Origin: Fistulifera solaris
Lineage: Eukaryota; Bacillariophyta; Bacillariophyceae; Naviculales; Stauroneidaceae
Assembly (NCBI GenBank): GCA_030295235.1
Contig: AP026164.1
Location: 1,054,001 to 1,118,000 of the forward strand
Direction of reading: 5' to 3'
Length of the DNA stretch: 64,000 bases
Made by a program: the position numbers and the translations under genes
Shown: piece by piece, positions 1-64,000 of the stretch
Numbering within the stretch: the first letter of the stretch is position 1
How the letters are laid out: each line of letters begins with the position of its first letter
The notes under the pieces: generated by a model
Databases searched by the model: none
Seen by the model: only the letters and a program-made list of their open reading frames with translations
Told to the model about the DNA's origin: nothing

Positions 1-252
1 TGGAAAGGTTGGTTTCGTTCTGATCCGCTGGAGGAGATAGTTGGTTTGGACACTAGCTATCACGGTGGACTGGCTCTTTTGAACTCCTACCAGGACACCG
101 TTCAACCCGAATACATTACAGCCTTTAAGAAACAACGAGAGGAAGGAAATCTGAGACGCCGTAACAATCGCGGGGTAGGTCATGTGGGTACAGCTGGCGA
201 TTCCGAAGTTTATGAAGAGTCGGGGCATGGTGTAACCGAAGATGCCTGCTAA
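1..252 (+). CDS. 3' end of an unrecognised gene
   Basis: The frame is open from base 1 to a TAA at 250-252, so this is the C-terminal ~83 residues of a gene that starts left of the window. The peptide is hydrophilic, with a Tyr-rich start, a basic stretch (LRRRNNRG) near the middle and an acidic end (SGHGVTEDAC). I do not recognise a domain. The 3' flank is AT-rich and non-coding, consistent with a gene end. No start can be given. Confidence 0.5.
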   Translation, partial: WKGWFRSDPLEEIVGLDTSYHGGLALLNSYQDTVQPEYITAFKKQREEGNLRRRNNRGVGHVGTAGDSEVYEESGHGVTEDAC

Positions 253-743
253 ATTTTCGCATCCGCGTTGATGCCACAAATATTTTTACGTTCAGTCAGT
301 TTTTGTTGAAGAGATAAAATAAATATACTTTAGCACAGGATTTGTAAAGAGATTGATTACGGAGTTAAACTAGGGATAATTACTTAGGGTCAGACACTAA
401 CCTTAAACGACCTTGGCTGTTTTGTTGTCTGTTACTGTAAGGCTTACGTCGAGATTACGTCCGCTGGTGTGTCATGTACAGAATACGTAGTACCAGGTAC
501 CGGAGTACCTGACATCAAGTAGCCGACGTGGCAAAAATGAGAGACTTGAGCAGAAACGAAACAGGAACATTCGAGCGTTCTTTTTGTCGCGCAGAACTCT
601 TTCATTCTTTTCCTTGTCATGCAATTGCCACGAAGGGAAAGAAGACCCTCGTTCAATTAATTCGCAAATCGTTCCGTGGTGCTTGAAATAAGCATATTGC
701 GTGAACTTGAGGATATTGTCATCGTGAAAGCGAAGAAACGGTC
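253..743. other. intergenic, no gene seen
   Basis: AT-rich spacer between the partial first gene and the small plastid-type protein. It holds one copy of the recurrent TACCAGGTACC word near 491-501. No convincing coding or RNA feature was seen. Confidence 0.5.
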
Positions 744-1034
744 ATGGCATTGCAAAGATTGCTCTCATTTATCTTGTGGCTCGGTTTTCTGGTAGTCTCT
801 GGTCGTGCATTTCTTGTACCAGCAAGATCCGCTACCTCTTTGACCCTGCATCTTCATCCTGATCAAGCTGCGGATCTTGAAGCATGTGCCTACGACCTCT
901 TGAAAGAAGCTCAAGCTCGGCAAGCCAAAGAACGCAAAGCAAATGAAGACATGCAGAAAAGTATCGCTGTCAAAGACCGCAAAATTTCGTTTGTTCAGCG
1001 TATCTGGGGAGCTTGTACCAGGTTGAAGCCATAA
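744..1034 (+). CDS. small protein with plastid-type leader
   Basis: A 96-residue ORF with an ATG start. Residues 1-22 form a hydrophobic signal peptide (LLSFILWLGFLVVSG), followed by RA-FLVPARS, which resembles the diatom ASAFAP plastid-import motif with F at +1. The mature part has an amphipathic helix (DQAADLEACAYDLLKEA), a charged Lys/Arg/Glu stretch and an aromatic C-terminus (FVQRIWGACTRL). I see no known enzyme motif. Seen: leader and helix. Inferred: import into the secondary plastid. It stands alone; the next gene lies on the opposite strand. It could be a secreted or ER protein if the leader is not followed by a transit peptide. Confidence 0.55.
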   Translation: MALQRLLSFILWLGFLVVSGRAFLVPARSATSLTLHLHPDQAADLEACAYDLLKEAQARQAKERKANEDMQKSIAVKDRKISFVQRIWGACTRLKP

Positions 1035-1691
1035 TCTGTTATATACTTGTTCTCTCACTGACGTAAGAATACCTTGCAAAACAAGAAACACCACATTTTC
1101 TTCCCGGTACGCAAATCATGTCTGGCTGATCTCAAAAGACCCAACCAGAAGGCCATTGACTCACACAACAAAAACTCAGAGGTCTTCGAACTGCTTAGAA
1201 GTTAATCCATTGTATTAGATATATTACAAGAGCCATGCCCTTTCTCATCCCTAGTTGAAACCATATCGATGGGACTGGGCAACCTTCGTGCCTTTTGAGA
1301 GAATAGCATATCGTTTCGATGAGAGAGACGACATTTACTAGACTTTGCTGCCATGCTGGACGCGCTGTGTAACAACGCTGCGGCCGACACGTCCCGATCC
1401 GCCTCGACCAGAATCAAGAAGATAAACGACTTCCGCAACACAAGGTACCAGCATTTCGATTAGTGCAGAAGTGATTTCCATTCCACGAGAGCGTTGTCCT
1501 CCCTGTCTGTATTCAACTGTTTTTGAAAATTTGGGATCTTCCTGACTTGATGCAGAATAACAAAAGTCCCGATTTCAAGAGACGACTTCCACATGGCTGT
1601 TGATACGAAAAAGAATCGCTGGATTGTCAGTTGCGAGTATTGTGAGTCCTTCCGAGTCACAATACAGCTGTTCCTCCATTTGTACACCGTG
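1035..1691. other. intergenic with weak ORFs
   Basis: Contains a 79-codon open frame on minus (1202-1441) with only a TTG start and no recognisable domain, and another at 1460-1825 overlapping the phosphatase gene. Neither is supported. Treated as the 3' regions of two convergent genes. Confidence 0.4.
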
Positions 1692-2510
1692 TCATGAAAG
1701 TGTGCTACCGGTAGCCGGAGATAATTGGAGAAGTCGCAATTGTGCTGTTTCCAAATGTTCGACTTGCCGATGAAATTTTCCTTGGCGTTTGAGAAAAGCT
1801 GTTTGCAGGATTTGAAGGACATCACCGTGTGCTACCAACACAAAGACATGGTTACCGGTGTACCTTTTGTCAAGATCAGCAACGCAACTGGTTGCTTTCT
1901 GTGTCACCGAATCGACAGATTCCACCCCATCTATGGTGTGCGACGAGTCGATCTCGTCATTCTTCCACACGCGAGGGTAATTCGAATCGCTCTGACCGTC
2001 CCAGATTCCGAACCCTCGCTCTCTTAATCTAGTATCGAGAGTAAGCTCAACAACGCAACCTGCATCTTGAAGCGATTTCTGAACAGTTCTTGCAGTTTCC
2101 ACAGCACGAAGAAGATCCGACGAGACCAATGTTACGTTTTGCCCTTTCAAAGCCAACAAAAGCTGCCCTCCAGCCTTTTTAGCCTGCTCAAATCCTTCGG
2201 GACTCAGACCGTACATCGAGCACGCTACTTCTGGACTTGCTGCGATAATCCCCGCTTCATTTGCCAAAGATCTCCCGTGTCGTAACGCATAAAAAGTATT
2301 ACGGAGCGCCGAGCGATCGTGTAATACATTACAGGAAGTCCCATCTTGCGTAAGCGAAAGAAAAGTCTTTCGTCGTAATCGAGAGGAGACTTGGTGTTCG
2401 AAAGGTACAGCCGTCGCTACTTTGCAGGGGCTAAATGCAGACACCTCGCAACGCATGAACAGAATCATTGCAAGGATAATTAGAGACGTCGACACATCTC
2501 GGACTGTCAT
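1692..2510 (-). CDS. histidine phosphatase (phosphoglycerate mutase-like), plastid-type leader
   Basis: A single-exon gene of 272 residues from the ATG at 2510. The N-terminus is a signal peptide (STSLIILAMILFMRCEVSA) followed by FSPCK, which fits the diatom plastid signal with F at the cleavage site. The catalytic domain shows the RHG motif (ALRHGRSLAN) with the phosphohistidine, SSDLLRAVETA, the acid/base region RLRERGFGIWDG and the second histidine in VAHGDVLQIL. This is the histidine phosphatase superfamily (branch 1). Family members hydrolyse phosphate esters or interconvert phosphoglycerate; the substrate cannot be told from sequence. All key residues are present and the frame is unbroken. 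A longer TTG-initiated frame to 2555 is less likely because it would bury the leader. Confidence 0.85.
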   Translation of the reverse strand: MTVRDVSTSLIILAMILFMRCEVSAFSPCKVATAVPFEHQVSSRLRRKTFLSLTQDGTSCNVLHDRSALRNTFYALRHGRSLANEAGIIAASPEVACSMYGLSPEGFEQAKKAGGQLLLALKGQNVTLVSSDLLRAVETARTVQKSLQDAGCVVELTLDTRLRERGFGIWDGQSDSNYPRVWKNDEIDSSHTIDGVESVDSVTQKATSCVADLDKRYTGNHVFVLVAHGDVLQILQTAFLKRQGKFHRQVEHLETAQLRLLQLSPATGSTLS

Positions 2511-3164
2511 TCCGTAGTGGAAATGAAATCTACCGTGACCGCTAAGTTCTTTCAATTTATTTAACTTTCTTTGTTGGAGATTTCTTGACTCAATAGAGAA
2601 TGAATCAAAGTCATTTTATTTATAGGCTCGTTCCTCGTCGTCGCCTAAAAATGAATATCTTCGCGCAGCGAAACGATCCTTGTAAAACGACGACGAACGA
2701 CGAACCCGGCAGCGTGCGGCAGAATGAATAAACAAAGTTTTGTCACTATTTGACGGGACTGAATTATTGTTGAGTCGTCGATCTTATCCATTTTTCAGAC
2801 TGTGCGCACCAATAGCTTCTTCACCTCTGTATAAATTATTTCAACAGATATTGGCCTGCCTGTGAGTCTTTATTTTCGAGTAATATGCAGTTAATCTGGG
2901 GGCACGGTAAATGGGATTTAGGACCAGATGTCGTTACCCAGAATGTGGACAATGTGGGGCGCGGAAAGCTATCTATGCACAAGAAACAGCCAATGGTAGT
3001 CTCTATCAGCTGACAGTGACAGAAAGTGGCTAAACCAGGACGCGCATCAGTCTACAAAAGAAGGACACAAACTGTCCCATTAAAGCAAGAAACACATCAG
3101 CAAATGAAGCATTCAGAAACGCCTTTTGAGCCCAATTACAATCAAAGTCTTGAACAATACTTTT
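2511..3164. other. intergenic, no gene seen
   Basis: Spacer upstream of the phosphatase gene and downstream of the UMP-CMP kinase gene. Contains a GTCGTCG-rich patch near 2632-2705 but no sustained coding frame or RNA feature I can support. Confidence 0.5.
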
Positions 3165-3857
3165 TTAGAAATTTTGAATGAGTAATGATGTCTCTCTGTA
3201 TATGTCTTCCACCGACCGATCAGAGGCAATCTTTCGAACTTTCCCTTCCTTCTCGTAAAGCGCCACAATTGGGCCTTCTTCATCGCGATAAGTCTGGAAG
3301 CGTTTGCGAATGACTTCAACAGTATCATCATTTCGACCGGAAGTTTTGCCTCTCTCCAGCAGTCTACCGACCAAGACTTCTTCTGGGCACTCGAAACACA
3401 AAACCAATTCGACTTGGTGTCGTGACATGGTATTCTTCCACGCATCAGCATTCCCTATAGAACGGGGAAAGCCATCAATCAAGAACTTATCAATTCCATG
3501 CTGTTTGTAAGCGTCTTCCATTGCATTTTCGATTAGCTTGCAGGTAACTTCTGAGGGTACTAATTGTCCGTTCGCAATTTTATCATTGATTAGATCGCCC
3601 AGGTCTCCTCCTTTCTTTCGCTCAGCACGCAACAAATCGCCTGCTGATAAGTGCGCCCAGCCTGGGAGTCGTTCCGACAACAGTTGACACTGTGTGCCTT
3701 TGCCAGCCCCGGGGCCTCCGAGTACAAAAACAACTTGGCAACTGGGTAGAGCAGATAACAATGTCTTCTCTTGCTCTTTACGACGAAGTTTTAGCGTCAT
3801 CAAATACGCTGAGCCCACAAATACACCCAGCGAGAACGGGCAGAAAGTCAAGCGCAT
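3165..3857 (-). CDS. UMP-CMP kinase (adenylate kinase family) with N-terminal anchor
   Basis: 230 residues, single exon, ATG at 3857. The core is a nucleoside monophosphate kinase: P-loop GGPGAGKGTQ at about residues 47-56, LSAGDLLRAE, the NMP-binding loop, IDGFPRS, and the lid arginines in RGKTSGRNDD and KRFQTYRDE. The LSAGDLLRAE and RGKTSGRNDD forms are typical of eukaryotic UMP/CMP kinases, which move phosphate from ATP to UMP or CMP in pyrimidine nucleotide synthesis. Unlike the usual ~196-residue cytosolic enzyme it has about 35 extra N-terminal residues including a hydrophobic stretch (FCPFSLGVFVGSAYLMTL), which may be a membrane anchor or an organelle leader. Adenylate kinase specificity is a weaker alternative. 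Confidence 0.88.
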   Translation of the reverse strand: MRLTFCPFSLGVFVGSAYLMTLKLRRKEQEKTLLSALPSCQVVFVLGGPGAGKGTQCQLLSERLPGWAHLSAGDLLRAERKKGGDLGDLINDKIANGQLVPSEVTCKLIENAMEDAYKQHGIDKFLIDGFPRSIGNADAWKNTMSRHQVELVLCFECPEEVLVGRLLERGKTSGRNDDTVEVIRKRFQTYRDEEGPIVALYEKEGKVRKIASDRSVEDIYRETSLLIQNF

Positions 3858-4374
3858 TGTTTTAAAATAGAGAATAAATGATGTCTTTTAATCGCAACGT
3901 AAATAATCAATGCTTTGATTATTATAGCCGAATCGTTTTGTTCGGGAGCGCGTTGCAACTAACTTGTTGCGAACGACGTGATGTCGATTGTCGATAGGGT
4001 TGAGGGGTACTTTGTATGTACCAGGTACGGCGGTATGAGGAACGAGGACACGAAAGTAGTTGGACAACGCCCGCGCGCATGGTCTAAGTACCACTGAAAT
4101 ACACGCCGGGGGGTTACGATTACATAGAGAAGCCGTATTGCTTAATTAAGCTAAAAATGTCTTATGATTCACGCGCGAGGTCATGCTCACCTTTCGCTCT
4201 TATTCGATCACATCGTCAAAGAATGCAACCAACCTATTTGACAAGACTTTAATTGACGAATACAAATAAAATCATTACTATTCATACGAAACCAATATTA
4301 AAACGTAAGTGAAAACTCAGGAAGGTATGCAAATAAAAATGACTTGTTGCTTACGTTCTCTCTTTTCTACAAGA
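3858..4374. other. intergenic between divergent UMPK and CDC20 genes
   Basis: Shared 5' region of two divergent genes. It carries a TACCAGGTAC word near 4018-4028. At 4305 a GTAAGT donor and at 4373 a TTCTACAAG acceptor suggest a 69-bp intron in the CDC20 5' UTR, ending one base before the ATG at 4375. Confidence 0.5.
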
Positions 4375-5867
4375 ATGACTCGATCGGTGGTCGATTACGA
4401 GAACTTACTCGAAAACTCGTTTACAGATGCCAATAAGTCCATAAAGACCAGTATTCGTCCACGATGGGAGCGAAAGAAAATGCAACAGCAGGAAGAGCGG
4501 CGCACTTTGGGAACTGTCATCGGCGGTGATCGCTTCATTCCGAATCGGGCGGGGATGAATATGGATCTTTGCAAGCATCTGATGCGAACGTCATCAAGCG
4601 ATTCGAACGAGGACCTCCAAAAAGTGGTACCAGATGATGTCAAAGCCGTTTCTGATGATAAGAAGAGCATGTACGCATCCAATTTGAGCTCGGCTTTACT
4701 GGGAGTGGAAGATGTTAAAGGAAGTCGGATTATGAGCTATCAAGAAAAGGCACCCGCCCCGAAAGGAGACACGGTGAATAATCTCAACATTCTCTACTCC
4801 GCCTCTGCTGCAGCTGCTCGGCAGCCCAAAGCAAATGCCAAATTGGTGACTCGCCAGATCCCCACAGCACCCAGTCGAATTTTGGACGCACCTGACTTGA
4901 TGAACGACTACTATCTCAATCTTATCTCTTGGAGCGACACAAACATTCTTGCCGTGGCTTTGGGACAGACCGTCTTTCTCTGGGATGCCGGTAGTGGTGA
5001 CATTCAAGAGCTTTGTTCTTTCGAAAATGGCCCGAATGCTCATATTTCATCCGTGTCATGGGTTCAACAGGGAGGTGCACACTTGGCAGTCGGAACATCT
5101 TCGGGAACAACTCAATTGTGGGATGTACACGCCGGAAAGCAGCTTCGCTCTATGGATGGACACACCGATCGTGTTGGTTCGCTTGCTTGGAATCGCCATA
5201 TCCTGTCGACTGGTAGTCGCGATACAACCATCGTGCAACATGATGTCCGCGTGGCGCGCCACAATACCGCTGTTCTAAATACCCACACGCAAGAAATTTG
5301 TGGCCTTGCTTGGAGTCCTGATGGCGAGATGCTGGCCAGCGGTGGAAACGATAATCTGTTGTGTTTGTGGGACAGCGCAGCCTCTGCCCGTTCTGGACCC
5401 CGCTTCCGATTCACCGATCACCAGGCAGCAGTCAAAGCACTAGCCTGGTCTCCTCATGAGCGCCATTTGCTTGCTTCCGGAGGAGGGACAGCTGATCGTA
5501 CTATCAAGTTTTGGAATTCGCATACTGGAGCGCTTCTCAATTCGATTGATACTGATTCTCAAGTTTGTTCGTTGCAATGGAATCCGCATGAAAAGAGATT
5601 CTCTCTTCGCATGGTTATGCTCGCAATCAATTGACGCTCTGGAAGTATCCTTCGATGTCCAAAATTAAGGAATTCGAAGGACACACGTCTCGGGTCTTGT
5701 TCACTGCAGTTAGTCCCGACGGTGGGACGGTGATGTCGGCGGCAGCGGATGAAACGCTCCGATTCTGGGATATCTTTGCTCCTGCGCACGCTAAGAAGAC
5801 AACTCACAAAGAAATCTACAGCGTCGGGAGCAGCAGCAAGACAAGCTGGACTACTCATATCCGTTAG
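4375..5867 (+). CDS. CDC20: CDC20/Fizzy, APC/C activator (one frame break)
   Basis: WD40 co-activator of the anaphase-promoting complex, which brings securin and cyclins for ubiquitination. The N-terminus carries the C-box (DRFIPNR) and the conserved [17 protein letters not shown]; seven WD repeats follow (for example [40 protein letters not shown]) and the protein ends in the Ile-Arg tail (THIR) that docks on APC/C. About 497 residues. The ATG at 4375 is preferred because a probable 5' UTR intron ends at 4373; an ATG at 4327 is in frame but lies inside that intron. The frame steps by -1 at the A run 5591-5594; after it the family sequence resumes exactly, so I read it as one gene with a missing A. 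It might be a real mutation, but conservation on both sides argues against decay. Confidence 0.9.
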
Positions 5868-6728
5868 ATTCGAACTTGAAAGACGAATGAATACTCATTA
5901 TCAATACAGATCTAAATTTAGTAGAGAACTTATTTCGAAGACAAAATGTCTTGTTTAAACGCTAAGGTCTTGTTTATTTCTTATCCATCAGAGCTAATAT
6001 TATTCAATCTAGTGACTCTTTCGTCTCTCTAACTTGCGTCGTTTTCTAAGTTTGTGTTTGTTCATTTTGGAGCGACGTCTCTTTAGTGTGCTAACCATGT
6101 TCCATATAGCAACCTGTATTGATTCTACCCAAAAGAGACGGCATCAAGAAGAACAGGGCGCGGAACCGCCAGTGTTGAGAAAGACGGGGGTGAATTGATG
6201 ATTACAGATGATACAATGAGAGGGGGTGAAAATATAGCTTTCTTTTGGCCAACACGAGCCACACTCAGCAGGGTCCTTCTTGCCGATAGCATCTTCTACG
6301 TCAAATCGGGTATTGGGGCGCTTTAGCAGACGACAGAAGATATGTGAAATGCGTTCAACCACAAAAGTTAGCAATAACGCTGAGCTGCCGATGCGTACTA
6401 CTACAGGTGCGAGGTGCGAGCAGCGAGCAGCGAGGAGCGAGGACATAACGCAAGACCAAAAAAATCGTCCACTCCTTACCGGTACTCAAATCGTCGATGC
6501 ACTATCAGTTATATTCATTTTAATGTAGATATTGGCGGCGACTTCGAGGATTTTGCTTAGATTCTTTAGTGTTACTTAGCTTAAGTAACTATGTTACTTA
6601 GACACTTACTTGCTAAATAATCAGTCGCTCTGCGCATCGCGTTCGCTTTGCATTGCATGGGGCGAGATTCTTTGGCGACCGCCATTTCCTACCAATTTTC
6701 GTCGCTTGTGTAGAACCGACATTTTACC
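5868..6728. other. intergenic, no gene seen
   Basis: About 860 bases between CDC20 and the Lys/Ser-rich gene. Includes a short purine-rich GCGAG(C/G)A repeat run at about 6410-6440. Short open frames here have no recognisable content. Confidence 0.5.
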
Positions 6729-8473
6729 ATGAGATTCTTTACACGCAGGAGGGACTTGGTGTCTTCAGGTGAGCCACATAGGAGCACAATCGATCGCTAT
6801 GGGGACAATGAGGACGAACAGTCGCAAGCTAACGTGAGCACAATCAATAAACAAGGAAAACAGGACGGTAGGGTGAGCAAAAAGCGAGACAAGGATAAGA
6901 AAAAGAAGAAAAAGAACAAGTCAAAAGAGATAAAGAGAAAAGAAAGTCTGCGTCTTCCTCGTCAAAATTGGTAGATCGCGTTCCAACAGTCGCGTCGTCT
7001 TGCGAGTCACTTAAAACACAAGACATCGACGGAGAGAAATTTCAAGATGATGCCCATGACTTAATCGCTAGCGACGATGACGGAGATGATCGCTACAGCG
7101 TTGCTGGTCACTTGAGTAGAGGCGGGAGGAGCAGTGCCGGAGTGAGCGTTTTAAGCGATGATTCTGATGAATATGGAGCTCGCTGGCGTAGCTGGGACGA
7201 TGACGAAGATGTCGAGTTTCGCGATAATTCACCAGCAACTGATGATGAAATGGCAACCACAGATGATGAACGGAAGAAGGTTAACAGGAAAAGAAGAAAA
7301 AAGAAGCATCGAAGCAAAAGTAAGGATATTTCTAGTAAAAAGAAGAAAAAGGGCAAGAGCAACAAACCAAAGCAAAGTGAAGAGGGCGTACGTGATCAAC
7401 CCGAAGTTCATGATAGCAACCCAGCAATCAAAGATAGCAAAAGCTCATGTCTACAGCCTGTGACTCGCTGATTCAGGTACTTGGCGCAACAGTATCAGAT
7501 GGTCAGGATCATGCACTTATTGAAGAAGTCGAGATTGAGCACATATTCACTACTCCAGTTGAGAAAGAAGGGACAGAGAGCACCGTCAAGAATCCTGTTG
7601 AAAGTGATGAGGAAGAGGTCGTCGATATGATTGATAAGAAAGAAGGTATATCGTACAACAAGTTAACTATTCCAGACAACACATTTGACATTGATAATGA
7701 TGATGGTGTTGTCCATGCCTTCACAACAAATAAGAAAGAGTTGCTTGAGCTTGACGAATATTCGGTTCACGATTTGGAGAATCACTCTGCCCTTGGTCAG
7801 TGTCTTCGCTTCTATTCATGTAACGGAATTGCAAGGTTGCTTGAGTTTCAACCAAAGCTTCTTCCCCCCGTTGTCAAAAAAAGACACAATGGAGTTGCCA
7901 ACCGTGTCCGCAAATCAAAACTTCGAGTTGCTTTTGGGAGTCAAGTCACCAGTTGCGTCGGATCCACTAGAAAATATAATTGTTAGGGGGGATTCGGAAG
8001 ATTCTTTTGATGTGTTGCACGAAGCACCTAGTTTGGATGCGATCAAAAAGAATCCAAGTGTTGTAGTAGATCTGACTGGGAAGAACCTTTGCTTAGATGA
8101 TGAATCCTCAGAAGATCAACCTTCGAGAAAGAGTAGACAAGGACATCGACATCGTAAACGGACCCCAAGAACCACTCACAAGGTCACAGTAACGTCGATA
8201 GAAATTCCTGAATCGAAGCTTAAGAAGGGTAAACAGTCTGCCAAGGCTTCTTCAATTACCGAAAGTGATAAATCTGATAAAACTTTGCAGGTGAGAAACA
8301 AAAAAGCGCCCAAGCGAGGACTCTGGCTAAAGCGTCGTCATCTAGACTCAGACGATAAGTCTGTTTCGTCAGTTCGCTCCGCAGCTTCATCTAGAGCTTC
8401 GACGTCGACCGATAAGAAGCGTTCAGTACAGTCATTCTTTCTTAGAATGCAAGGAAAACGTGCGCAATGTTAG
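6729..8473 (+). CDS. Lys/Ser/Asp-rich protein of unknown function (three frame steps)
   Basis: Four overlapping open frames read as one gene of about 581 residues. The product is low-complexity: an N-terminal FFTRRR start, Lys-rich tracts (KKRDKDKKKKKKNKSKE), acidic Ser/Asp blocks, a central region with SVHDLENHSALGQCLRFY and GIARLLEFQPKLLPP, then Ser/Arg-rich sequence ending in SFFLRMQGKRAQC. The frame steps lie in or near A-rich runs: -1 within about 6894-6945, -1 at 7439-7442 and +1 at 7876-7882; total length is consistent with a single frame after those steps. I do not recognise a domain. A real pseudogene cannot be excluded because there is no strong family to compare with. ATG at 6729 is the first in frame. 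Confidence 0.55.
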
Positions 8474-8661
8474 TGTGAGTAAGTGTCGCGCATGGTGCGT
8501 ACTTTGATAGGTCCACGTAATCAAATAATAGTCCCACCACACAAAAGGGCTTTTTAACTTTAAGTATTCTTATTAGCGAACTCACATATGGCTGTAAAGG
8601 TGTAATTAAAATAGCCTAACTAAGTGCCCCTGACAGCCGAAGACGACCTAGTTGCGTCTGC

Positions 8662-9585
8662 TTACTGCCCGAGCGTTGATGATTCCGACAGATCAGCAAC
8701 ATTATCTGCTTTGCCTCTCTTCTTAGCCCTCTCTTCTCGAGAGGGGGCGACGTCCACTAAATCTCCGATGGGCTTATATCGTTTTCGCGAAAAGTTTACC
8801 AAGTCGCGAAACTCTTTCCCATCAGCAGCTACAGCATAAGTGCAGTAAACAACTGGGCGAATCGAACTGCTTGTATTTGCAAGACCTCGATGTCCTAGTC
8901 GATAGTCGAACACGATTGGAGTGCCCGCTGTGACGCTCGGTGTAAATAAGAATTCATTGTCGAGATCTTCGTTACCAAGAATGTGGCTTCCAAGACAAAA
9001 CTCAGTTCCTTGGTTGGTCAGATCCACAAGAGGAACGAAGACATTGATTGCATGGCACGGTTTTTGATATTGGCTGGTCAAGTGCACCCCATCTTGGTGG
9101 TAGTTCTGTTTCTCGGCCCCCGGCATGGCGAGAAATATTCCCTTGTGAATTAAGCAAACTTCTTTTCCCAGTATTTCTTTCACGACTGGCATCCATGGTG
9201 CCTTCTTCAAATCAGTAAGGAAGCCGAACTCAGGATTGTCGAACTGAGGTAGCTCCATGTCAAATCTGCCCCGACCCCGTTCTCGGAAAAGATCAAATCC
9301 ACCTTGTAGCTCTCTAGCCAAGTCTCTTACTCTAACAGTCCGCATAATTTGTTCATAGTGATTAACACATGCGTCATGGCACAATTTGATCTGGTCGTCG
9401 TTTAGACAGAACTTCTTTGAATGCCCATCGCATAAGAGCTCCTTTCTTTCTTCGCGACTTGTGCAGGGGCTATCCCGAGACGATTTATGCAAGCACAAAG
9501 GGGTGACTATCCTTTTCACAGAGTCTTCCGCAATGTTAGAATCTGAGTCATCTAGTCTTTCGAATGGCCTAGAAAGAGAGGACAT
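8662..9585 (-). CDS. phytanoyl-CoA dioxygenase (PhyH) family protein
   Basis: 307 residues from the ATG at 9585 (the frame is open further to a TTG at 9606). The domain is a Fe(II)/2-oxoglutarate oxygenase of the PhyH type: metal ligands H-x-D in NYHQDGVHL, the distal histidine and 2-oxoglutarate arginine region in DYRLGHRGLANTSSSIRP, and the preceding PWMPVVKEILG and VFVPLVDLTNQGTEF segments. Family members hydroxylate lipids or small metabolites; the substrate is unknown. The N-terminal ~75 residues are polar with no obvious targeting signal, and the C-terminus is Lys/Glu-rich. Unbroken frame. It is convergent with the Lys/Ser-rich gene and lies about 50 bases from the HMG-box-like gene on the same strand. 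Confidence 0.85.
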   Translation of the reverse strand: MSSLSRPFERLDDSDSNIAEDSVKRIVTPLCLHKSSRDSPCTSREERKELLCDGHSKKFCLNDDQIKLCHDACVNHYEQIMRTVRVRDLARELQGGFDLFRERGRGRFDMELPQFDNPEFGFLTDLKKAPWMPVVKEILGKEVCLIHKGIFLAMPGAEKQNYHQDGVHLTSQYQKPCHAINVFVPLVDLTNQGTEFCLGSHILGNEDLDNEFLFTPSVTAGTPIVFDYRLGHRGLANTSSSIRPVVYCTYAVAADGKEFRDLVNFSRKRYKPIGDLVDVAPSREERAKKRGKADNVADLSESSTLGQ

Positions 9586-9632
9586 ATGGGGTTGTGCATT
9601 GACCAAGGTTGCCGCCCCATCATGTCCGTTTA

Positions 9633-11384
9633 TTAAGACTCAGAAAATTCCTTTGCTTGGGTATCCCATTCTTTTCTTTCTTCTTCTGGCAATTTCTTCC
9701 AAATTGTACGAAGCTCGTTTTCGGCGTCTCGAAGAGTAAACGAAATCTTAGCCCTCGATAAATCGTTGCTGCGTTTGAATTTTGGTTCAGGAGGTTTCAC
9801 CACTGTCACCGATCCTGTGACTGCGGTACCATTGTCCTCAGAATCAGAAACATTAATCACTTTATTCACACCAGAGCTCCTGTCATACGTGGCTGAGCGA
9901 TCCTCTGCGATAGTGCTTGTTGTATGCGCGGTCACAGCCTCATCGCCTGCAATGATGACATCGCTTGGCCTTTTGCAATCAGGAGACAAAATACTGTCAA
10001 ATGTATCTACATTCTTCCCATCATCACTAGGATCTTCTTTCGACATTGTACCATCACAACTGCGACTCGATTGACTGAGAACGTTCGGGTGATAAACTCC
10101 TACTTGCACGTCAACGATATCACCAGTCGCTCCGGATACCTTTGCTTTTTTCAACTCGTTCAACCGCCCTTCACGGTGTTCTTTTCTTTTACACTGTAGA
10201 AAATAGGTCAATCCAGTGACTCCTCGATTATTCGAAGACGGAAGAGGTGCAGATTCGTTGGCATCTTGGAACGATCGATTCCTTTGCCAATTCTCTTCCT
10301 GTCCAACAACCCAAAGTCCATCCCTTTCGAAACGAAGTCTACCCGCATCCATCACGATTTTGCGGGAAAGAGAATTGACTTTGAGGGGCTTTCCGTTACC
10401 TCCCACACCCAGCAAGGCTTTGTCAATGGTTATTTCCTGCTTACATAGCTCAACTGCACGGTCCCATGCCGCTTTCCGACTAGCGAAAGTTTCTCGTAGA
10501 GGAGATATCCACTTGGTCGATATGCGGGGGAGAGGTACACGCCATCGCTCCTGCAACGCTAATTCCGAAATAACAGATGGTTCTCGCTCTTGAAGCATCT
10601 GAATTATCTTATCCTCGCCAGAGAGTGACTCCTCTTCGGAGCAAGACTCATCGCCGGCTTCTTCTTTGCTGGTTGCTTTACGACTAGATGAAGACGGACT
10701 CGAAAATCCTGGAAAGCGAGGAGGGTCTGGTATCTTTTCTATGATATGCGGCCAAGCTGCCAACTCGAGGACTCCCTTATAAAATCGAAAGTATGGGTAT
10801 TTCTGCGCAGCCTTAGTTTCGGTCGGCAACGGATCCTGGACTCGTACTTGGACTTTCCACGGTCGACCACCGTAAGTGGGAAGGAGTTGTTCTTCCCATC
10901 GCTCTAATGCTTTCGCGGCCCGATCGTAGGCTTCTTCGCGGGCGTTTGGCGCTATTACAGAATACGATGTGGTAAGTTTCCCATCAAGCAAGTAATTTGT
11001 AAAGCACCACTAAAACTTACCATTGACCTTCAAAAGATACTTTCGGGCTGCATTAAATGGCGATTTTGCTTTCTTTTCGGCTTGCCGAATATCTTGGATG
11101 TTGGCTGCTGTAATCCATACTTTTTCCCCGGTTTTGGGGCATTCGAGATAAAGAGGTTCTGTTTTGCGATACAATAACTTGCGCTCGGGCTTTTTCGGTT
11201 GCTTTGTTTTGGGTTTCACGCTGACCTTTGGTTCAGGTTTCTATGTAAAGAGCAACGAAGAAGGTGAGCCGAATAATAGTCTTTACTAGATAGCTCAAAA
11301 CGATTAACCAACCTTTGTTTGAAGTCGCTTGGATGACCTGGCAGGTGTAGGTGACTTTTGTGGTCTTTGTCGCAACGAAACCAT
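9633..11384 (-). CDS. three-exon nuclear-type protein with C-terminal HMG-box-like segment
   Basis: Exons 11384-11313, 11240-11021 and 10951-9633; introns 11312-11241 and 11020-10952 have GTTGGT/TAG and GTAAGT/TAG borders and keep the frame, giving 536 residues. Exon 1 is basic (MVSLRQRPQKSPTPARSSKR). Exon 2 holds a compact segment (YRKTEPLYLECPKTGEKVW). The middle has an acidic Ser/Glu region and conserved-looking blocks (RWRVPLPRISTKWISPL; GRLRFERDGLWVVG). The last ~45 residues (ISFTLRDAENELRTIWKKLP, then EERKEWDTQAKEF) resemble helices 1-3 of an HMG box. Inferred role: DNA or chromatin binding in the nucleus. The match is partial, so function is open. The first ATG, the short 72-nt first exon and exact phase agreement support this model. 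Confidence 0.65.
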
Positions 11385-12038
11385 GCTGTCCAGTCAAATG
11401 ATGAGCTGCAGGGAAGACGGCGATGGACTGCAGTTGATACCAGGTAGCGAGGCGAACAAGTGAAGTGCCGAGAAGGTAGAGAAGCACGTGGAGCTGTTAA
11501 TCGCTAAATTTGAATGATCTGTTGGTTGCGCGGAGCTCTCGAAAAGTCGATTGATGGTGATTGTATTTTTATCACAGCAGCATCATCATCATCAATATGC
11601 TCAACGCATCGCGTGTGCCAATTTGGGTCGACACCACACGAAGATTTTTTGAGGCAATAGAAAGCGGTTCTCATTTCTGTACAAATCTGCCCCGTCTCCC
11701 ATAGACGGACTATGTACAAAGTTTTTCTCTAAAAAGGTTCAACGTAAAACGGGCTCTCGCTAAAGCGCGAGAAAATTTCAGCTCGGAAGTCCTTACGCTA
11801 GTCTACCTGGTATAGATTTGGGACACTAACTTTTTTGCGTCATAATATTACACCTTTTCATTTAGAGTCCATTGTCCATTAAACGAATGATGTGAACGAA
11901 TCTCATGTTGATACCGAACAGAAGACCGATGTCAAGTTACTTGTCATTTCATTCGGTTGCCTAAAAGCACTTGCTCTTTCATGAAGATGACAGCAGCTCA
12001 TAATCTAACTCGCTAGGTAGGTGTGGTGTAAATCGCAA
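11385..12038. other. intergenic, no gene seen
   Basis: Spacer between the HMG-like gene and the 3' end of the complete XAP5 copy. Contains a CATCATCATCATCA stretch near 11580 and a CTACCTGGTATAG word near 11806. A 71-codon minus frame at 11504-11719 has no recognisable content. Confidence 0.45.
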
Positions 12039-13179
12039 TTACTTTTCTTTCCTATGTACAATTCCGCCACCGATGGTATACTTTCCGTATTCCTTCCGAG
12101 GGTCGTAAACTTCCCAGCGGCCTGTGTTCCGGATAGACTTATATGAAAAAGGTATGTTGATTCGCAATCGCACCTCCAAGTCGACTTTACTTACTAGCTG
12201 GAAAGATATGTTTATTGCGTTCATACCAACGCCGCTCGGCAACTTTACCCGGGTGACTCTCATCTTTTTCAACTCTTGAATCAATTGCACCGATTCGAAC
12301 ATCATCGTGAACGTCAAAATGGAATAGCGGCCCCGACTTGCCCCGTGCTTTGGTTGCGATCAGATCGTAGAAGGTCATATCCTGAGGAATAATCAAATCT
12401 TCTTTGACGTAGATCAACGCGTCCGCCGAGATGTTGGCCAGCTCCTTAAACTCTTTGGCAAGATCTAGTCGTACTTGCTCTAAAAAGTCCCCAATCGTAT
12501 CGCCCTTTTTACACACGACGTTTCGACGATGGCCGGATCCGTCCCAATAACTATAAATAATTTCCAATTGTTGTTGCTTCATAGCCTCTTGCTTTTCTTT
12601 CCACTCTTGCTCCAAACGTTTCTTTTCCTTCTCAGCTTCTTCTTCGCGGTGCTTGTCAGGTAAGAAAGATGTGTCGACGGACGGATCTTTCTTGACGAGC
12701 CTTGTCGGCGGCTCGGCATTGTCGTCACAGTTCTTATCATCATCATCATCATCATCATCATCGTCATCAAACTCCTGTCCGAACGACAGCGTAGATAACA
12801 TCTTTTTCTTTAAGTTCTTCTTTTTCTTTTGCTCTTTCTTCGTTTTCTTCTCGCGTAATTTCCGCTCCTCCTCCGTTTCCGTGACTAACTCCTTCTCGAC
12901 GGGTTGATTGCGTTTCTCTTCGATGGCCTTGAATTCTTCCGCCGAAAGCAAACCAATCGTTTCTACCGCCGTATCTTTTGTCGTCCCTCCCGCAAACTTG
13001 GCATCCAAAAGAGCGGGGCCTCTCTGAGAATTACTAATTTGTTGTTTCCGGGCCAGAAAAGCTTCTTGATCGAGCTGCCGCTTGCGTTCGAATTGGGCGG
13101 CCCGACTTCCGGCGATATTACCTTCGACGGTACGGATCCCTGCATCTGGGCGTTTGAAATTGGCTTGGAAGTCTCCCAT
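12039..13179 (-). CDS. XAP5: XAP5/FAM50 protein, complete copy 1
   Basis: Two exons, 13179-12195 and 12121-12039, intron 12194-12122 (GTAAGT/CACAG), 355 residues. The N-terminus ([20 protein letters not shown]), a Lys/Glu-rich middle, an Asp tract of eleven, and the conserved C-terminal XAP5 domain ([40 protein letters not shown] across the splice) match the eukaryotic XAP5/FAM50 family, nuclear proteins linked to splicing and, in plants, light and circadian responses (XCT). This is the only copy that keeps the last exon (ending [15 protein letters not shown]). Its start faces the ADH-like gene across the minisatellite, so the two genes share an upstream region. Confidence 0.92.
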
Positions 13180-13356
13180 GTGCCTTTGTTGATGTTGAAG
13201 ATAGGCAAAATTTGGGAGTCAAGAAAATAGTTTGACACGATTTGTTCCCTTGTCGCCAGTGCAAGAATAAAAAGACAACCACTCCATGCTGGTGGACCTG
13301 GCAGACGCCGAAAGCCGTCTTTCTCAATAAATTTTCGCGTTTCGTCGTTCGCACAA

Positions 13357-14280
13357 ACACCACACCCCCATATTTTCTGGGTACGTGAAAACACCACACG
13401 CCCAAATTTTCTGGGTACGTGAAAACATTACATTCCCATATTTTCTGGGTACGTGAAAACACCACACGCCCAAATTTTCTGGGTACGTGAAAGCACCACA
13501 CACCCATATTTTCTGGGTACGTGAAAACACCACACGCCGAAATTTTCTGGGTACGTAAAACATTACATTCCCATATTTTCGGGGTACGTGAAAACACCAC
13601 ACCCCATATTTTCCGGGTACGTAAAACTACCACACCCCCATATTTTCCGGGTACGTGAAAACCACACCCCATATTTTCCGGGTACGTGAAAACACCAATC
13701 GCCCATATTTTCTGGGTACGTGAAAACACCACACGCCCAAATTTTCTGGGTACGGGAAAACACCACGCACCCATATTTTCTGGGTACGTGAAAACACCAC
13801 ACGCCCAAATTTTCTGGGTACGTGAAAGCACCACACACCCATATTTTCTGGGTACGTGAAAACACCACACGCCGAAATTTTCTGGGTACGTAAAACATTA
13901 CATTCCCATATTTTCGGGGTACGTGAAAACACCACACCCCCATATTTTCCGGGTACGTAAAACTACCACACCCCCATATTTTCCGGGTACGTGAAAAACC
14001 ACACCCCCATATTTTCCGGGTACGTGAAAACACCAATCGCCCATATTTTCTGGGTACGTGAAAACACCACACGCCCAAATTTTCTGGGTACGGGAAAACA
14101 CCACGCACCCATATTTTCTGGGTACGTGAAAACACCACACCCCATATTTTCCGGGTACGTGAAAAACCACACGCCCATATTTTCCGGGTACGTGAAAACA
14201 CCAATCGCCCATATTTTCTGGGTACGTGAAAACACCACACTCTCAAATTTTCTGGGTACGTGAAATCACCACACGCCCAT
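13357..14280. repeat. 34-bp minisatellite array 1
   Basis: About 27 units of a 34-bp repeat, consensus containing CCATATTTTCTGGGTACGTG followed by AAAACACCACACGC; unit length drifts between 32 and 34. Because 34 is one more than a multiple of three and the unit has no stop on minus, all three minus frames stay open, giving rotating peptides of the FTYPENMG / FHVPRKYG / FSRTQKIW type; these are not genes. A higher-order period of about 338 bp (ten units) is visible from the variant carrying ATTACATTCCC (13565 and 13902). It lies between the XAP5 and ADH-like starts. Confidence 0.95.
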
Positions 14281-14339
14281 ACCAATAAAAGATATGCGGT
14301 GACGGCCGCCTGTTGTGAGTTGTGATAGGCGGAAAAGTT

Positions 14340-14545
14340 TACTGAATACTAGTAAATCCCCAGATTTTCTGGGGAGGTGGCAAAAGCAGACAACCAGATT
14401 TTTTGGGCACTTCTTAACACCACATCCCCATATTTTCTGGTTACGTGAAAACACCAGATTCCCAGGCTTTCTGGAGACACGTAAAGAACCACACCCCCAG
14501 ATATTCTGGGGGATTGACAGTCCCAGATTTTCTGGGGACGTGACA
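14340..14545. repeat. degenerate minisatellite tail with hairpin units, array 1
   Basis: Five or six diverged units related to the main array. Several are near-perfect hairpins: CCCCAGATTTTCTGGGG (14357-14373), CCCCAGATATTCTGGGG (14497-14513) and CCCAGATTTTCTGGGG (14522-14537). The same block recurs in units 2 and 3 (17654-17859; 20976-21181). Confidence 0.85.
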
Positions 14546-14678
14546 CGTGCGAATACACAGTAGCAAGTTATTGCCGTGATGGCGGATACCGGTAGATGAT
14601 GAATGATGATTGATGATTGATGATCAAGATAAATAAAAGAAAGTCGCTCTTATTAATATCCTTTCCATCAATCTGTAC

Positions 14679-15521
14679 ATGAATATTCTTCACGGAAGAA
14701 AAGCATTGCAAAACTTTCTGCAATCACAAAAAGCCCACTTCGGAGCAGCTCCAATTTTAATAGTTGAAAGCAAGCCACTCAATGGAGTCGAGAACAAGCA
14801 AGTCGATGAAGTCTGTCGATGGACTCGTTTCGTCTTGCAGCAGCAACTGGGATTCCGTACGGTAGTTTATCATTCACAACACTTGTTTCCAACCTTGTCG
14901 GATCAGCAACAAGCCTTCGAAATGGCATCGCGTGTGGGTGCATCGACAGTCGCGGCGGTCGGTTCCGGGAGTGCGGTGGATCTAGGGAAAAGCATGTCGT
15001 GGGCGGAAGATCGGATATTGATGCCCGCGACACCCACTGCGATTCTGGCGGCCGGATCATCTCATTCGCTCATTTATGATTTGGCGGAAGATACGCTTGT
15101 ACCAATAGAACAAAAGAGAGGAGGAACGATTGCTTTGATGCATTCCAAGACAGATCAAGTGCAGGAGGCGCTGTATGCGTGTCTGGCGATCGCGATTGAC
15201 AACTTCGTTCAGGGAACCAGCAGAGATTCTACTTTTGCAGATGATGTGCTGAGGATGATCAAGGAAAAGACATCGAAGGTGGAAGATGCGGAGGATTTGC
15301 TTATTCGAAGTGGTCAATCATTACGTTACGGTCTAGACGAAAACAATCGCTCCATCCCGTTAGCGATTGTTTCCAGTCTGTCACAAACGAGCTATCAAGC
15401 TATTCTGCTATGGGTGTCATGGCCAGTTTAGTTCCATCTTTGGTAAACGTACTTCCAGACAAGTACTCCTTCGACTTTGACAAGGAATTGCTAGACGCAG
15501 CTCCTCGAGCAATCACATCGT
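14679..15521 (+). pseudogene. iron-ADH-like gene, copy 1, 3'-truncated by the duplication
   Basis: This copy has the only intact N-terminal frame (MNILHGRKALQNFLQSQKAH). It shows the dinucleotide-binding motif VAAVGSGSAVDLGKS and the MPATPTAILAAGSS block of the iron-containing alcohol dehydrogenase/dehydroquinate-synthase-like fold. The frame is lost by one missing T at about 15378-15380 (GTCTGTC versus GTCTTGTC in copies 2 and 3), and the gene then runs into antisense XAP5 sequence at 15523. It lacks the natural C-terminus present in copy 3. Expression of a useful product is unlikely. Confidence 0.8.
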
Positions 15522-15522
15522 T

Positions 15523-16492
15523 AAGATATGTTTATTGCGTTCATACCAACGCCGCTCGGCAACTTTACCCGGGTGACTCTCATCTTTTTCAACTCTTGAA
15601 TCAATTGCACCGATTCGAACATCATCGTGAACGTCAAAATGGAATAGCGGCCCCGACTTGCCCCGTGCTTTGGTTGCGATCAGATCGTAGAAGGTCATAT
15701 CCTGAGGAATAATCAAATCTTCTTTGACGTAGATCAACGCGTCCGCCGAGATGTTGGCCAGCTCCTTAAACTCTTTGGCAAGATCTAGTCGTACTTGCTC
15801 TAAAAAGTCCCCAATCGTATCGCCCTTTTTACACACGACGTTTCGACGATGGCCGGATCCGTCCCAATAACTATAAATAATTTCCAATTGTTGTTGCTTC
15901 ATAGCCTCTTGCTTTTCTTTCCACTCTTGCTCCAAACGTTTCTTTTCCTTCTCAGCTTCTTCTTCGCGGTGCTTGTCAGGTAAGAAAGATGTGTCGACGG
16001 ACGGATCTTTCTTGACGAGCCTTGTCGGCGGCTCGGCATTGTCGTCACAGTTCTTATCATCATCATCATCATCATCGTCATCAAACTCCTGTCCGAACGA
16101 CAGCGTAGATAACATCTTTTTCTTTAAGTTCTTCTTTTTCTTTTGCTCTTTCTTCGTTTTCTTCTCGCGTAATTCCGCTCCTCCTCCGTTTCCGTGACTA
16201 ACTCCTTCTCGACGGGTTGATTGCGTTTCTCTTCGATGGCCTTGAATTCTTCCGCCGAAAGCAAACCAATCGTTTCTACCGCCGTATCTTTTGTCGTCCC
16301 TCCCGCAAACTTGGCATCCAAAAGAGCGGGGCCTCTCTGAGAATTACTAATTTGTTGTTTCCGGGCCAGAAAAGCTTCTTGATCGAGCTGCCGCTTGCGT
16401 TCGAATTGGGCGGCCCGACTTCCGGCGATATTACCTTCGACGGTACGGATCCCTGCATCTGGGCGTTTGAAATTGGCTTGGAAGTCTCCCAT
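15523..16492 (-). pseudogene. XAP5: XAP5/FAM50 copy 2, 3'-truncated
   Basis: Near-identical to copy 1 from the ATG at 16492 but cut three codons before the exon end: the last residues are replaced by ILTM from the junction, and the second exon with WEVYDP is absent. The Asp tract has nine residues instead of eleven. One T is missing at about 16171 (AATTCC versus AATTTCC), which breaks the frame in the Lys/Glu-rich middle. Probably non-functional, as the conserved C-terminus is lost. Confidence 0.85.
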
Positions 16493-16669
16493 GTGCCTTT
16501 GTTGATGTTGAAGATAGGCAAAATTTGGGAGTCAAGAAAATAGTTTGACACGATTTGTTCCCTTGTCGCCAGTGCAAGAATAAAAGACAACCACTCCATG
16601 CTGGTGGACCTGGCAGACGCCGAAAGCCGTCTTTCTCAATAAATTTTCGCGTTTCGTCGTTCGCACAAA

Positions 16670-17594
16670 CACCACACCCCCATATTTTCTGGGTACGTGA
16701 AAACACCACACGCCCAAATTTTCTGGGTACGTGAAAACATTACATTCCCATATTTTCTGGGTACGTGAAAACACCACACGCCCAAATTTTCTGGGTACGT
16801 GAAAGCACCACACACCCATATTTTCTGGGTACGTGAAAACACCACACGCCGAAATTTTCTGGGTACGTAAAACATTACATTCCCATATTTTCGGGGTACG
16901 TGAAAACACCACACCCCCATATTTTCCGGGTACGTAAAACTACCACACCCCCATATTTTCCGGGTACGTGAAAACCACACCCCATATTTTCCGGGTACGT
17001 GAAAACACCAATCGCCCATATTTTCTGGGTACGTGAAAACACCACACGCCCAAATTTTCTGGGTACGGGAAAACACCACGCACCCATATTTTCTGGGTAC
17101 GTGAAAACACCACACGCCCAAATTTTCTGGGTACGTGAAAGCACCACACACCCATATTTTCTGGGTACGTGAAAACACCACACGCCGAAATTTTCTGGGT
17201 ACGTAAAACATTACATTCCCATATTTTCGGGGTACGTGAAAACACCACACCCCCATATTTTCCGGGTACGTAAAACTACCACACCCCCATATTTTCCGGG
17301 TACGTGAAAAACCACACCCCCATATTTTCCGGGTACGTGAAAACACCAATCGCCCATATTTTCTGGGTACGTGAAAACACCACACGCCCAAATTTTCTGG
17401 GTACGGGAAAACACCACGCACCCATATTTTCTGGGTACGTGAAAACACCACACCCCCATATTTTCCGGGTACGTGAAAAACCACACGCCCATATTTTCCG
17501 GGTACGTGAAAACACCAATCGCCCATATTTTCTGGGTACGTGAAAACACCACACTCTCAAATTTTCTGGGTACGTGAAATCACCACACGCCCAT
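16670..17594. repeat. 34-bp minisatellite array 2
   Basis: Copy of array 1 with the same order of variant units and only small length changes (for example an extra C in the unit near 17453). Followed by the same degenerate hairpin tail to about 17859. Confidence 0.95.
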
Positions 17595-17992
17595 ACCAAT
17601 AAAAGATATGCGGTGACGGCCGCCTGTTGTGAGTTGTGATAGGCGGAAAAGTTTACTGAATACTAGTAAATCCCCAGATTTTCTGGGGAGGTGGCAAAAG
17701 CAGACAACCAGATTTTTTGGGCACTTCTTAACACCACATCCCCATATTTTCTGGTTACGTGAAAACACCAGATTCCCAGGCTTTCTGGAGACACGTAAAG
17801 AACCACACCCCCAGATATTCTGGGGGATTGACAGTCCCAGATTTTCTGGGGACGTGACACGTGCGAATACACAGTAGCAAGTTATTGCCGTGATGGCGGA
17901 TACCGGTAGATGATGAATGATGATTGATGATTGATGATCAAGATAAATAAAAGAAAGTCGCTCTTATTAATATCCTTTCCATCAATCTGTAC

Positions 17993-19026
17993 ATGAATAT
18001 TCTTCACGGAAGAAAAGCATTGCAAAACTTTCTGCAATCACAAAAGCCCACTTCGGAGCAGCTCCAATTTTAATAGTTGAAAGCAAGCCACTCAATGGAG
18101 TCGAGAACAAGCAAGTCGATGAAGTCTGTCGATGGACTCGTTTCGTCTTGCAGCAGCAACTGGGATTCCGTACGGTAGTTTATCATTCACAACACTTGTT
18201 TCCAACCTTGTCGGATCAGCAACAAGCCTTCGAAATGGCATCGCGTGTGGGTGCATCGACAGTCGCGGCGGTCGGTTCCGGGAGTGCGATGGATCTAGGG
18301 AAAAGCATGTCGTGGGCGGAAGATCGGATATTGATGCCCGCGACACCCACTGCGATTCTGGCGGCCGGATCATCTCATTCGCTCATTTATGATTTGGCGG
18401 AAGATACGCTTGTACCAATAGAACAAAAGAGAGGAGGAACGATTGCTTTGATGCATTCCAAGACAGATCAAGTGCAGGAGGCGCTGTATGCGTGTCTGGC
18501 GATCGCGATTGACAACTTCGTTCAGGGAACCAGCAGAGATTCTACTTTTGCAGATGATGTGCTGAGGATGATCAAGGAAAAGACATCGAAGGTGGAAGAT
18601 GCGGAGGATTTGCTTATTCGAAGTGGTCAATCATTACGTTACGGTCTAGACGAAAACAATCGCTCCATCCCGTTAGCGATTGTTTCCAGTCTTGTCACAA
18701 ACGAGCTATCAAGCTATTCTGCTATGGGTGTCATGGCCAGTTTAGTTCCATCTTTGGTAAACGTACTTCCAGACAAGTACTCCTTCGACTTTGACAAGGA
18801 ATTGCTAGACGCAGCTCCTCGAGCAATCACATCGTTAAGATATGTTTATTGCGTTCATACCAACGCCGCTCGGCAACTTTACCCGGGTGACTCTCATCTT
18901 TTTCAACTCTTGAATCAATTGCACCGATTCGAACATCATCGTGAACGTCAAAATGGAATAGCGGCCCCGACTTGCCCCGTGCTTTGGTTGCGATCAGATC
19001 GTAGAAGGTCATATCCTGAGGAATAA
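17993..19026 (+). pseudogene. iron-ADH-like copy 2 fused to antisense XAP5
   Basis: The ATG at 17993 reads only ~24 codons because one A is missing in the run before GCCCAC (four A instead of five at about 18045). A long frame is open from a TTG at 18148 through the whole enzyme body, crosses the duplication junction at 18835-18837 and continues 63 codons in sequence antisense to XAP5 exon 1 before a stop at 19026. The chimeric tail ([15 protein letters not shown]...) has no homology expected for either family. Position 102-equivalent is Met (SGSAMDLG) rather than Val as in copy 1. Confidence 0.8.
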
Positions 19027-19814
19027 TCAAATCTTCTTTGACGTAGATCAACGCGTCCGCCGAGATGTTGGCCAGCTCCTTAAACTCTTTGGCAAGATCT
19101 AGTCGTACTTGCTCTAAAAAAGTCCCCAATCGTATCGCCCTTTTTACACACGACGTTTCGACGATGGCCGGATCCGTCCCAATAACTATAAATAATTTCC
19201 AATTGTTGTTGCTTCATAGCCTCTTGCTTTTCTTTCCACTCTTGCTCCAAACGTTTCTTTTCCTTCTCAGCTTCTTCTTCGCGGTGCTTGTCAGGTAAGA
19301 AAGATGTGTCGACGGACGGATCTTTCTTGACGAGCCTTGTCGGCGGCTCGGCATTGTCGTCACAGTTCTTATCATCATCATCATCATCATCATCATCGTC
19401 ATCAAACTCCTGTCCGAACGACAGCGTAGATAACATCTTTTTCTTTAAGTTCTTCTTTTTCTTTTGCTCTTTCTTCGTTTTCTTCTCGCGTAATTTCCGC
19501 TCCTCCTCCGTTTCCGTGACTAACTCCTTCTCGACGGGTTGATTGCGTTTCTCTTCGATGGCCTTGAATTCTTCCGCCGAAAGCAAACCAATCGTTTCTA
19601 CCGCCGTATCTTTTGTCGTCCCTCCCGCAAACTTGGCATCCAAAAGAGCGGGGCCTCTCTGAGAATTACTAATTTGTTGTTTCCGGGCCAGAAAAGCTTC
19701 TTGATCGAGCTGCCGCTTGCGTTCGAATTGGGCGGCCCGACTTCCGGCGATATTACCTTCGACGGTACGGATCCCTGCATCTGGGCGTTTGAAATTGGCT
19801 TGGAAGTCTCCCAT
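18837..19814 (-). pseudogene. XAP5: XAP5/FAM50 copy 3, 3'-truncated
   Basis: Open from the ATG at 19814 through most of the protein with an Asp tract of eleven, but an extra A in the run at about 19115-19120 (six instead of five) shifts the frame in the C-terminal domain, and the junction removes the end of exon 1 and all of exon 2. Like copy 2 it lacks the WEVYDP end, so it is probably not a working gene. Confidence 0.85.
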
Positions 19815-19985
19815 GTGCCTTTGTTGATGTTGAAGATAGGCAAAATTTGGGAGTCAAGAAAATAGTTTGACACGATTTGTTCCCTTGTCGCCAGTGCAAG
19901 AATAAAAGACAACCACTCCATGCTGGTGGACCTGGCAGACGCCGAAAGCCGTCTTTCTCAATAAATTTTCGCGTTTCGTCGTTCG

Positions 19986-20917
19986 CACAAACACCACACC
20001 CCCATATTTTCTGGGTACGTGAAAACACCACACGCCCAAATTTTCTGGGTACGTGAAAACATTACATTCCCATATTTTCTGGGTACGTGAAAACACCACA
20101 CGCCCAAATTTTCTGGGTACGTGAAAGCACCACACACCCATATTTTCTGGGTACGTGAAAACACCACACGCCGAAATTTTCTGGGTACGTAAAACATTAC
20201 ATTCCCATATTTTCGGGGTACGTGAAAACACCACACCCCCATATTTTCCGGGTACGTAAAACTACCACACCCCCATATTTTCCGGGTACGTGAAAAACCA
20301 CACCCCCATATTTTCCGGGTACGTGAAAACACCAATCGCCCATATTTTCTGGGTACGTGAAAACACCACACGCCCAAATTTTCTGGGTACGGGAAAACAC
20401 CACGCACCCATATTTTCTGGGTACGTGAAAACACCACACCCCCATATTTTCCGGGTACGTGAAAAACCACACGCCCATATTTTCTGGGTACGTGAAAACA
20501 CCACACGCCGAAATTTTCTGGGTACGTAAAACATTACATTCCCATATTTTCGGGGTACGTGAAAACACCACACCCCCATATTTTCCGGGTACGTAAAACT
20601 ACCACACCCCCATATTTTCCGGGTACGTGAAAAACCACACCCCCATATTTTCCGGGTACGTGAAAACACCAATCGCCCATATTTTCTGGGTACGTGAAAA
20701 CACCACACGCCCAAATTTTCTGGGTACGGGAAAACACCACGCACCCATATTTTCTGGGTACGTGAAAACACCACACCCCCATATTTTCCGGGTACGTGAA
20801 AACCACACGCCCATATTTTCCGGGTACGTGAAAACACCAATCGCCCATATTTTCTGGGTACGTGAAAACACCACACTCTCAAATTTTCTGGGTACGTGAA
20901 ATCACCACACGCCCATA
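19986..20917. repeat. 34-bp minisatellite array 3
   Basis: Third copy of the array. It differs from arrays 1 and 2 in unit order around 20410-20560, where a block carrying ATTACATTCCC follows the ACGCCCATATTTTCTGG unit, indicating unequal exchange or gene conversion inside the array. Confidence 0.93.
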
Positions 20918-21314
20918 CCAATAAAAGATATGCGGTGACGGCCGCCTGTTGTGAGTTGTGATAGGCGGAAAAGTTTACTGAATACTAGTAAATCCCCAGA
21001 TTTTCTGGGGAGGTGGCAAAAGCAGACAACCAGATTTTTTGGGCACTTCTTAACACCACATCCCCATATTTTCTGGTTACGTGAAAACACCAGATTCCCA
21101 GGCTTTCTGGAGACACGTAAAGAACCACACCCCCAGATATTCTGGGGGATTGACAGTCCCAGATTTTCTGGGGACGTGACACGTGCGAATACACAGTAGC
21201 AAGTTATTGCCGTGATGGCGGATACCGGTAGATGATGAATGATGATTGATGATTGATGATCAAGATAAATAAAAGAAAGTCGCTCTTATTAATATCCTTT
21301 CCATCAATCTGTAC

Positions 21315-22273
21315 ATGAATATTCTTCACGGAAGAAAAGCATTGCAAAACTTTCTGCAATCACAAAAGCCCACTTCGGAGCAGCTCCAATTTTAATAGTT
21401 GAAAGCAAGCCACTCAATGGAGTCGAGAACAAGCAAGTCGATGAAGTCTGTCGATGGACTCGTTTCGTCTTGCAGCAGCAACTGGGATTCCGTACGGTAG
21501 TTTATCATTCACAACACTTGTTTCCAACCTTGTCGGATCAGCAACAAGCCTTCGAAATGGCATCGCGTGTGGGTGCATCGACAGTCGCGGCGGTCGGTTC
21601 CGGGAGTGCGATGGATCTAGGGAAAAGCATGTCGTGGGCGGAAGATCGGATATTGATGCCCGCGACACCCACTGCGATTCTGGCGGCCGGATCATCTCAT
21701 TCGCTCATTTATGATTTGGCGGAAGATACGCTTGTACCAATAGAACAAAAGAGAGGAGGAACGATTGCTTTGATGCATTCCAAGACAGATCAAGTGCAGG
21801 AGGCGCTGTATGCGTGTCTGGCGATCGCGATTGACAACTTCGTTCAGGGAACCAGCAGAGATTCTACTTTTGCAGATGATGTGCTGAGGATGATCAAGGA
21901 AAAGACATCGAAGGTGGAAGATGCGGAGGATTTGCTTATTCGAAGTGGTCAATCATTACGTTACGGTCTAGACGAAAACAATCGCTCCATCCCGTTAGCG
22001 ATTGTTTCCAGTCTTGTCACAAACGAGCTATCAAGCTATTCTGCTATGGGTGTCATGGCCAGTTTAGTTCCATCTTTGGTAAACGTACTTCCAGACAAGT
22101 ACTCCTTCGACTTTGACAAGGAATTGCTAGACGCAGCTCCTCGAGCAATCACATCGTCTTCAATCGAATCATTATTGGCGCACATTCGTGACAATCAAGG
22201 CGCGACGGGATGCTACGACATTTCTGAGGAAAAACTTCGCAAAGTTCTGCAGTTTCACACGGTCAATTCGTGA
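21315..22273 (+). CDS. iron-ADH-like protein, copy 3 with natural C-terminus (one frame step)
   Basis: About 319 residues if the missing A near 21364 is allowed for; otherwise open from a TTG at 21470. The fold signature of the iron-dependent ADH/glycerol-dehydrogenase family is clear: AVGSGSAMDLGKS for NAD(P) binding, LMPATPTAILAAGSS, then a helical C-domain with ACLAIAIDNFVQG and IPLAIVSSLVTNEL. The usual metal ligands (Asp with His four residues on, and two more His) are not evident: the Asp is followed by NFVQ. It may therefore be a non-iron or non-catalytic member. It is the only copy with the unique end (LRKVLQFHTVNS). Plus strand, divergent from XAP5 across the minisatellite. Confidence 0.65.
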
Positions 22274-22589
22274 AGTTGCAACATTAGGGCAGGTTCATAC
22301 ATCATATGCCTTGCAACAATGTAAATGCCGGTGACTCGCCTCACGGGCTGCTGCTTAGCTACCAGAACCTTGTTTTAAAACGAAGGGTCGTAGAAAATAT
22401 CCAAGACGTGCAATATGCTGGCTCCTGCATGCTATTAGATTATCCAGTCAAACCATTCGCACTGTGGAAATTGGTTCGTCGATTTGTATTGCCGCAATAA
22501 TTAGGCATATAGTTCTGGCTATTTACGTAGCACTAAACATGAAAATTAAAAAAAACATGTAATATAGAGTCCATTATCGAACATCAAAC
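22274..22589. other. intergenic, no gene seen
   Basis: Short spacer between the convergent ADH-like copy 3 and the ABCG gene. A 64-codon plus frame at 22306-22500 is not supported. Confidence 0.5.
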
Positions 22590-24515
22590 TTATCGAGTTC
22601 GTCGAAGCATGTAATAGGCTGCAAATCGGAACACTACCTGCAAACCAAACACCATGCCAATGTTGAACCAGTAGCTTTCAGTAATACCCGTGATTCCCAT
22701 ATCGGCAATTACATCTTCACCGGGGAGAGGGCATGTACCCACGGGGCCTACCTGAACCGAAACATCATCGCTACAGGGAATATCTCTGCCTTCGAACTCG
22801 TTAATGATAAGAGCAGAGTAGCCATATCGAGCAAACGAGAGCCACGTTGCCCATCGAATACCGACGTGAATGCTTTGCAAAGGGATATAGAATCCTCCCA
22901 TGATCATGAAGAACAAAGTAATGGGAGGAGCGAGGACCAATGCCAGCTGGCCGTTGGGCATGATAATGCTGATAAACAAACCCATACTTTGAGCCGTAGA
23001 GAGCGACATGTAGAAAGCAAGGATAAAACGAACATATGCCAGGGTCGAAACACGAAAGTTGGCAGTCCAATACACGGCCATGCCATACAAAAGAGGGAAC
23101 AAAACATTATTTGTCATGTCCGACATTGTCTTGGCCAAGAAGTAACTTGCCACACCGTACATTTTCTTTGCTCTTTCTCGGCGAAGCAACGCTCGTTCCC
23201 GCTGAAAAACAGTTACTGCGTTGATGACCACACCATTTGCTTGAGCAATAAGCATAAAGAAGAGAAGAGAATTTCTTTCATAGATACGGGCGGTATTGTC
23301 TGGTAAGTGCCACCAAAACAGTGCCGTGAAGAATAGATAAACGAGTTGAAGGATAGCCGCAGTCGTGGTCAACCGTTCCCCTCTCTGTTGCTTTAACGTT
23401 CGTACTGTTAGCAGCTTCAGTTGTGTCCAGAAAGTCACATCATACTTTGGCGCCGACTGCAATTCTTCCAGCGTGCTCAAGCGACGTCCCAGCCTCGATT
23501 GTTCCCTCTGTGTCAGGTCTACACATCCAGTCTTGCTGGAGCAGTCACTCCAATACTTGGCCAAAGTACGCTCGCCCTTTCGCTCATCATCCGTAATAAT
23601 ATCCATCAGCCAGTCGGCAATTCCTGTTTCCGGAGGCAACGGAGCGACGGTAGGGCAACTCTCTAAATAAGCTCTCGCGCTGGAAGGTTTTCCGTCAAAT
23701 ATGGCTCGACCTTTGCTCAACAACAACAAATGATCGAACATGTTGTAAATAGTCGTCCGAGGTTGATGAATCACAACCGCAATAGAATGGCCGAGAGCAG
23801 CTAGATCTTTCAAAGTGGTCATGAGCGAGAGAGCAGTCGTTGCATCCAAACCGGAGGTCGGCTCGTCCAACAAAAGAAGCGACGGCTGCACAACGAGTTC
23901 CACGGCCACGGAAACACGCTTCCGTTCTCCTCCACTTACGCCTCTTACTGCGGAAAGGGGACTCCCTACCAAGCTATCTCGTACATGCAAGAGACCTAAT
24001 TCTTTCATGGTGCTCTCGGTTAATTCTCGTACCTGCGAATCGGGTGTCTCTTGCGATGTTTTCAGACGCGCCGCAAAGTAAATGTTTTCTTCTACCGTTA
24101 AATTCGACAACAGCAAATCATCTTGCCAGACCACGCCCACCAGTCGCTTGGGGATCGACCCTTCCTCTCCGTTTACTGTAATGACGCTGTCGTCGATCAA
24201 ATCGTGTGGCCTCGTCAGAGCAGCAGCCACACTGATTAAACTCGTCTTACCGGAGCCAGAGGGCCCCATCCATGCCGTCAATTGATAGGGAGAGATTTGC
24301 GTGGTAATGTTATGCAAGATGGTCGTGCGCTGTGTTTGCGTTTGATTCGAACCGATCACGGCCGACTTTGTGAACGGAGCGTATGTCACATTTTCCATCC
24401 GGAGCTCGACTTGAGGAACAGATCGCGTCTGTTTGATACTGGAGTGGCGAGATAGATTCTGAGAGCCATCATCCTCATCGTTACGTTCATTTTGAGGCGA
24501 CATCACTGCTGTCAT
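22590..24515 (-). CDS. ABCG (White-type) half transporter
   Basis: 641 residues, single exon, unbroken. Domain order is nucleotide-binding then membrane, as in ABCG/White half transporters. Walker A MGPSGSGKTSL, Q-loop VVWQDDLLLSNLTVEENI, signature VSGGERKRVSVAVELV, Walker B LLLLDEPTSGLDATTA and the H-loop VIHQPRTTIYNMFD are all intact. The C-terminal half has about six membrane segments (for example ILQLVYLFFTALFWW, ITLFFMIMGGFYIP) and a Cys-containing loop (IPCSDDV; GTCPLPGE) before the last segment. It should dimerise and export or move lipids or sterol-like compounds using ATP; the cargo is unknown. The first ~40 residues are polar and cytosolic. ATG at 24515. Confidence 0.93.
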   Translation of the reverse strand: MTAVMSPQNERNDEDDGSQNLSRHSSIKQTRSVPQVELRMENVTYAPFTKSAVIGSNQTQTQRTTILHNITTQISPYQLTAWMGPSGSGKTSLISVAAALTRPHDLIDDSVITVNGEEGSIPKRLVGVVWQDDLLLSNLTVEENIYFAARLKTSQETPDSQVRELTESTMKELGLLHVRDSLVGSPLSAVRGVSGGERKRVSVAVELVVQPSLLLLDEPTSGLDATTALSLMTTLKDLAALGHSIAVVIHQPRTTIYNMFDHLLLLSKGRAIFDGKPSSARAYLESCPTVAPLPPETGIADWLMDIITDDERKGERTLAKYWSDCSSKTGCVDLTQREQSRLGRRLSTLEELQSAPKYDVTFWTQLKLLTVRTLKQQRGERLTTTAAILQLVYLFFTALFWWHLPDNTARIYERNSLLFFMLIAQANGVVINAVTVFQRERALLRRERAKKMYGVASYFLAKTMSDMTNNVLFPLLYGMAVYWTANFRVSTLAYVRFILAFYMSLSTAQSMGLFISIIMPNGQLALVLAPPITLFFMIMGGFYIPLQSIHVGIRWATWLSFARYGYSALIINEFEGRDIPCSDDVSVQVGPVGTCPLPGEDVIADMGITGITESYWFNIGMVFGLQVVFRFAAYYMLRRTR

Positions 24516-24940
24516 CGTCGTGTTTTGAATGAAATGCTATTATTGTGCGCCTTTCCATTTCTCCGAAACATTGAATGCTGATTGCTGATCGATGATCTGG
24601 TGCGGACTTTTGCGGACGAGAGAATTCCAACGAAGCACAAGAAAACCGCCAACCTCTCCGCTCCTGCTCCTGCGTCATGTTCAGCAAATGGGATCCTACA
24701 GCCTACAGTCTACGTCGTACTACGTGTTTTAATGAGTACCGCTACACTATCGTAGAATCACACAGTATGATATAAGAAACCAACATCGACCTTGGTTGTT
24801 TAACAGACACAGAACGGAATGAAAATGCTTCGTATCTCCAATCCGTCCGCGCCGGCCGATACCCACCGCAACTCTTTTGCACGACGTGCAATCACGCAAA
24901 CAAAACAAGGAGGACAAGAATTTTTCGTCAAAAGTAAACG
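24516..24940. other. intergenic between divergent ABCG and SPC25 genes
   Basis: Shared upstream region of about 425 bases. A plus frame with an ATG at 24822 ends before the SPC25 start and is out of frame; no supported gene. No TACCTGGT word seen here. Confidence 0.45.
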
Positions 24941-25844
24941 ATGGCATTGCAATACGAATCGCACAATCAAGAGAGTCCTTTCGGACTATATGGCCCGTTG
25001 AATGAGAAGCTTAACTTCTTCCGGAACAAGCTCGACACGTGGGTCGAAAACCAGAAAGAATTAGCCGACAAAGTTGCTGCCGAACAGAAAGCGGCGATTG
25101 CAAAGAAGCAAGCAGAGGTTGATCACAACGTTACATCGCTTCTCGCTCTCACTATTGATGAAAATTTACATGTAGATGGGAAAGAGAATGTGCATGATGT
25201 GCAGGGACGAGTTGAGACCGAACAACAGCGCGTGGACACTCTTCAAAAGCAGCTCGACGGCAAGAAACAAGAACTTGAAGGTAAGTGATACATGCCAGTC
25301 AAGTCCACCTTCTTTTCGAGCCCTTTCTCATACTTCTCCCTTTTATAAAGAGCTGCGAAAAGAGTACAACGAGTTTAAAGAGCGAGCGGTCGAAGTTCGG
25401 CGACAAAAACAGGAGACGGAAATGTCAAAAGAAACAACGATCGACGATCTCACTCGAGGCATTATCAACTACAAATATCTCGGTTTGGATTTCGAACGCG
25501 TCCCAAATGATAAGCTACGGTAAGTCTCTATCTGAATTATTTCAGTAGCCTTCAAAGTATTCTCACCCGCAACAACCATCAGGTTTTGTTTCACCCAGTT
25601 GGACCCCAGCAATCCTTCGCGTAAATTTTGGTTTGAAATGGACGTCACAGAGCTGGATTGCTCAATTCCGAATTGTGAGCCTCCTATTCGATCAGAGACG
25701 AGAGAACAGTTGGTTCAGGCATTCAACAAGAATGAGGATATGCAGGAGTTTGTGTTAGGCATGCGACGCGCGTTTCTGGAAGTTTTGGCTGGTCAAGTCC
25801 ATACTCCGCCAACGACCAAGCAAAATCTGTCTATCTTGTCGTAA
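24941..25844 (+). CDS. SPC25: SPC25, NDC80 kinetochore complex subunit
   Basis: Three exons, 24941-25280, 25351-25519 and 25583-25844, with GTAAGT donors and AAG/CAG acceptors, giving 256 residues. The N-terminal ~150 residues are a long coiled coil (KLDTWVENQKELADKVAAEQ; EQQRVDTLQKQLDGKKQELE). The C-terminus has the Spc25 globular domain (LRFCFTQLDPSNPSRKFWFE, then VTELDCSIPNCEPPI). Spc25 pairs with Spc24 and links microtubule-binding Ndc80/Nuf2 to the inner kinetochore. Exon junctions fall inside codons and restore the reading frame precisely. The domain match is by pattern, so a different short coiled-coil protein with an RWD-like end is the main alternative. Confidence 0.82.
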
Positions 25845-25945
25845 GAAGGTGTATCACTACTACTTTAGTTTGACTACTTGCATCTAGAGCTTTAGTTTTC
25901 AGTCGTTGAATTGGTTTCATTGATACCAGGTAGATACGTGAAGAA

Positions 25946-27062
25946 TTAAGCAACAAGTTCTTCGAGCGATGGCATTCCATCGCCACGGAAATCGTTGATC
26001 AACGAAGGATATTTCTTCTTTATCTGTTCATCAGTCAACAAGCCATCCAGCAGTGCATCGAACGAGGGAGCACCTGCATGAACCAACTCGGCAGGAGGAT
26101 CAGGTAGATCCTTCAATGCTTTTGCCAGTCCTTCTTCTTGATTTAATTCGAAAGTGACACCATCCGTCGCCGCCCCCTTCAATAGCGTAGCAACTGTGAC
26201 TAAGGCAACATCCTCTCGAGAAACTTCAGAAGCGTAGACATCACCTTGAGACACGTGAACCTTGGCGGGGCCCACCGATTTTTTGTCGTTGAGACCTCCT
26301 GGTCGAACGACAGCGTAACCCTGGATCCAGCAGACGCATACAAATCTCTCATTGCAGCCTCTCCCGCAATTTTGCTATCCATAATGCGGTCACCATAAAC
26401 AAACTTCACAAAGTAGTTGGTAGCCTTAAACCCCAGACTGTCAGGACGAGTTGCAGTAGCGGCACTGACTACGACGAGCTTGGAGACTTTCTGATCGAGG
26501 CACGCTTTGGCTGCGTTGTACAAGCCCAAATAATCGACAGCAACTGGCTCACCTCCTTTCTTTTTACCACTTGCAGAAGCGGCAAAAATAACTCCAGATG
26601 CTCCCTTTACTGAGTTTTCCAAGCTTTCAAGCTGCGTCACGTCAGCTTGTGCGTACGAGACGAAGGGACTTTCCTTCTCCAAGATGGACCGACCGGAACG
26701 AGTTGTTGCTCGTACGTAGAGACCCTGATTCGCCAAGATTTCGGTGCACAACTTGCCGACTTTTCCACCAGCTCCAAGAACAACAATAGGAGAATCAGGA
26801 CTGGAACCAATTCCTCCTTCAGCAGCGTTTGCGACTTGGGAGAACATAATGGAAGCTGTTACACTAACAATTGCCTGAGAAAAAGGTCACGTCGACTGAC
26901 GGCAGCGGAACTACCATCAGCTTGTATGGATGGCTCAAACGCGTGCGAAGTAGTCTCGTGTGAAAAAAGTGCTTTGGTTTTTCTGGAAGAAGTGACAGGA
27001 GGAACTGTGTATCCTGTCACCAGAGGAGCCAGAAGTAACAAAGACGACAAGCAAAACTTCAT
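25946..27062 (-). CDS. plastid NAD(P)-binding (atypical SDR/NmrA-like) protein (two frame steps)
   Basis: About 372 residues across three open frames. Residues 1-17 are a signal peptide (MKFCLSSLLLLAPLVTG). Near residue 57 a second targeting element begins with a twin arginine (SRRDLF) followed by a hydrophobic stretch and ANAAEGG, which looks like a Tat-type thylakoid-lumen signal. The catalytic part is a Rossmann fold of the NmrA/Ycf39-like SDR group: VVLGAGGKVGKLCTE, VVVSAATATRP and RPGGLNDKKSVGP. The frame loses one T in the run at 26880-26884 and one G in the run at 26319-26321; the total length is a multiple of three after adding both. Such proteins act in plastid pigment or photosystem assembly. 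Location is inferred. Confidence 0.75.
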
Positions 27063-28495
27063 ATTGAATTTATATTGCGATGCAACACCTGGTGATTGGT
27101 TAATGAGTTTCCTATTTCTTTTGGAGACGGGAGACGAGCACCGAGCACTGGCAAAATGAACGACAAACCATCGAAATGATTCGAGATCGTCGCCATTTTC
27201 TCCAGATCATCGTCACCTGCATGCCTGCAACACACAAAACCAAAAGCTTTTGTTGCAGATGACAGATCGCTGATGTCATCCATGTACTTTGTAACCTTGG
27301 TATATAATTTGGTGTAGGCTGGCAGTGTGTCCCGGTAAATATTTCGAAAGTCGTTTAGTCACGAACCACAAACAGGGTCCAGTCTGTCCATGCACCCTCC
27401 ATCGGAATTTCGTAAACACACTGCGATGTTTAAAACCGTGTTGGTACCGCTACGATAACAGAAACAACTACTAATTTTCTCTTACAAATCAGCCCATAGT
27501 GGAAGCAAAGACCAAACCTTACCAGGCACCGGTACCGGTAACGTACCGGTTCCAGGTATTTTGCACAAGAAAATTCTTGCCATTTCTTCAAAATCAATCG
27601 CTCAAGTAAGAAGATACTCCGTATGAGTCTGTGGAAAGACGCAGAAGGTGCTCGACATCTTTTCTTACTGATTATCATGTCATTTTGTCGTCGACACTCA
27701 TCGAGTGAGGGCCTTTGACCTTTGACAGCGACACAACTCGCACATTACAGTCAGCAGTCAGCGTCAACCATCCTTCTTCTGAACTTCTTACCCGATGTTA
27801 TGACTTTTTATAGTCAACAAGGGCTACAGTTGACACTCGATAGCAGAGACGCAAAAGCTGTTTTCAGGTTCACAGCAAATAGCCGCACTACCTGGTATCA
27901 TCTTATGAAACGATTAAACCCTCTTGAGAGATTCGGTTAGATTTCCTAGCGGACTCTAAGTATTGAACGATTTCTTATTTTCTTGGCATTTACCTTTCCT
28001 TGTAAGTGCGAAACCGCTCAAACGACGTTCACCGTCAACTGGTTGACCCATTATATATACTCCATAAATCATTTGCTTGCATAACCGCGATAAAGTCAAG
28101 GGATGGACACAGAAGCCTCGCAAATCGTAACGTAAACCACTCCCCAAACCTGAGTGCCAATACCAAAAAGCACAGACGCAAAAACAAGGGTCTCGCTCGC
28201 GTGGAAAGTCAGTGGTAATCTCGTTTCGTATAGCTTGGAAAACATTAATGTTATTGTCTGTTCAGGGTGGCAGGGGTTTTCGGTTGGAGGGAACGTCTTC
28301 GTCGTTTCACGATGAGTATTCACTATGAACTGGTACATGTGAATGAGTTGGGCTAGTTTCTCAGGCCGCACTTCCATTGAAATAACAATTGAAATTAACT
28401 TTTTTATTTAAGAAATATCAGCTGCCAACGAAACTGGCTGCAGAAATAACTTGTTGGAGAAAGATCCGCAAAATTAACCGAACGTCGCTTCGACG
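27063..28495. other. 1.4-kb gene-poor spacer
   Basis: Contains a cluster of GGTACCGG-type words at 27525-27560, a TACCTGGTATC word at 27891, and an unproven 93-codon minus ORF listed separately. No other supported feature. Confidence 0.45.
28096..28377 (-). CDS. possible small membrane protein, unproven
   Basis: 93 codons from an ATG at 28377. The N-terminus (MEVRPEKLAQLIHMYQFIVN) is helical and the C-terminal third has one hydrophobic segment (TLVFASVLFGIGTQVWGVVY). It matches no family I recognise, has a normal start, and sits alone in a spacer. It might be chance. Confidence 0.25.
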   Translation of the reverse strand: MEVRPEKLAQLIHMYQFIVNTHRETTKTFPPTENPCHPEQTITLMFSKLYETRLPLTFHASETLVFASVLFGIGTQVWGVVYVTICEASVSIP

Positions 28496-31400
28496 CTAAG
28501 GGCATGAGCGATCTCCGCAGCAATTACATTCGATGTTACAACCCACACTCAATTCTTCGAGCTTTCCCAAACCAGTGCCGCGCCTGCTGCATAGAGCTGT
28601 GGATACCGCACCACTTAAAAGAGGATTATTCCCTAGTCTTAGTAACTCTGAAATTGTAAATAAGTCAGGCACGAATCGAAGTTATGTTGAATCTTGCCGA
28701 TGCACGTACCCAATATCATTAGATCATCAAACGCAACTGGGATGACTCCAGAAAAGTTATTGCCGTCTAAGCTAAGTTCCATAATGGTTGCATTCAGCCC
28801 GCGGAAATCTTCTGACAGCTCACTCCCAAAATTGGCGTTCGATAAGTGAAGCTCGCTGAGGACGGGGAGACGGAAGAGTTCATTAGGTAGTTCTCCCGAC
28901 ATACTCGTATTTCCTAGGTTCAAAACACGGAGGTTGGTCATTAAGGATATGCTGCTCGGTAAACTGCCTTCGATATCATTACCGGCGAGCTGCAGTTCTT
29001 GTAAGTTACCATTGTAAATCTCCGTGGGAATCGAGCCAGAAAACTTGTTATTCTGCAAATTCAGGATCTCTGCCACAAACCAAACTGTCAGAGCAAATGG
29101 CGACGGGCGAGATTATCAAGAGCTCAGTGACCTTACCTAATTTCGGAGCAAGCCCCATTTCAGACGGAATTTGACCAGACAGTCCGTTTCCTTCAAGCAG
29201 AAGCGTTGTTAAGTTGTCGAGTTTGGCCAAGGAAGTAGGTAAGCTGCCTTTGATGCCATTACGAGCCACGTTAAATAATGCTAGATTCGGATGGGCATCG
29301 ACAGCGAGTGCAGAGATGTCACCCGTAAAAGAGTTACCTTCCAAATACAAGCTTTCAAGTTTCGCGAGAGTTGAAAACACAGACAAAATGCCGCTGGTTT
29401 TACGATTCCTTGGTAAATGAAACAACTTGAGATTAGATAATTTCCCGATTTCGGCTGGCAAACGAGAGTTTAGCACAAAAACTTCATCAGGACCGAAAAA
29501 CCCTGCTCAAACTCTCTTTCAGCTTGTTCTGTTTAACACGAAAGAATGAGATTGACAGTTAAAATCAGACACAAAAAACTTCATTTTCACCACATACCGA
29601 AATTCAATTTCTCGATTATACCGTTGTCATCGCATCCAACGGCCGCCCAGTCACATTCGTCTGTTGTCGAAAGCCATGATTGTTCACTAGCATAACAAGT
29701 TTTTTGGAGATTGCACTGATTCCAAGAGTCACCATTCATAGCGAAGTAAAACACAGCAAGAATGTACCGCTGAAGGAGTTTGGCTTCATTATCCTGCAGA
29801 TTATCGTAGTCATCCGTTGAAGCTATCCACTTCGCAGCTTTGTTCTGCACAGATTCACGATTTCGTAGTACTGAAATATCTGTGATGGCAGATAAACGCT
29901 CAAGCAGCAAAGGAAAAGACGCGCTGGTGGGTGCAGCAGAAGGAGCAGGAGTTGGAGGGTCGGTTGCAATGGTCTCTTCCTCGCTGTTGTTTGAAAGGAG
30001 GACCGCGGGAACGACAGCAGCTATCACAACTAACACTAAAAGGGCCGCGCCATAACATACGAGCCTTTTGATGCTTCGACGTTCCCACTCTGCGTTAACT
30101 TCATCTTTTCCTGAAATAACGGCTACACCAGTTGCATCAACGACGGTCTCAGCGAAAAAAGGTACACCTGGGTTGGCAAGTGCCGGCTGTTCTGGGTCAG
30201 GGTCATTTCTTGCAGAATTCGGTCCCGAAATGTCTTCCGAGATAGGTGAAGGTGGCACGTCAACTCCCAGATGATCGGGCTCGGAAGCATAATCCCCGTA
30301 ACTGAATTGGGGTTTCCAGTCGTTTTCTGCATCTATGGCTTGAAAGTCAAGAGACGGTACTGTTCGATCTGTGCTTGCCATCTCAACAGACTGAGTCTTG
30401 CTCAAGAGATCTGTAATCGTTGACGAAGGACCCTGAAACTGCATACCCTTACTCGACGCCAAGCCTTGAGCATTTCCTTGTTCATAGTGCAAACCTTGAC
30501 GTTGTGGTGCATGTTTACGAACTAAATCTTGCTCGAGCTGTTGCAAAGAGGTCGACATACCGACCGCGACAGCACCAGGTTTTGCTGCAACGGCTCCTCC
30601 CGCCTGTCGCTTTGTTGCGATGCCTTGCTCCAATGCTTGCAAAGTGTTTCGACCACCAGCTCCAGCCTGCTTCGCGTGAATGTCACGTTCTAGCTGTTCC
30701 AGCGCATTGGTACCGATCGCGACAGCTCCGGGCGTTGCTGCAGCGCTTGCACCCACTTGTCGCTTAGTAGCAATATCTTGTTCTAGTGATTGTAAGTTGT
30801 TTCGCCCGACACTCGCAGCTTGCTTTACGTGTAAGTCACGTTCTAGCTGCTCCAATGAGGTTGAAGGGCTGACCGCGACGGCCCCGGGTTTGGCTGCAAC
30901 ATTTCCACCCGCCTGTCGCTTGGTCGCAATGTCTTGCTCTAACGCTTGCAAGGTGCTGTGCCCAACAGACGCGGCTTGCTTTACGTTCAAATCACGTTCT
31001 AGCTGTTCCAACGAAGAAGAAGCACTAACTGCGACGGCTCCGGGCGTAGTAGCAGAGTTTGCCCCCGCTTGCCGCTTTGTAGCAAGATCTTGCTCCAGCG
31101 CCTGCAAGGAGTTTCGCCCAGCACTGCCTGCCTGCTTGGCGTTTATGTCACGCTCTAGCTGTTCCAAAGAAGACGACGCGCTAACCGAGACGGCCCCCGG
31201 TAACGTAGCACGACTGGAAACCTGCAGCTTTGCATTTGAAGTGCGGTCGGAACCGCCCACACTGACAGCACCGGGCATGGTAGCCGCCGCCGTCGGTCGA
31301 TTCTGTTGTTTCGAAACTATATCTTGCTCCAACTTCTGGACCTTTTCAAGTTGCGTGCCCGCAGTGGTAGTCTCTCCTTCGTTGGCAGACTGACCTTGAG

Positions 31401-31515
31401 ACGGGGAGGTCAAACCCTGTCCAGCCAGAGCGCTCTCGTCGGATTTTGCTTCGTTGGCGTTCACTCGACCTTGCGTCTTCTCCTTCTCATCTGACTTCTC
31501 GTCGTTAGGATTCAT
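28496..31515 (-). CDS. membrane leucine-rich-repeat protein with repetitive cytosolic tail
   Basis: Four exons, 31515-29598, 29502-29137, 29069-28710 and 28647-28496; introns have GTATGT/CAG, GTAAGG/CAG and GTACGT/CAG borders and all phases agree, giving 931 residues. The N-terminal ~450 residues are polar and contain about five copies of a ~51-residue repeat (SLEQLERDL, LQALEQDIATKRQAGG, PGAVAV). A single membrane helix follows (YGAALLVLVVIAAVVPAVLL), then a PTPAPSAAPTSA linker, a Cys-containing cap (CDWAAVGCDDNG) and plant-type LRRs (LLLEGNGLSGQIPSEMG; LSLDGNNFSGVIP), ending in a Cys-rich tail (CNIECNCCGDRSCP). No kinase domain. This is the diatom receptor-like LRR layout; a surface-recognition role is inferred. 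ATG at 31515 is used rather than the upstream GTG. Confidence 0.85.
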
Positions 31516-32138
31516 CTTTGCGCAATTTAAAAGGAATGACACTTCTTGGTAATGCTTCTGATGCTCTCTATGAAGAACGAAAGCAGAAAGCTAACTGGTA
31601 AGAGGACGACAAATGTTTTTCGTTGTTTGTGACTTCGCTGTTGACGCGATGGTCACAAGAAAAATGCGCCATGGGAAAATTTCGGCGCGGCGATTCCCCA
31701 CTCCCCACTCCCCACTCCCCACCCCTTACTGTACCCCTTCTTACACAGTAATGTACCGAGTGCCTTTAATATGCGCAACACTCGACTATCAGAAGTCAAA
31801 TGACCTCCTCAGAATATTGGACGAAAGGTACGAATTTATTCGCATTCGCCGCACACGCGTTTTCTCATCCTTTCTTTACAACTGCAAAAGATCACTCACA
31901 TTTCAGTCCTGGTTCGTTGAACGTACAATTTAGCTCATGACTCACTGCACACGAACATGATCATGACTCGGATAATACGTGACTGAAACGCAAACGATAT
32001 ATCAATGTCATTTATTGTTTGCTGGTATTTTGCGTCCTTGGTCTTTCGTTCATTTCCCCCAAACTGCTGAGCTGTCGACATTTCACAACGTTCCGGCTAC
32101 TTTATATTTAAACGAAGGACTAATTGAAAAGAAAAAGG
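31516..32138. promoter_or_regulatory. divergent promoter region with a C4-run tract
   Basis: Shared 5' region of the LRR gene and the GT64 gene. At 31696-31725 five runs of four C are spaced by one to three bases (CCCCACTCCCCACTCCCC), so the minus strand could fold into a G-quadruplex about 180 bases upstream of the LRR ATG. The rest shows nothing specific. Confidence 0.4.
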
Positions 32139-33377
32139 ATGTTTCGCCGGGCGCTGGCGTCTCGGAGTTCGGATCAACACCGCAGCGTTGTTGCTGATGG
32201 TAACACACCTCGACCATTGCGTCGACGACGTCCACGAAATGTTTTAGGCATTGGCGACAAAAACGAGATAATATTGTACGGATCTTTATTTTTGCTCGTG
32301 CTGTTCCTTGTGTCACTTTGTTGGCTTATAAAAAGCCGCATTTTTGGAAATCTTTGGTCGACTGAACAGCTTGAAGAGATTCACTTGGCGCCCCTCTTGC
32401 AGATAGACTTGGAAAAGTACACTATACGGATAAATACCTGGAAACGTCTCGAGACATTAACAATATCCCTGGATCATCACCTTTCGTGCCCAAATGTAGC
32501 ACAAATACAAATCATTTGGTGCACAGCTCAAGGGCCCCCACCAGAATGGTTAATGTCCATGGAAGATGTTGTTGTAGAACTACATGAAGAAAACACACTC
32601 AACGAGCGGTTCCGCGTCTTACGACCGGCTCCCACGAAAGGAATTTTGAGTTTAGATGACGATATTTTGCGTCCCTGTATCGCGTATGACTGGGCTTTTG
32701 CAAAGTGGACTCAGCATCCGTCGAGAATTGTCGGCTTCGACGCGCGATCTCACGAGATCGCGAGTGACGGTCGATGGAAATATGCATATATGAGTACAAC
32801 CGAAAAAACGAATAAGTATTCTTTGACCCTCACGAGGTGTTGTTTCGTTCATGTTGACTATCTCAATTGGTACATGGAAAATCCTTTCTTCGCACCAATA
32901 CGAAACATGGTTGCGGACTATAACAACTGCGAAGACATTGCTTTGTCTTTGTTGGTGTCCAGTCAAACTGATGGGAAGCCTCCTTTGTTGGCAGATCTTT
33001 GGGCTGTTAAAAGTATGATCAAGCTTGACAATAACCAGGGCAAAATTTCGGCAGGCAAAGATCACAAGAGCTTACGAGACAACTGCGTTAATACATTTTC
33101 CCAGCAGCTTGGGCTCAAAAATAAGCTTGCGGTCAAAAAATTGAGACACGGCTCGCTTTTCGAGTACGGCGATGCGGTGCAATGGGAAGCTGCAACTCAC
33201 TGGAACAACACAAGTCAACGCATCAAACGATGGAAGGAAGATGCCAATCTATTGAAGTCGGAGCTTATGGATCTTCGTGCCGGAGCTGCGGTAGCCGCAT
33301 ACGAGGCTGGCTTAGTCGAAGGCAGCGATCCTTGGCAGAGACGCTTCCATGGTCTGAACTCAAGTATTCACAACTAG
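32139..33377 (+). CDS. exostosin-like GT64-type glycosyltransferase
   Basis: 412 residues from the ATG at 32139 (an in-frame TTG lies 15 bases upstream). Type II topology: a basic cytosolic head (PLRRRRPRN), one membrane helix (IILYGSLFLLVLFLVSLCWL) and a lumenal catalytic domain. YTIRINTWKR, the metal-binding DxD in ILSLDDDILRPC, RIVGFDARSHEI and the NCEDIALSLLVS region match the exostosin C-terminal/GT64 fold, which transfers HexNAc or hexose from a UDP-sugar in the Golgi. The C-terminal ~90 residues are charged. The frame is unbroken. Exact donor and acceptor cannot be read from the sequence. Confidence 0.82.
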   Translation: MFRRALASRSSDQHRSVVADGNTPRPLRRRRPRNVLGIGDKNEIILYGSLFLLVLFLVSLCWLIKSRIFGNLWSTEQLEEIHLAPLLQIDLEKYTIRINTWKRLETLTISLDHHLSCPNVAQIQIIWCTAQGPPPEWLMSMEDVVVELHEENTLNERFRVLRPAPTKGILSLDDDILRPCIAYDWAFAKWTQHPSRIVGFDARSHEIASDGRWKYAYMSTTEKTNKYSLTLTRCCFVHVDYLNWYMENPFFAPIRNMVADYNNCEDIALSLLVSSQTDGKPPLLADLWAVKSMIKLDNNQGKISAGKDHKSLRDNCVNTFSQQLGLKNKLAVKKLRHGSLFEYGDAVQWEAATHWNNTSQRIKRWKEDANLLKSELMDLRAGAAVAAYEAGLVEGSDPWQRRFHGLNSSIHN

Positions 33378-34105
33378 GCGGTGCAGGAAGTCGCAAAATG
33401 TGTTCTGACAGGCTAATTTCGTCCAATGAATCATGGTTTGGAGTAACTCTAGTACCCCTACTAAGCTGTTAGGTCGGATGATTTTGAGGACATTTTCGGT
33501 TCTCCTTGTCAGTGGAGTTTGAAAGAATTTTATCATTCGCGAAAATTCAAAAAGTCGACGATCCGTTGATACGTCGAAAGTATGTTTTATCAAAAAGTTT
33601 TGTTCAGCTACTTCCGAGATAACCACTAAACTCAATGATGACTATTGTTAGGTCTAGTCTAAATGTTGACTGAGATGCTCGAAATTTTGTGGAAAATTGT
33701 CCCGAGTGCTGCACTTCAGAACGCACTATAGTCTCAAAGTGTGAATGACATTTCCAGACGACTGGATTTTTAGTCATGAGATAGATAAGGTCCTTTTGTT
33801 TATTCAATTTATTTGTGGAAAGTATACGAACCACTTCATCGATGATAAAAGGAAGAAGATGCGTAGTCCATGCCTCCTTCAACAAATAAAATAATGTATT
33901 GGGATAGCACTCAAGTAAAGTTTATCATAAACTAAACATAACTAGCAGATCCACTGACGTACCAAAACAGACTGGCTCCCAACCACGATTTTGCTGCGTT
34001 ACCTGGTACGGTAGCCCCTTTGATTTTTTGTTTCTGTTGATCGACCTTGCTAGAGCGATAATAACAATAGCTGTACCTGGTACAGCAAATATATAAAATT
34101 TGACA
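33378..34105. other. intergenic, no gene seen
   Basis: AT-rich. Carries two TACCTGGTAC words, at 33999-34008 and 34074-34083, the second about 25 bases before the PDAP1-like start. Confidence 0.5.
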
Positions 34106-34702
34106 ATGGCCCGAGGAAAATTTAACAAGCGTGCCGGAGGTCCGCGTTTGGACGCGGTGAACGCGGAGGAGATTGAAATTCGCAATGCGCAGATGGAGGA
34201 ACTCGAAGAGCAAAGAGCCAGTCGACGTGCTGAAGAAGATGGAGACGAGGACGAAGGCGGTGACGAGAAAGAGAAGGAAAAGAAAGAAGAAGACGAAGCT
34301 CCGCAGCAAACCGAAAGAAAGAAAAAGGACGGTGCCCCTGCGGGTCCTGTGGCCCCAGTGACAACAGAAGCGGACCACAAAAGGAACCTGGCGAAACTGG
34401 CGGAAGTTCGCAGACGTCGAGAGGAAGCAGAAATGAAAAGAAAGCAAGAAGAGCAACTAGAGAAGGAGCTCGAAGAAGAGCGAAAGAGACTTGCTGAGCT
34501 TGCAACAAAAGGTGATGACGACGATGGTGGTAAAAAATCAAAATCGTCCAAGAAAACTATTCCCAAGCTGGATAAGATTGCTATCAAAAAGATGAAACCA
34601 GCGCAAATGAAAGAAGCTATGAAGGAACGGGGCTTGGATATCCAAGGGAACGCGAAAGAGTTGTTGCAAAGGCTTTTGGATTACGAAGCCAACCGTTCGT
34701 AA
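34106..34702 (+). CDS. PDAP1/PP28-like protein with C-terminal SAP domain
   Basis: 198 residues from the ATG at 34106. The start (MARGKFNKRAGGPRL) and an acidic/Lys-rich middle lead into HKRNLAKLAEVRRRREEAE, which matches the C-terminal helix of PDAP1/PP28 (28-kDa casein-kinase substrate, heat/acid-stable phosphoprotein). After a Gly/Asp linker the last ~35 residues (MKPAQMKEAMKERGLDIQGN, AKELLQRLLDYE) form a SAP motif, a helix-turn-helix that binds DNA or RNA. Animal PDAP1 (181 residues) has no SAP domain, so this looks like a lineage-specific join. A nuclear or RNA-related role is inferred. Unbroken frame. Confidence 0.7.
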   Translation: MARGKFNKRAGGPRLDAVNAEEIEIRNAQMEELEEQRASRRAEEDGDEDEGGDEKEKEKKEEDEAPQQTERKKKDGAPAGPVAPVTTEADHKRNLAKLAEVRRRREEAEMKRKQEEQLEKELEEERKRLAELATKGDDDDGGKKSKSSKKTIPKLDKIAIKKMKPAQMKEAMKERGLDIQGNAKELLQRLLDYEANRS

Positions 34703-34797
34703 AATTGAAAACATCGGATGTAGTAGATTCGAGTACATTCACCATGAACGGCGATTGAGCCTTACGATCAAACAATTATCTACCATTATTCTTTTTT

Positions 34798-35983
34798 TTA
34801 TACTAAGCACATTGTGTATTCATTTTCTTCACCTTCCAAAGCGACCAATCGATCTCCCAGAATTTCTTCCAATTCGGGTCGACTAAGTCTTGCCGCTTTT
34901 TCCTCTAGCGCAACTTTGCGAAGAAACGTACCAAGTGCATCTAAACTGGCCTGTTGCACCATGATTAAATCCTCTGATGCGCCCTCCAACATGCACTTCT
35001 CCCAATCATCCCATGAATCCAATATGGTGGGCAGCAAGAGTGCATCAATCACTCGTACACCAAACATAGTTATCGCGACAATCCCGCCATATTGGCTGGC
35101 CCAGACTTTCGGATCGCTGGAAGGCTGCTGCACGGCCTGCCACAAAGCTCTGAGAACTCGTGGCTTCAGGTTGATGTATTCTGTCCCAAACTGTTGACAT
35201 GCTTGAAACAATGCATGAGCTGCTTCGGGACGTATTTTACGATTCGGTAATTGCTTAGCCACAATACACGTGACCAAGGCAGGTAGTAGTTCGTGTAAAT
35301 GCGATTCCAAGTGCAAATGCGGATTAGAAAGTAGAGCGGCAGCCAGCCGAATGGGTGCCTCTGCCATGGTGCGGTATAGCTCCTGTTGACAATATCGAAC
35401 TAAGAACGGGACGAGTTCTTGCAAGCCAGTATCAGTCGCGACTGACTGTAAGACAGCATCCTGTTGTTGCTTCGACCCAGGACGCTCCATGCCAGCAGTA
35501 ACCCGATGGAAGTACAGCTGAAGCTCTTCGGACAGGAGGCTGCTTTGCAACTGATGAACTTGCAACAGGTGGGTCGCGGACGCAGTCGTTTCCGGAAGCG
35601 ACATGGCTGTCGAAGCTACAGCATGATTCAATTTAGGAGCATTCGTCACATTTCCGTCCACAGCTAGCCACTGCACATGTGCACTGATTTCGTTGGGCGG
35701 TGCCGGCATGGTATCTTGTCGACGCAAAAAGTCAAGTTAAATTAACGCTGCGCTGCGGGTCATCGAACTCGGGAAGAGTAACTGCGTACAACCGCTCCTG
35801 CCCTTGTAGCTGCAACGCCATATTGATATCGCTAGCGTGTAAGCGATACCTCACATCAGCTCCGTTATGCAAGCGAGCGCGCTTCGTGTGGCGCTGAACG
35901 ACAATAGCATCACGGACCGTCGTAGAAATATGTTCTTTTACCAGGTCAAGCAAAACCTGACGGGCTTGAGGTTGCATCGACAT
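34798..35983 (-). CDS. TAF6: TAF6, TFIID/SAGA subunit (one frame step)
   Basis: About 394 residues. The N-terminus is a TAF6 histone fold (VRDAIVVQRHTKRARL; ASDINMALQLQGQERLYA), which pairs with TAF9. It continues into HVQWLAVDG, the SEELQLYFHRVT segment and the HEAT-repeat C-domain (LLSNPHLHLESHLHELLPAL, VTCIVAKQL). The frame steps by +1 at an extra T (35734-35735, AACTTGAC on the coding strand); removing it yields a continuous VNLTDFLRRQD. Members sit in TFIID at promoters. The ATG at 35983 gives a histone fold that begins close to the start; an additional upstream exon cannot be excluded. Confidence 0.87.
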
Positions 35984-36616
35984 AGCTAACCTTCAAATAT
36001 ATGTGTTCAAAATAATGATAAGATTTCAAACACAAGCTTCTGTTTTTGAAAAGGCAGTGGAAGCGAAAAGCTTTTACTTGTAGTGCGTCGTTGCGTCTTG
36101 TGATCTTGTTACGTGAAAGGCTGCTCGGAAGTACTATCTCCTAAACTGTTGGCTTCACGTTATCATGACTGACTCAAATTCAGTCATGACTTGATACATA
36201 TCCGGGCCAGATTGTCACTTACTTTTCGTTCTTTTGCAAGCTTGTTGACCCTCACTTGGGTTGATCATGATCCAATTATTATAACATCACTTCATGCGGC
36301 CTGCGGGGAGCTTTATCTGTACTCACCCTTCCCGCGACTCAAACACCCAGTTCCAGAAAATCTGGATAAGGTGTAGTTGATCATACAAAACGTCTGTGTT
36401 TCAGAAATTTGGGATACAGTGTATTTCATCATACAGAAATTGTGGGTACGTTCTTTTCTTTCTGGAGACGTTGTATTTCATCATAAATTGTGTTTCAGTT
36501 GCAGAAATTCTGGATACGGTATATTTGATGATGATTTTCTTTGCCTCATTGATTATTTTCTACGCTGCGGCCTCCGAAGTGGAGAATGGACAAGCGATTT
36601 ACAATTCTTGTTGACG
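35984..36616. other. intergenic with a degenerate hairpin repeat
   Basis: Shared upstream region of TAF6 and the PanE-like gene. The right half contains the diverged tandem repeat listed separately (36350-36535). Otherwise no supported feature. Confidence 0.5.
36350..36535. repeat. degenerate tandem repeat with CCAGAAAATCTGG hairpin
   Basis: Four imperfect units built on CAGAAAT(T)CTGGATAC followed by GGTATATTTGATGAT or TTTCATCATA. The first unit holds the perfect hairpin CCAGAAAATCTGG at 36353-36365, the reverse complement of the core seen in the degenerate tail of the 34-bp minisatellite. It lies directly upstream of the PanE-like ATG. Confidence 0.6.
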
Positions 36617-37742
36617 ATGACTTTCATCTTCATTATTCTTTCCTTGTGCAACTTGTTGAACGTTTCTTCTTTCTCGACACACTCCCACACGTTTCATCAT
36701 CGACCAACCGCTTTGAGGGTGACCGACGACCCCCAGAACATCGTTGTCATCGGATCAGGGGCGGTAGGAAGTTACTACGGGGCCCGCCTTTGGGAAGCAG
36801 GTCATAATGTGACCTTTCTATTCAGACCAGGACCCAATTATGAGGCTGTGAAGCAACAAGGCTCCTTAATGGTGGGCTCCGTCTACGGGGATATCCAAGT
36901 ACCAGCATCGGAGATTCGATTGCACGAAACACAACAGTCACAATCTTCGGATATTGATTGGGTGGTAGTCGCTTTCAAATCCACATCTCTCGAAAGCATC
37001 CCATCACTACTTTTACCTTGGCTCAATCCGACGAGAACCCGCGTGTTGGTGATTATGAATGGGCTGATCGAAGACGATCTCATTGACTTGTTAAAAAGAG
37101 AAACAGGACAACAAGACAATGGCCCGCTGCAGTGCATAAAGACGCTGTACGGAGGGATGGCGTTGGTGTGTTCCAATCGAATCAAGCCCGCAACAGTTTA
37201 TCACTCGTACGCGGGTGCTTTGTCGGCGGGGATCGCCGATACGAAAGCTAACCACAGCGAGGAAGGAAAAGCGTTCGAGAAACTATTTCAATATGTACCA
37301 GCTATTGACACGACATTTGAGGACTCCTTACTTAGAGGCAGATGGAAGAAAATGGTGTGGAACTTACCCTTCAACGGTATCAGCGTCGCAATGGGGGGCA
37401 TAACGATTGATAAAGTAGTACAAGATCCTGGTCTCCGTCAGCTGGCAGAAAAAATTATGGACGAGACGAACGCTATTGCAAACGCTGATCTCGAGTCTCA
37501 TGGAGAAACCTTTAAACCTCTTGGTCAATCGGAAAAGACGCAGATGATGACATTATCGGACGGTATGGGGCCTTACAAAACATCTACGATGTTGGATTTT
37601 TGTCAATCGGAGATCGATGGAAGTAAAATACATCTTTCGAAAGCCGGTAGAACGGGCGAAAGCCTTAGGAATCCCTGTACCATATCTTGAGACGATTGTC
37701 ACACAGATCGAAGCTTTTCAACGTATGTATAACCTTTACTAA
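36617..37742 (+). CDS. ketopantoate reductase-like protein (PanE/ApbA) with plastid-type leader (one frame step)
   Basis: About 374 residues. The ATG at 36617 opens a signal peptide (MTFIFIILSLCNLLNVSS) followed by FST, fitting a diatom plastid leader; the frame is open further upstream but through repeat sequence. The domain starts with the NADP-binding motif IVVIGSGAVGSYYGARL, then VVVAFKSTS, a substrate region WKKMVWNLPFNGISVAMGG and a C-terminal helix FRKPVERAKALGIPVPYLET. Ketopantoate reductases make pantoate for pantothenate/CoA. One extra T in the run 37597-37601 shifts the frame; without it the conserved C-terminus to 37742 is read, with it the frame ends at 37690. Substrate assignment is by family only. 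Confidence 0.85.
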
Positions 37743-37770
37743 GAAAATGACTTCATAACCATGCCATGCA

Positions 37771-39579
37771 TTAACTATCACTTTTACGCTTCCCAAAAAG
37801 ACGAAATCGGCGCTTATCCTGCTCTCCCGACATATACTTTGCTGAAAAATTTGTATCTTCAGGACTTGCAACTGTTTGCATACTAGTTGGGGAGTCAAAC
37901 TTTGGTTGACTTGAATTATTCTGTCGAACAGGTGAGCTCGGCTGGGAGTTCACGTTCCGGTTAACCAAACTCTTTGCATTAATCTCATATCCTTCTTCTG
38001 ACACTCCCCCAAGAGTCGGTCGAAGAGGACCAACATAACGCATAAAGGTTAATTCGACAGAGGCAATCTTGTCTCGAACGAGCGCAGCAACGTCACCGAC
38101 GGTCATGTTGATTGCACTTTTCCCATCAATCGCAGCAAGCTGATCACCTATTTGAACTTTGCCATTCGTAGCGGCGCTTCCTGTAGGCAGAACTTTTGTA
38201 ACCCAGCAGCCTATGCGGTGCTCCTGAAATATTAACCCCAGCGGCAATTCCAGATCAACAACAGTGAACTTGATATCCCTGGAGAAATCAATCTCGTGTG
38301 TATCATCGAACATGCAGCCCCGTAATCGATGCAAGGATCGGGCAGCTTCAATAGCGAGCTCAACAAGCCTCAAGTCTTCATCTAAACAAGGAGCCAATTC
38401 GCTTGATTTTAATGCCGTTGCCGTGTCTACAGTCCTGCTTGTCACGTTGCCATTGTTCAGCTTGTCATTACTAGCTTTCGAATCTCCCCCCAGAAATAAC
38501 TCTGATGCGTAGTCAAATAATTCTCCAGCTGCGCTCGGACACGTGACGAGTGTTGCGGCTAGACTATTTTCTGCCTCCTCCGATTCGTCTTTGCTTTTAC
38601 CACCGTCAAACAGATAGTTCCATACGCTAGTTATCGGATCCTGCCCATCTCCTTCCTTGGTCAGCGCTACATCGTCACCCCCCTGATGATTGTCGCTGGT
38701 GTTAGGCGTGCCGGTCTCCGATCGATCGTTCGTTGCGCCCGTCCTTTTCCCGGGTCTGTTGTCACTTCCGAGCAAAAGTATATCATTAATTAAATCGTCC
38801 ACTTCACTCTCCGCCGATTTTGAGTACGAGGAATGAATGGCTTGATATTCTTGCGCCGTTGAAGTATCTAATCCGCCGTTTTGCTTGTTATTTGTATGAG
38901 CGGTAGGTTTGCGGTTACTCACTGATCCTATCGTGTTGGATGTTGTCGATGATTCTTGTCTTTCTTCAAAGTCAAACAAGCTGTCGTCGTCCTTTTCGCC
39001 CTTCTTGTCAACTCCTCTTTGTGATGCTATTTCGAAATTCCCTTCATTTTGTGCTGGGGCGCCATCTATACTTGATTCATCTAAGTCCTTCAAAAAATCA
39101 TTCGATTCGATCCGTCTCGGAGCTGCGATTCGAGGACCAGGCAGATAAAATCGATCGACGGGCACTTTGGTGGTGTTTGCTTCTGTGACGTTTCCTTCAT
39201 CAAACGGGATTTCATCGCCAGATTCATGACTTGTAATTCCCGTAAAAGTAGCTGCTTGAATCAAACGATTCTCTTTCATCGGTAAAGCGGACGGTTTCTC
39301 AGCGCCGACATCTTCCTCAAACTCTTCTAGCTTTCGTGGATGTAACGTTTGTTGTTGCTGTCCTCCGGGGGCCATGTGAGACATCGGACTCGAGTCATCG
39401 CTCTGTGGTGTGAGAACTTTCGTCGGTGGTGCATCAAAAGGACCCTCGTCTCCGTCGTATTGCAAGGGCAGTGGAGCGTCGGCTGCTTTTACATTGAGCA
39501 CTTCCAAGCTCGCATCCTGCGGTCGAAAGGATTTGTCGTACGAGTCACTACGAATTCGACCAGGGGGATCGGGTTGCAT
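37771..39579 (-). CDS. PDZ-domain protein, otherwise disordered
   Basis: 602 residues from the ATG at 39579. Residues 1 to about 430 are polar and low in predicted order (Ser/Asp/Glu-rich, with VDDLINDILLLGSDN as a possible short helix). A PDZ-like domain follows: VDLELPLGLIFQEHRIGCWV with the GLI carboxylate-binding loop, TKVLPTGSAATNGKVQIGD, QLAAIDGKSAINMTVGDVA and ASVELTFMRYV. The C-terminus is basic (FRLFGKRKSDS). PDZ domains bind C-terminal peptides, so a scaffold role is inferred. Its stop lies about 30 bases from the convergent PanE-like gene. Frame unbroken. Confidence 0.75.
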   Translation of the reverse strand: MQPDPPGRIRSDSYDKSFRPQDASLEVLNVKAADAPLPLQYDGDEGPFDAPPTKVLTPQSDDSSPMSHMAPGGQQQQTLHPRKLEEFEEDVGAEKPSALPMKENRLIQAATFTGITSHESGDEIPFDEGNVTEANTTKVPVDRFYLPGPRIAAPRRIESNDFLKDLDESSIDGAPAQNEGNFEIASQRGVDKKGEKDDDSLFDFEERQESSTTSNTIGSVSNRKPTAHTNNKQNGGLDTSTAQEYQAIHSSYSKSAESEVDDLINDILLLGSDNRPGKRTGATNDRSETGTPNTSDNHQGGDDVALTKEGDGQDPITSVWNYLFDGGKSKDESEEAENSLAATLVTCPSAAGELFDYASELFLGGDSKASNDKLNNGNVTSRTVDTATALKSSELAPCLDEDLRLVELAIEAARSLHRLRGCMFDDTHEIDFSRDIKFTVVDLELPLGLIFQEHRIGCWVTKVLPTGSAATNGKVQIGDQLAAIDGKSAINMTVGDVAALVRDKIASVELTFMRYVGPLRPTLGGVSEEGYEINAKSLVNRNVNSQPSSPVRQNNSSQPKFDSPTSMQTVASPEDTNFSAKYMSGEQDKRRFRLFGKRKSDS

Positions 39580-40015
39580 TTTCAATTATTGTCTTTAAAT
39601 TACTTTGGCTTGTCGATAGCGTGGAAAACTGCATGTCATTTTTACCGACGACAATGAAACAGTCCAGGTTGAAAAAGGAAGAGTTTGCGTTGCGACGAGT
39701 GTTTTCCGAAAACGACGGACGAGTTTTTAACGGCCGTTGAGCATTTGTTCTTCCTCCGCTTAAAACTTTCAGTGGTACAAGAAACCTAAAATGCGGAACA
39801 AGCCAAGACTACTTGAATGTCTTATACAAATTGTTCAACGGAAAAAGCTTTTGCATATCCACGCTAACCTTAGCTCTATGGAGGTGAACCATCGACATCG
39901 CAGAGCTCGGCGGGTCATGCGCGGTTTCATCCTTATTGCAATTGAAAGGCAATTAGTTCAATGATTGATTAACAAATAACAAAAATCTGTGCGCGCATTG
40001 CAGCGCTTCTCAACC
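39580..40015. other. intergenic between divergent genes, no gene seen
   Basis: Upstream region shared by the PDZ gene and the syntaxin-like gene. No motif stands out. Confidence 0.45.
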
Positions 40016-40795
40016 ATGACAGCATTAATTGTGCAACAGTATACAAGTGTAGACCTTGCTGATTTATGGAGGTCTTCCTATCGGAGAGCCATGGGGCTAT
40101 CTGATGTACGAGCGTCAAAGCCGAAAAGCACTTCGTCGATCCGCATTACCAATTTAATGCGTTGTCACAGTGATCATGAAAAGGAAACAGAGACTTCTCC
40201 TGACAAATGGATGAATACTGCACTACAAATTCAAAACAATATGGAAGAAATGGCTCGATGGATTCGTCAAAAGAGACCCGTATACTGTGGCGTTCACATG
40301 TCCGATTCAGAGGCTTCGCTGATTCAATCTACGATCATGTCATTTACCGCTACAACTGCTACTGAGATTGAGTCACTACGAGGATTAATTGCTCCGCAGG
40401 ATTCCGAACAACGTACACATCATCAAACATCGATTGTTCAGATTTTGTTGGGGCGCTTGAAGGAAGAAATCGCCGAACCCTTTGGTAAAATGCAAAAGCT
40501 TCGGACGCGGGCTGCTGTTCGATTATGGCAGCACCCTTTGGAATGCAAGCTGTTTGATTCGAGTCATCGATTCAACCCAAAACGACCACCTCATAAGTTA
40601 CAGTTTGATTTTCTCAGCGCCTACGAAGACGACGAAATTACTGTCGAGAAGCCCAAGACAGGTATTGTTTTTGGCAGCCAACCCGCAAGGAGGCGAGAAA
40701 AAGATAGTACTGTTGATCGAGTTTCTGAAGAAACTGATACTCTGTCATCCTCAAAAAACGTTCGTTTCGACATAGATCAGCAACAGAACAGCTGA
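40016..40795 (+). CDS. syntaxin-18/Ufe1-like N-terminal domain protein without SNARE helix
   Basis: 259 residues from the ATG at 40016. VDLADLWRSSYRRAMG, MARWIRQKRPVYCGVHMSDS, the ATEIESLRGLIA helix and IVQILLGRLKEEIAEPFGKM match the N-terminal regulatory domain of the ER Qa-SNARE syntaxin-18/SYP81/Ufe1, which acts in Golgi-to-ER fusion. The usual SNARE motif and C-terminal membrane anchor are not found: the frame ends in a Ser/Arg/Glu-rich tail (DIDQQQNS) and neither of the two other frames open to about 40960-41010 shows a heptad pattern or hydrophobic segment. Either a distal exon was missed, a frame step near 40790 hides a different C-terminus, or the gene is truncated. Confidence 0.6.
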   Translation: MTALIVQQYTSVDLADLWRSSYRRAMGLSDVRASKPKSTSSIRITNLMRCHSDHEKETETSPDKWMNTALQIQNNMEEMARWIRQKRPVYCGVHMSDSEASLIQSTIMSFTATTATEIESLRGLIAPQDSEQRTHHQTSIVQILLGRLKEEIAEPFGKMQKLRTRAAVRLWQHPLECKLFDSSHRFNPKRPPHKLQFDFLSAYEDDEITVEKPKTGIVFGSQPARRREKDSTVDRVSEETDTLSSSKNVRFDIDQQQNS

Positions 40796-41659
40796 AGATG
40801 CCCTCTATGCCTCAAGTCCGAAAGCAGGAGAGTTCGATTACAAAGGCAAACTTTTGCAGACAGATGGCACAGGTAGAACGACAAAGCTCACGAAGCTTTT
40901 CAAGCGTCGTGATAACGAAAATAAGCTGTTTGGTGCAATTAAGCGCATGCGCCTGGACCGATAAGCTTCAAAATCATGACGTAGTAATTCGTATAAAATC
41001 TTCGAAATGAACTGTCCCAGTGCATAGAAACGTGCTAAAACGAGGTTAACACTTTAGTGCCCTTTGCTTTAGTGAAATTCATATCTTGAAAGATGCATGA
41101 CTGAGAGGTTCGTTGTTGCGCGAGGAAAGTTGAACATCATAGATGATCACTGTATACTTGTTCCTCTTACCTCTTGGTATAACGTATCGCGTATAGGTCC
41201 GGGACTGAACTTAAGTTGAGTTGAGTCAGTCGGAATTTCGTCAAGCCTTCCGTAGGAATTGACGTTGATGTTGATGCGATACCAGGCATTTCACGAAATG
41301 AAACTGGCGCCAATTCATTGCTACTGGCTCACATATTTAGCGAAAGCAACAATAATAGAAAAATCAATCCATTAGTCTGCGAGATTTGTTAGCGTTCATT
41401 GCTTTGGAACGTGGATTAGGACCGTCTTAGCCTTATACCTGGAACTTCTTACAGTACTTCATATCTATAGATTATAAATCATAACTCATTGCTAATTGCT
41501 CATTGCCCATTGCTTCATAACCATGATCGCTAACTTACGGGACTGAAATTAAGTCATGATTAGAAGAGTTCGTCGGCATCATATGCACACCGGCGCACTG
41601 TTGCTATCTCGCGCTCAAATGTTGATGATCATCGTCATACGGAGTACTGTAATCATTCC
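40796..41659. other. intergenic, no supported gene
   Basis: Two alternative open frames continue from the syntaxin-like gene (to 40963 and to 41010) without recognisable content. Further right is AT-rich spacer with repeated CATTGCT(A/C)ATTGC words at about 41485-41515 and no gene. Confidence 0.45.
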
Positions 41660-42840
41660 ATGATGAAAGGTATATTATACATTCAATTATTCGTTGCGCT
41701 GATCCACTCTACAAAGGGCTGGGCTTCTCTCAGCTACGCGACAATACGCCGACAAGCAACTTCTCGCTCCTTTCGTCTACAAAGTTCAAGATCAGAAAAC
41801 ATCGACCTTGAAGTGCTCAAGAAAGAGCTCTCCGAATACCTTGAGAAGAGAAAAGAATTATCAGCTGACGAGCTTGCAAAGAGTAAGTTTGTCTCGATGC
41901 AATTCGAATTATACGTCTTTCTCGTGTACTAACTTTTTCTTAAGAAATGTCGGCAAGACAATCGGAGGCACGAAAGGGAATCCAATCTTAGAATTTGTCA
42001 GCGCTGCTCCGAATAAAGGTTTTGTTATTGAGACACCACCTAATCCTTTTGATTACGATGAATTGACAAAGTACGGCTACGGTCACTTAGCAACACCAAT
42101 CATGAAAGCAGGGGGGCGATTTGCGATGTACGAACTTCTGGAAATGGAAGCGCCGCCAGTAACCACCAGACCCAAACCAAAGGCCGCACCAACGCTTGTC
42201 ATCGATCGGACGGGTGAAACTGATAAAGCTCGGTATTCGGGTCTGAAACTAGGTCAAGTACTTGATGATTCGCTTCAAGCCGAAGCATTACAAGCAGTGC
42301 AAAAGAAAATTGAGGCAGGAGAAGATCTTCGCTCTAAACTCGAGGAAGAGCTTTTGAACGCCCTTTACTGATCGACGCAATGTTGGCCCTAAACTCACCC
42401 CAGACTGGACGCCCGAGAGATTAGACGAATGGGGGAAACAACAAGGAAAAGCTCTGGCTTGGGCGAGAAAAGCACGGGAAGGGCAATTTGTGAAAGATCC
42501 ATTTGAATCACTCGATTTAGAGCTTTCCCAACGAATCTACTCCTTGTTGACGGCCTTTTTAATATCCATGGCTTTTGGTCGATCGACTCAGACATTGTTA
42601 GCCAATAACGACGTGTCGTTGTCCATGGAAATCCTTCAAGCACCTGCTGTCGTGCTTCTGATCGCCTCTGTTGTATCAAGTGTCCTCTCTAGTGCACAAG
42701 CGGGATCGCTGAACCGAAATCGATTAATCTGGTTTATTAAAGGGCTGCTAGGAGGACCATTGACCGTCAAACAGCTTGGTGGACTTTCCAACCTTTTGAC
42801 AGAAGCCGAAACGAATGCAATCGCTAACAAACGAATGTAA
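41660..42840 (+). CDS. plastid-type membrane protein of unknown function (two frame steps)
   Basis: Two exons, 41660-41882 and 41945-42840, intron GTAAGT/TTAAG of 62 bp; about 372 residues. Residues 1-21 are a signal peptide (ILYIQLFVALIHSTKGWAS). Exon 2 starts in a well-formed segment (NVGKTIGGTKGNPILEFVSA; YGYGHLATPIMKAGGRFAMY), then a Pro/Ala linker, LTPDWTPERLDEWGKQQGKA, and two C-terminal hydrophobic segments (IYSLLTAFLISMAFG; APAVVLLIASVVSSVLSSAQ). The frame needs one more A in the run 41945-41947 and one less C in 42361-42363; both changes together keep the length a multiple of three. I do not recognise the family. Plastid location is inferred from the leader. Confidence 0.65.
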
Positions 42841-43097
42841 TTCTGTCTACTTGCAATACTAACAATCATAAAAATTGCTTTGATAAGATATATAATGGCA
42901 AGATACCAGGCACTTTTTCAATTCATAAAACATGTTGTAAACTTTAACTAAAGCTAAGTGGCGCGTGTGCATATGTGAATTATTTACAAGGTCGGGTGGT
43001 ATGTACAGTAAATCACCCTTGCGCCCCAAAATTTGTTGAGGAAAGTATTTACATTGATCAGGCAGTAATAAAGGACCGTGATCAGGTATGTTCAGGC
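42841..43097. other. convergent gene spacer
   Basis: About 250 bases between two convergent genes; contains an ATACCAGGCA word near 42901. Nothing else seen. Confidence 0.4.
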
Positions 43098-43694
43098 TTA
43101 TGTGCAAGCAGAAGTGGTCATCATAGCAAAGATGTAGGAAACATCTCGCATATCGTGTGGGCCATGATGAAAGCGCGACATGAGTGGTTCAGGTGTCTTG
43201 TAGACGTGTTGGTACATCGCATCTTTCAAGCTGTAATCTACGGTGTAGCCCGGAAAGTGTTTGCTTTTGCTCATGAATATGTTGGACGGACTGGTGGTGG
43301 AATCTGAAGTATGGGACCCAAGCAACTCGATCTGAAGCTCAAGGCTTTCGTTGGCGAAAGCAAGAGCCTCCTCGAGAGCTGCAGTAGCCGGTTGCTCCGA
43401 AATAGACACGTTGGCAACGTAAGGAACCTCCTCTTCGGTCAAAGAACTGTCTGTTGAAAGCTTAATTCTTTTGACCGAGTCGAGATCCGAAGATGCCGGC
43501 ATCCATTCAGCGTCATCGAAATCCCAGTCACCAAGAGAATTCAGGGTGGCTAGATTCGAGCAGGGCATTGAGCGCTTGAGTCCATTACAGAGACGCATTT
43601 TAATTTTTCTATCATTAAAATTGGAATTGTGTGAGCACAATGATGTATCCTCCTTGTCGGACTGGACGACTCTACGAACAGCGTCGGAGTTCAT
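43098..43694 (-). CDS. hypothetical protein
   Basis: 198 residues from an ATG at 43694, single frame. The sequence has an acidic core with SLGDWDFDDAEWMPASSD, a helical region (ATAALEEALAFANESLELQI) and a C-terminal segment rich in His, Tyr and Met (FHHGPHDMRDVSYIFAMM). No known domain. Composition and the absence of stops in 198 codons suggest a real gene, but there is no homology signal to prove it. Confidence 0.5.
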   Translation of the reverse strand: MNSDAVRRVVQSDKEDTSLCSHNSNFNDRKIKMRLCNGLKRSMPCSNLATLNSLGDWDFDDAEWMPASSDLDSVKRIKLSTDSSLTEEEVPYVANVSISEQPATAALEEALAFANESLELQIELLGSHTSDSTTSPSNIFMSKSKHFPGYTVDYSLKDAMYQHVYKTPEPLMSRFHHGPHDMRDVSYIFAMMTTSACT

Positions 43695-46021
43695 CAGTTT
43701 TCCAGTGAACTGTTGTTACCGTATTATGCGCGTTTCGAACTGTCGATAGGTCGTGTTCTGTTCTTCTTGTGTTCGCCGATGTTGCTTTCTGAAACGCACG
43801 ATGCTGACGCATGAACTGCAACCGAAACTTCTGTTCATCAGAAACATTGATTTCTGTTACGCTTTACGACGCATTACTTTGCCACGTACGAATTGTACTG
43901 CATTTTAAATTGAGACTTAATCTCGACGGCTATACCCGCACACTCGTGACTCAAGATATGACGAAGATTTCTGAGCGCAATGACTTTACGTTTCTGAAAA
44001 CGTAAGAATGACGACATAGAAACAAGTTACAAAGAAGGATATTGGATATCTATGGAATTAGGGAATTCGTGGGACAGAACAACAGATGTCTGATTTTCCG
44101 ACTGCAGATTGCAGATCCGTTGTGTGTTATTTGTGAACGGGTGTATTGTTTCTTTGTCGAATGTCAACGTGTATACACGACGCTAAGAAAGCGACACCAT
44201 CCTTTCTGAGAATGTTGGAAATACAGCGGGGGGAGAAGTAGAAGTAGAACCTCCAAGAACATCACTACCCACTACCATTCCCAGCTACCCAGCTACCAGG
44301 TGAGGACAATTATTCCGGACCAGCCAGTTAAACACAGAACACAGCCTGCTTCTTTTCTCCGGAAACTGCGAATGTGGATTGTCTATTTGTTCTATTAGCC
44401 TCTTTCCTCACCTATAGTACCGTCTTCTGCATTTAACATGACCTAACATTTGTGGTTGCGGCATCACCACAACAGGAACGGGAACGGTGTTCCGGTTCAG
44501 AGACAGGGAAAAGGTTTCAGTCTGGGCCAACCTTCTAGAAGCTAGAGCCTTCGTCCTCTAGTCCCTGAAATGAATGAATCAATGTGGAAGGTTGTTCACT
44601 TCCTGAAAAAGGTGCGTTTTGGTTGCCAGTTTTCGCAAGTGCAAATATTTTTAGAATTGAAAAGATGAACTCTACTCATTCGTAATTTAATAATCAATGC
44701 AATGGCGCGTTTGGCTAGGCTCTTTGAATCTCACACAACGCTGCAACGTTACAAAACATAATTAGAGTGATGTCATAGGCTTGTCAAGATTAATGAATTT
44801 GTCGGGGATAAAGTCAACAGTACCACAAACCATGACCGAAGTTTCTTGACTCGTACAACCATTAGCTCGAAGAGATTAAGCTAGGTTCATTAGCTCTTTT
44901 GACGGCAACGAAAATTACGGAGTGAGACTATGAAAATAGTATAGATTTGTGCTTAGCAATATCCCGGGTAGAAAATTCCGGGAGCCATACTAGTGACCAG
45001 CCCATGTAGGCTATTTGTTAACAAATGTAAACAAATTAAAACTAATTTTGGTCGTTCCCCTTTCCATACTCTAAGTAAATAGTCCATAGTGGAGCGGCGA
45101 GAACTTACTTCCGTGGTCATGACTCATGACTCGCGATCACGAGATCCGGGTCACGGTCACTGTGAAAAGTGAAAACTTAAGAACTGTTAAAGGAAGTGAC
45201 GTTTGACGTGGTACGTGTTGCACATTATTTATTTTTCGTTTCAAGTCTCCTTTGAAACTTGTCCTTTTATAGTCTCCTTTGAACGTACGCGGAAAGAATG
45301 AACGTTGGTTGTAGATTTTTTATTGATTCATAGTTACCTGGTACCTAATAATATTATTGATTCTTGATTCTTCATTTCTCATTTCCTAAAGTCAGAATGT
45401 AATTTTGACATTCGACTGAATTTTCCATTTTTCGCTTCATTTTGTCACATATATTCCAATCTGGCACTTCAGCTCTGCTTCTAGCTTCTAAAGCTCGTAT
45501 ATCAATGCGGAGTAGATACAGCTAAGCTTTACAGAGTACTTAGCGATGTGAAAAACAAAGAACAAAGAAAGCCAATTGTAACCAAAAGTGGTGAAAAAAG
45601 TGAAAAGCTTAAAAAAATACGCAGATACCTGGTACCAAAGTGTAGAATTCCGATTTCTTGCTCGCTGTTTGCTTATTGATCATGGATCAGGGCGTCTCCT
45701 GGCTCCTGGTTGGTAGGTTTTAATCCCTAAATTATAGACCCAATAGAATTGTTTAAAGGCCCATCGAATAATAATGCGTGCGACGCAAGCAGTTTTCTTT
45801 CACGCTTTCCCCGCTACTTGTGCCTTGTGCCTGGTACCTGGTATGTCCGAAATCAATCGTCCGAACGAAAGCCAAGCTAGCCAAGGGAGAGATAAAGATA
45901 AAAACCGCAAAGGAAAGTAAAGCTATCGACATTGAGACTCGTAAACAAACAACCGAAAGGGAGTAGGGAGGTGTGCTATATTAGATTTTTGACGTTGAGA
46001 CTTGCAAACAGACAATTGATC
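43695..46021. other. 2.3-kb gene-poor region
   Basis: The longest stretch without a supported gene. AT-rich, with several TACCTGGTACC/TACCAGGT words (about 44296, 45342, 45628, 45834) and the short repeat AAACAAATGTAAACAAATTAAAA near 45018 as the only other patterns. No open frame above ~65 codons looks coding. No transposon ends or RNA genes were recognised. Confidence 0.5.
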
Positions 46022-46580
46022 ATGGCTCCGCCGCAATCCATATTGAAAGACACCAACAATTCATTCGATGTGGCGACTGGTCATTCCTTCAATGCTGTAT
46101 GTTGGGGTGACTTGACAATATATGAATTTCCGAATATACTGGGCGATAATCCAGCTGTTCAGGAGGGCGCTCCTTTGACTATCGCTTGGAAGCACAGCGA
46201 TGTAAGTGTATTAACTGTTGATCATCACGAATTCATGCGACAAAGCAAACCTTGTCGAAAGCGAAAGGATCTCGTATTATCAGGAGGCGCACGCGATACT
46301 TTGTAAGTACTTGCTTATGTATGACCGTAAAAGCACATGATGATTTTTAACTGATCTTTTCTTCTCTCTCAGTTTACTCGGAGAAGGCTACCGATTGGAC
46401 GAACTTTTCAAAACTGCTGAAGAAGTGAGGCGAATTCGGGATAGTCGACGATCCAACATGAAGGGAAAATGGGACAAGTTTCTCTCTGTTATCGATGGAG
46501 CAGCGGCGCCTTTTCGCGCTAAGGATACCAAGAAAAAGATTGTATTAAAACCCAGAATTTTAGCTTCCAAGGCGGGCTAA
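46022..46580 (+). CDS. small two-exon protein of a diatom-type family
   Basis: Exons 46022-46302 and 46373-46580, intron GTAAGT/CTCAG of 70 bp, 162 residues. The block VCWGDLTIYEFPNILGDNP followed by EGAPLTIAWKHSD and a Lys/Arg-rich linker, then LLGEGYRLDELFKTAEEVRR, is a layout I recognise as recurrent in diatom genomes; its function is unknown. The C-terminus (KKKIVLKPRILASKAG) is basic. Frame and splice phase agree without correction. Location is not evident; there is no signal peptide. Confidence 0.7.
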
Positions 46581-47313
46581 AAGTAAAAGTCATTGGGCTA
46601 ACGACTTCATAACTTTCAAAATCTAGCATATTAGTTGATATTTTTTTACTTGATTCCTTCCATAGGATCTCTGGCTATTTGGTTTCTGGCTCATTTTCCC
46701 CTTTTCAAGAGTAGAAAGGTTAGGAAGCCTACTGACGGAATTCAAAGCAAGTACCGGTAACTGGTAGTTACATAACAGTGAATGAAATATAGCATTGATG
46801 CATGAACCTTGGTAAGCTTTGGACGAACAGCGAGTCGTCGCTTCGCAACTTCCAGCTTGCAAAAGGTCATGAAGGCGCATTAGCTTTTCAACCACGAAAA
46901 CGCGAACGCTTCCTGTTTGCTACGAGACGCAACCACGACCAAAAGTGACTTGTTCTTCGGACTTTTTTGTCCTTACTTCGGACGCGTACCAGGTACCGGT
47001 ACCTGGTACCCTGATACAGTCCTCACGTTTTTTCGGTGAAATTTTTCTCTCTCCCTGTTCATCACGAAAGGGGCCAGTGAAAGAAAGTAAGTTGTCACAA
47101 CATTCGAACTTTCTAATAACACAACTGAACTTGCCGCAAGTCTAGCATGTCTTTGAGACCACACGAATCTTCTTAGAGCGCACTCTTAGATTTGGCTACG
47201 CGGTCAAGCAATTAACTTCACGATCCCCAAACGCTAGCTAGAGCCCTCATACAACTCGTAGCAGAGCAGGAATTCCTGAAAAAAATCGACTGATCTTAGC
47301 GGCACGAAGAAGC
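46581..47313. other. intergenic with dense TACCTGGTACC words
   Basis: At 46987-47010 the sequence is a near-continuous run of the recurrent motif (TACCAGGTACCGGTACCTGG then TACC). The frame leading into the next ORF is open from about 47243. No other supported gene. Confidence 0.45.
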
Positions 47314-48141
47314 TTGCAACACCAGCAAATTGTCAATGAATCGTTTCCGCTTTCTCGTATCAGTGGCGTTCGACTCAATGAACTTGTTCGACTTCATGAA
47401 GCGCGACATCAGCAACAACTTTCACACTATGAGAGCAATCGGCCCATCGTTCCTAAAATTCCGACGGCGTCGTTCGTTCAGCCGCCATTTGCACGATCTG
47501 TCACCGCGTCGCATCCCGCTGATATTTTTGATTGGACCGTCGACGATGAGGACAATGCCGACAACTTGCTGGAAAGGAACGGCGATGTCAGGGAACATCA
47601 CGACAAAGGCTTTTGTAGAACTAGCCCAAAAGAAAATGAAGTAGTTTTGTCGAAAACAACATCTCGAAAAAGAAAAATAGATAATGTCACGAGGCGGGAC
47701 GAGATGTCAAAGCCATAGGATGTCACCATAGGTGCACGAGGAACAGCGCCCAAATCCCCGCTGATGGATCATCGATCAGCTCCTCCTTCTCGATTGCATT
47801 CCTCCGAGATGCGTTACATCAAAAGATATTGCCTTGATTGCACAGGCATTGCTGGACCAAATAGATAGCGTTGAGGCAGCAGAGCCTTCTATTCTTCAGG
47901 GACCTCTTCTACTTACACCTTTCATGCAAAAATTGTTAGCGAAACAGATTCAGAGTTCGGCAAAGAAAATTTCACAAACACCAAAGACAAAATAATTGTA
48001 AAGCTACAGTCTCAACTAGATGCTGCAAAGACGAAAGCTACTGCTGGTAAAGCCAGGGTAGATCAGATCAAAAAGGCGTGCGCTGCAAAGGTGGATGACG
48101 TCCGTCGACACAGCCAGCTGGCGATGCAAGCCTACATGTAA
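47314..48141 (+). pseudogene. fragmented ORF of unknown function
   Basis: A 134-codon frame (47314-47718, no ATG at its start) is followed after a TAG by coding-like sequence in the same frame (RLHSSEMRYIK), then by LIAQALLDQIDSVEAAEPSI one frame on, and by a helical Lys/Ala-rich end (VKLQSQLDAAKTKATAGKA) back in the first frame to a TAA at 48139. The two frame steps fit A runs (AAAA at 47821-47824 and about 47991-47994). An in-frame TAG remains, so either an intron, an error or real decay is present. The product would be mostly helical and charged; no family is recognised. Confidence 0.4.
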
Positions 48142-48258
48142 GCAACCGTAAATGCATTTTCGATCGACTTCAACAAACGAAAAACTATGACTAGCTTCGC
48201 ATGTAACAGAATCTGTTCACGGCTCAATCTCATGCTTTTTCTTTTATAATGGTGTCGT

Positions 48259-49146
48259 TTAAAAGCAGTAGTCTTCGTCGTCATCATCATCCTGATCCTT
48301 TTCTTGTGTCTTTGGTCGTTTCGACGGAGGTTCAGCACTTTCACCAGTTCTATATTTCCTTCGTAACTCCTCGACACTCAATCCAGCGTCCTCGTGCAGG
48401 GCTATCAGTTCATCATAATCGACACCGTCGTCCACCTCATCATCATCGTCCTCCACTTCATTCTCCATGCGGGTAGCCGCCACCGGTGTCGCAGCTGCTG
48501 CCGGTACTTGTGGGTGTGTCGATACGATTCTTACTTGACATACCAGGTTAATCTCGTTTCCCTGTACTGTTGGTGAATAGCCCCCTTGCAGTTCGAGTGA
48601 TTCGCCTTTGCCAGCGTCGGCTTGTTTGCCGTATACACTGTAGTAAAGAGCTGGAGCTTTCTTATTTTCTTCTTCGTCATCGTTATCGTCGTCGTCGGCA
48701 CGTTTCCCTTGTGACGGTGACAGAAAGGCGTCACAAGAATCCTGCACAGACCAAGTCATTTCCATCGTTCGGTGAGTCGGTGTGCCGCTGACTGACTCAA
48801 TATCACACGGCCCTTCCATGACGAATGCGTAAACTCTAATTGCGGGGTTTGCTGCGCTACTTAGCAAATTGCAATCAAGGGGTTTGATGGACGCCAGGTG
48901 AAATCCGTCGCCTCGGTAATGAAGAATGTTTTCTCGGTCGACGGATAATATCCCATCCAGTAGAGGAACAATTGCTCCGTCTTCCTCGTCGTCGGCATCG
49001 TCGTAGTCCGGAACAAACTCATCTTCTTCCTCTCCATCGTCTTCATGGTACTCTTCGTCATTACTATCCTCGTCGTCGTCCCCATCGACATATTCGACGG
49101 GATCTTCGGGTGTAAAATCGGACGGCGGAGGTTTTTGACTGGACAT
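48259..49146 (-). CDS. highly acidic protein
   Basis: 295 residues from the ATG at 49146, single frame. The first ~60 residues are Asp/Glu-rich (YVDGDDDEDSNDEEYHEDDG). A folded-looking centre follows (PLLDGILSVDRENILHYRGD; NPAIRVYAFVMEGPCDIESV; YYSVYGKQAD), then a second acidic tract and DYDELIALHEDAGLSVEELR-RKY, which resembles the short ELLxxYxxx helical element found in SWR1/SRCAP-type chromatin proteins. The C-terminus has a basic SKRPKTQEK patch. A nuclear histone-chaperone-like role is a guess only; no domain is certain. Confidence 0.6.
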   Translation of the reverse strand: MSSQKPPPSDFTPEDPVEYVDGDDDEDSNDEEYHEDDGEEEDEFVPDYDDADDEEDGAIVPLLDGILSVDRENILHYRGDGFHLASIKPLDCNLLSSAANPAIRVYAFVMEGPCDIESVSGTPTHRTMEMTWSVQDSCDAFLSPSQGKRADDDDNDDEEENKKAPALYYSVYGKQADAGKGESLELQGGYSPTVQGNEINLVCQVRIVSTHPQVPAAAATPVAATRMENEVEDDDDEVDDGVDYDELIALHEDAGLSVEELRRKYRTGESAEPPSKRPKTQEKDQDDDDDEDYCF

Positions 49147-49675
49147 AATCAAATAATGGAAAGAGATAGAGAGTTATGAGCTCCACAATGAAAGAACAGG
49201 GTGTCGTAGGAATGGTTCGAGACCTTGGATGGAAGGAATCTGACTTTTGTTTTGCAACTGTAGCAACCGTCTTGTTCTTTGGTATCTCGCAACGGACGAG
49301 GATTTGCGAGACGATGGAATTTCGAGGTGCAAAATACAAAACTACATACCGCTTTGCATGCATGTGCACGGCGTCGCACGGGGAAAAAACGACGTCCGCG
49401 TCCACAAAACCGCGAATAAACTTTGGGACAAGAGAATGTCGTACAGCTAATCAAACTGACATGATGAGCTATATGGTCATTTAGTACTTATCGTGCTCTC
49501 GGATCGCTCTAACCTGAACCTGGTAACTGCCGAAATCTCAATCCCACACCCCAAAAAGGATGAAAATAAAGCGCGTTGCACGACACAACACAACTTATAA
49601 CTTATAACTGATCATCGCCTTGTTTCTATTGCTCTCATTATAGTTTGATAGCTAATATATTACTTTCATTCCAAA
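49147..49675. other. intergenic between divergent genes, no gene seen
   Basis: Upstream of the acidic-protein gene and of the GDSL esterase. Overlapping short frames on both strands (49064-49484) are mutually shadowing and not supported. An AACCTGGTAACT word lies near 49515. Confidence 0.45.
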
Positions 49676-50458
49676 ATGAGTACCTACAGACGAGCTAAAA
49701 TTATTCTGCTGGGAGATTCTCTGACGCAAACATCCTTCGAAGGATGGGGCGGTCATTTGGCGAATGTCTATCAACGACGAGCGGATGTCATCAACCGGGG
49801 CTTTTCCGGTTACAACACGAATTTCTTTCTCCGCTTGCCCATGGAAGATTTTCCTTCTGATACTTCACTCGTTACCATCTTCTTTGGAGCCAATGATGCC
49901 TCGCTGAAGGATGAGAATCCGCATCATTATGTTTCGCTGGAAGATTACGCGCAGAATCTCAAGACGATCTTGGATCGCGTACGACAAACATACCCGCATT
50001 GTGGAAACAACATCTTGTTTATAACACCTCCTCCTGTCGTTCATGAGCAACGGTTTCAGTGGCAGAAGGAAAAGTATGGCGACAAGGCGACAGGTGTCTT
50101 AGAACGAACATTGGAGAATGCGGGCAAATACGCGGAGGCTTGCAAGAAGGTAGCTGCCGAAGTGGGCTTGCCATGCTTGGATTTGTACACGACAATGCAA
50201 TTAGAAAACGAATGGCAGCGCTTCTTTAACGATGGTTTGCATTTCTCGGCCGACGGACACAAATTTGTCGGTGATGCCTTGGTGAACGCCATTCAACAGC
50301 ACTTTCCGAGTTGGACCGTGCACCAAGATCCATTGACCGGGCAATGGGCCAACAGTGCTTCGTCGTGTGAAGGCTTATCCAGTGGTGGTCCTTTTCACGA
50401 TGAAATCGATCATTTGGAACCGGAGAAAGCATTTGCGAAGCACTTTGGGCAGGGCTGA
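49676..50458 (+). CDS. GDSL/SGNH esterase, IAH1-like
   Basis: 260 residues, single frame, ATG at 49676. SGNH hydrolase blocks are all present: I with the nucleophile in IILLGDSLTQ, II with Gly in INRGFSGYNT, III with Asn in TIFFGANDASL, and V with Asp and His in FNDGLHFSADGH. ITPPPVVHE and the length match the isoamyl-acetate-hydrolysing esterase 1 (IAH1) group, which hydrolyses small esters. No leader, so cytosolic. The C-terminal extension (LEPEKAFAKHFGQG) is unremarkable. Confident in the fold, moderate for the IAH1 subgroup. Confidence 0.9.
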   Translation: MSTYRRAKIILLGDSLTQTSFEGWGGHLANVYQRRADVINRGFSGYNTNFFLRLPMEDFPSDTSLVTIFFGANDASLKDENPHHYVSLEDYAQNLKTILDRVRQTYPHCGNNILFITPPPVVHEQRFQWQKEKYGDKATGVLERTLENAGKYAEACKKVAAEVGLPCLDLYTTMQLENEWQRFFNDGLHFSADGHKFVGDALVNAIQQHFPSWTVHQDPLTGQWANSASSCEGLSSGGPFHDEIDHLEPEKAFAKHFGQG

Positions 50459-52295
50459 ACACAGCAATAACATGTTCTTTTGTCTGTTTATTTCAGCCAC
50501 ACAGAGACAGAGTGCAGCTCACTACTGTTCATAGTCTACCTATACAAGAATGTGATCTAAAGTGTCTAATGAGATTTTTCCAATTATCTGTCTTGGGACC
50601 ATATAAACTAGAACACGAATATAGTTCAGAGTCCATTGATGAATACGTCGCACATTCTTAATGGAGCACTGATCATTTCCATCTTATAGTAGACAGGTAA
50701 AGCTTTGCTTATTGGGACCTTATACTTGTAAGCTTATGAATACTCCGTTATTGTTTTCTGGCTTATAACCAATTAGTGTTGGGTGTTGGCTGATGACCGT
50801 TGTCTTTGTCGCTTCCGAGATCTGTTAAGTTTTCGAGATCAGAAAGATCATTGCAGATAGGAAGGACGAGCAACAAGTGCTGCTCACCACCCAGTCAACC
50901 TATGATTTTGGTATGAGAAGAAAAGGACATGCTGGAAAAGCTTTTTGGCTCTTACTGTGAGGCTCTTCCACATTTTGATAACTCGCGATTCCCTACCCTT
51001 CCCCTGCCTCAGTCATCTGCTCATGAGACGCCGCATACCATTACTGTAAATCACATCCCTTGACAAATGCTAGAATGATCCTTGATTCCGAAGAGGCCTA
51101 GGAACGATCAAGTAGCGTTGATGAGCCAGTGGCGGCTACTGCTACTTGCTCGTATGATCCTATGGCATACTACACGTAGATATGCCCCTCATCCTTGTCA
51201 TTCAATCCGGCGGCTACGCAGAAACTGTAAAGTGGAAAACCCCGTCGCGAATAAGGCATCTCACTGAGTAGCAAGGCGGCTTCTCCAACTTGTGCTGTAG
51301 ATTGGGTGAAGTGCTTCGGTGCCCTGAGATCTGCTCGGGTAGTTTGTTTGAGCATTTGACAAGCCGCGCCATCCTGACGAGCATAACCGAACGGGTGAGT
51401 TGGGTAGCGTTTGCTTGAATACTATAGTCGTATGAGAGTTCAGCTGTGCGAAATCGGCGTCTGCAAAATAACGGCAATGGACCCATCCCTGGAGAACATC
51501 GCTTTAGATACGACGCTGCTTGTAGAGCTGTCGAGCGGATTGGTGTCTACGGCGGTCCAAATTCGCGATGAGGTTAGAATAACGTATCCACTATCTCCTA
51601 CCAGCCTCGTAACTGTAGCCTAAAACAACTTTACGGCCTAAACCAAGGCACTATTGAGTTGGTAAGGGTCAAAGTCGGCGGCGACAAAAGCCACCGAGCA
51701 AACCAATCCTATTACTTTGTATACAAGGGATAAAACCTCTACCTGGTACCTGGTACTGAACAAATTTCCATGCGCGGTCTTCGTCAAAGGCTTTGCGTTA
51801 CTACGTTCTATTTTTTTTTTGCTTCGAAAATAAAGAAAGACTTCGTAATAGTTCCCTTCCAATGTCGCTGAAATGCACGAAAATGAAGGTGATAATGAGC
51901 AAAAAATCCTGTATTTTGGACCAAAAAAGCACGTTTTGAAAACACTGTCCCTGTAGCTCAAAAGCAGTACAGTAGAAAAAGTGTAATCGGAACGGTACTC
52001 GAGAGTCTGCGTATGTCGCAGTGAGCATTTGAAACGTCGCTGAGGATGCCCGGACAGACGGGACTCTTTTGATATTAATTTCATGACTCAAAGTTGACAA
52101 GGCTTTACAGTATCGATTACTGTGGTATTAACTTACACGGGACACGATGCACCCACAGTGTGTTTTACTCCGTATCATTTTATCACCATACCAGTAAGGT
52201 TACACTTTTCACACTCGTCTTCTTATCATGCTCCAAGGTGCGATAAAAAGTCGATCGAATTCAATTGAACGTTTATACGCTTCCAAAATCGAGAA
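50459..52295. other. 1.8-kb gene-poor region with a dispersed repeat
   Basis: No supported gene. Open frames at 51082-51267, 51214-51486 and 51411-51623 overlap on opposite strands. A TACCTGGTACCTGGTACTG word is at 51740-51758. The right part carries the diverged dispersed repeat listed at 51875-52110. Confidence 0.5.
51875..52110. repeat. dispersed repeat, copy A
   Basis: Shares ordered words with 61103-61353: GCACGAAAATGAA (51875), CGGAACGGTACTC (51989), TGTCGCAGTG (52014) and GCTTTACAGT (52101), with spacings that differ by only a few bases. The copies are diverged between these words. No coding content, no clear terminal repeats; family unknown. Confidence 0.65.
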
Positions 52296-53835
52296 ATGTC
52301 ACAAGTTGTCAAAGGGTCTATGGGACAACAACATGCCGCTGGTCAGGTGGAAGTGATGGAACTAACCGCTTCGAGTCAACAGCAGAGGCAAAAGCATGAA
52401 GCTGTGTTACTTGAATTGGCTGCCAAGAAGGTTGCCGCGACGGTGGATGTTCCTACGCTTCCGGATCAAGTTCGCGCTACCTTACGCCAGTTGGGATTGC
52501 CGGTTCGTTTGTTTGGTGAAAACTTGGCGAATGTGCGTGACCGGCTGCGAATGGAACTAGCGCGGAGACAAGTAGGCGCAGAAGAGATTTTGAAACAAGA
52601 GGAACAACTCAAAAGGGATCAATTAGAAGGAGAGGAGGAAGTTACAAAATACACTCGAGCTACGCCAGAGCTAATTGAAGCGAGACAGGCGATGACGGCG
52701 TTTTCCGTTGTTCGTGCCGCGAAACGACTGAATGCCGAGCGTGAACTCCGTTCCTTGGCGTTAATTCAAAGAAAGCGAAACAAATTTGTAAGCGACGAAG
52801 AGCAAAAACAGCACGCGGAAGACGAAAGTGTACTATCCCAGCTGGATGCAAAGTGTATAAAATTATGCAAGCAACTTCGACAAGCCGGCTTGTCTGGATC
52901 TCAATATGGAGACAGTCGTGCACTTTCGTCGATTTGCACGCAATTAGTGGCGGGTGTACCGCTGGTGGTGACGGCGAGTTGGTCCGCAGCAATACATCTC
53001 TGGGATGGGCGTTCCTCTGCCATGGAACCCTTGGGTCAAAAGACTTTGTGTCACGAAGATCGTATCATGGGTCTCAGCATGATGCCCCTCGATCACGACG
53101 AAGCGCTGATAGCGACAGCTTCAATTGATATGACTGGTAAATTGTGGAGAATCACAAAATCAGATGTAGTCATGAACGAAGATAATGAGGAAAGTGGGGA
53201 GCGCAGTGTCTTTAGTATCACCGAAGCTTCACATCTCACAGGTCATGCCGCTCGTCTGTGTAGAACGGCATTCCACCCAATGAAACGGCACGTGGCCACA
53301 ACAAGCTTTGATCATACGTGGAGGTTGTGGGATGTAGAGACTGGGAAGAATATCCTCCTTCAAGATGGTCATTGGAAGGAATGTTACGGAGTCGGATTCC
53401 ATCCTGACGGTAGTCTCTGTTCGACTTCGGACTTTGCGGGGATCGTTCACGTATGGGATCTTCGAACAGGGAAGTCAATCAAGCACTTTATGGGACATGC
53501 GAAACGGGTACTCAATACTGAGTTTCACCCAAACGGGTTCCAATTGGCCACATCTGGTGACGATGGCACTATCAAAATCTGGGATTTGCGCAAAGGAAGA
53601 TGATTACCAACATACCTGCACACTCCGATTTGATCACCAACACTCGTTTTAATTCAACAGGAGAATACATGGTGTCCTCCTCTTTCGATGGAACAGTTTG
53701 TCTTTGGGGGCGAGGGATTGGAAAATGCTAACCCGATTGCATGGCCATGATGGGAAAGTCAGTGGTGCTGATATACTAGAGGATCACTCTATTATATCGT
53801 GCGGTTTTGACAAGACGCTTAAATTATGGAGCTAA
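52296..53835 (+). CDS. PRPF4: PRPF4 (Prp4), U4/U6 snRNP WD40 protein (two frame steps)
   Basis: About 513 residues. The N-terminal half has the Prp4 splicing-factor motif (DVPTLPDQVRATLRQLGLPV; GENLANVRDRLRMELARRQ), then a helical linker (TRATPELIEARQAMTAFSVV) and at least six WD repeats (TASIDMTGKLWRIT; TTSFDHTWRLWDVETGK; TSDFAGIVHVWDLRTGK; SGDDGTIKIWDLRKGR; SSSFDGTVCLWG; CGFDKTLKLWS). Prp4 binds Prp3 and PPIH in U4/U6. The frame loses one base near 53596-53600 (GGAAGATG) and one G in the run 53706-53710; both fall at places where the next WD repeat resumes exactly. Length becomes a multiple of three after both. Confidence 0.9.
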
Positions 53836-54281
53836 TTGATTAAAGAGAATTAGTCTGTCCGTGTGGGAAACACGCAACTTGTAATCTTCACACTTCCCAG
53901 TTTTTACTACGAACTGCAGCAAGAATGGGCACCTAAAGCATTCTGTTTTGTCACAATCATTCACGACAACAACATGGATGAAGCCGCAAACTTAGCTTGA
54001 AAGTTTTACTTTTGCTTGTTTTCTAGAAAGTAGGGAGTATTTAATCATACGGGGTAGAAAAATTACCATTACACACTTTTCCGGGACTGGAATATTGTTG
54101 ATTCACAAGAAAAGTTATCTACACTTCACACTATAAACCGTGTTCGACCGAGATTACAAAGAGCAGAATAGGGCGCTCATCGACAAGGTAACGGTAAGGT
54201 CGGCCTAACAGGATTGATGAAAGCGTTTATATCGCTTCATTCGTAAAGCCCTATTATAATGATTACGATTGAACTTTCAAA
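53836..54281. other. intergenic, no gene seen
   Basis: AT-rich spacer downstream of PRPF4 and upstream of the methyltransferase gene. No motif stands out. Confidence 0.5.
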
Positions 54282-55959
54282 ATGGAGTCCGCATCAACGG
54301 TACACGCACATCCACAAGCAAGGGAGCTTGGGAGCACGGTAATGCTGCGTGGTAGAGAAAAGCGTCGCCACCTTGCAGCTTCAGCAATCGACTTGCGAGA
54401 CCCATTTGAACTTATTTCACTTGCTGTTCGTTTTGATGAAAGCACTGAAAACGAGTCTCTTTTAAGGACGCCGCTGGAGAGAGGAAGCTTTTACGATACG
54501 CAGCAATTTGTTGAAGTTCTCGAGTTCTTGCGAGAGCAAACAAAGCCCCATTCAAAAAAGCACACAACAATCACCATTTCTCGAAAAGAATCAGTTTCTT
54601 GCAGTAGCGCCGATAATATTGTCGGGTGTGTTATCCACTATTCAGTGTCAGCGCGAGTTGTCTGATAAGTGTCCTTATTCTATGAGTCTTTCATCGGAGC
54701 TTGTCACGGCGTGCCAAACCATGCGGCACGCAGCGCTATCAAGACTGCGTACAAAAAAAACAAAGAGGACGTACGCAGCGAGTGATTATCCCCTTTTTCT
54801 GTGTTACTGTTCTCATCACTATTTACGTGGGAAGTTTGCTAGAATTGAAAGAGCTCGTATCAAAATTGGGTTTTGTTGATTCGTGCAAGGAGGCCGGGCT
54901 TCACGCTGATAATGCTACGAACGAATACTATGATAAAATTTGTCGCATCTCCGACGCATTTCTTTGGGATCAGTACAAGGCATACTCGTTGAAACTTGAC
55001 GGGTCGTGTTCTATCGGGGAGGGTCTATGCAATCACAACATTTTACGCGACCGTTATAGAGAAGCTCCATTTTCGATGCACGCCTCCCTTTCACGGGAAT
55101 TGATTACGTTGGAAGAGATCGAATCGAGTTCTTTTCAGAATTTATTGCAGGTTTAAGTAAAAGGACCAGGACAAAAGAAAAACTAGACATTTCGTGGTTG
55201 GGTGACACAAACGTAAACAGAGCGCTGGTTAAAGCACTTCGAGAATATTTACCTTCTAATACACATCTCTCTGTTCTGGATGTCGGTTGTGGTGTCGGTG
55301 GTACTCTGTATCCTCTCCTTTCCACTTATGCATCAACTGCTGAAACGAACAGAATCTTTCGCTATTACGGAATATCTTTGAGTGAGGCAGAAATCCATTT
55401 CGCACGGCGCTTAGCCTCATACCATGACGTTCCCGCCGATGTGGCAGTTTTTGAGCAAAAAAACTTTGACGCTCCTTTGCCCCTTGCTACTTTCACGGCA
55501 GTTCTGGCTGTTGAATCCCTCTCGTACAGTCCGGATATCGAAGCAACGCTGTCAAATTTGCTTAAGTCAGTACAAATTAGGGGACTTGTGATTATTGTTG
55601 ATAAGGTTATTGCTGCAAAACCACAACAGTCATCAGCGGGTGCTGATCCGCAGTTTCAAGCCTCGTCTTTCTCGCATACTCAATGGATGACAGCGATTAA
55701 CTATGTGGGGTGTAGGCTCGAGCTCGCCCGCGACCTTAGCTTAGAATACGAAGTATTGTCGAACGAGCGTTTTGATCCGTTTCCTGTATATTGGCACTAC
55801 CGGATTCCGTTCTTGTGGGCATCAAAGGGCTCAGTAGGTCGCCGTGTTGTGGAGTTGACAAAGGATCTTGTTGATGTGGTTAGAGAAAAGGCACGGAGAC
55901 GTGAAGCTTTTCGGACGGGTGATGCAACATACAATATGTACATTTGCCGCAAGTTGTAA
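54282..55959 (+). CDS. membrane-anchored class I SAM methyltransferase (three frame steps)
   Basis: About 558 residues over four open frames. The first ~160 residues are polar; a single membrane helix follows (VIIPFFCVTVLITIYVGSLL), then a helical region (YYDKICRISDAFLWDQYKAY) and the methyltransferase domain with motif I LDVGCGVGGTLYPLL and the later FTAVLAVESLSYSPD. Typical of SAM-dependent methyltransferases acting on lipids or small molecules. Frame steps: +1 in the A run 54554-54559, +1 in the A run 54753-54760 and -1 in the T run 55070-55073; the net length then fits one frame. The stretch after the third step (FTGIDYVGRDRIEFFSEFIA) joins smoothly to LDISWLGDTNVNRALV. Substrate unknown. 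Confidence 0.78.
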
Positions 55960-56658
55960 TTCAAAGGAGAACTTATTGATTGCTTTGGAGTGACCCTTGC
56001 GACGAACTAGGTGGTCAGCTTTTCAGCGGCAGAAGTATGTTGTGATAACATACCGCGCCGTTCCGGCTCTCTGAGTTACAAAAACTTAGAGCTTGGAACA
56101 AGGTGGCGCCGCCACAAAGTTTGGTGTCGACGCGCACTTACCAAATAGCCTCTTAAAGCGGCAAAATGATGATAGCATTTCAGGTGCGGCGAGAGCTTGA
56201 AGGACGAACAAGGTTATGACGTGGTGTTACTTGAAAGTTCTGGTGTTTTATTTCGGGAATTACTTTGTAAATTTTAACCCAATTGCTCATGACAACTCTA
56301 ATAAGGCCTTTTGAGAAATAACTGGACATTGGTTCATATTCACCCGTGCAAGCGATAGCATATTGACGGTTCAGTCGCATCTGGCTAAAGCATGCATTGC
56401 TTACAAAGACCTAAATTGTTAGAGGGGTGACAGAAATTCAGTCGTGAAGAAGATGTCCACATTTTATGGCCACAGTGAAATTTCCGCCTCACGAAAACGT
56501 CACGAACACTAACATGGCTTCATCGTAAATGAATGAGACGAAGCAAAGATCATCAAAGATGTTGAATATAAAGTAATGTTACTCTTTGTTGACTTCACGA
56601 ATCGCTTTGTTACGTATTAAGTGTGTTTTGGAAAGAATCGTTTAGTGACGGATTCACC
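55960..56658. other. intergenic, no gene seen
   Basis: 700 bases without a supported feature; a 66-codon minus frame at 56180-56380 has no recognisable content. Confidence 0.45.
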
Positions 56659-57818
56659 ATGGTGTACAAGGCATTTCTTTGTCGAGGGGCACTGCTTCTG
56701 TTTACCTTTTCGGGCGTGAAATCGCAATTTTTCGATCCCCCCACTCTTGGAAAAACATCGAATAATTATTTTGGATCTAAAACTTCCTTTGCAGTCAAAC
56801 CCCAGCCCTCGCAGCAACAATCACATCCAAGGTACGGAAAACCTGCCGCCACGGAACAAGTTGGCGATCAAGAAACGAGGGATATGATCAACTCTTTTTT
56901 GGCTAGAGAATCGAGAAATTCGTTTATTGGTAAGGTTTTGTGCTCCAATCTGTGATGCTTTTTCCAACTCACAATTGTGTGTATCATGTCAAGCTAAGGT
57001 ATACGGGATATTGGCAGCTCAACTCATTTTCACGGCTTTGTCGGTTACGGTTTTCGGAATATATCCAGCGATAAAGCAATGGATTCTCGGTTCCGGAATG
57101 GGCATCTACGCCCCGTTGGTATGCGCACTAATCTCTCTCTGCACTGTACTGGTCATGACCTTCAGCACCCATGCAAGACGGTCCTCGCCGCTGAAATATT
57201 ACCTTCTTGCTCTCTTCACGTTTGGAGAAGCAATAAGCGTCGGTTTTGTGACAAGTTTTTATAGATTTCGTTCGGTTGTAACGGCAATGCTTGCAACGGC
57301 GCTTGCGACAACTGCTATTTCTGTCTACACTGTTAGACAAAAGAATCCAAAATATGATCTGACACAATGGGGGCGGCTTTGTCATCGTAAGTATCACGGC
57401 TCTGTTCGGTTCTGCAGTGCGCCTTGTTCTTTTACTCAAACATCCTTCAAAGTTGCGGTTTGGTATTTGTTACTCTTTCTTTTGTCCAACTGTTGCAGAG
57501 TTTTGCCCCTATTCCTACTATTATCCCGTTTAATGATTCCCTGTTTGCTTTTTTTAGGAGCGTGCATGTTTTCATTCTACCTTGCACATGACACCCGCCT
57601 AATCATTGCCGGAAAGCATAGCAAGTATCGGATGAATAAAGAGGACTATGTTTTTGGTGCTCGTAAGTGACCAAACGTTTTATGGCACTATTTATCATTT
57701 GTGTATTTCTTCCTCAACTCACAATATTTATGTCTTGACAGTGACTCTGTACATGGATATCGTATCCTTATTCTTGCAACTCCTGGACCTTCTCGCGGAT
57801 AAAGACAACAAAAAGTGA
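56659..57818 (+). CDS. Bax inhibitor-1/TMBIM family membrane protein (two frame steps)
   Basis: Four exons, 56659-56929, 56994-57416, 57499-57662 and 57742-57818, about 310 residues. A signal peptide (ALLLFTFSGVKS) and a polar region lead to KVYGILAAQLIFTALSVTVF and further membrane segments (YAPLVCALISLCTVLVMTF; TFGEAISVGFVTSFY; ACMFSFYLAHDTRLIIAGKH), ending with ALTLYMDIVSLFLQLLDLL, the usual BI-1 C-terminal layout including the loop DTRLI. BI-1/TMBIM proteins are ER or Golgi calcium-leak channels that limit cell death. One surplus G in 57369-57373 and one surplus T in 57549-57555 must be removed; the third intron has GTAAGT/CAG borders and the second uses a less typical GTGCGC donor, so that border is less certain. 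Confidence 0.78.
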
Positions 57819-58605
57819 CCAAGAAGATGTCATCATTGATACGATTTGACGCTCAAGTAAGGAAGCTGTATGGAGGTTACGGAGTATTTATTAGGATTGG
57901 GGTTCGTCCTGCTTCTGCTCATCTTTTTTTTACTCCTTATTTTTTGTGAGTAACTTTAACCGGATGCTTGCACAGTACGAGTACGAGGCAGTGCAAGATT
58001 TGGTTCCGATTACGGAAACGGCGTTAAAATTCTGCCTCGTCGTTGATGCTACGTAGAATCTTGTACTTGTACATGAGGCAGAATTTTAACGTCCTCTCCC
58101 GATACGGTATTGGTGTTGTAGGTGTGATGTCCAAACTAAAGTATACCAGGTAGTGCGGCGAGCGGCGTTTGCGATTGCGTCTCTAGGTACAGCTTTACGC
58201 AGTGTGATAAAGCTCGTTCAGTGTCTCATGACTCCGTCCCGGAGTCCTTGTATAAGGTTCTATAAAGTTGAAAGTGGAGCTTAACGCTTTGCTATAAATT
58301 TCGTTTAAATGAAAATTGTCTTCGTTGTATCGTCTCTACTAATTTGCATCTTCATAATTTCTTCATTCCCAGTCCATTTTTTCAGCGTTGTCCACGCGAA
58401 ATGGTGCAATAAATCCAAAAACTCCGGTGGCCCCGCACCTCGCCTTGCAAAGCTTCGATGTCGAAAAAACCGGCATTAGCAAGACGAAAAAGGAGCAAGT
58501 AGATGGTCAAGGCACCACATTTCCCATGACAAAAGCAACAGTTTTACCAATCTTACGGTGTAACTGCGTCCTCATTGTCTTTGCTCGCGAATAGTACAAT
58601 TGCAG
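57819..58605. other. intergenic with an inverted repeat and a possible upstream exon
   Basis: Contains the 17-bp inverted repeat listed separately and a TACCAGGTAG word near 58144. A short frame with a signal-peptide-like start at about 58309 and an open frame at 58388-58594 may be upstream exons of the Ser/Arg-rich gene, but no splice model was convincing. Confidence 0.4.
58022..58091. repeat. 17-bp inverted repeat with 36-bp loop
   Basis: Arms CGTTAAAATTCTGCCTC (58022-58038) and GAGGCAGAATTTTAACG (58075-58091) are perfect reverse complements. The flank also has related pieces (GAGGCAGTGCAAGATT at 57985 and AATCTTGTACTTG at 58057), suggesting a larger, imperfect hairpin element. No coding content. 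A MITE remnant or an RNA hairpin are both possible. Confidence 0.7.
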
Positions 58606-60179
58606 ATGAATTTTTCGAGCGGAGGGAGGGGAGAGCAAGGAGGAAGAGGTCCTATTCCGAGGCTATCATCTGGCGAACAGTCTTCCCCGGAGGAGTCGTC
58701 TCCCAACAAAGCCATCAAGCCAAAATTCACGAGAGACAGTAGAATCAGTCCTTCTAAATCGTTTCAGAAGAGGATATCACAAAAGAGGGCGAGCCCATCG
58801 GCACAAAGTTTCGAAGCGATGAAGCTATCTCTTCTTCTTCCTCGAAAGAAGATGTACTTGAAAACGACACGAAGCCCCTTTTTTCATCTCAGTTAAGAAA
58901 AGCTTCCATTGGATCAAAGTCTGATGTTTCGCGTAATTTTGCGACTTTTGATGAAAAGGATTTACGGTTTGCTGGTCCTAGATCAAAAGACTTTTCGCCC
59001 GACCATGATATAATTTCAGTGTCACGGTCCACTCGAACAAGCGAAGATACGAAAATAACTAACTATCGATTTGCTGCCACACAAAGACGAACGCGCTCGC
59101 TGGATGGAACAGCCATTGACGAGATTTTCAGTCATGAGATTCTGTCTACAATGGCAAGAAGGACAAAAAGTGAAGACGAGGTTGTCGATAACGCACGACG
59201 ACCCGTGAGAAGTACTGGGGGGAGACGGTCATCGAAAGGTGAGAGCCCAGAAAGAAGAATACCGTCAAGATCATTTCGAACTTTGGTTCGGCGAGATCTT
59301 GTGTCTTCTAATGATTTTGTGAAGGAGCGAGAGCGTTTTGGTGGTTCCGATAGAACAAATGATGAGGAAGGCCGTCGATCAAGTTTTTCGAGTCCAGCAC
59401 GAAGTACAACAGGTAACTCAGTCGCAAAAATGCTTCGCAGTTCCAGCACTGGTGAGTTTTCCAATGGTTCGCTAATTGGTGGAGACGTTGCTTCGATCGG
59501 TTTGAACCAGGGGGGAGAACGCGATGTGCCTCTAGTTGACACTATTCCTAGTGCTTTGCGGACTCCGGAGAAAAGATATCGACGACAGCGTGTTGCATTA
59601 CCAGCGTTTCTGTTCGATCCAATTTCTAGCGACAAATCGCCTGGAACTAAAACTCCTTTTGCGACAAAGTTAATGGAGAGTACAAGCTCGGACTCGAGTG
59701 AGCAACGTCTCGCACGAAACAATGAAGGAGTCGATGTTCGCTTTCAAGCAAATTTGCCTTCGTGCCCATCGGTTTCAACTTTTCTTGCTGATTCATGCGT
59801 GGTCTTATTTGACGGGGCACCTAACTTGCCGCAGAGAACTGTTGATTGCGAGGATGATCTTGAGGCTGCTGAGCTGGAGCTTCCGAGGGTAGACGAATCA
59901 GGACCTAAGTCGGATGCGCCATTGCTCTTCATATCGTTTTTCTCGAACGAAGAAAACGATGAAAGGAGTTCAATCACTATCGAATCTTTGGATGATGACA
60001 ATAAATCGGTCAGCTCTTACTGTCCCTCAATTGCAGACTGCATTTCGACTGGTAACTCAATGGCTGACGAAGCGCCAAAAATGCCTGGACGCGGGGTTTC
60101 GCAGCTTAGCATGGAAAGTGGAAATGCATTAGGTGCGATGGACGACGATAAGTCCGCTCATGAGTCGCACCCCGAATAA
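58606..60179 (+). CDS. Ser/Arg-rich, probably disordered protein (one frame step)
   Basis: About 524 residues from an ATG at 58606. Low-complexity throughout: SSGGRGEQGGRGPIPRLSSG at the start, many RS and SP sites (SKGESPERRIPSRSFRTLVR), and acidic patches near the end (DCEDDLEAAELELPRVDESG). No folded domain seen. One T is missing at 58762-58764; after it SEEDITKEGEPIGTKFRSDE reads on into the long frame ending at 60179. Possible 5' exons lie further left. Many potential phosphorylation sites; a signalling-scaffold or RNA-related role is only a guess. Confidence 0.55.
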
Positions 60180-60322
60180 AGAGTTTTGGATTTAAAATGA
60201 AAACTAAGCGAGCTATGTACTGTCCTTTTTGTCCGATCGCTTTGTGAAACAATATCTTTGTATCTTTTATGTTCCCATGTATCATAAAGACGGATGGTCT
60301 ATGCTCCAAGAAAGCAACAACG

Positions 60323-60931
60323 TTACCAGTTGTATTGCCATTTACTTGTATCTCCGCCGAGACGTTGCTGTATGTGTGACGCAGATTCTGTCGCTTCGAC
60401 TCGCGTCAATGAATCCTTGTGCAATCTATCCTGGTCTTTGACAGCTTGTAGAACCGAATGAATATTTGTTTCTAGCACCATACCACCCATCACAATTTCA
60501 TCTAACACATAGTGAACCTGTAAGGAGATAAAAAGTTAGGAGATTTCAATAAATACGCCGAAGGACAAATCCCTGTCACGTACTCTGTCGGAATGAAAAA
60601 TCAAATCAAGCTCGCAAACTGACTCGAAGCACCGATCTAAGGACTCCACAAAGACTTGAATAAGGTCCAAAATTCCTAGGTCGGACTCTTGACTATCAAC
60701 GGCAAACACAAAGAAGAGTGTTGCGTAATGGCGGTATATCAATTTGATATTGTCTCCCCATTCAGGAATGGCTCCTTCCAAGTAATTGCAAAATGAATCT
60801 GGTCTTGCAGCGACTTGTTGAAAGACTCTACGAATGACGTTCTGTTGTAAAGATTCAGACTCGACTGACTGGTAAAACTTTACAAGGCGAGGCTTGCCAT
60901 GATTGTTGACTATTATTATTCCCTTGATCAT
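60323..60931 (-). CDS. AP3S: AP-3 complex sigma subunit
   Basis: Two exons, 60931-60584 and 60517-60323, intron GTACGT/TACAG, 180 residues. MIKGIIIVNNHGKPRLVKFY, the IKLIYRHYATLFFVFAVDSQ core, ESDLGILDLIQVFVESLDRC and, across the splice, DRVHYVLDEIVMGGMVLETN match the AP-3 sigma (AP3S) longin-type subunit closely. AP-3 sorts membrane cargo from Golgi/endosomes to lysosome- or vacuole-like organelles. The start is set at the conserved MIK; the frame is open 17 codons further upstream. C-terminus shorter and less conserved (QRLGGDTSKWQYNW). Unbroken. Confidence 0.93.
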
Positions 60932-62123
60932 GGCGTCGTCGCTCACTTGTCTCTTTATTACACTTGAGCGGCTTTTATTCACTCAGTATTGTAATTTCGC
61001 AACAACAAAAAGTTTACGAAATATCAAAGGAGTCGCTTTGCTCTGAATTCCAAGAAAGATTGAGTAAGAGATCGTTAATTCCGATCAAAAGGTTTCTTAG
61101 TTGCACGAAAATGAACGTGAAAAGCGATGGGCAACTAATTGGCACAAGTATTTTTAGCCGAAAAACACGGTTAGTTGTAGCAACAAAACAAGTGTGAGCT
61201 TCCAGTACTAAAGGGTATTTCGGAACGGTACTCCAAACTAATTCTTTGTCGCAGTGTGTTTTCCAATGTCGCATAGGATACACGGACACATTGCTTGACA
61301 GATTGAACTCTTGTTGAGACACTCGTGATTCAATGATGAGAAAGCTTTACAGTGAGTGAAGAAAATTCTAGACGCTTTTCCTTGAACGAAACAAATAGGA
61401 AGAAAAAAACGCATCGAACCAACACCATTTTATCCAGGGACGCACATTATCTTGAGATACACAAGCACAAAGTCTTAGGTACAAACTTACCAATCACTTA
61501 ACTGAATACAAAGTAGCAGTGGTGGCGAAACGGAGCTTACAGTTTGTAACTAACGAACCGTAAGGTTTACCGTCGAATTTAGTAATGAAAATTAGTGTAT
61601 TGTATTAGCTATCAACTCCTGATGATGAAACGTAGTGAGCACGAACCCATATTCTGGCTTGCGGAAACTAGCTGCTTCATGGCTCAAATGGCAGTCGCGG
61701 CCAAAAGCGGCTGGCCATTTGGGTCTACAATGGGAGACGGGAGACTAGGGTTAATATTGTTTTTGCAGAGAGAAATTTTCAGAAACTTTGTCTTACAAGG
61801 TCCTGTGCTTTTCTCGGTGCCTACTTAGCCTAAAACTAAACAATCTTTTAAGAGAAAAAAATCACTTATCTCGTTGCGTCTTTGTGCTCGTAGGTAGCTC
61901 ATCTTCGTACATCTCTATGGTCGTTGATAACGCATGTGTTACATCTCTAGCTCCGCCGCAGATCGAATCAAATCAATGCTCGAACGAACATCTTGGCTGT
62001 TTTCTCTCAATAAGAGACGATAATGTGGTGGGAAAGGGAAATGGACGATGAGCGTTCATGGTCGACGAGCGCTGTCTTTGTCATGCGAGACAGTCCTTAT
62101 CCAATGGATGCTTTGTAAAACAT
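60932..62123. other. 1.2-kb gene-poor region with a dispersed repeat
   Basis: Holds dispersed repeat copy B (61103-61353). Beyond it only short unsupported frames (61595-61828, 61788-62051, 62058-62291). Confidence 0.5.
61103..61353. repeat. dispersed repeat, copy B
   Basis: Same-orientation partner of the repeat at 51875-52110, with the anchor words at 61103, 61221, 61245 and 61344. It lies upstream of AP-3 sigma. Identity looks low outside the anchors, so the copies are old. Confidence 0.65.
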
Positions 62124-63175
62124 TCAATCAACTCTGAATTCTTGAAGTGCCTTGAAATATTCTTCGTCAATCTTGCCTTCGCCGTCCTCTCCGTCTTCAG
62201 GATCGTATGTTACTCTGGGTTGATATTCTGGATAGTCTCGCCAGCTTATTGCATCCTCGACTCGCGCTTCATTCCATGGTATAGATACTAAAATGTCTCG
62301 AAGACTCCGTTCAACAATATCAAGACAAAAACTGCTTCATATGGTTCCAGTACTCCCAGCATGAATTGCAGCTCGTCCAGTGCCTCTTGGGCATCCGCCA
62401 AAGCCCCACAATGTCTCCACGCACAGGATCCCCAATCAAAGCCAACAATACCTTCCCCCGACTCTCGAATCAATGGCTCATCGATTGCCCGTCGCAGGAA
62501 GCTAGCGGCTGGTTCCAGCTGAGTCAATGGCTCGGAGATAAGTTCAAGGCGAATCAATTCCCATTGATAGTCGTCGGCCAATCCTTTTAATCTCGTCACA
62601 CATTTCAAACATTTTAGCACAGTACTGATTGCCTGCTGTTGATCCATCGTTGTTGATACACTGTCTCGCCACCGACGAACTCTATCTTGTCGATGCGTCA
62701 ACATAACTTCGTTGTAAGAAAGAATTCGATCATTGAGCTCATCTTGGTGACGGAGACCCGCGCGTTGTTCGCGTCCAAAACCCAGTCCGTGAATGGTATG
62801 CGCCCCGAATGTGTGTTCCCAATTTTGCGATGTTCTGTGTCTGGATGGCAAAACATTCGTGCATAGCAAATCCTCCCAGGAAATGAATAATAATGCCATT
62901 AAGGTAGATTGGAGTATAAATAATGACAATGGCGCGATCAATTTGAACCGTTGAATGAACTTGGAAGTCTCCAGATCTGTTTGTAAAGTCAATTGGGATG
63001 ATCGTTCTTCTGAGAACGGAGATTTTGAGAAGTACAGAAATCGTCGTCTTCTTCGCGATTGCCAAGACGAAGACGCAAATGAGAGGCCCCATTGAAATGA
63101 TGCTTCGACCGAGGGAACTTTTAAAGATAGCACCGTCGCGCTCACGCTACAACACAGCGCTTGACTCGCTCGCAT
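62124..63175 (-). CDS. unknown single-pass membrane protein (one frame step)
   Basis: About 350 residues. The N-terminus has a Ser/Arg-rich region (SSSWQSRRRRRFLYFSKSPF) and a membrane helix (LIAPLSLFILQSTLMALLF). A helical middle follows (YNEVMLTHRQDRVRRWRDSV; RLELISEPLTQLEPAASFLR) and a C-terminal part with ALADAQEALDELQFMLGVLE. One T is missing in the run that reads as five A at 62327-62331; after it LDIVERSLRDILVSIPWNEA continues to an acidic end (YFKALQEFRVD) and a TGA at 62124-62126. Without that step the frame would stop at 62288. No family recognised. An organelle membrane location is possible from the basic, Ser-rich start. Confidence 0.6.
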
Positions 63176-63651
63176 CTTTGGGGCAAATTGTTGAACCTAA
63201 CCAGAAATCAAATAATGCTTGGTAAATGACGAATGAATAAGAAGGGACGGGAAGAAATAAGTTTTCTTTTTCGTCATTGCGCAGCCTACCTCCAATGGCG
63301 TTAGGGGTTAGAGGTTAGGTTAGAGATCCAAGTCGTAAGTCGTAAGTCGTACAGTACTAAGTCGTACCAGGTAAGTCGTAGATACGGAGTATAATATTAT
63401 GTCGGAATCTGGAATCTTTTTCCACCGAATCTACAAGTATCGCGGGGGGAGAAACGACCTCCACGTCTTGTACTTTCTTTGAGATAGACACACCTCCCCT
63501 CAATCAACCTCAACGGATTGAAACGCAGGCGAACAAGACAAGCAAATCGAAACCCCTTGCATTTGTTGTTCATGGACATCTCGTATCTTGTAAATCAATT
63601 TCAATTCTTCCTTTCTATTTCATAAAAAGCTACTGCGTGAAACAGTGAATC
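63176..63651. other. intergenic with short repeats
   Basis: Contains a telomere-like patch (GGGGTTAGAGGTTAGGTTAG, about 63304-63323), then AGTCGTA repeated several times to about 63380, and one GTACCAGGTAA word (63365). Forms the divergent upstream region of the two flanking genes. Confidence 0.5.
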
Positions 63652-64000
63652 ATGAAGACTCATCTGTCGCATATCATGCCGGTTTGGCGAGCCAGCGAGA
63701 TCTTGACGCGTCCCATCGTGCACCGCATCGTCCGCACCTTACTCAGTCTCCGCCGCAACTCGAATCCAAGCAGTTCGGGGGATCTTACCGGCGAATTAGA
63801 AAACTTAGTCGATGCATTGTTCTTTAAACCTTTGCATGAGATTGTTTCTTCGCCGATGGCTGGTGAGGCTCCCGTTCCACCGGGGATTGAGGGGGCCATG
63901 AACAAGTGGTTGAAAACAAGACAATTAGCACTCGATAAGGCAACATTGATTCAGTTCCTTGTACCGATGAATGTACATCCGCATTCGGGGTCTTCGGGTC
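63652..64000 (+). CDS. 5' part of an unrecognised gene running off the right edge
   Basis: The frame from the ATG at 63652 is open for 116 codons to the last base. It begins MKTHLSHIMPVWRASEILTR and continues with IVHRIVRTLLSLRRN, GDLTGELENLVDALFFKPLH, a Pro/Gly-rich turn (GEAPVPPGIEGAMNKW) and QFLVPMNVHPHSGSSG. The length, the helix-rich composition and the absence of stops suggest a real gene; it is incomplete, so no function is proposed. It is divergent from the membrane-protein gene at 62124-63175. Confidence 0.6.
   Translation, partial: MKTHLSHIMPVWRASEILTRPIVHRIVRTLLSLRRNSNPSSSGDLTGELENLVDALFFKPLHEIVSSPMAGEAPVPPGIEGAMNKWLKTRQLALDKATLIQFLVPMNVHPHSGSSG

Follow-up and report, generated by a model that had tools for sequence, protein, structure and literature searches.

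The window, a stretch of 64,000 nucleotides on contig C4 of an allodiploid diatom whose proteins match Fistulifera solaris, contains an XAP5/FAM50 gene and a divergently oriented iron-ADH-like gene, together with truncated copies of both. These lie in three direct repeats (units 1 to 3), arranged head to tail and 99.5% identical in a self-comparison of the window. The features of the locus are as follows.

12203..15521: unit 1, with the XAP5 5' part, the intergenic minisatellite and a truncated ADH; left side contiguous with the XAP5 3' exon
15523..18835: unit 2, with XAP5 and ADH both truncated
18837..22157: unit 3, with a truncated XAP5, the intergenic minisatellite and ADH; right side contiguous with the ADH 3' end
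15522: junction 1/2, one extra T; the ADH side ends in CATCGT and the XAP5 side starts with AAGATATG
18836: junction 2/3, the same one-base (T) join as junction 1/2
12042..13179, minus strand: full-length XAP5/FAM50 in two exons (Pfam PF04921 on exon 1; tblastn with F. solaris FAM50 P0010)
15523..16492, minus strand: truncated XAP5 of unit 2, ending ...NKHI then LTM and a stop; one frame break (missing T near 16173)
18837..19814, minus strand: truncated XAP5 of unit 3, same truncation as in unit 2; one frame break (extra A at 19116)
14679..15521, plus strand: truncated ADH of unit 1, with a missing T near 15379 and a derived G at 14976
17993..18835, plus strand: truncated ADH of unit 2, its open frame crossing the junction to 19026; frame break near codon 18 common to unit 3
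21315..22273, plus strand: full-length iron-ADH-like gene (unit 3 and right flank), with a one-base homopolymer frame break near 21364 (~codon 18) as assembled
13355..14281, plus strand: 34-bp minisatellite of unit 1, 27.5 copies
16667..17595, plus strand: 34-bp minisatellite of unit 2, 27.5 copies
19989..20917, plus strand: 34-bp minisatellite of unit 3, 27.5 copies
13274..13298, plus strand: left terminal sequence of a TIR element, GACAACCACTCCATGCTGGTGGACC, also at 16586-16610 and 19908-19932

The units measure 3319, 3313 and 3321 bp, respectively, and in every one the XAP5 5' part lies on the minus strand and the ADH 5' part on the plus strand, with 1499-1500 bp between the two start codons and the minisatellite inside this interval. 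A previous sequence-only reading had proposed a tandem triplication of the divergent pair, and the self-comparison recovered three copies in the assembly with exactly the unit coordinates proposed, the XAP5-side homology starting at 12203 and the ADH-side homology stopping at 22157. The proposal that each unit holds the 5' parts of both genes and the minisatellite between them was borne out in all three, as was the retention of the XAP5 3' exon by unit 1 only and of the ADH 3' end by unit 3 only. The shared promoter region is thus present three times and each gene end once, as had been suggested, but the description of both gene ends as intact calls for caution in the case of ADH, as the reading frame of its sole full-length copy on C4 is apparently broken by one base.

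Across 3325 aligned columns, the three units show six substitution columns and 12 indels, and in the approximately 2.4 kb outside the minisatellite only one substitution was found. Each unit carries a marker of its own, namely the G at 14976 (unit 1), a 6-bp ATC-repeat difference (unit 2) and an exchange-like tract (unit 3). The length and identity of the units exclude a chance origin of their similarity. No further gene-size tandem duplication was detected in the window at E 1e-15 with low-complexity masking; at these settings, the self-matches outside 12-22.4 kb consisted only of a 156-bp-period repeat at 30.5-31.2 kb.

Exon 1 of the full-length XAP5 gene extends from 13179 to about 12190 and exon 2 lies within 12042-12140, as placed by inferred splice sites. 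In unit 1, exon 1 matches PF04921 with an E-value of 9.2e-43 and 146.7 bits, exceeding the curated cut-off of 25. The truncated XAP5 copies lack about 30 C-terminal residues, which are conserved, and the truncated ADH copies lack about 37. In unit 2, the truncated ADH is part of a 351-codon open frame spanning the junction. UniRef labels the ADH protein as an iron-type ADH, and precomputed annotations assign PF00465 to P0001 and to several relatives; the C3 ADH homoeologue falls below the curated Pfam cut-offs (PF00465, 27.8 bits vs 31.3; PF13685, 22.2 vs 28). At E 0.001, neither XAP5 nor ADH had matches in the genome outside the C4 and C3 loci. For the L subgenome, the protein database has a single ADH entry, P0002 (FisN_5Lh475; one member sequence), which could reflect a collapsed repeat in a short-read assembly and would also be expected if the locus is single-copy in the published strain. 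None of the listed proteins matched the 62-residue tail that read-through would add to the truncated ADH, the best match to the fusion query being P0002 with 80% coverage. Since C3 has A at the position corresponding to 14976 and P0002 has Met, the G in unit 1 is derived.

The minisatellite is not private to the XAP5/ADH promoter, as 349 matches at up to 3 mismatches were found genome-wide, 65 in the three units and 284 elsewhere. The 25-base ends occur as inverted pairs in five elements at four fetched loci, and 34-bp arrays flanked by inverted ends were seen at three checked loci, L051 (the same place as L023), L038 and L022, the right inverted end of L022 being imperfect. A candidate 8-bp target-site duplication accompanies three of the five elements (L049, where it is a near-homopolymer, L051 and the second of L048) and is absent from two. 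In the triplicated locus only the left end of the TIR element was found, and no right end. A 34-bp repeat family that is dispersed in the genome, and is carried in part by a MITE-like TIR element, is the source of the minisatellite, which is a passenger in the locus. The array of unit 3 contains a tract of about 35 columns with five substitutions, in which the sequence agrees with that of other repeats from this type of array.

Junctions 1/2 and 2/3 are base-identical, including the single-base filler, and the unit joins show no microhomology, only the one added base. The joined ADH-XAP5 sequence occurs at two places in the 51.7 Mb genome (up to 2 mismatches), both of them these junctions. The breakpoints fall in ADH and XAP5 sequence outside the minisatellite, more than 1 kb from the array, which rules out the minisatellite as recombination substrate of the first duplication.

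The homoeologous locus on C3 contains one unit and is collinear with C4, the corresponding segment being 9955 bp long on C4 vs 2256 bp on C3. Because the homoeologue is single-copy and collinear, the single copy is probably ancestral and the gain took place on C4. Unit 1 differs from C3 at 69 of 956 compared bases on the XAP5 side and at 87 of 860 on the ADH side. This divergence of 7-10% between homoeologues, compared with one substitution among the C4 units outside the minisatellite, agrees with the earlier suggestion of a recent or homogenised event, and the triplication appears to be either very recent or homogenised.

Compared with unit 1, the coding part of the single C3 XAP5 gene carries four single-base indels and the frame of the gene is broken, yet the published P0010, 100% identical to C3 XAP5 over the first 157 residues, is intact; single-base indels in the assembly are therefore untrustworthy. 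P0002 is likewise in frame, unlike the assembled unit 3 ADH. Decay of the truncated copies is unusable as evidence of age, as the assembly also breaks the frames of the single C3 XAP5 gene and of the full-length unit 3 ADH, for both of which the published proteins are intact. These base-level indel errors, which are of homopolymer type, suggest that the assembly is not clean, and together with the repetitive array inside the units and the published proteins, which include one L-subgenome ADH only and no fusion product, they are what could be expected if a locus of one or two units had been assembled as three. We nevertheless regard such an artefact as unlikely, as one non-homologous junction, including its added base, recurs at two places in gene sequence rather than in the array, the units can be told apart by their own markers and the assembly of the C3 homoeologue yielded a single unit.

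The locus is likely to represent a very recent tandem segmental triplication on C4, formed by non-homologous joining followed by unequal recombination, with the number of full-length genes unchanged. The novel head-to-tail junction, the non-homologous ends, the identical second junction and the single-copy homoeologue all fit this class of event. The junction sequence points to duplication by end joining, in which a break or replication error would have linked a site in the last part of ADH with one close to where XAP5 exon 1 ends, adding one base and using no microhomology, and duplicated the intervening 3.3 kb. As the second junction is identical to the first, unequal recombination between the 3.3-kb direct repeats would then have converted two copies to three, and exchange between units may have maintained their likeness. 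The outer copies of a tandem duplication remain full-length; by this geometry, each gene would keep a single full-length copy in an outer unit, with the divergent promoter region tripled, and the four truncated gene copies are probably by-products that have no function. A product with the same two junctions and with complete genes at its outer ends would also be expected if the 3.3-kb segment had been excised, end-joined, amplified as an extrachromosomal circle and then returned to its original position by homology. This route is improbable, however, as it takes more steps than local duplication and unequal exchange, and the absence of the junction elsewhere in the genome is weak evidence against it.

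It is even more doubtful that the triplication constitutes a naturally arisen trans-acting silencing locus. The junctions remove the 3' ends of ADH and XAP5, probably with their terminators, so that the remnants face each other. Provided that the tripled promoters are active, transcription running on from the remnants might yield antisense RNA to XAP5 and ADH, overlapping the sense RNAs, and expression of the two genes and of their ~90-93% identical homoeologues could then fall. In rice Lgc1, a rearrangement deletes the terminator between tail-to-tail genes and read-through can yield silencing RNA; its two genes are similar, they form a hairpin and a phenotype is seen. The diatom locus differs in that antisense transcription is here a possibility only. 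In F. solaris, knock-down by an antisense-based technique has been reported (PMC8536745). Selection favouring additional copies of the divergent promoter or of the minisatellite, or favouring truncated proteins, which is compatible with the same mutational origin, is very improbable: the promoter region is near-identical across the three units and the unit 2 ADH remnant lies in a long open frame, but recent origin alone explains the identity, the truncated XAP5 has lost conserved residues and several truncated copies have frame breaks, possibly errors.

The triplication described here is an event of an ordinary kind, well resolved, and reveals no new mechanism. No earlier report of an XAP5/ADH triplication was found in openly licensed papers by searches that were not gene-specific. 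If confirmed, the locus could mark changes of copy number in F. solaris and offer a test case for a divergent promoter multiplied without complete genes. The TIR element resembles, by description, a Porphyromonas gingivalis MITE with an internal minisatellite, in that the minisatellite lies inside an inverted-repeat element (PMC4596501), and differs from it in being diatom nuclear. A survey of Drosophila yakuba describes tandem duplications in which gene structures are chimeric or partial (PMC5460883), and the locus is like these in its altered gene structures and shuffled regulatory elements. Unlike the duplications of that survey, it comprises three copies of a divergent gene pair in an allodiploid diatom, known here from sequence alone, and its unduplicated homoeologue is present in the same assembly. 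A clean, apparently very young tandem triplication stands beside its unduplicated counterpart, allowing a direct reading of the junction and of the likely course of events.

The sequence-only reading placed three head-to-tail units of 3.3 kb at 12203-22157, and both repeat finding and self-BLAST recovered them with 99.5% identity. As it proposed, each unit carries the 5' part of an XAP5 gene, the 5' part of a divergent iron-ADH gene and the minisatellite between them.

12203-15521, unit 1: XAP5 (minus strand) with its whole gene end, truncated ADH (plus strand)
15523-18835, unit 2: both genes truncated, XAP5 on the minus and ADH on the plus strand
18837-22157, unit 3: truncated XAP5 (minus strand), ADH (plus strand) with its whole gene end
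15522 and 18836: junctions between units
13274-14281: left TIR-element end and 34-bp minisatellite of unit 1, with two further copies
30562-31201: tandem repeat of 156-bp period with 4.1 copies and 73% matches; the C3 homoeologue has it as well

Whole gene ends were indeed found in the outer units only, as XAP5 is cut short in units 2 and 3, ending in ...NKHI-LTM-stop, and ADH stops after residue ~281-282 of 319 in units 1 and 2. The unit 2 ADH frame continues for ~62 residues into XAP5 antisense, and none of the ten proteins matched carries this whole fusion (maximum coverage 84%; the best match, the published L-subgenome ADH P0002, covers 80%). The junctions are identical, with the ADH side ...CATCGT followed by one added T and the XAP5 side AAGATATG, and no microhomology was seen where the two sides meet. 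With up to two mismatches, the 29-base join sequence matches the 51.7-Mb genome only at these two junctions.

The XAP5 exon 1 scored 146.7 bits against the Pfam XAP5 profile (cut-off 25), and its top match was a FAM50 protein from Fistulifera solaris (93%). Since the ADH at the C3 locus fell below both Pfam Fe-ADH cut-offs (27.8 vs 31.3 and 22.2 vs 28), 'Fe-ADH-like' is the safe name. Relatives of ADH (P0004, 72%) and XAP5 (P0011, 89%) come from a single source, with a longest contig of 6504 bp for both; they would fit one common contig, and the divergent pair may thus be old.

F. solaris is described as an allopolyploid (allodiploid) with homoeologous chromosomes in pairs (PMC5935921; PMC13276009), and the window corresponds to C4:1054001-1118000 in an assembly that comprises 61 contigs. 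Six of seven 10-kb pieces of contig C3 were collinear along the window, in blocks of ~70-92% identity with unaligned gaps between them; the seventh, positioned past the window end, gave no match to the window. Two C3 stretches, L042 2280-5561 (~3.3 kb) and L044 5269-7901 (~2.6 kb), are unaligned and have C4 counterparts of ~0.5 and ~0.8 kb. Across all 288 residues, the C3 ADH is 100% identical to F. solaris FisN_5Hh475; for the C4 ADH, identity to FisN_5Lh475 is 100% over the shared part, 80% of the query. Because C3 is collinear with the window and has one unit only, it represents the sister locus in the single-copy state; the simplest placement of the gain is on C4.

Among 3325 alignment columns, the units differ by six substitution columns and 12 indel events (11 single-base, one of 6 bp within an ATC repeat). 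Five of the six substitution columns fall within one ~35-column tract of the unit 3 minisatellite, which matches 40-base stretches present at other places in the unit 1 array, as would be expected from exchange between repeats. Outside the minisatellite (~2.4 kb), the only substitution is G at 14976 in unit 1, which is derived, given the A on C3 and the Met at this position in the published protein. Between unit 1 and C3, by contrast, 69 of 956 XAP5-side bases and 87 of 860 ADH-side bases are different, which upholds the proposal of a recent or homogenised event; the triplication is either very young relative to the homoeologue split or else homogenised.

The 34-bp repeat, whose short core CCCA(G/T)ATTTTCTGGG is palindromic, is spread over many contigs; allowing up to three mismatches, the genome has 205 matches on the forward and 144 on the reverse strand, 65 of them inside the units. 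Repeat copies with this core pattern occurred in 19 of 20 fetched array loci, and the terminal sequence GGCAACCACTCCATGC adjoins or lies close to the array in nine of the 20 and in the window (up to three mismatches); upstream of it, the sequences appeared by eye unrelated between loci, save the mutually similar L024, L026 and L032. A 25-base form of this element end has 20 genomic sites, ten per strand, three being the units. Inverted end pairs delimit five elements of ~1.2-1.8 kb in four fetched loci, three with an 8-bp flanking duplication, possibly of the target, and two lacking it. By the core pattern used, one of the five contains an array (L051, 13 cores) and four do not; at L038 and L022, the latter with an imperfect right end, the array is also flanked by inverted ends. 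Thus, at some loci, 34-bp arrays ride in a TIR element of ~1.2-1.8 kb with ends GGCAACCACTCCATGC. At L048 (C11:544900-547800), two element copies lie head to tail with 99.4% identity and a 7-base spacer, the second with ATGACCCG on either side. The window minisatellite has the left TIR end only, and the end is absent from the C3 locus, where a few related 34-bp repeats occur in the opposite orientation; in this same intergenic interval (L009 5566-6002 on C3, window 13182-14660 on C4), the homoeologues differ greatly in repeat number.

An assembly error could also produce three units. Structure, junctions, comparator and near-identity are seen directly in the assembly, which does contain frame-changing single-base indels in the ADH of unit 1 and in both genes of units 2 and 3; the unit 1 XAP5 is free of them. 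The unit 3 ADH, the sole full-length C4 copy, is broken near codon 18 as assembled, whereas the published P0002 is in frame. The frame of the C3 XAP5 is likewise broken, and its coding part has four indels of one base each when compared with unit 1, whereas the published FAM50 (P0010), identical to it across 157 residues, is intact. We read these breaks, without proof, as consensus errors; they leave the triplication itself untouched, yet call for reads.

For a real triplication, the simplest account would be a first duplication by end joining without microhomology, with a third copy then arising through unequal recombination; we infer both steps, their order and neutrality. Passage through a circle would be a rival route to three units with identical junctions, and selection favouring promoter copies would be the rival to neutrality. 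On the boldest reading, the remnants facing each other may yield antisense RNA. Overall, the triplication looks real but is ordinary in kind.
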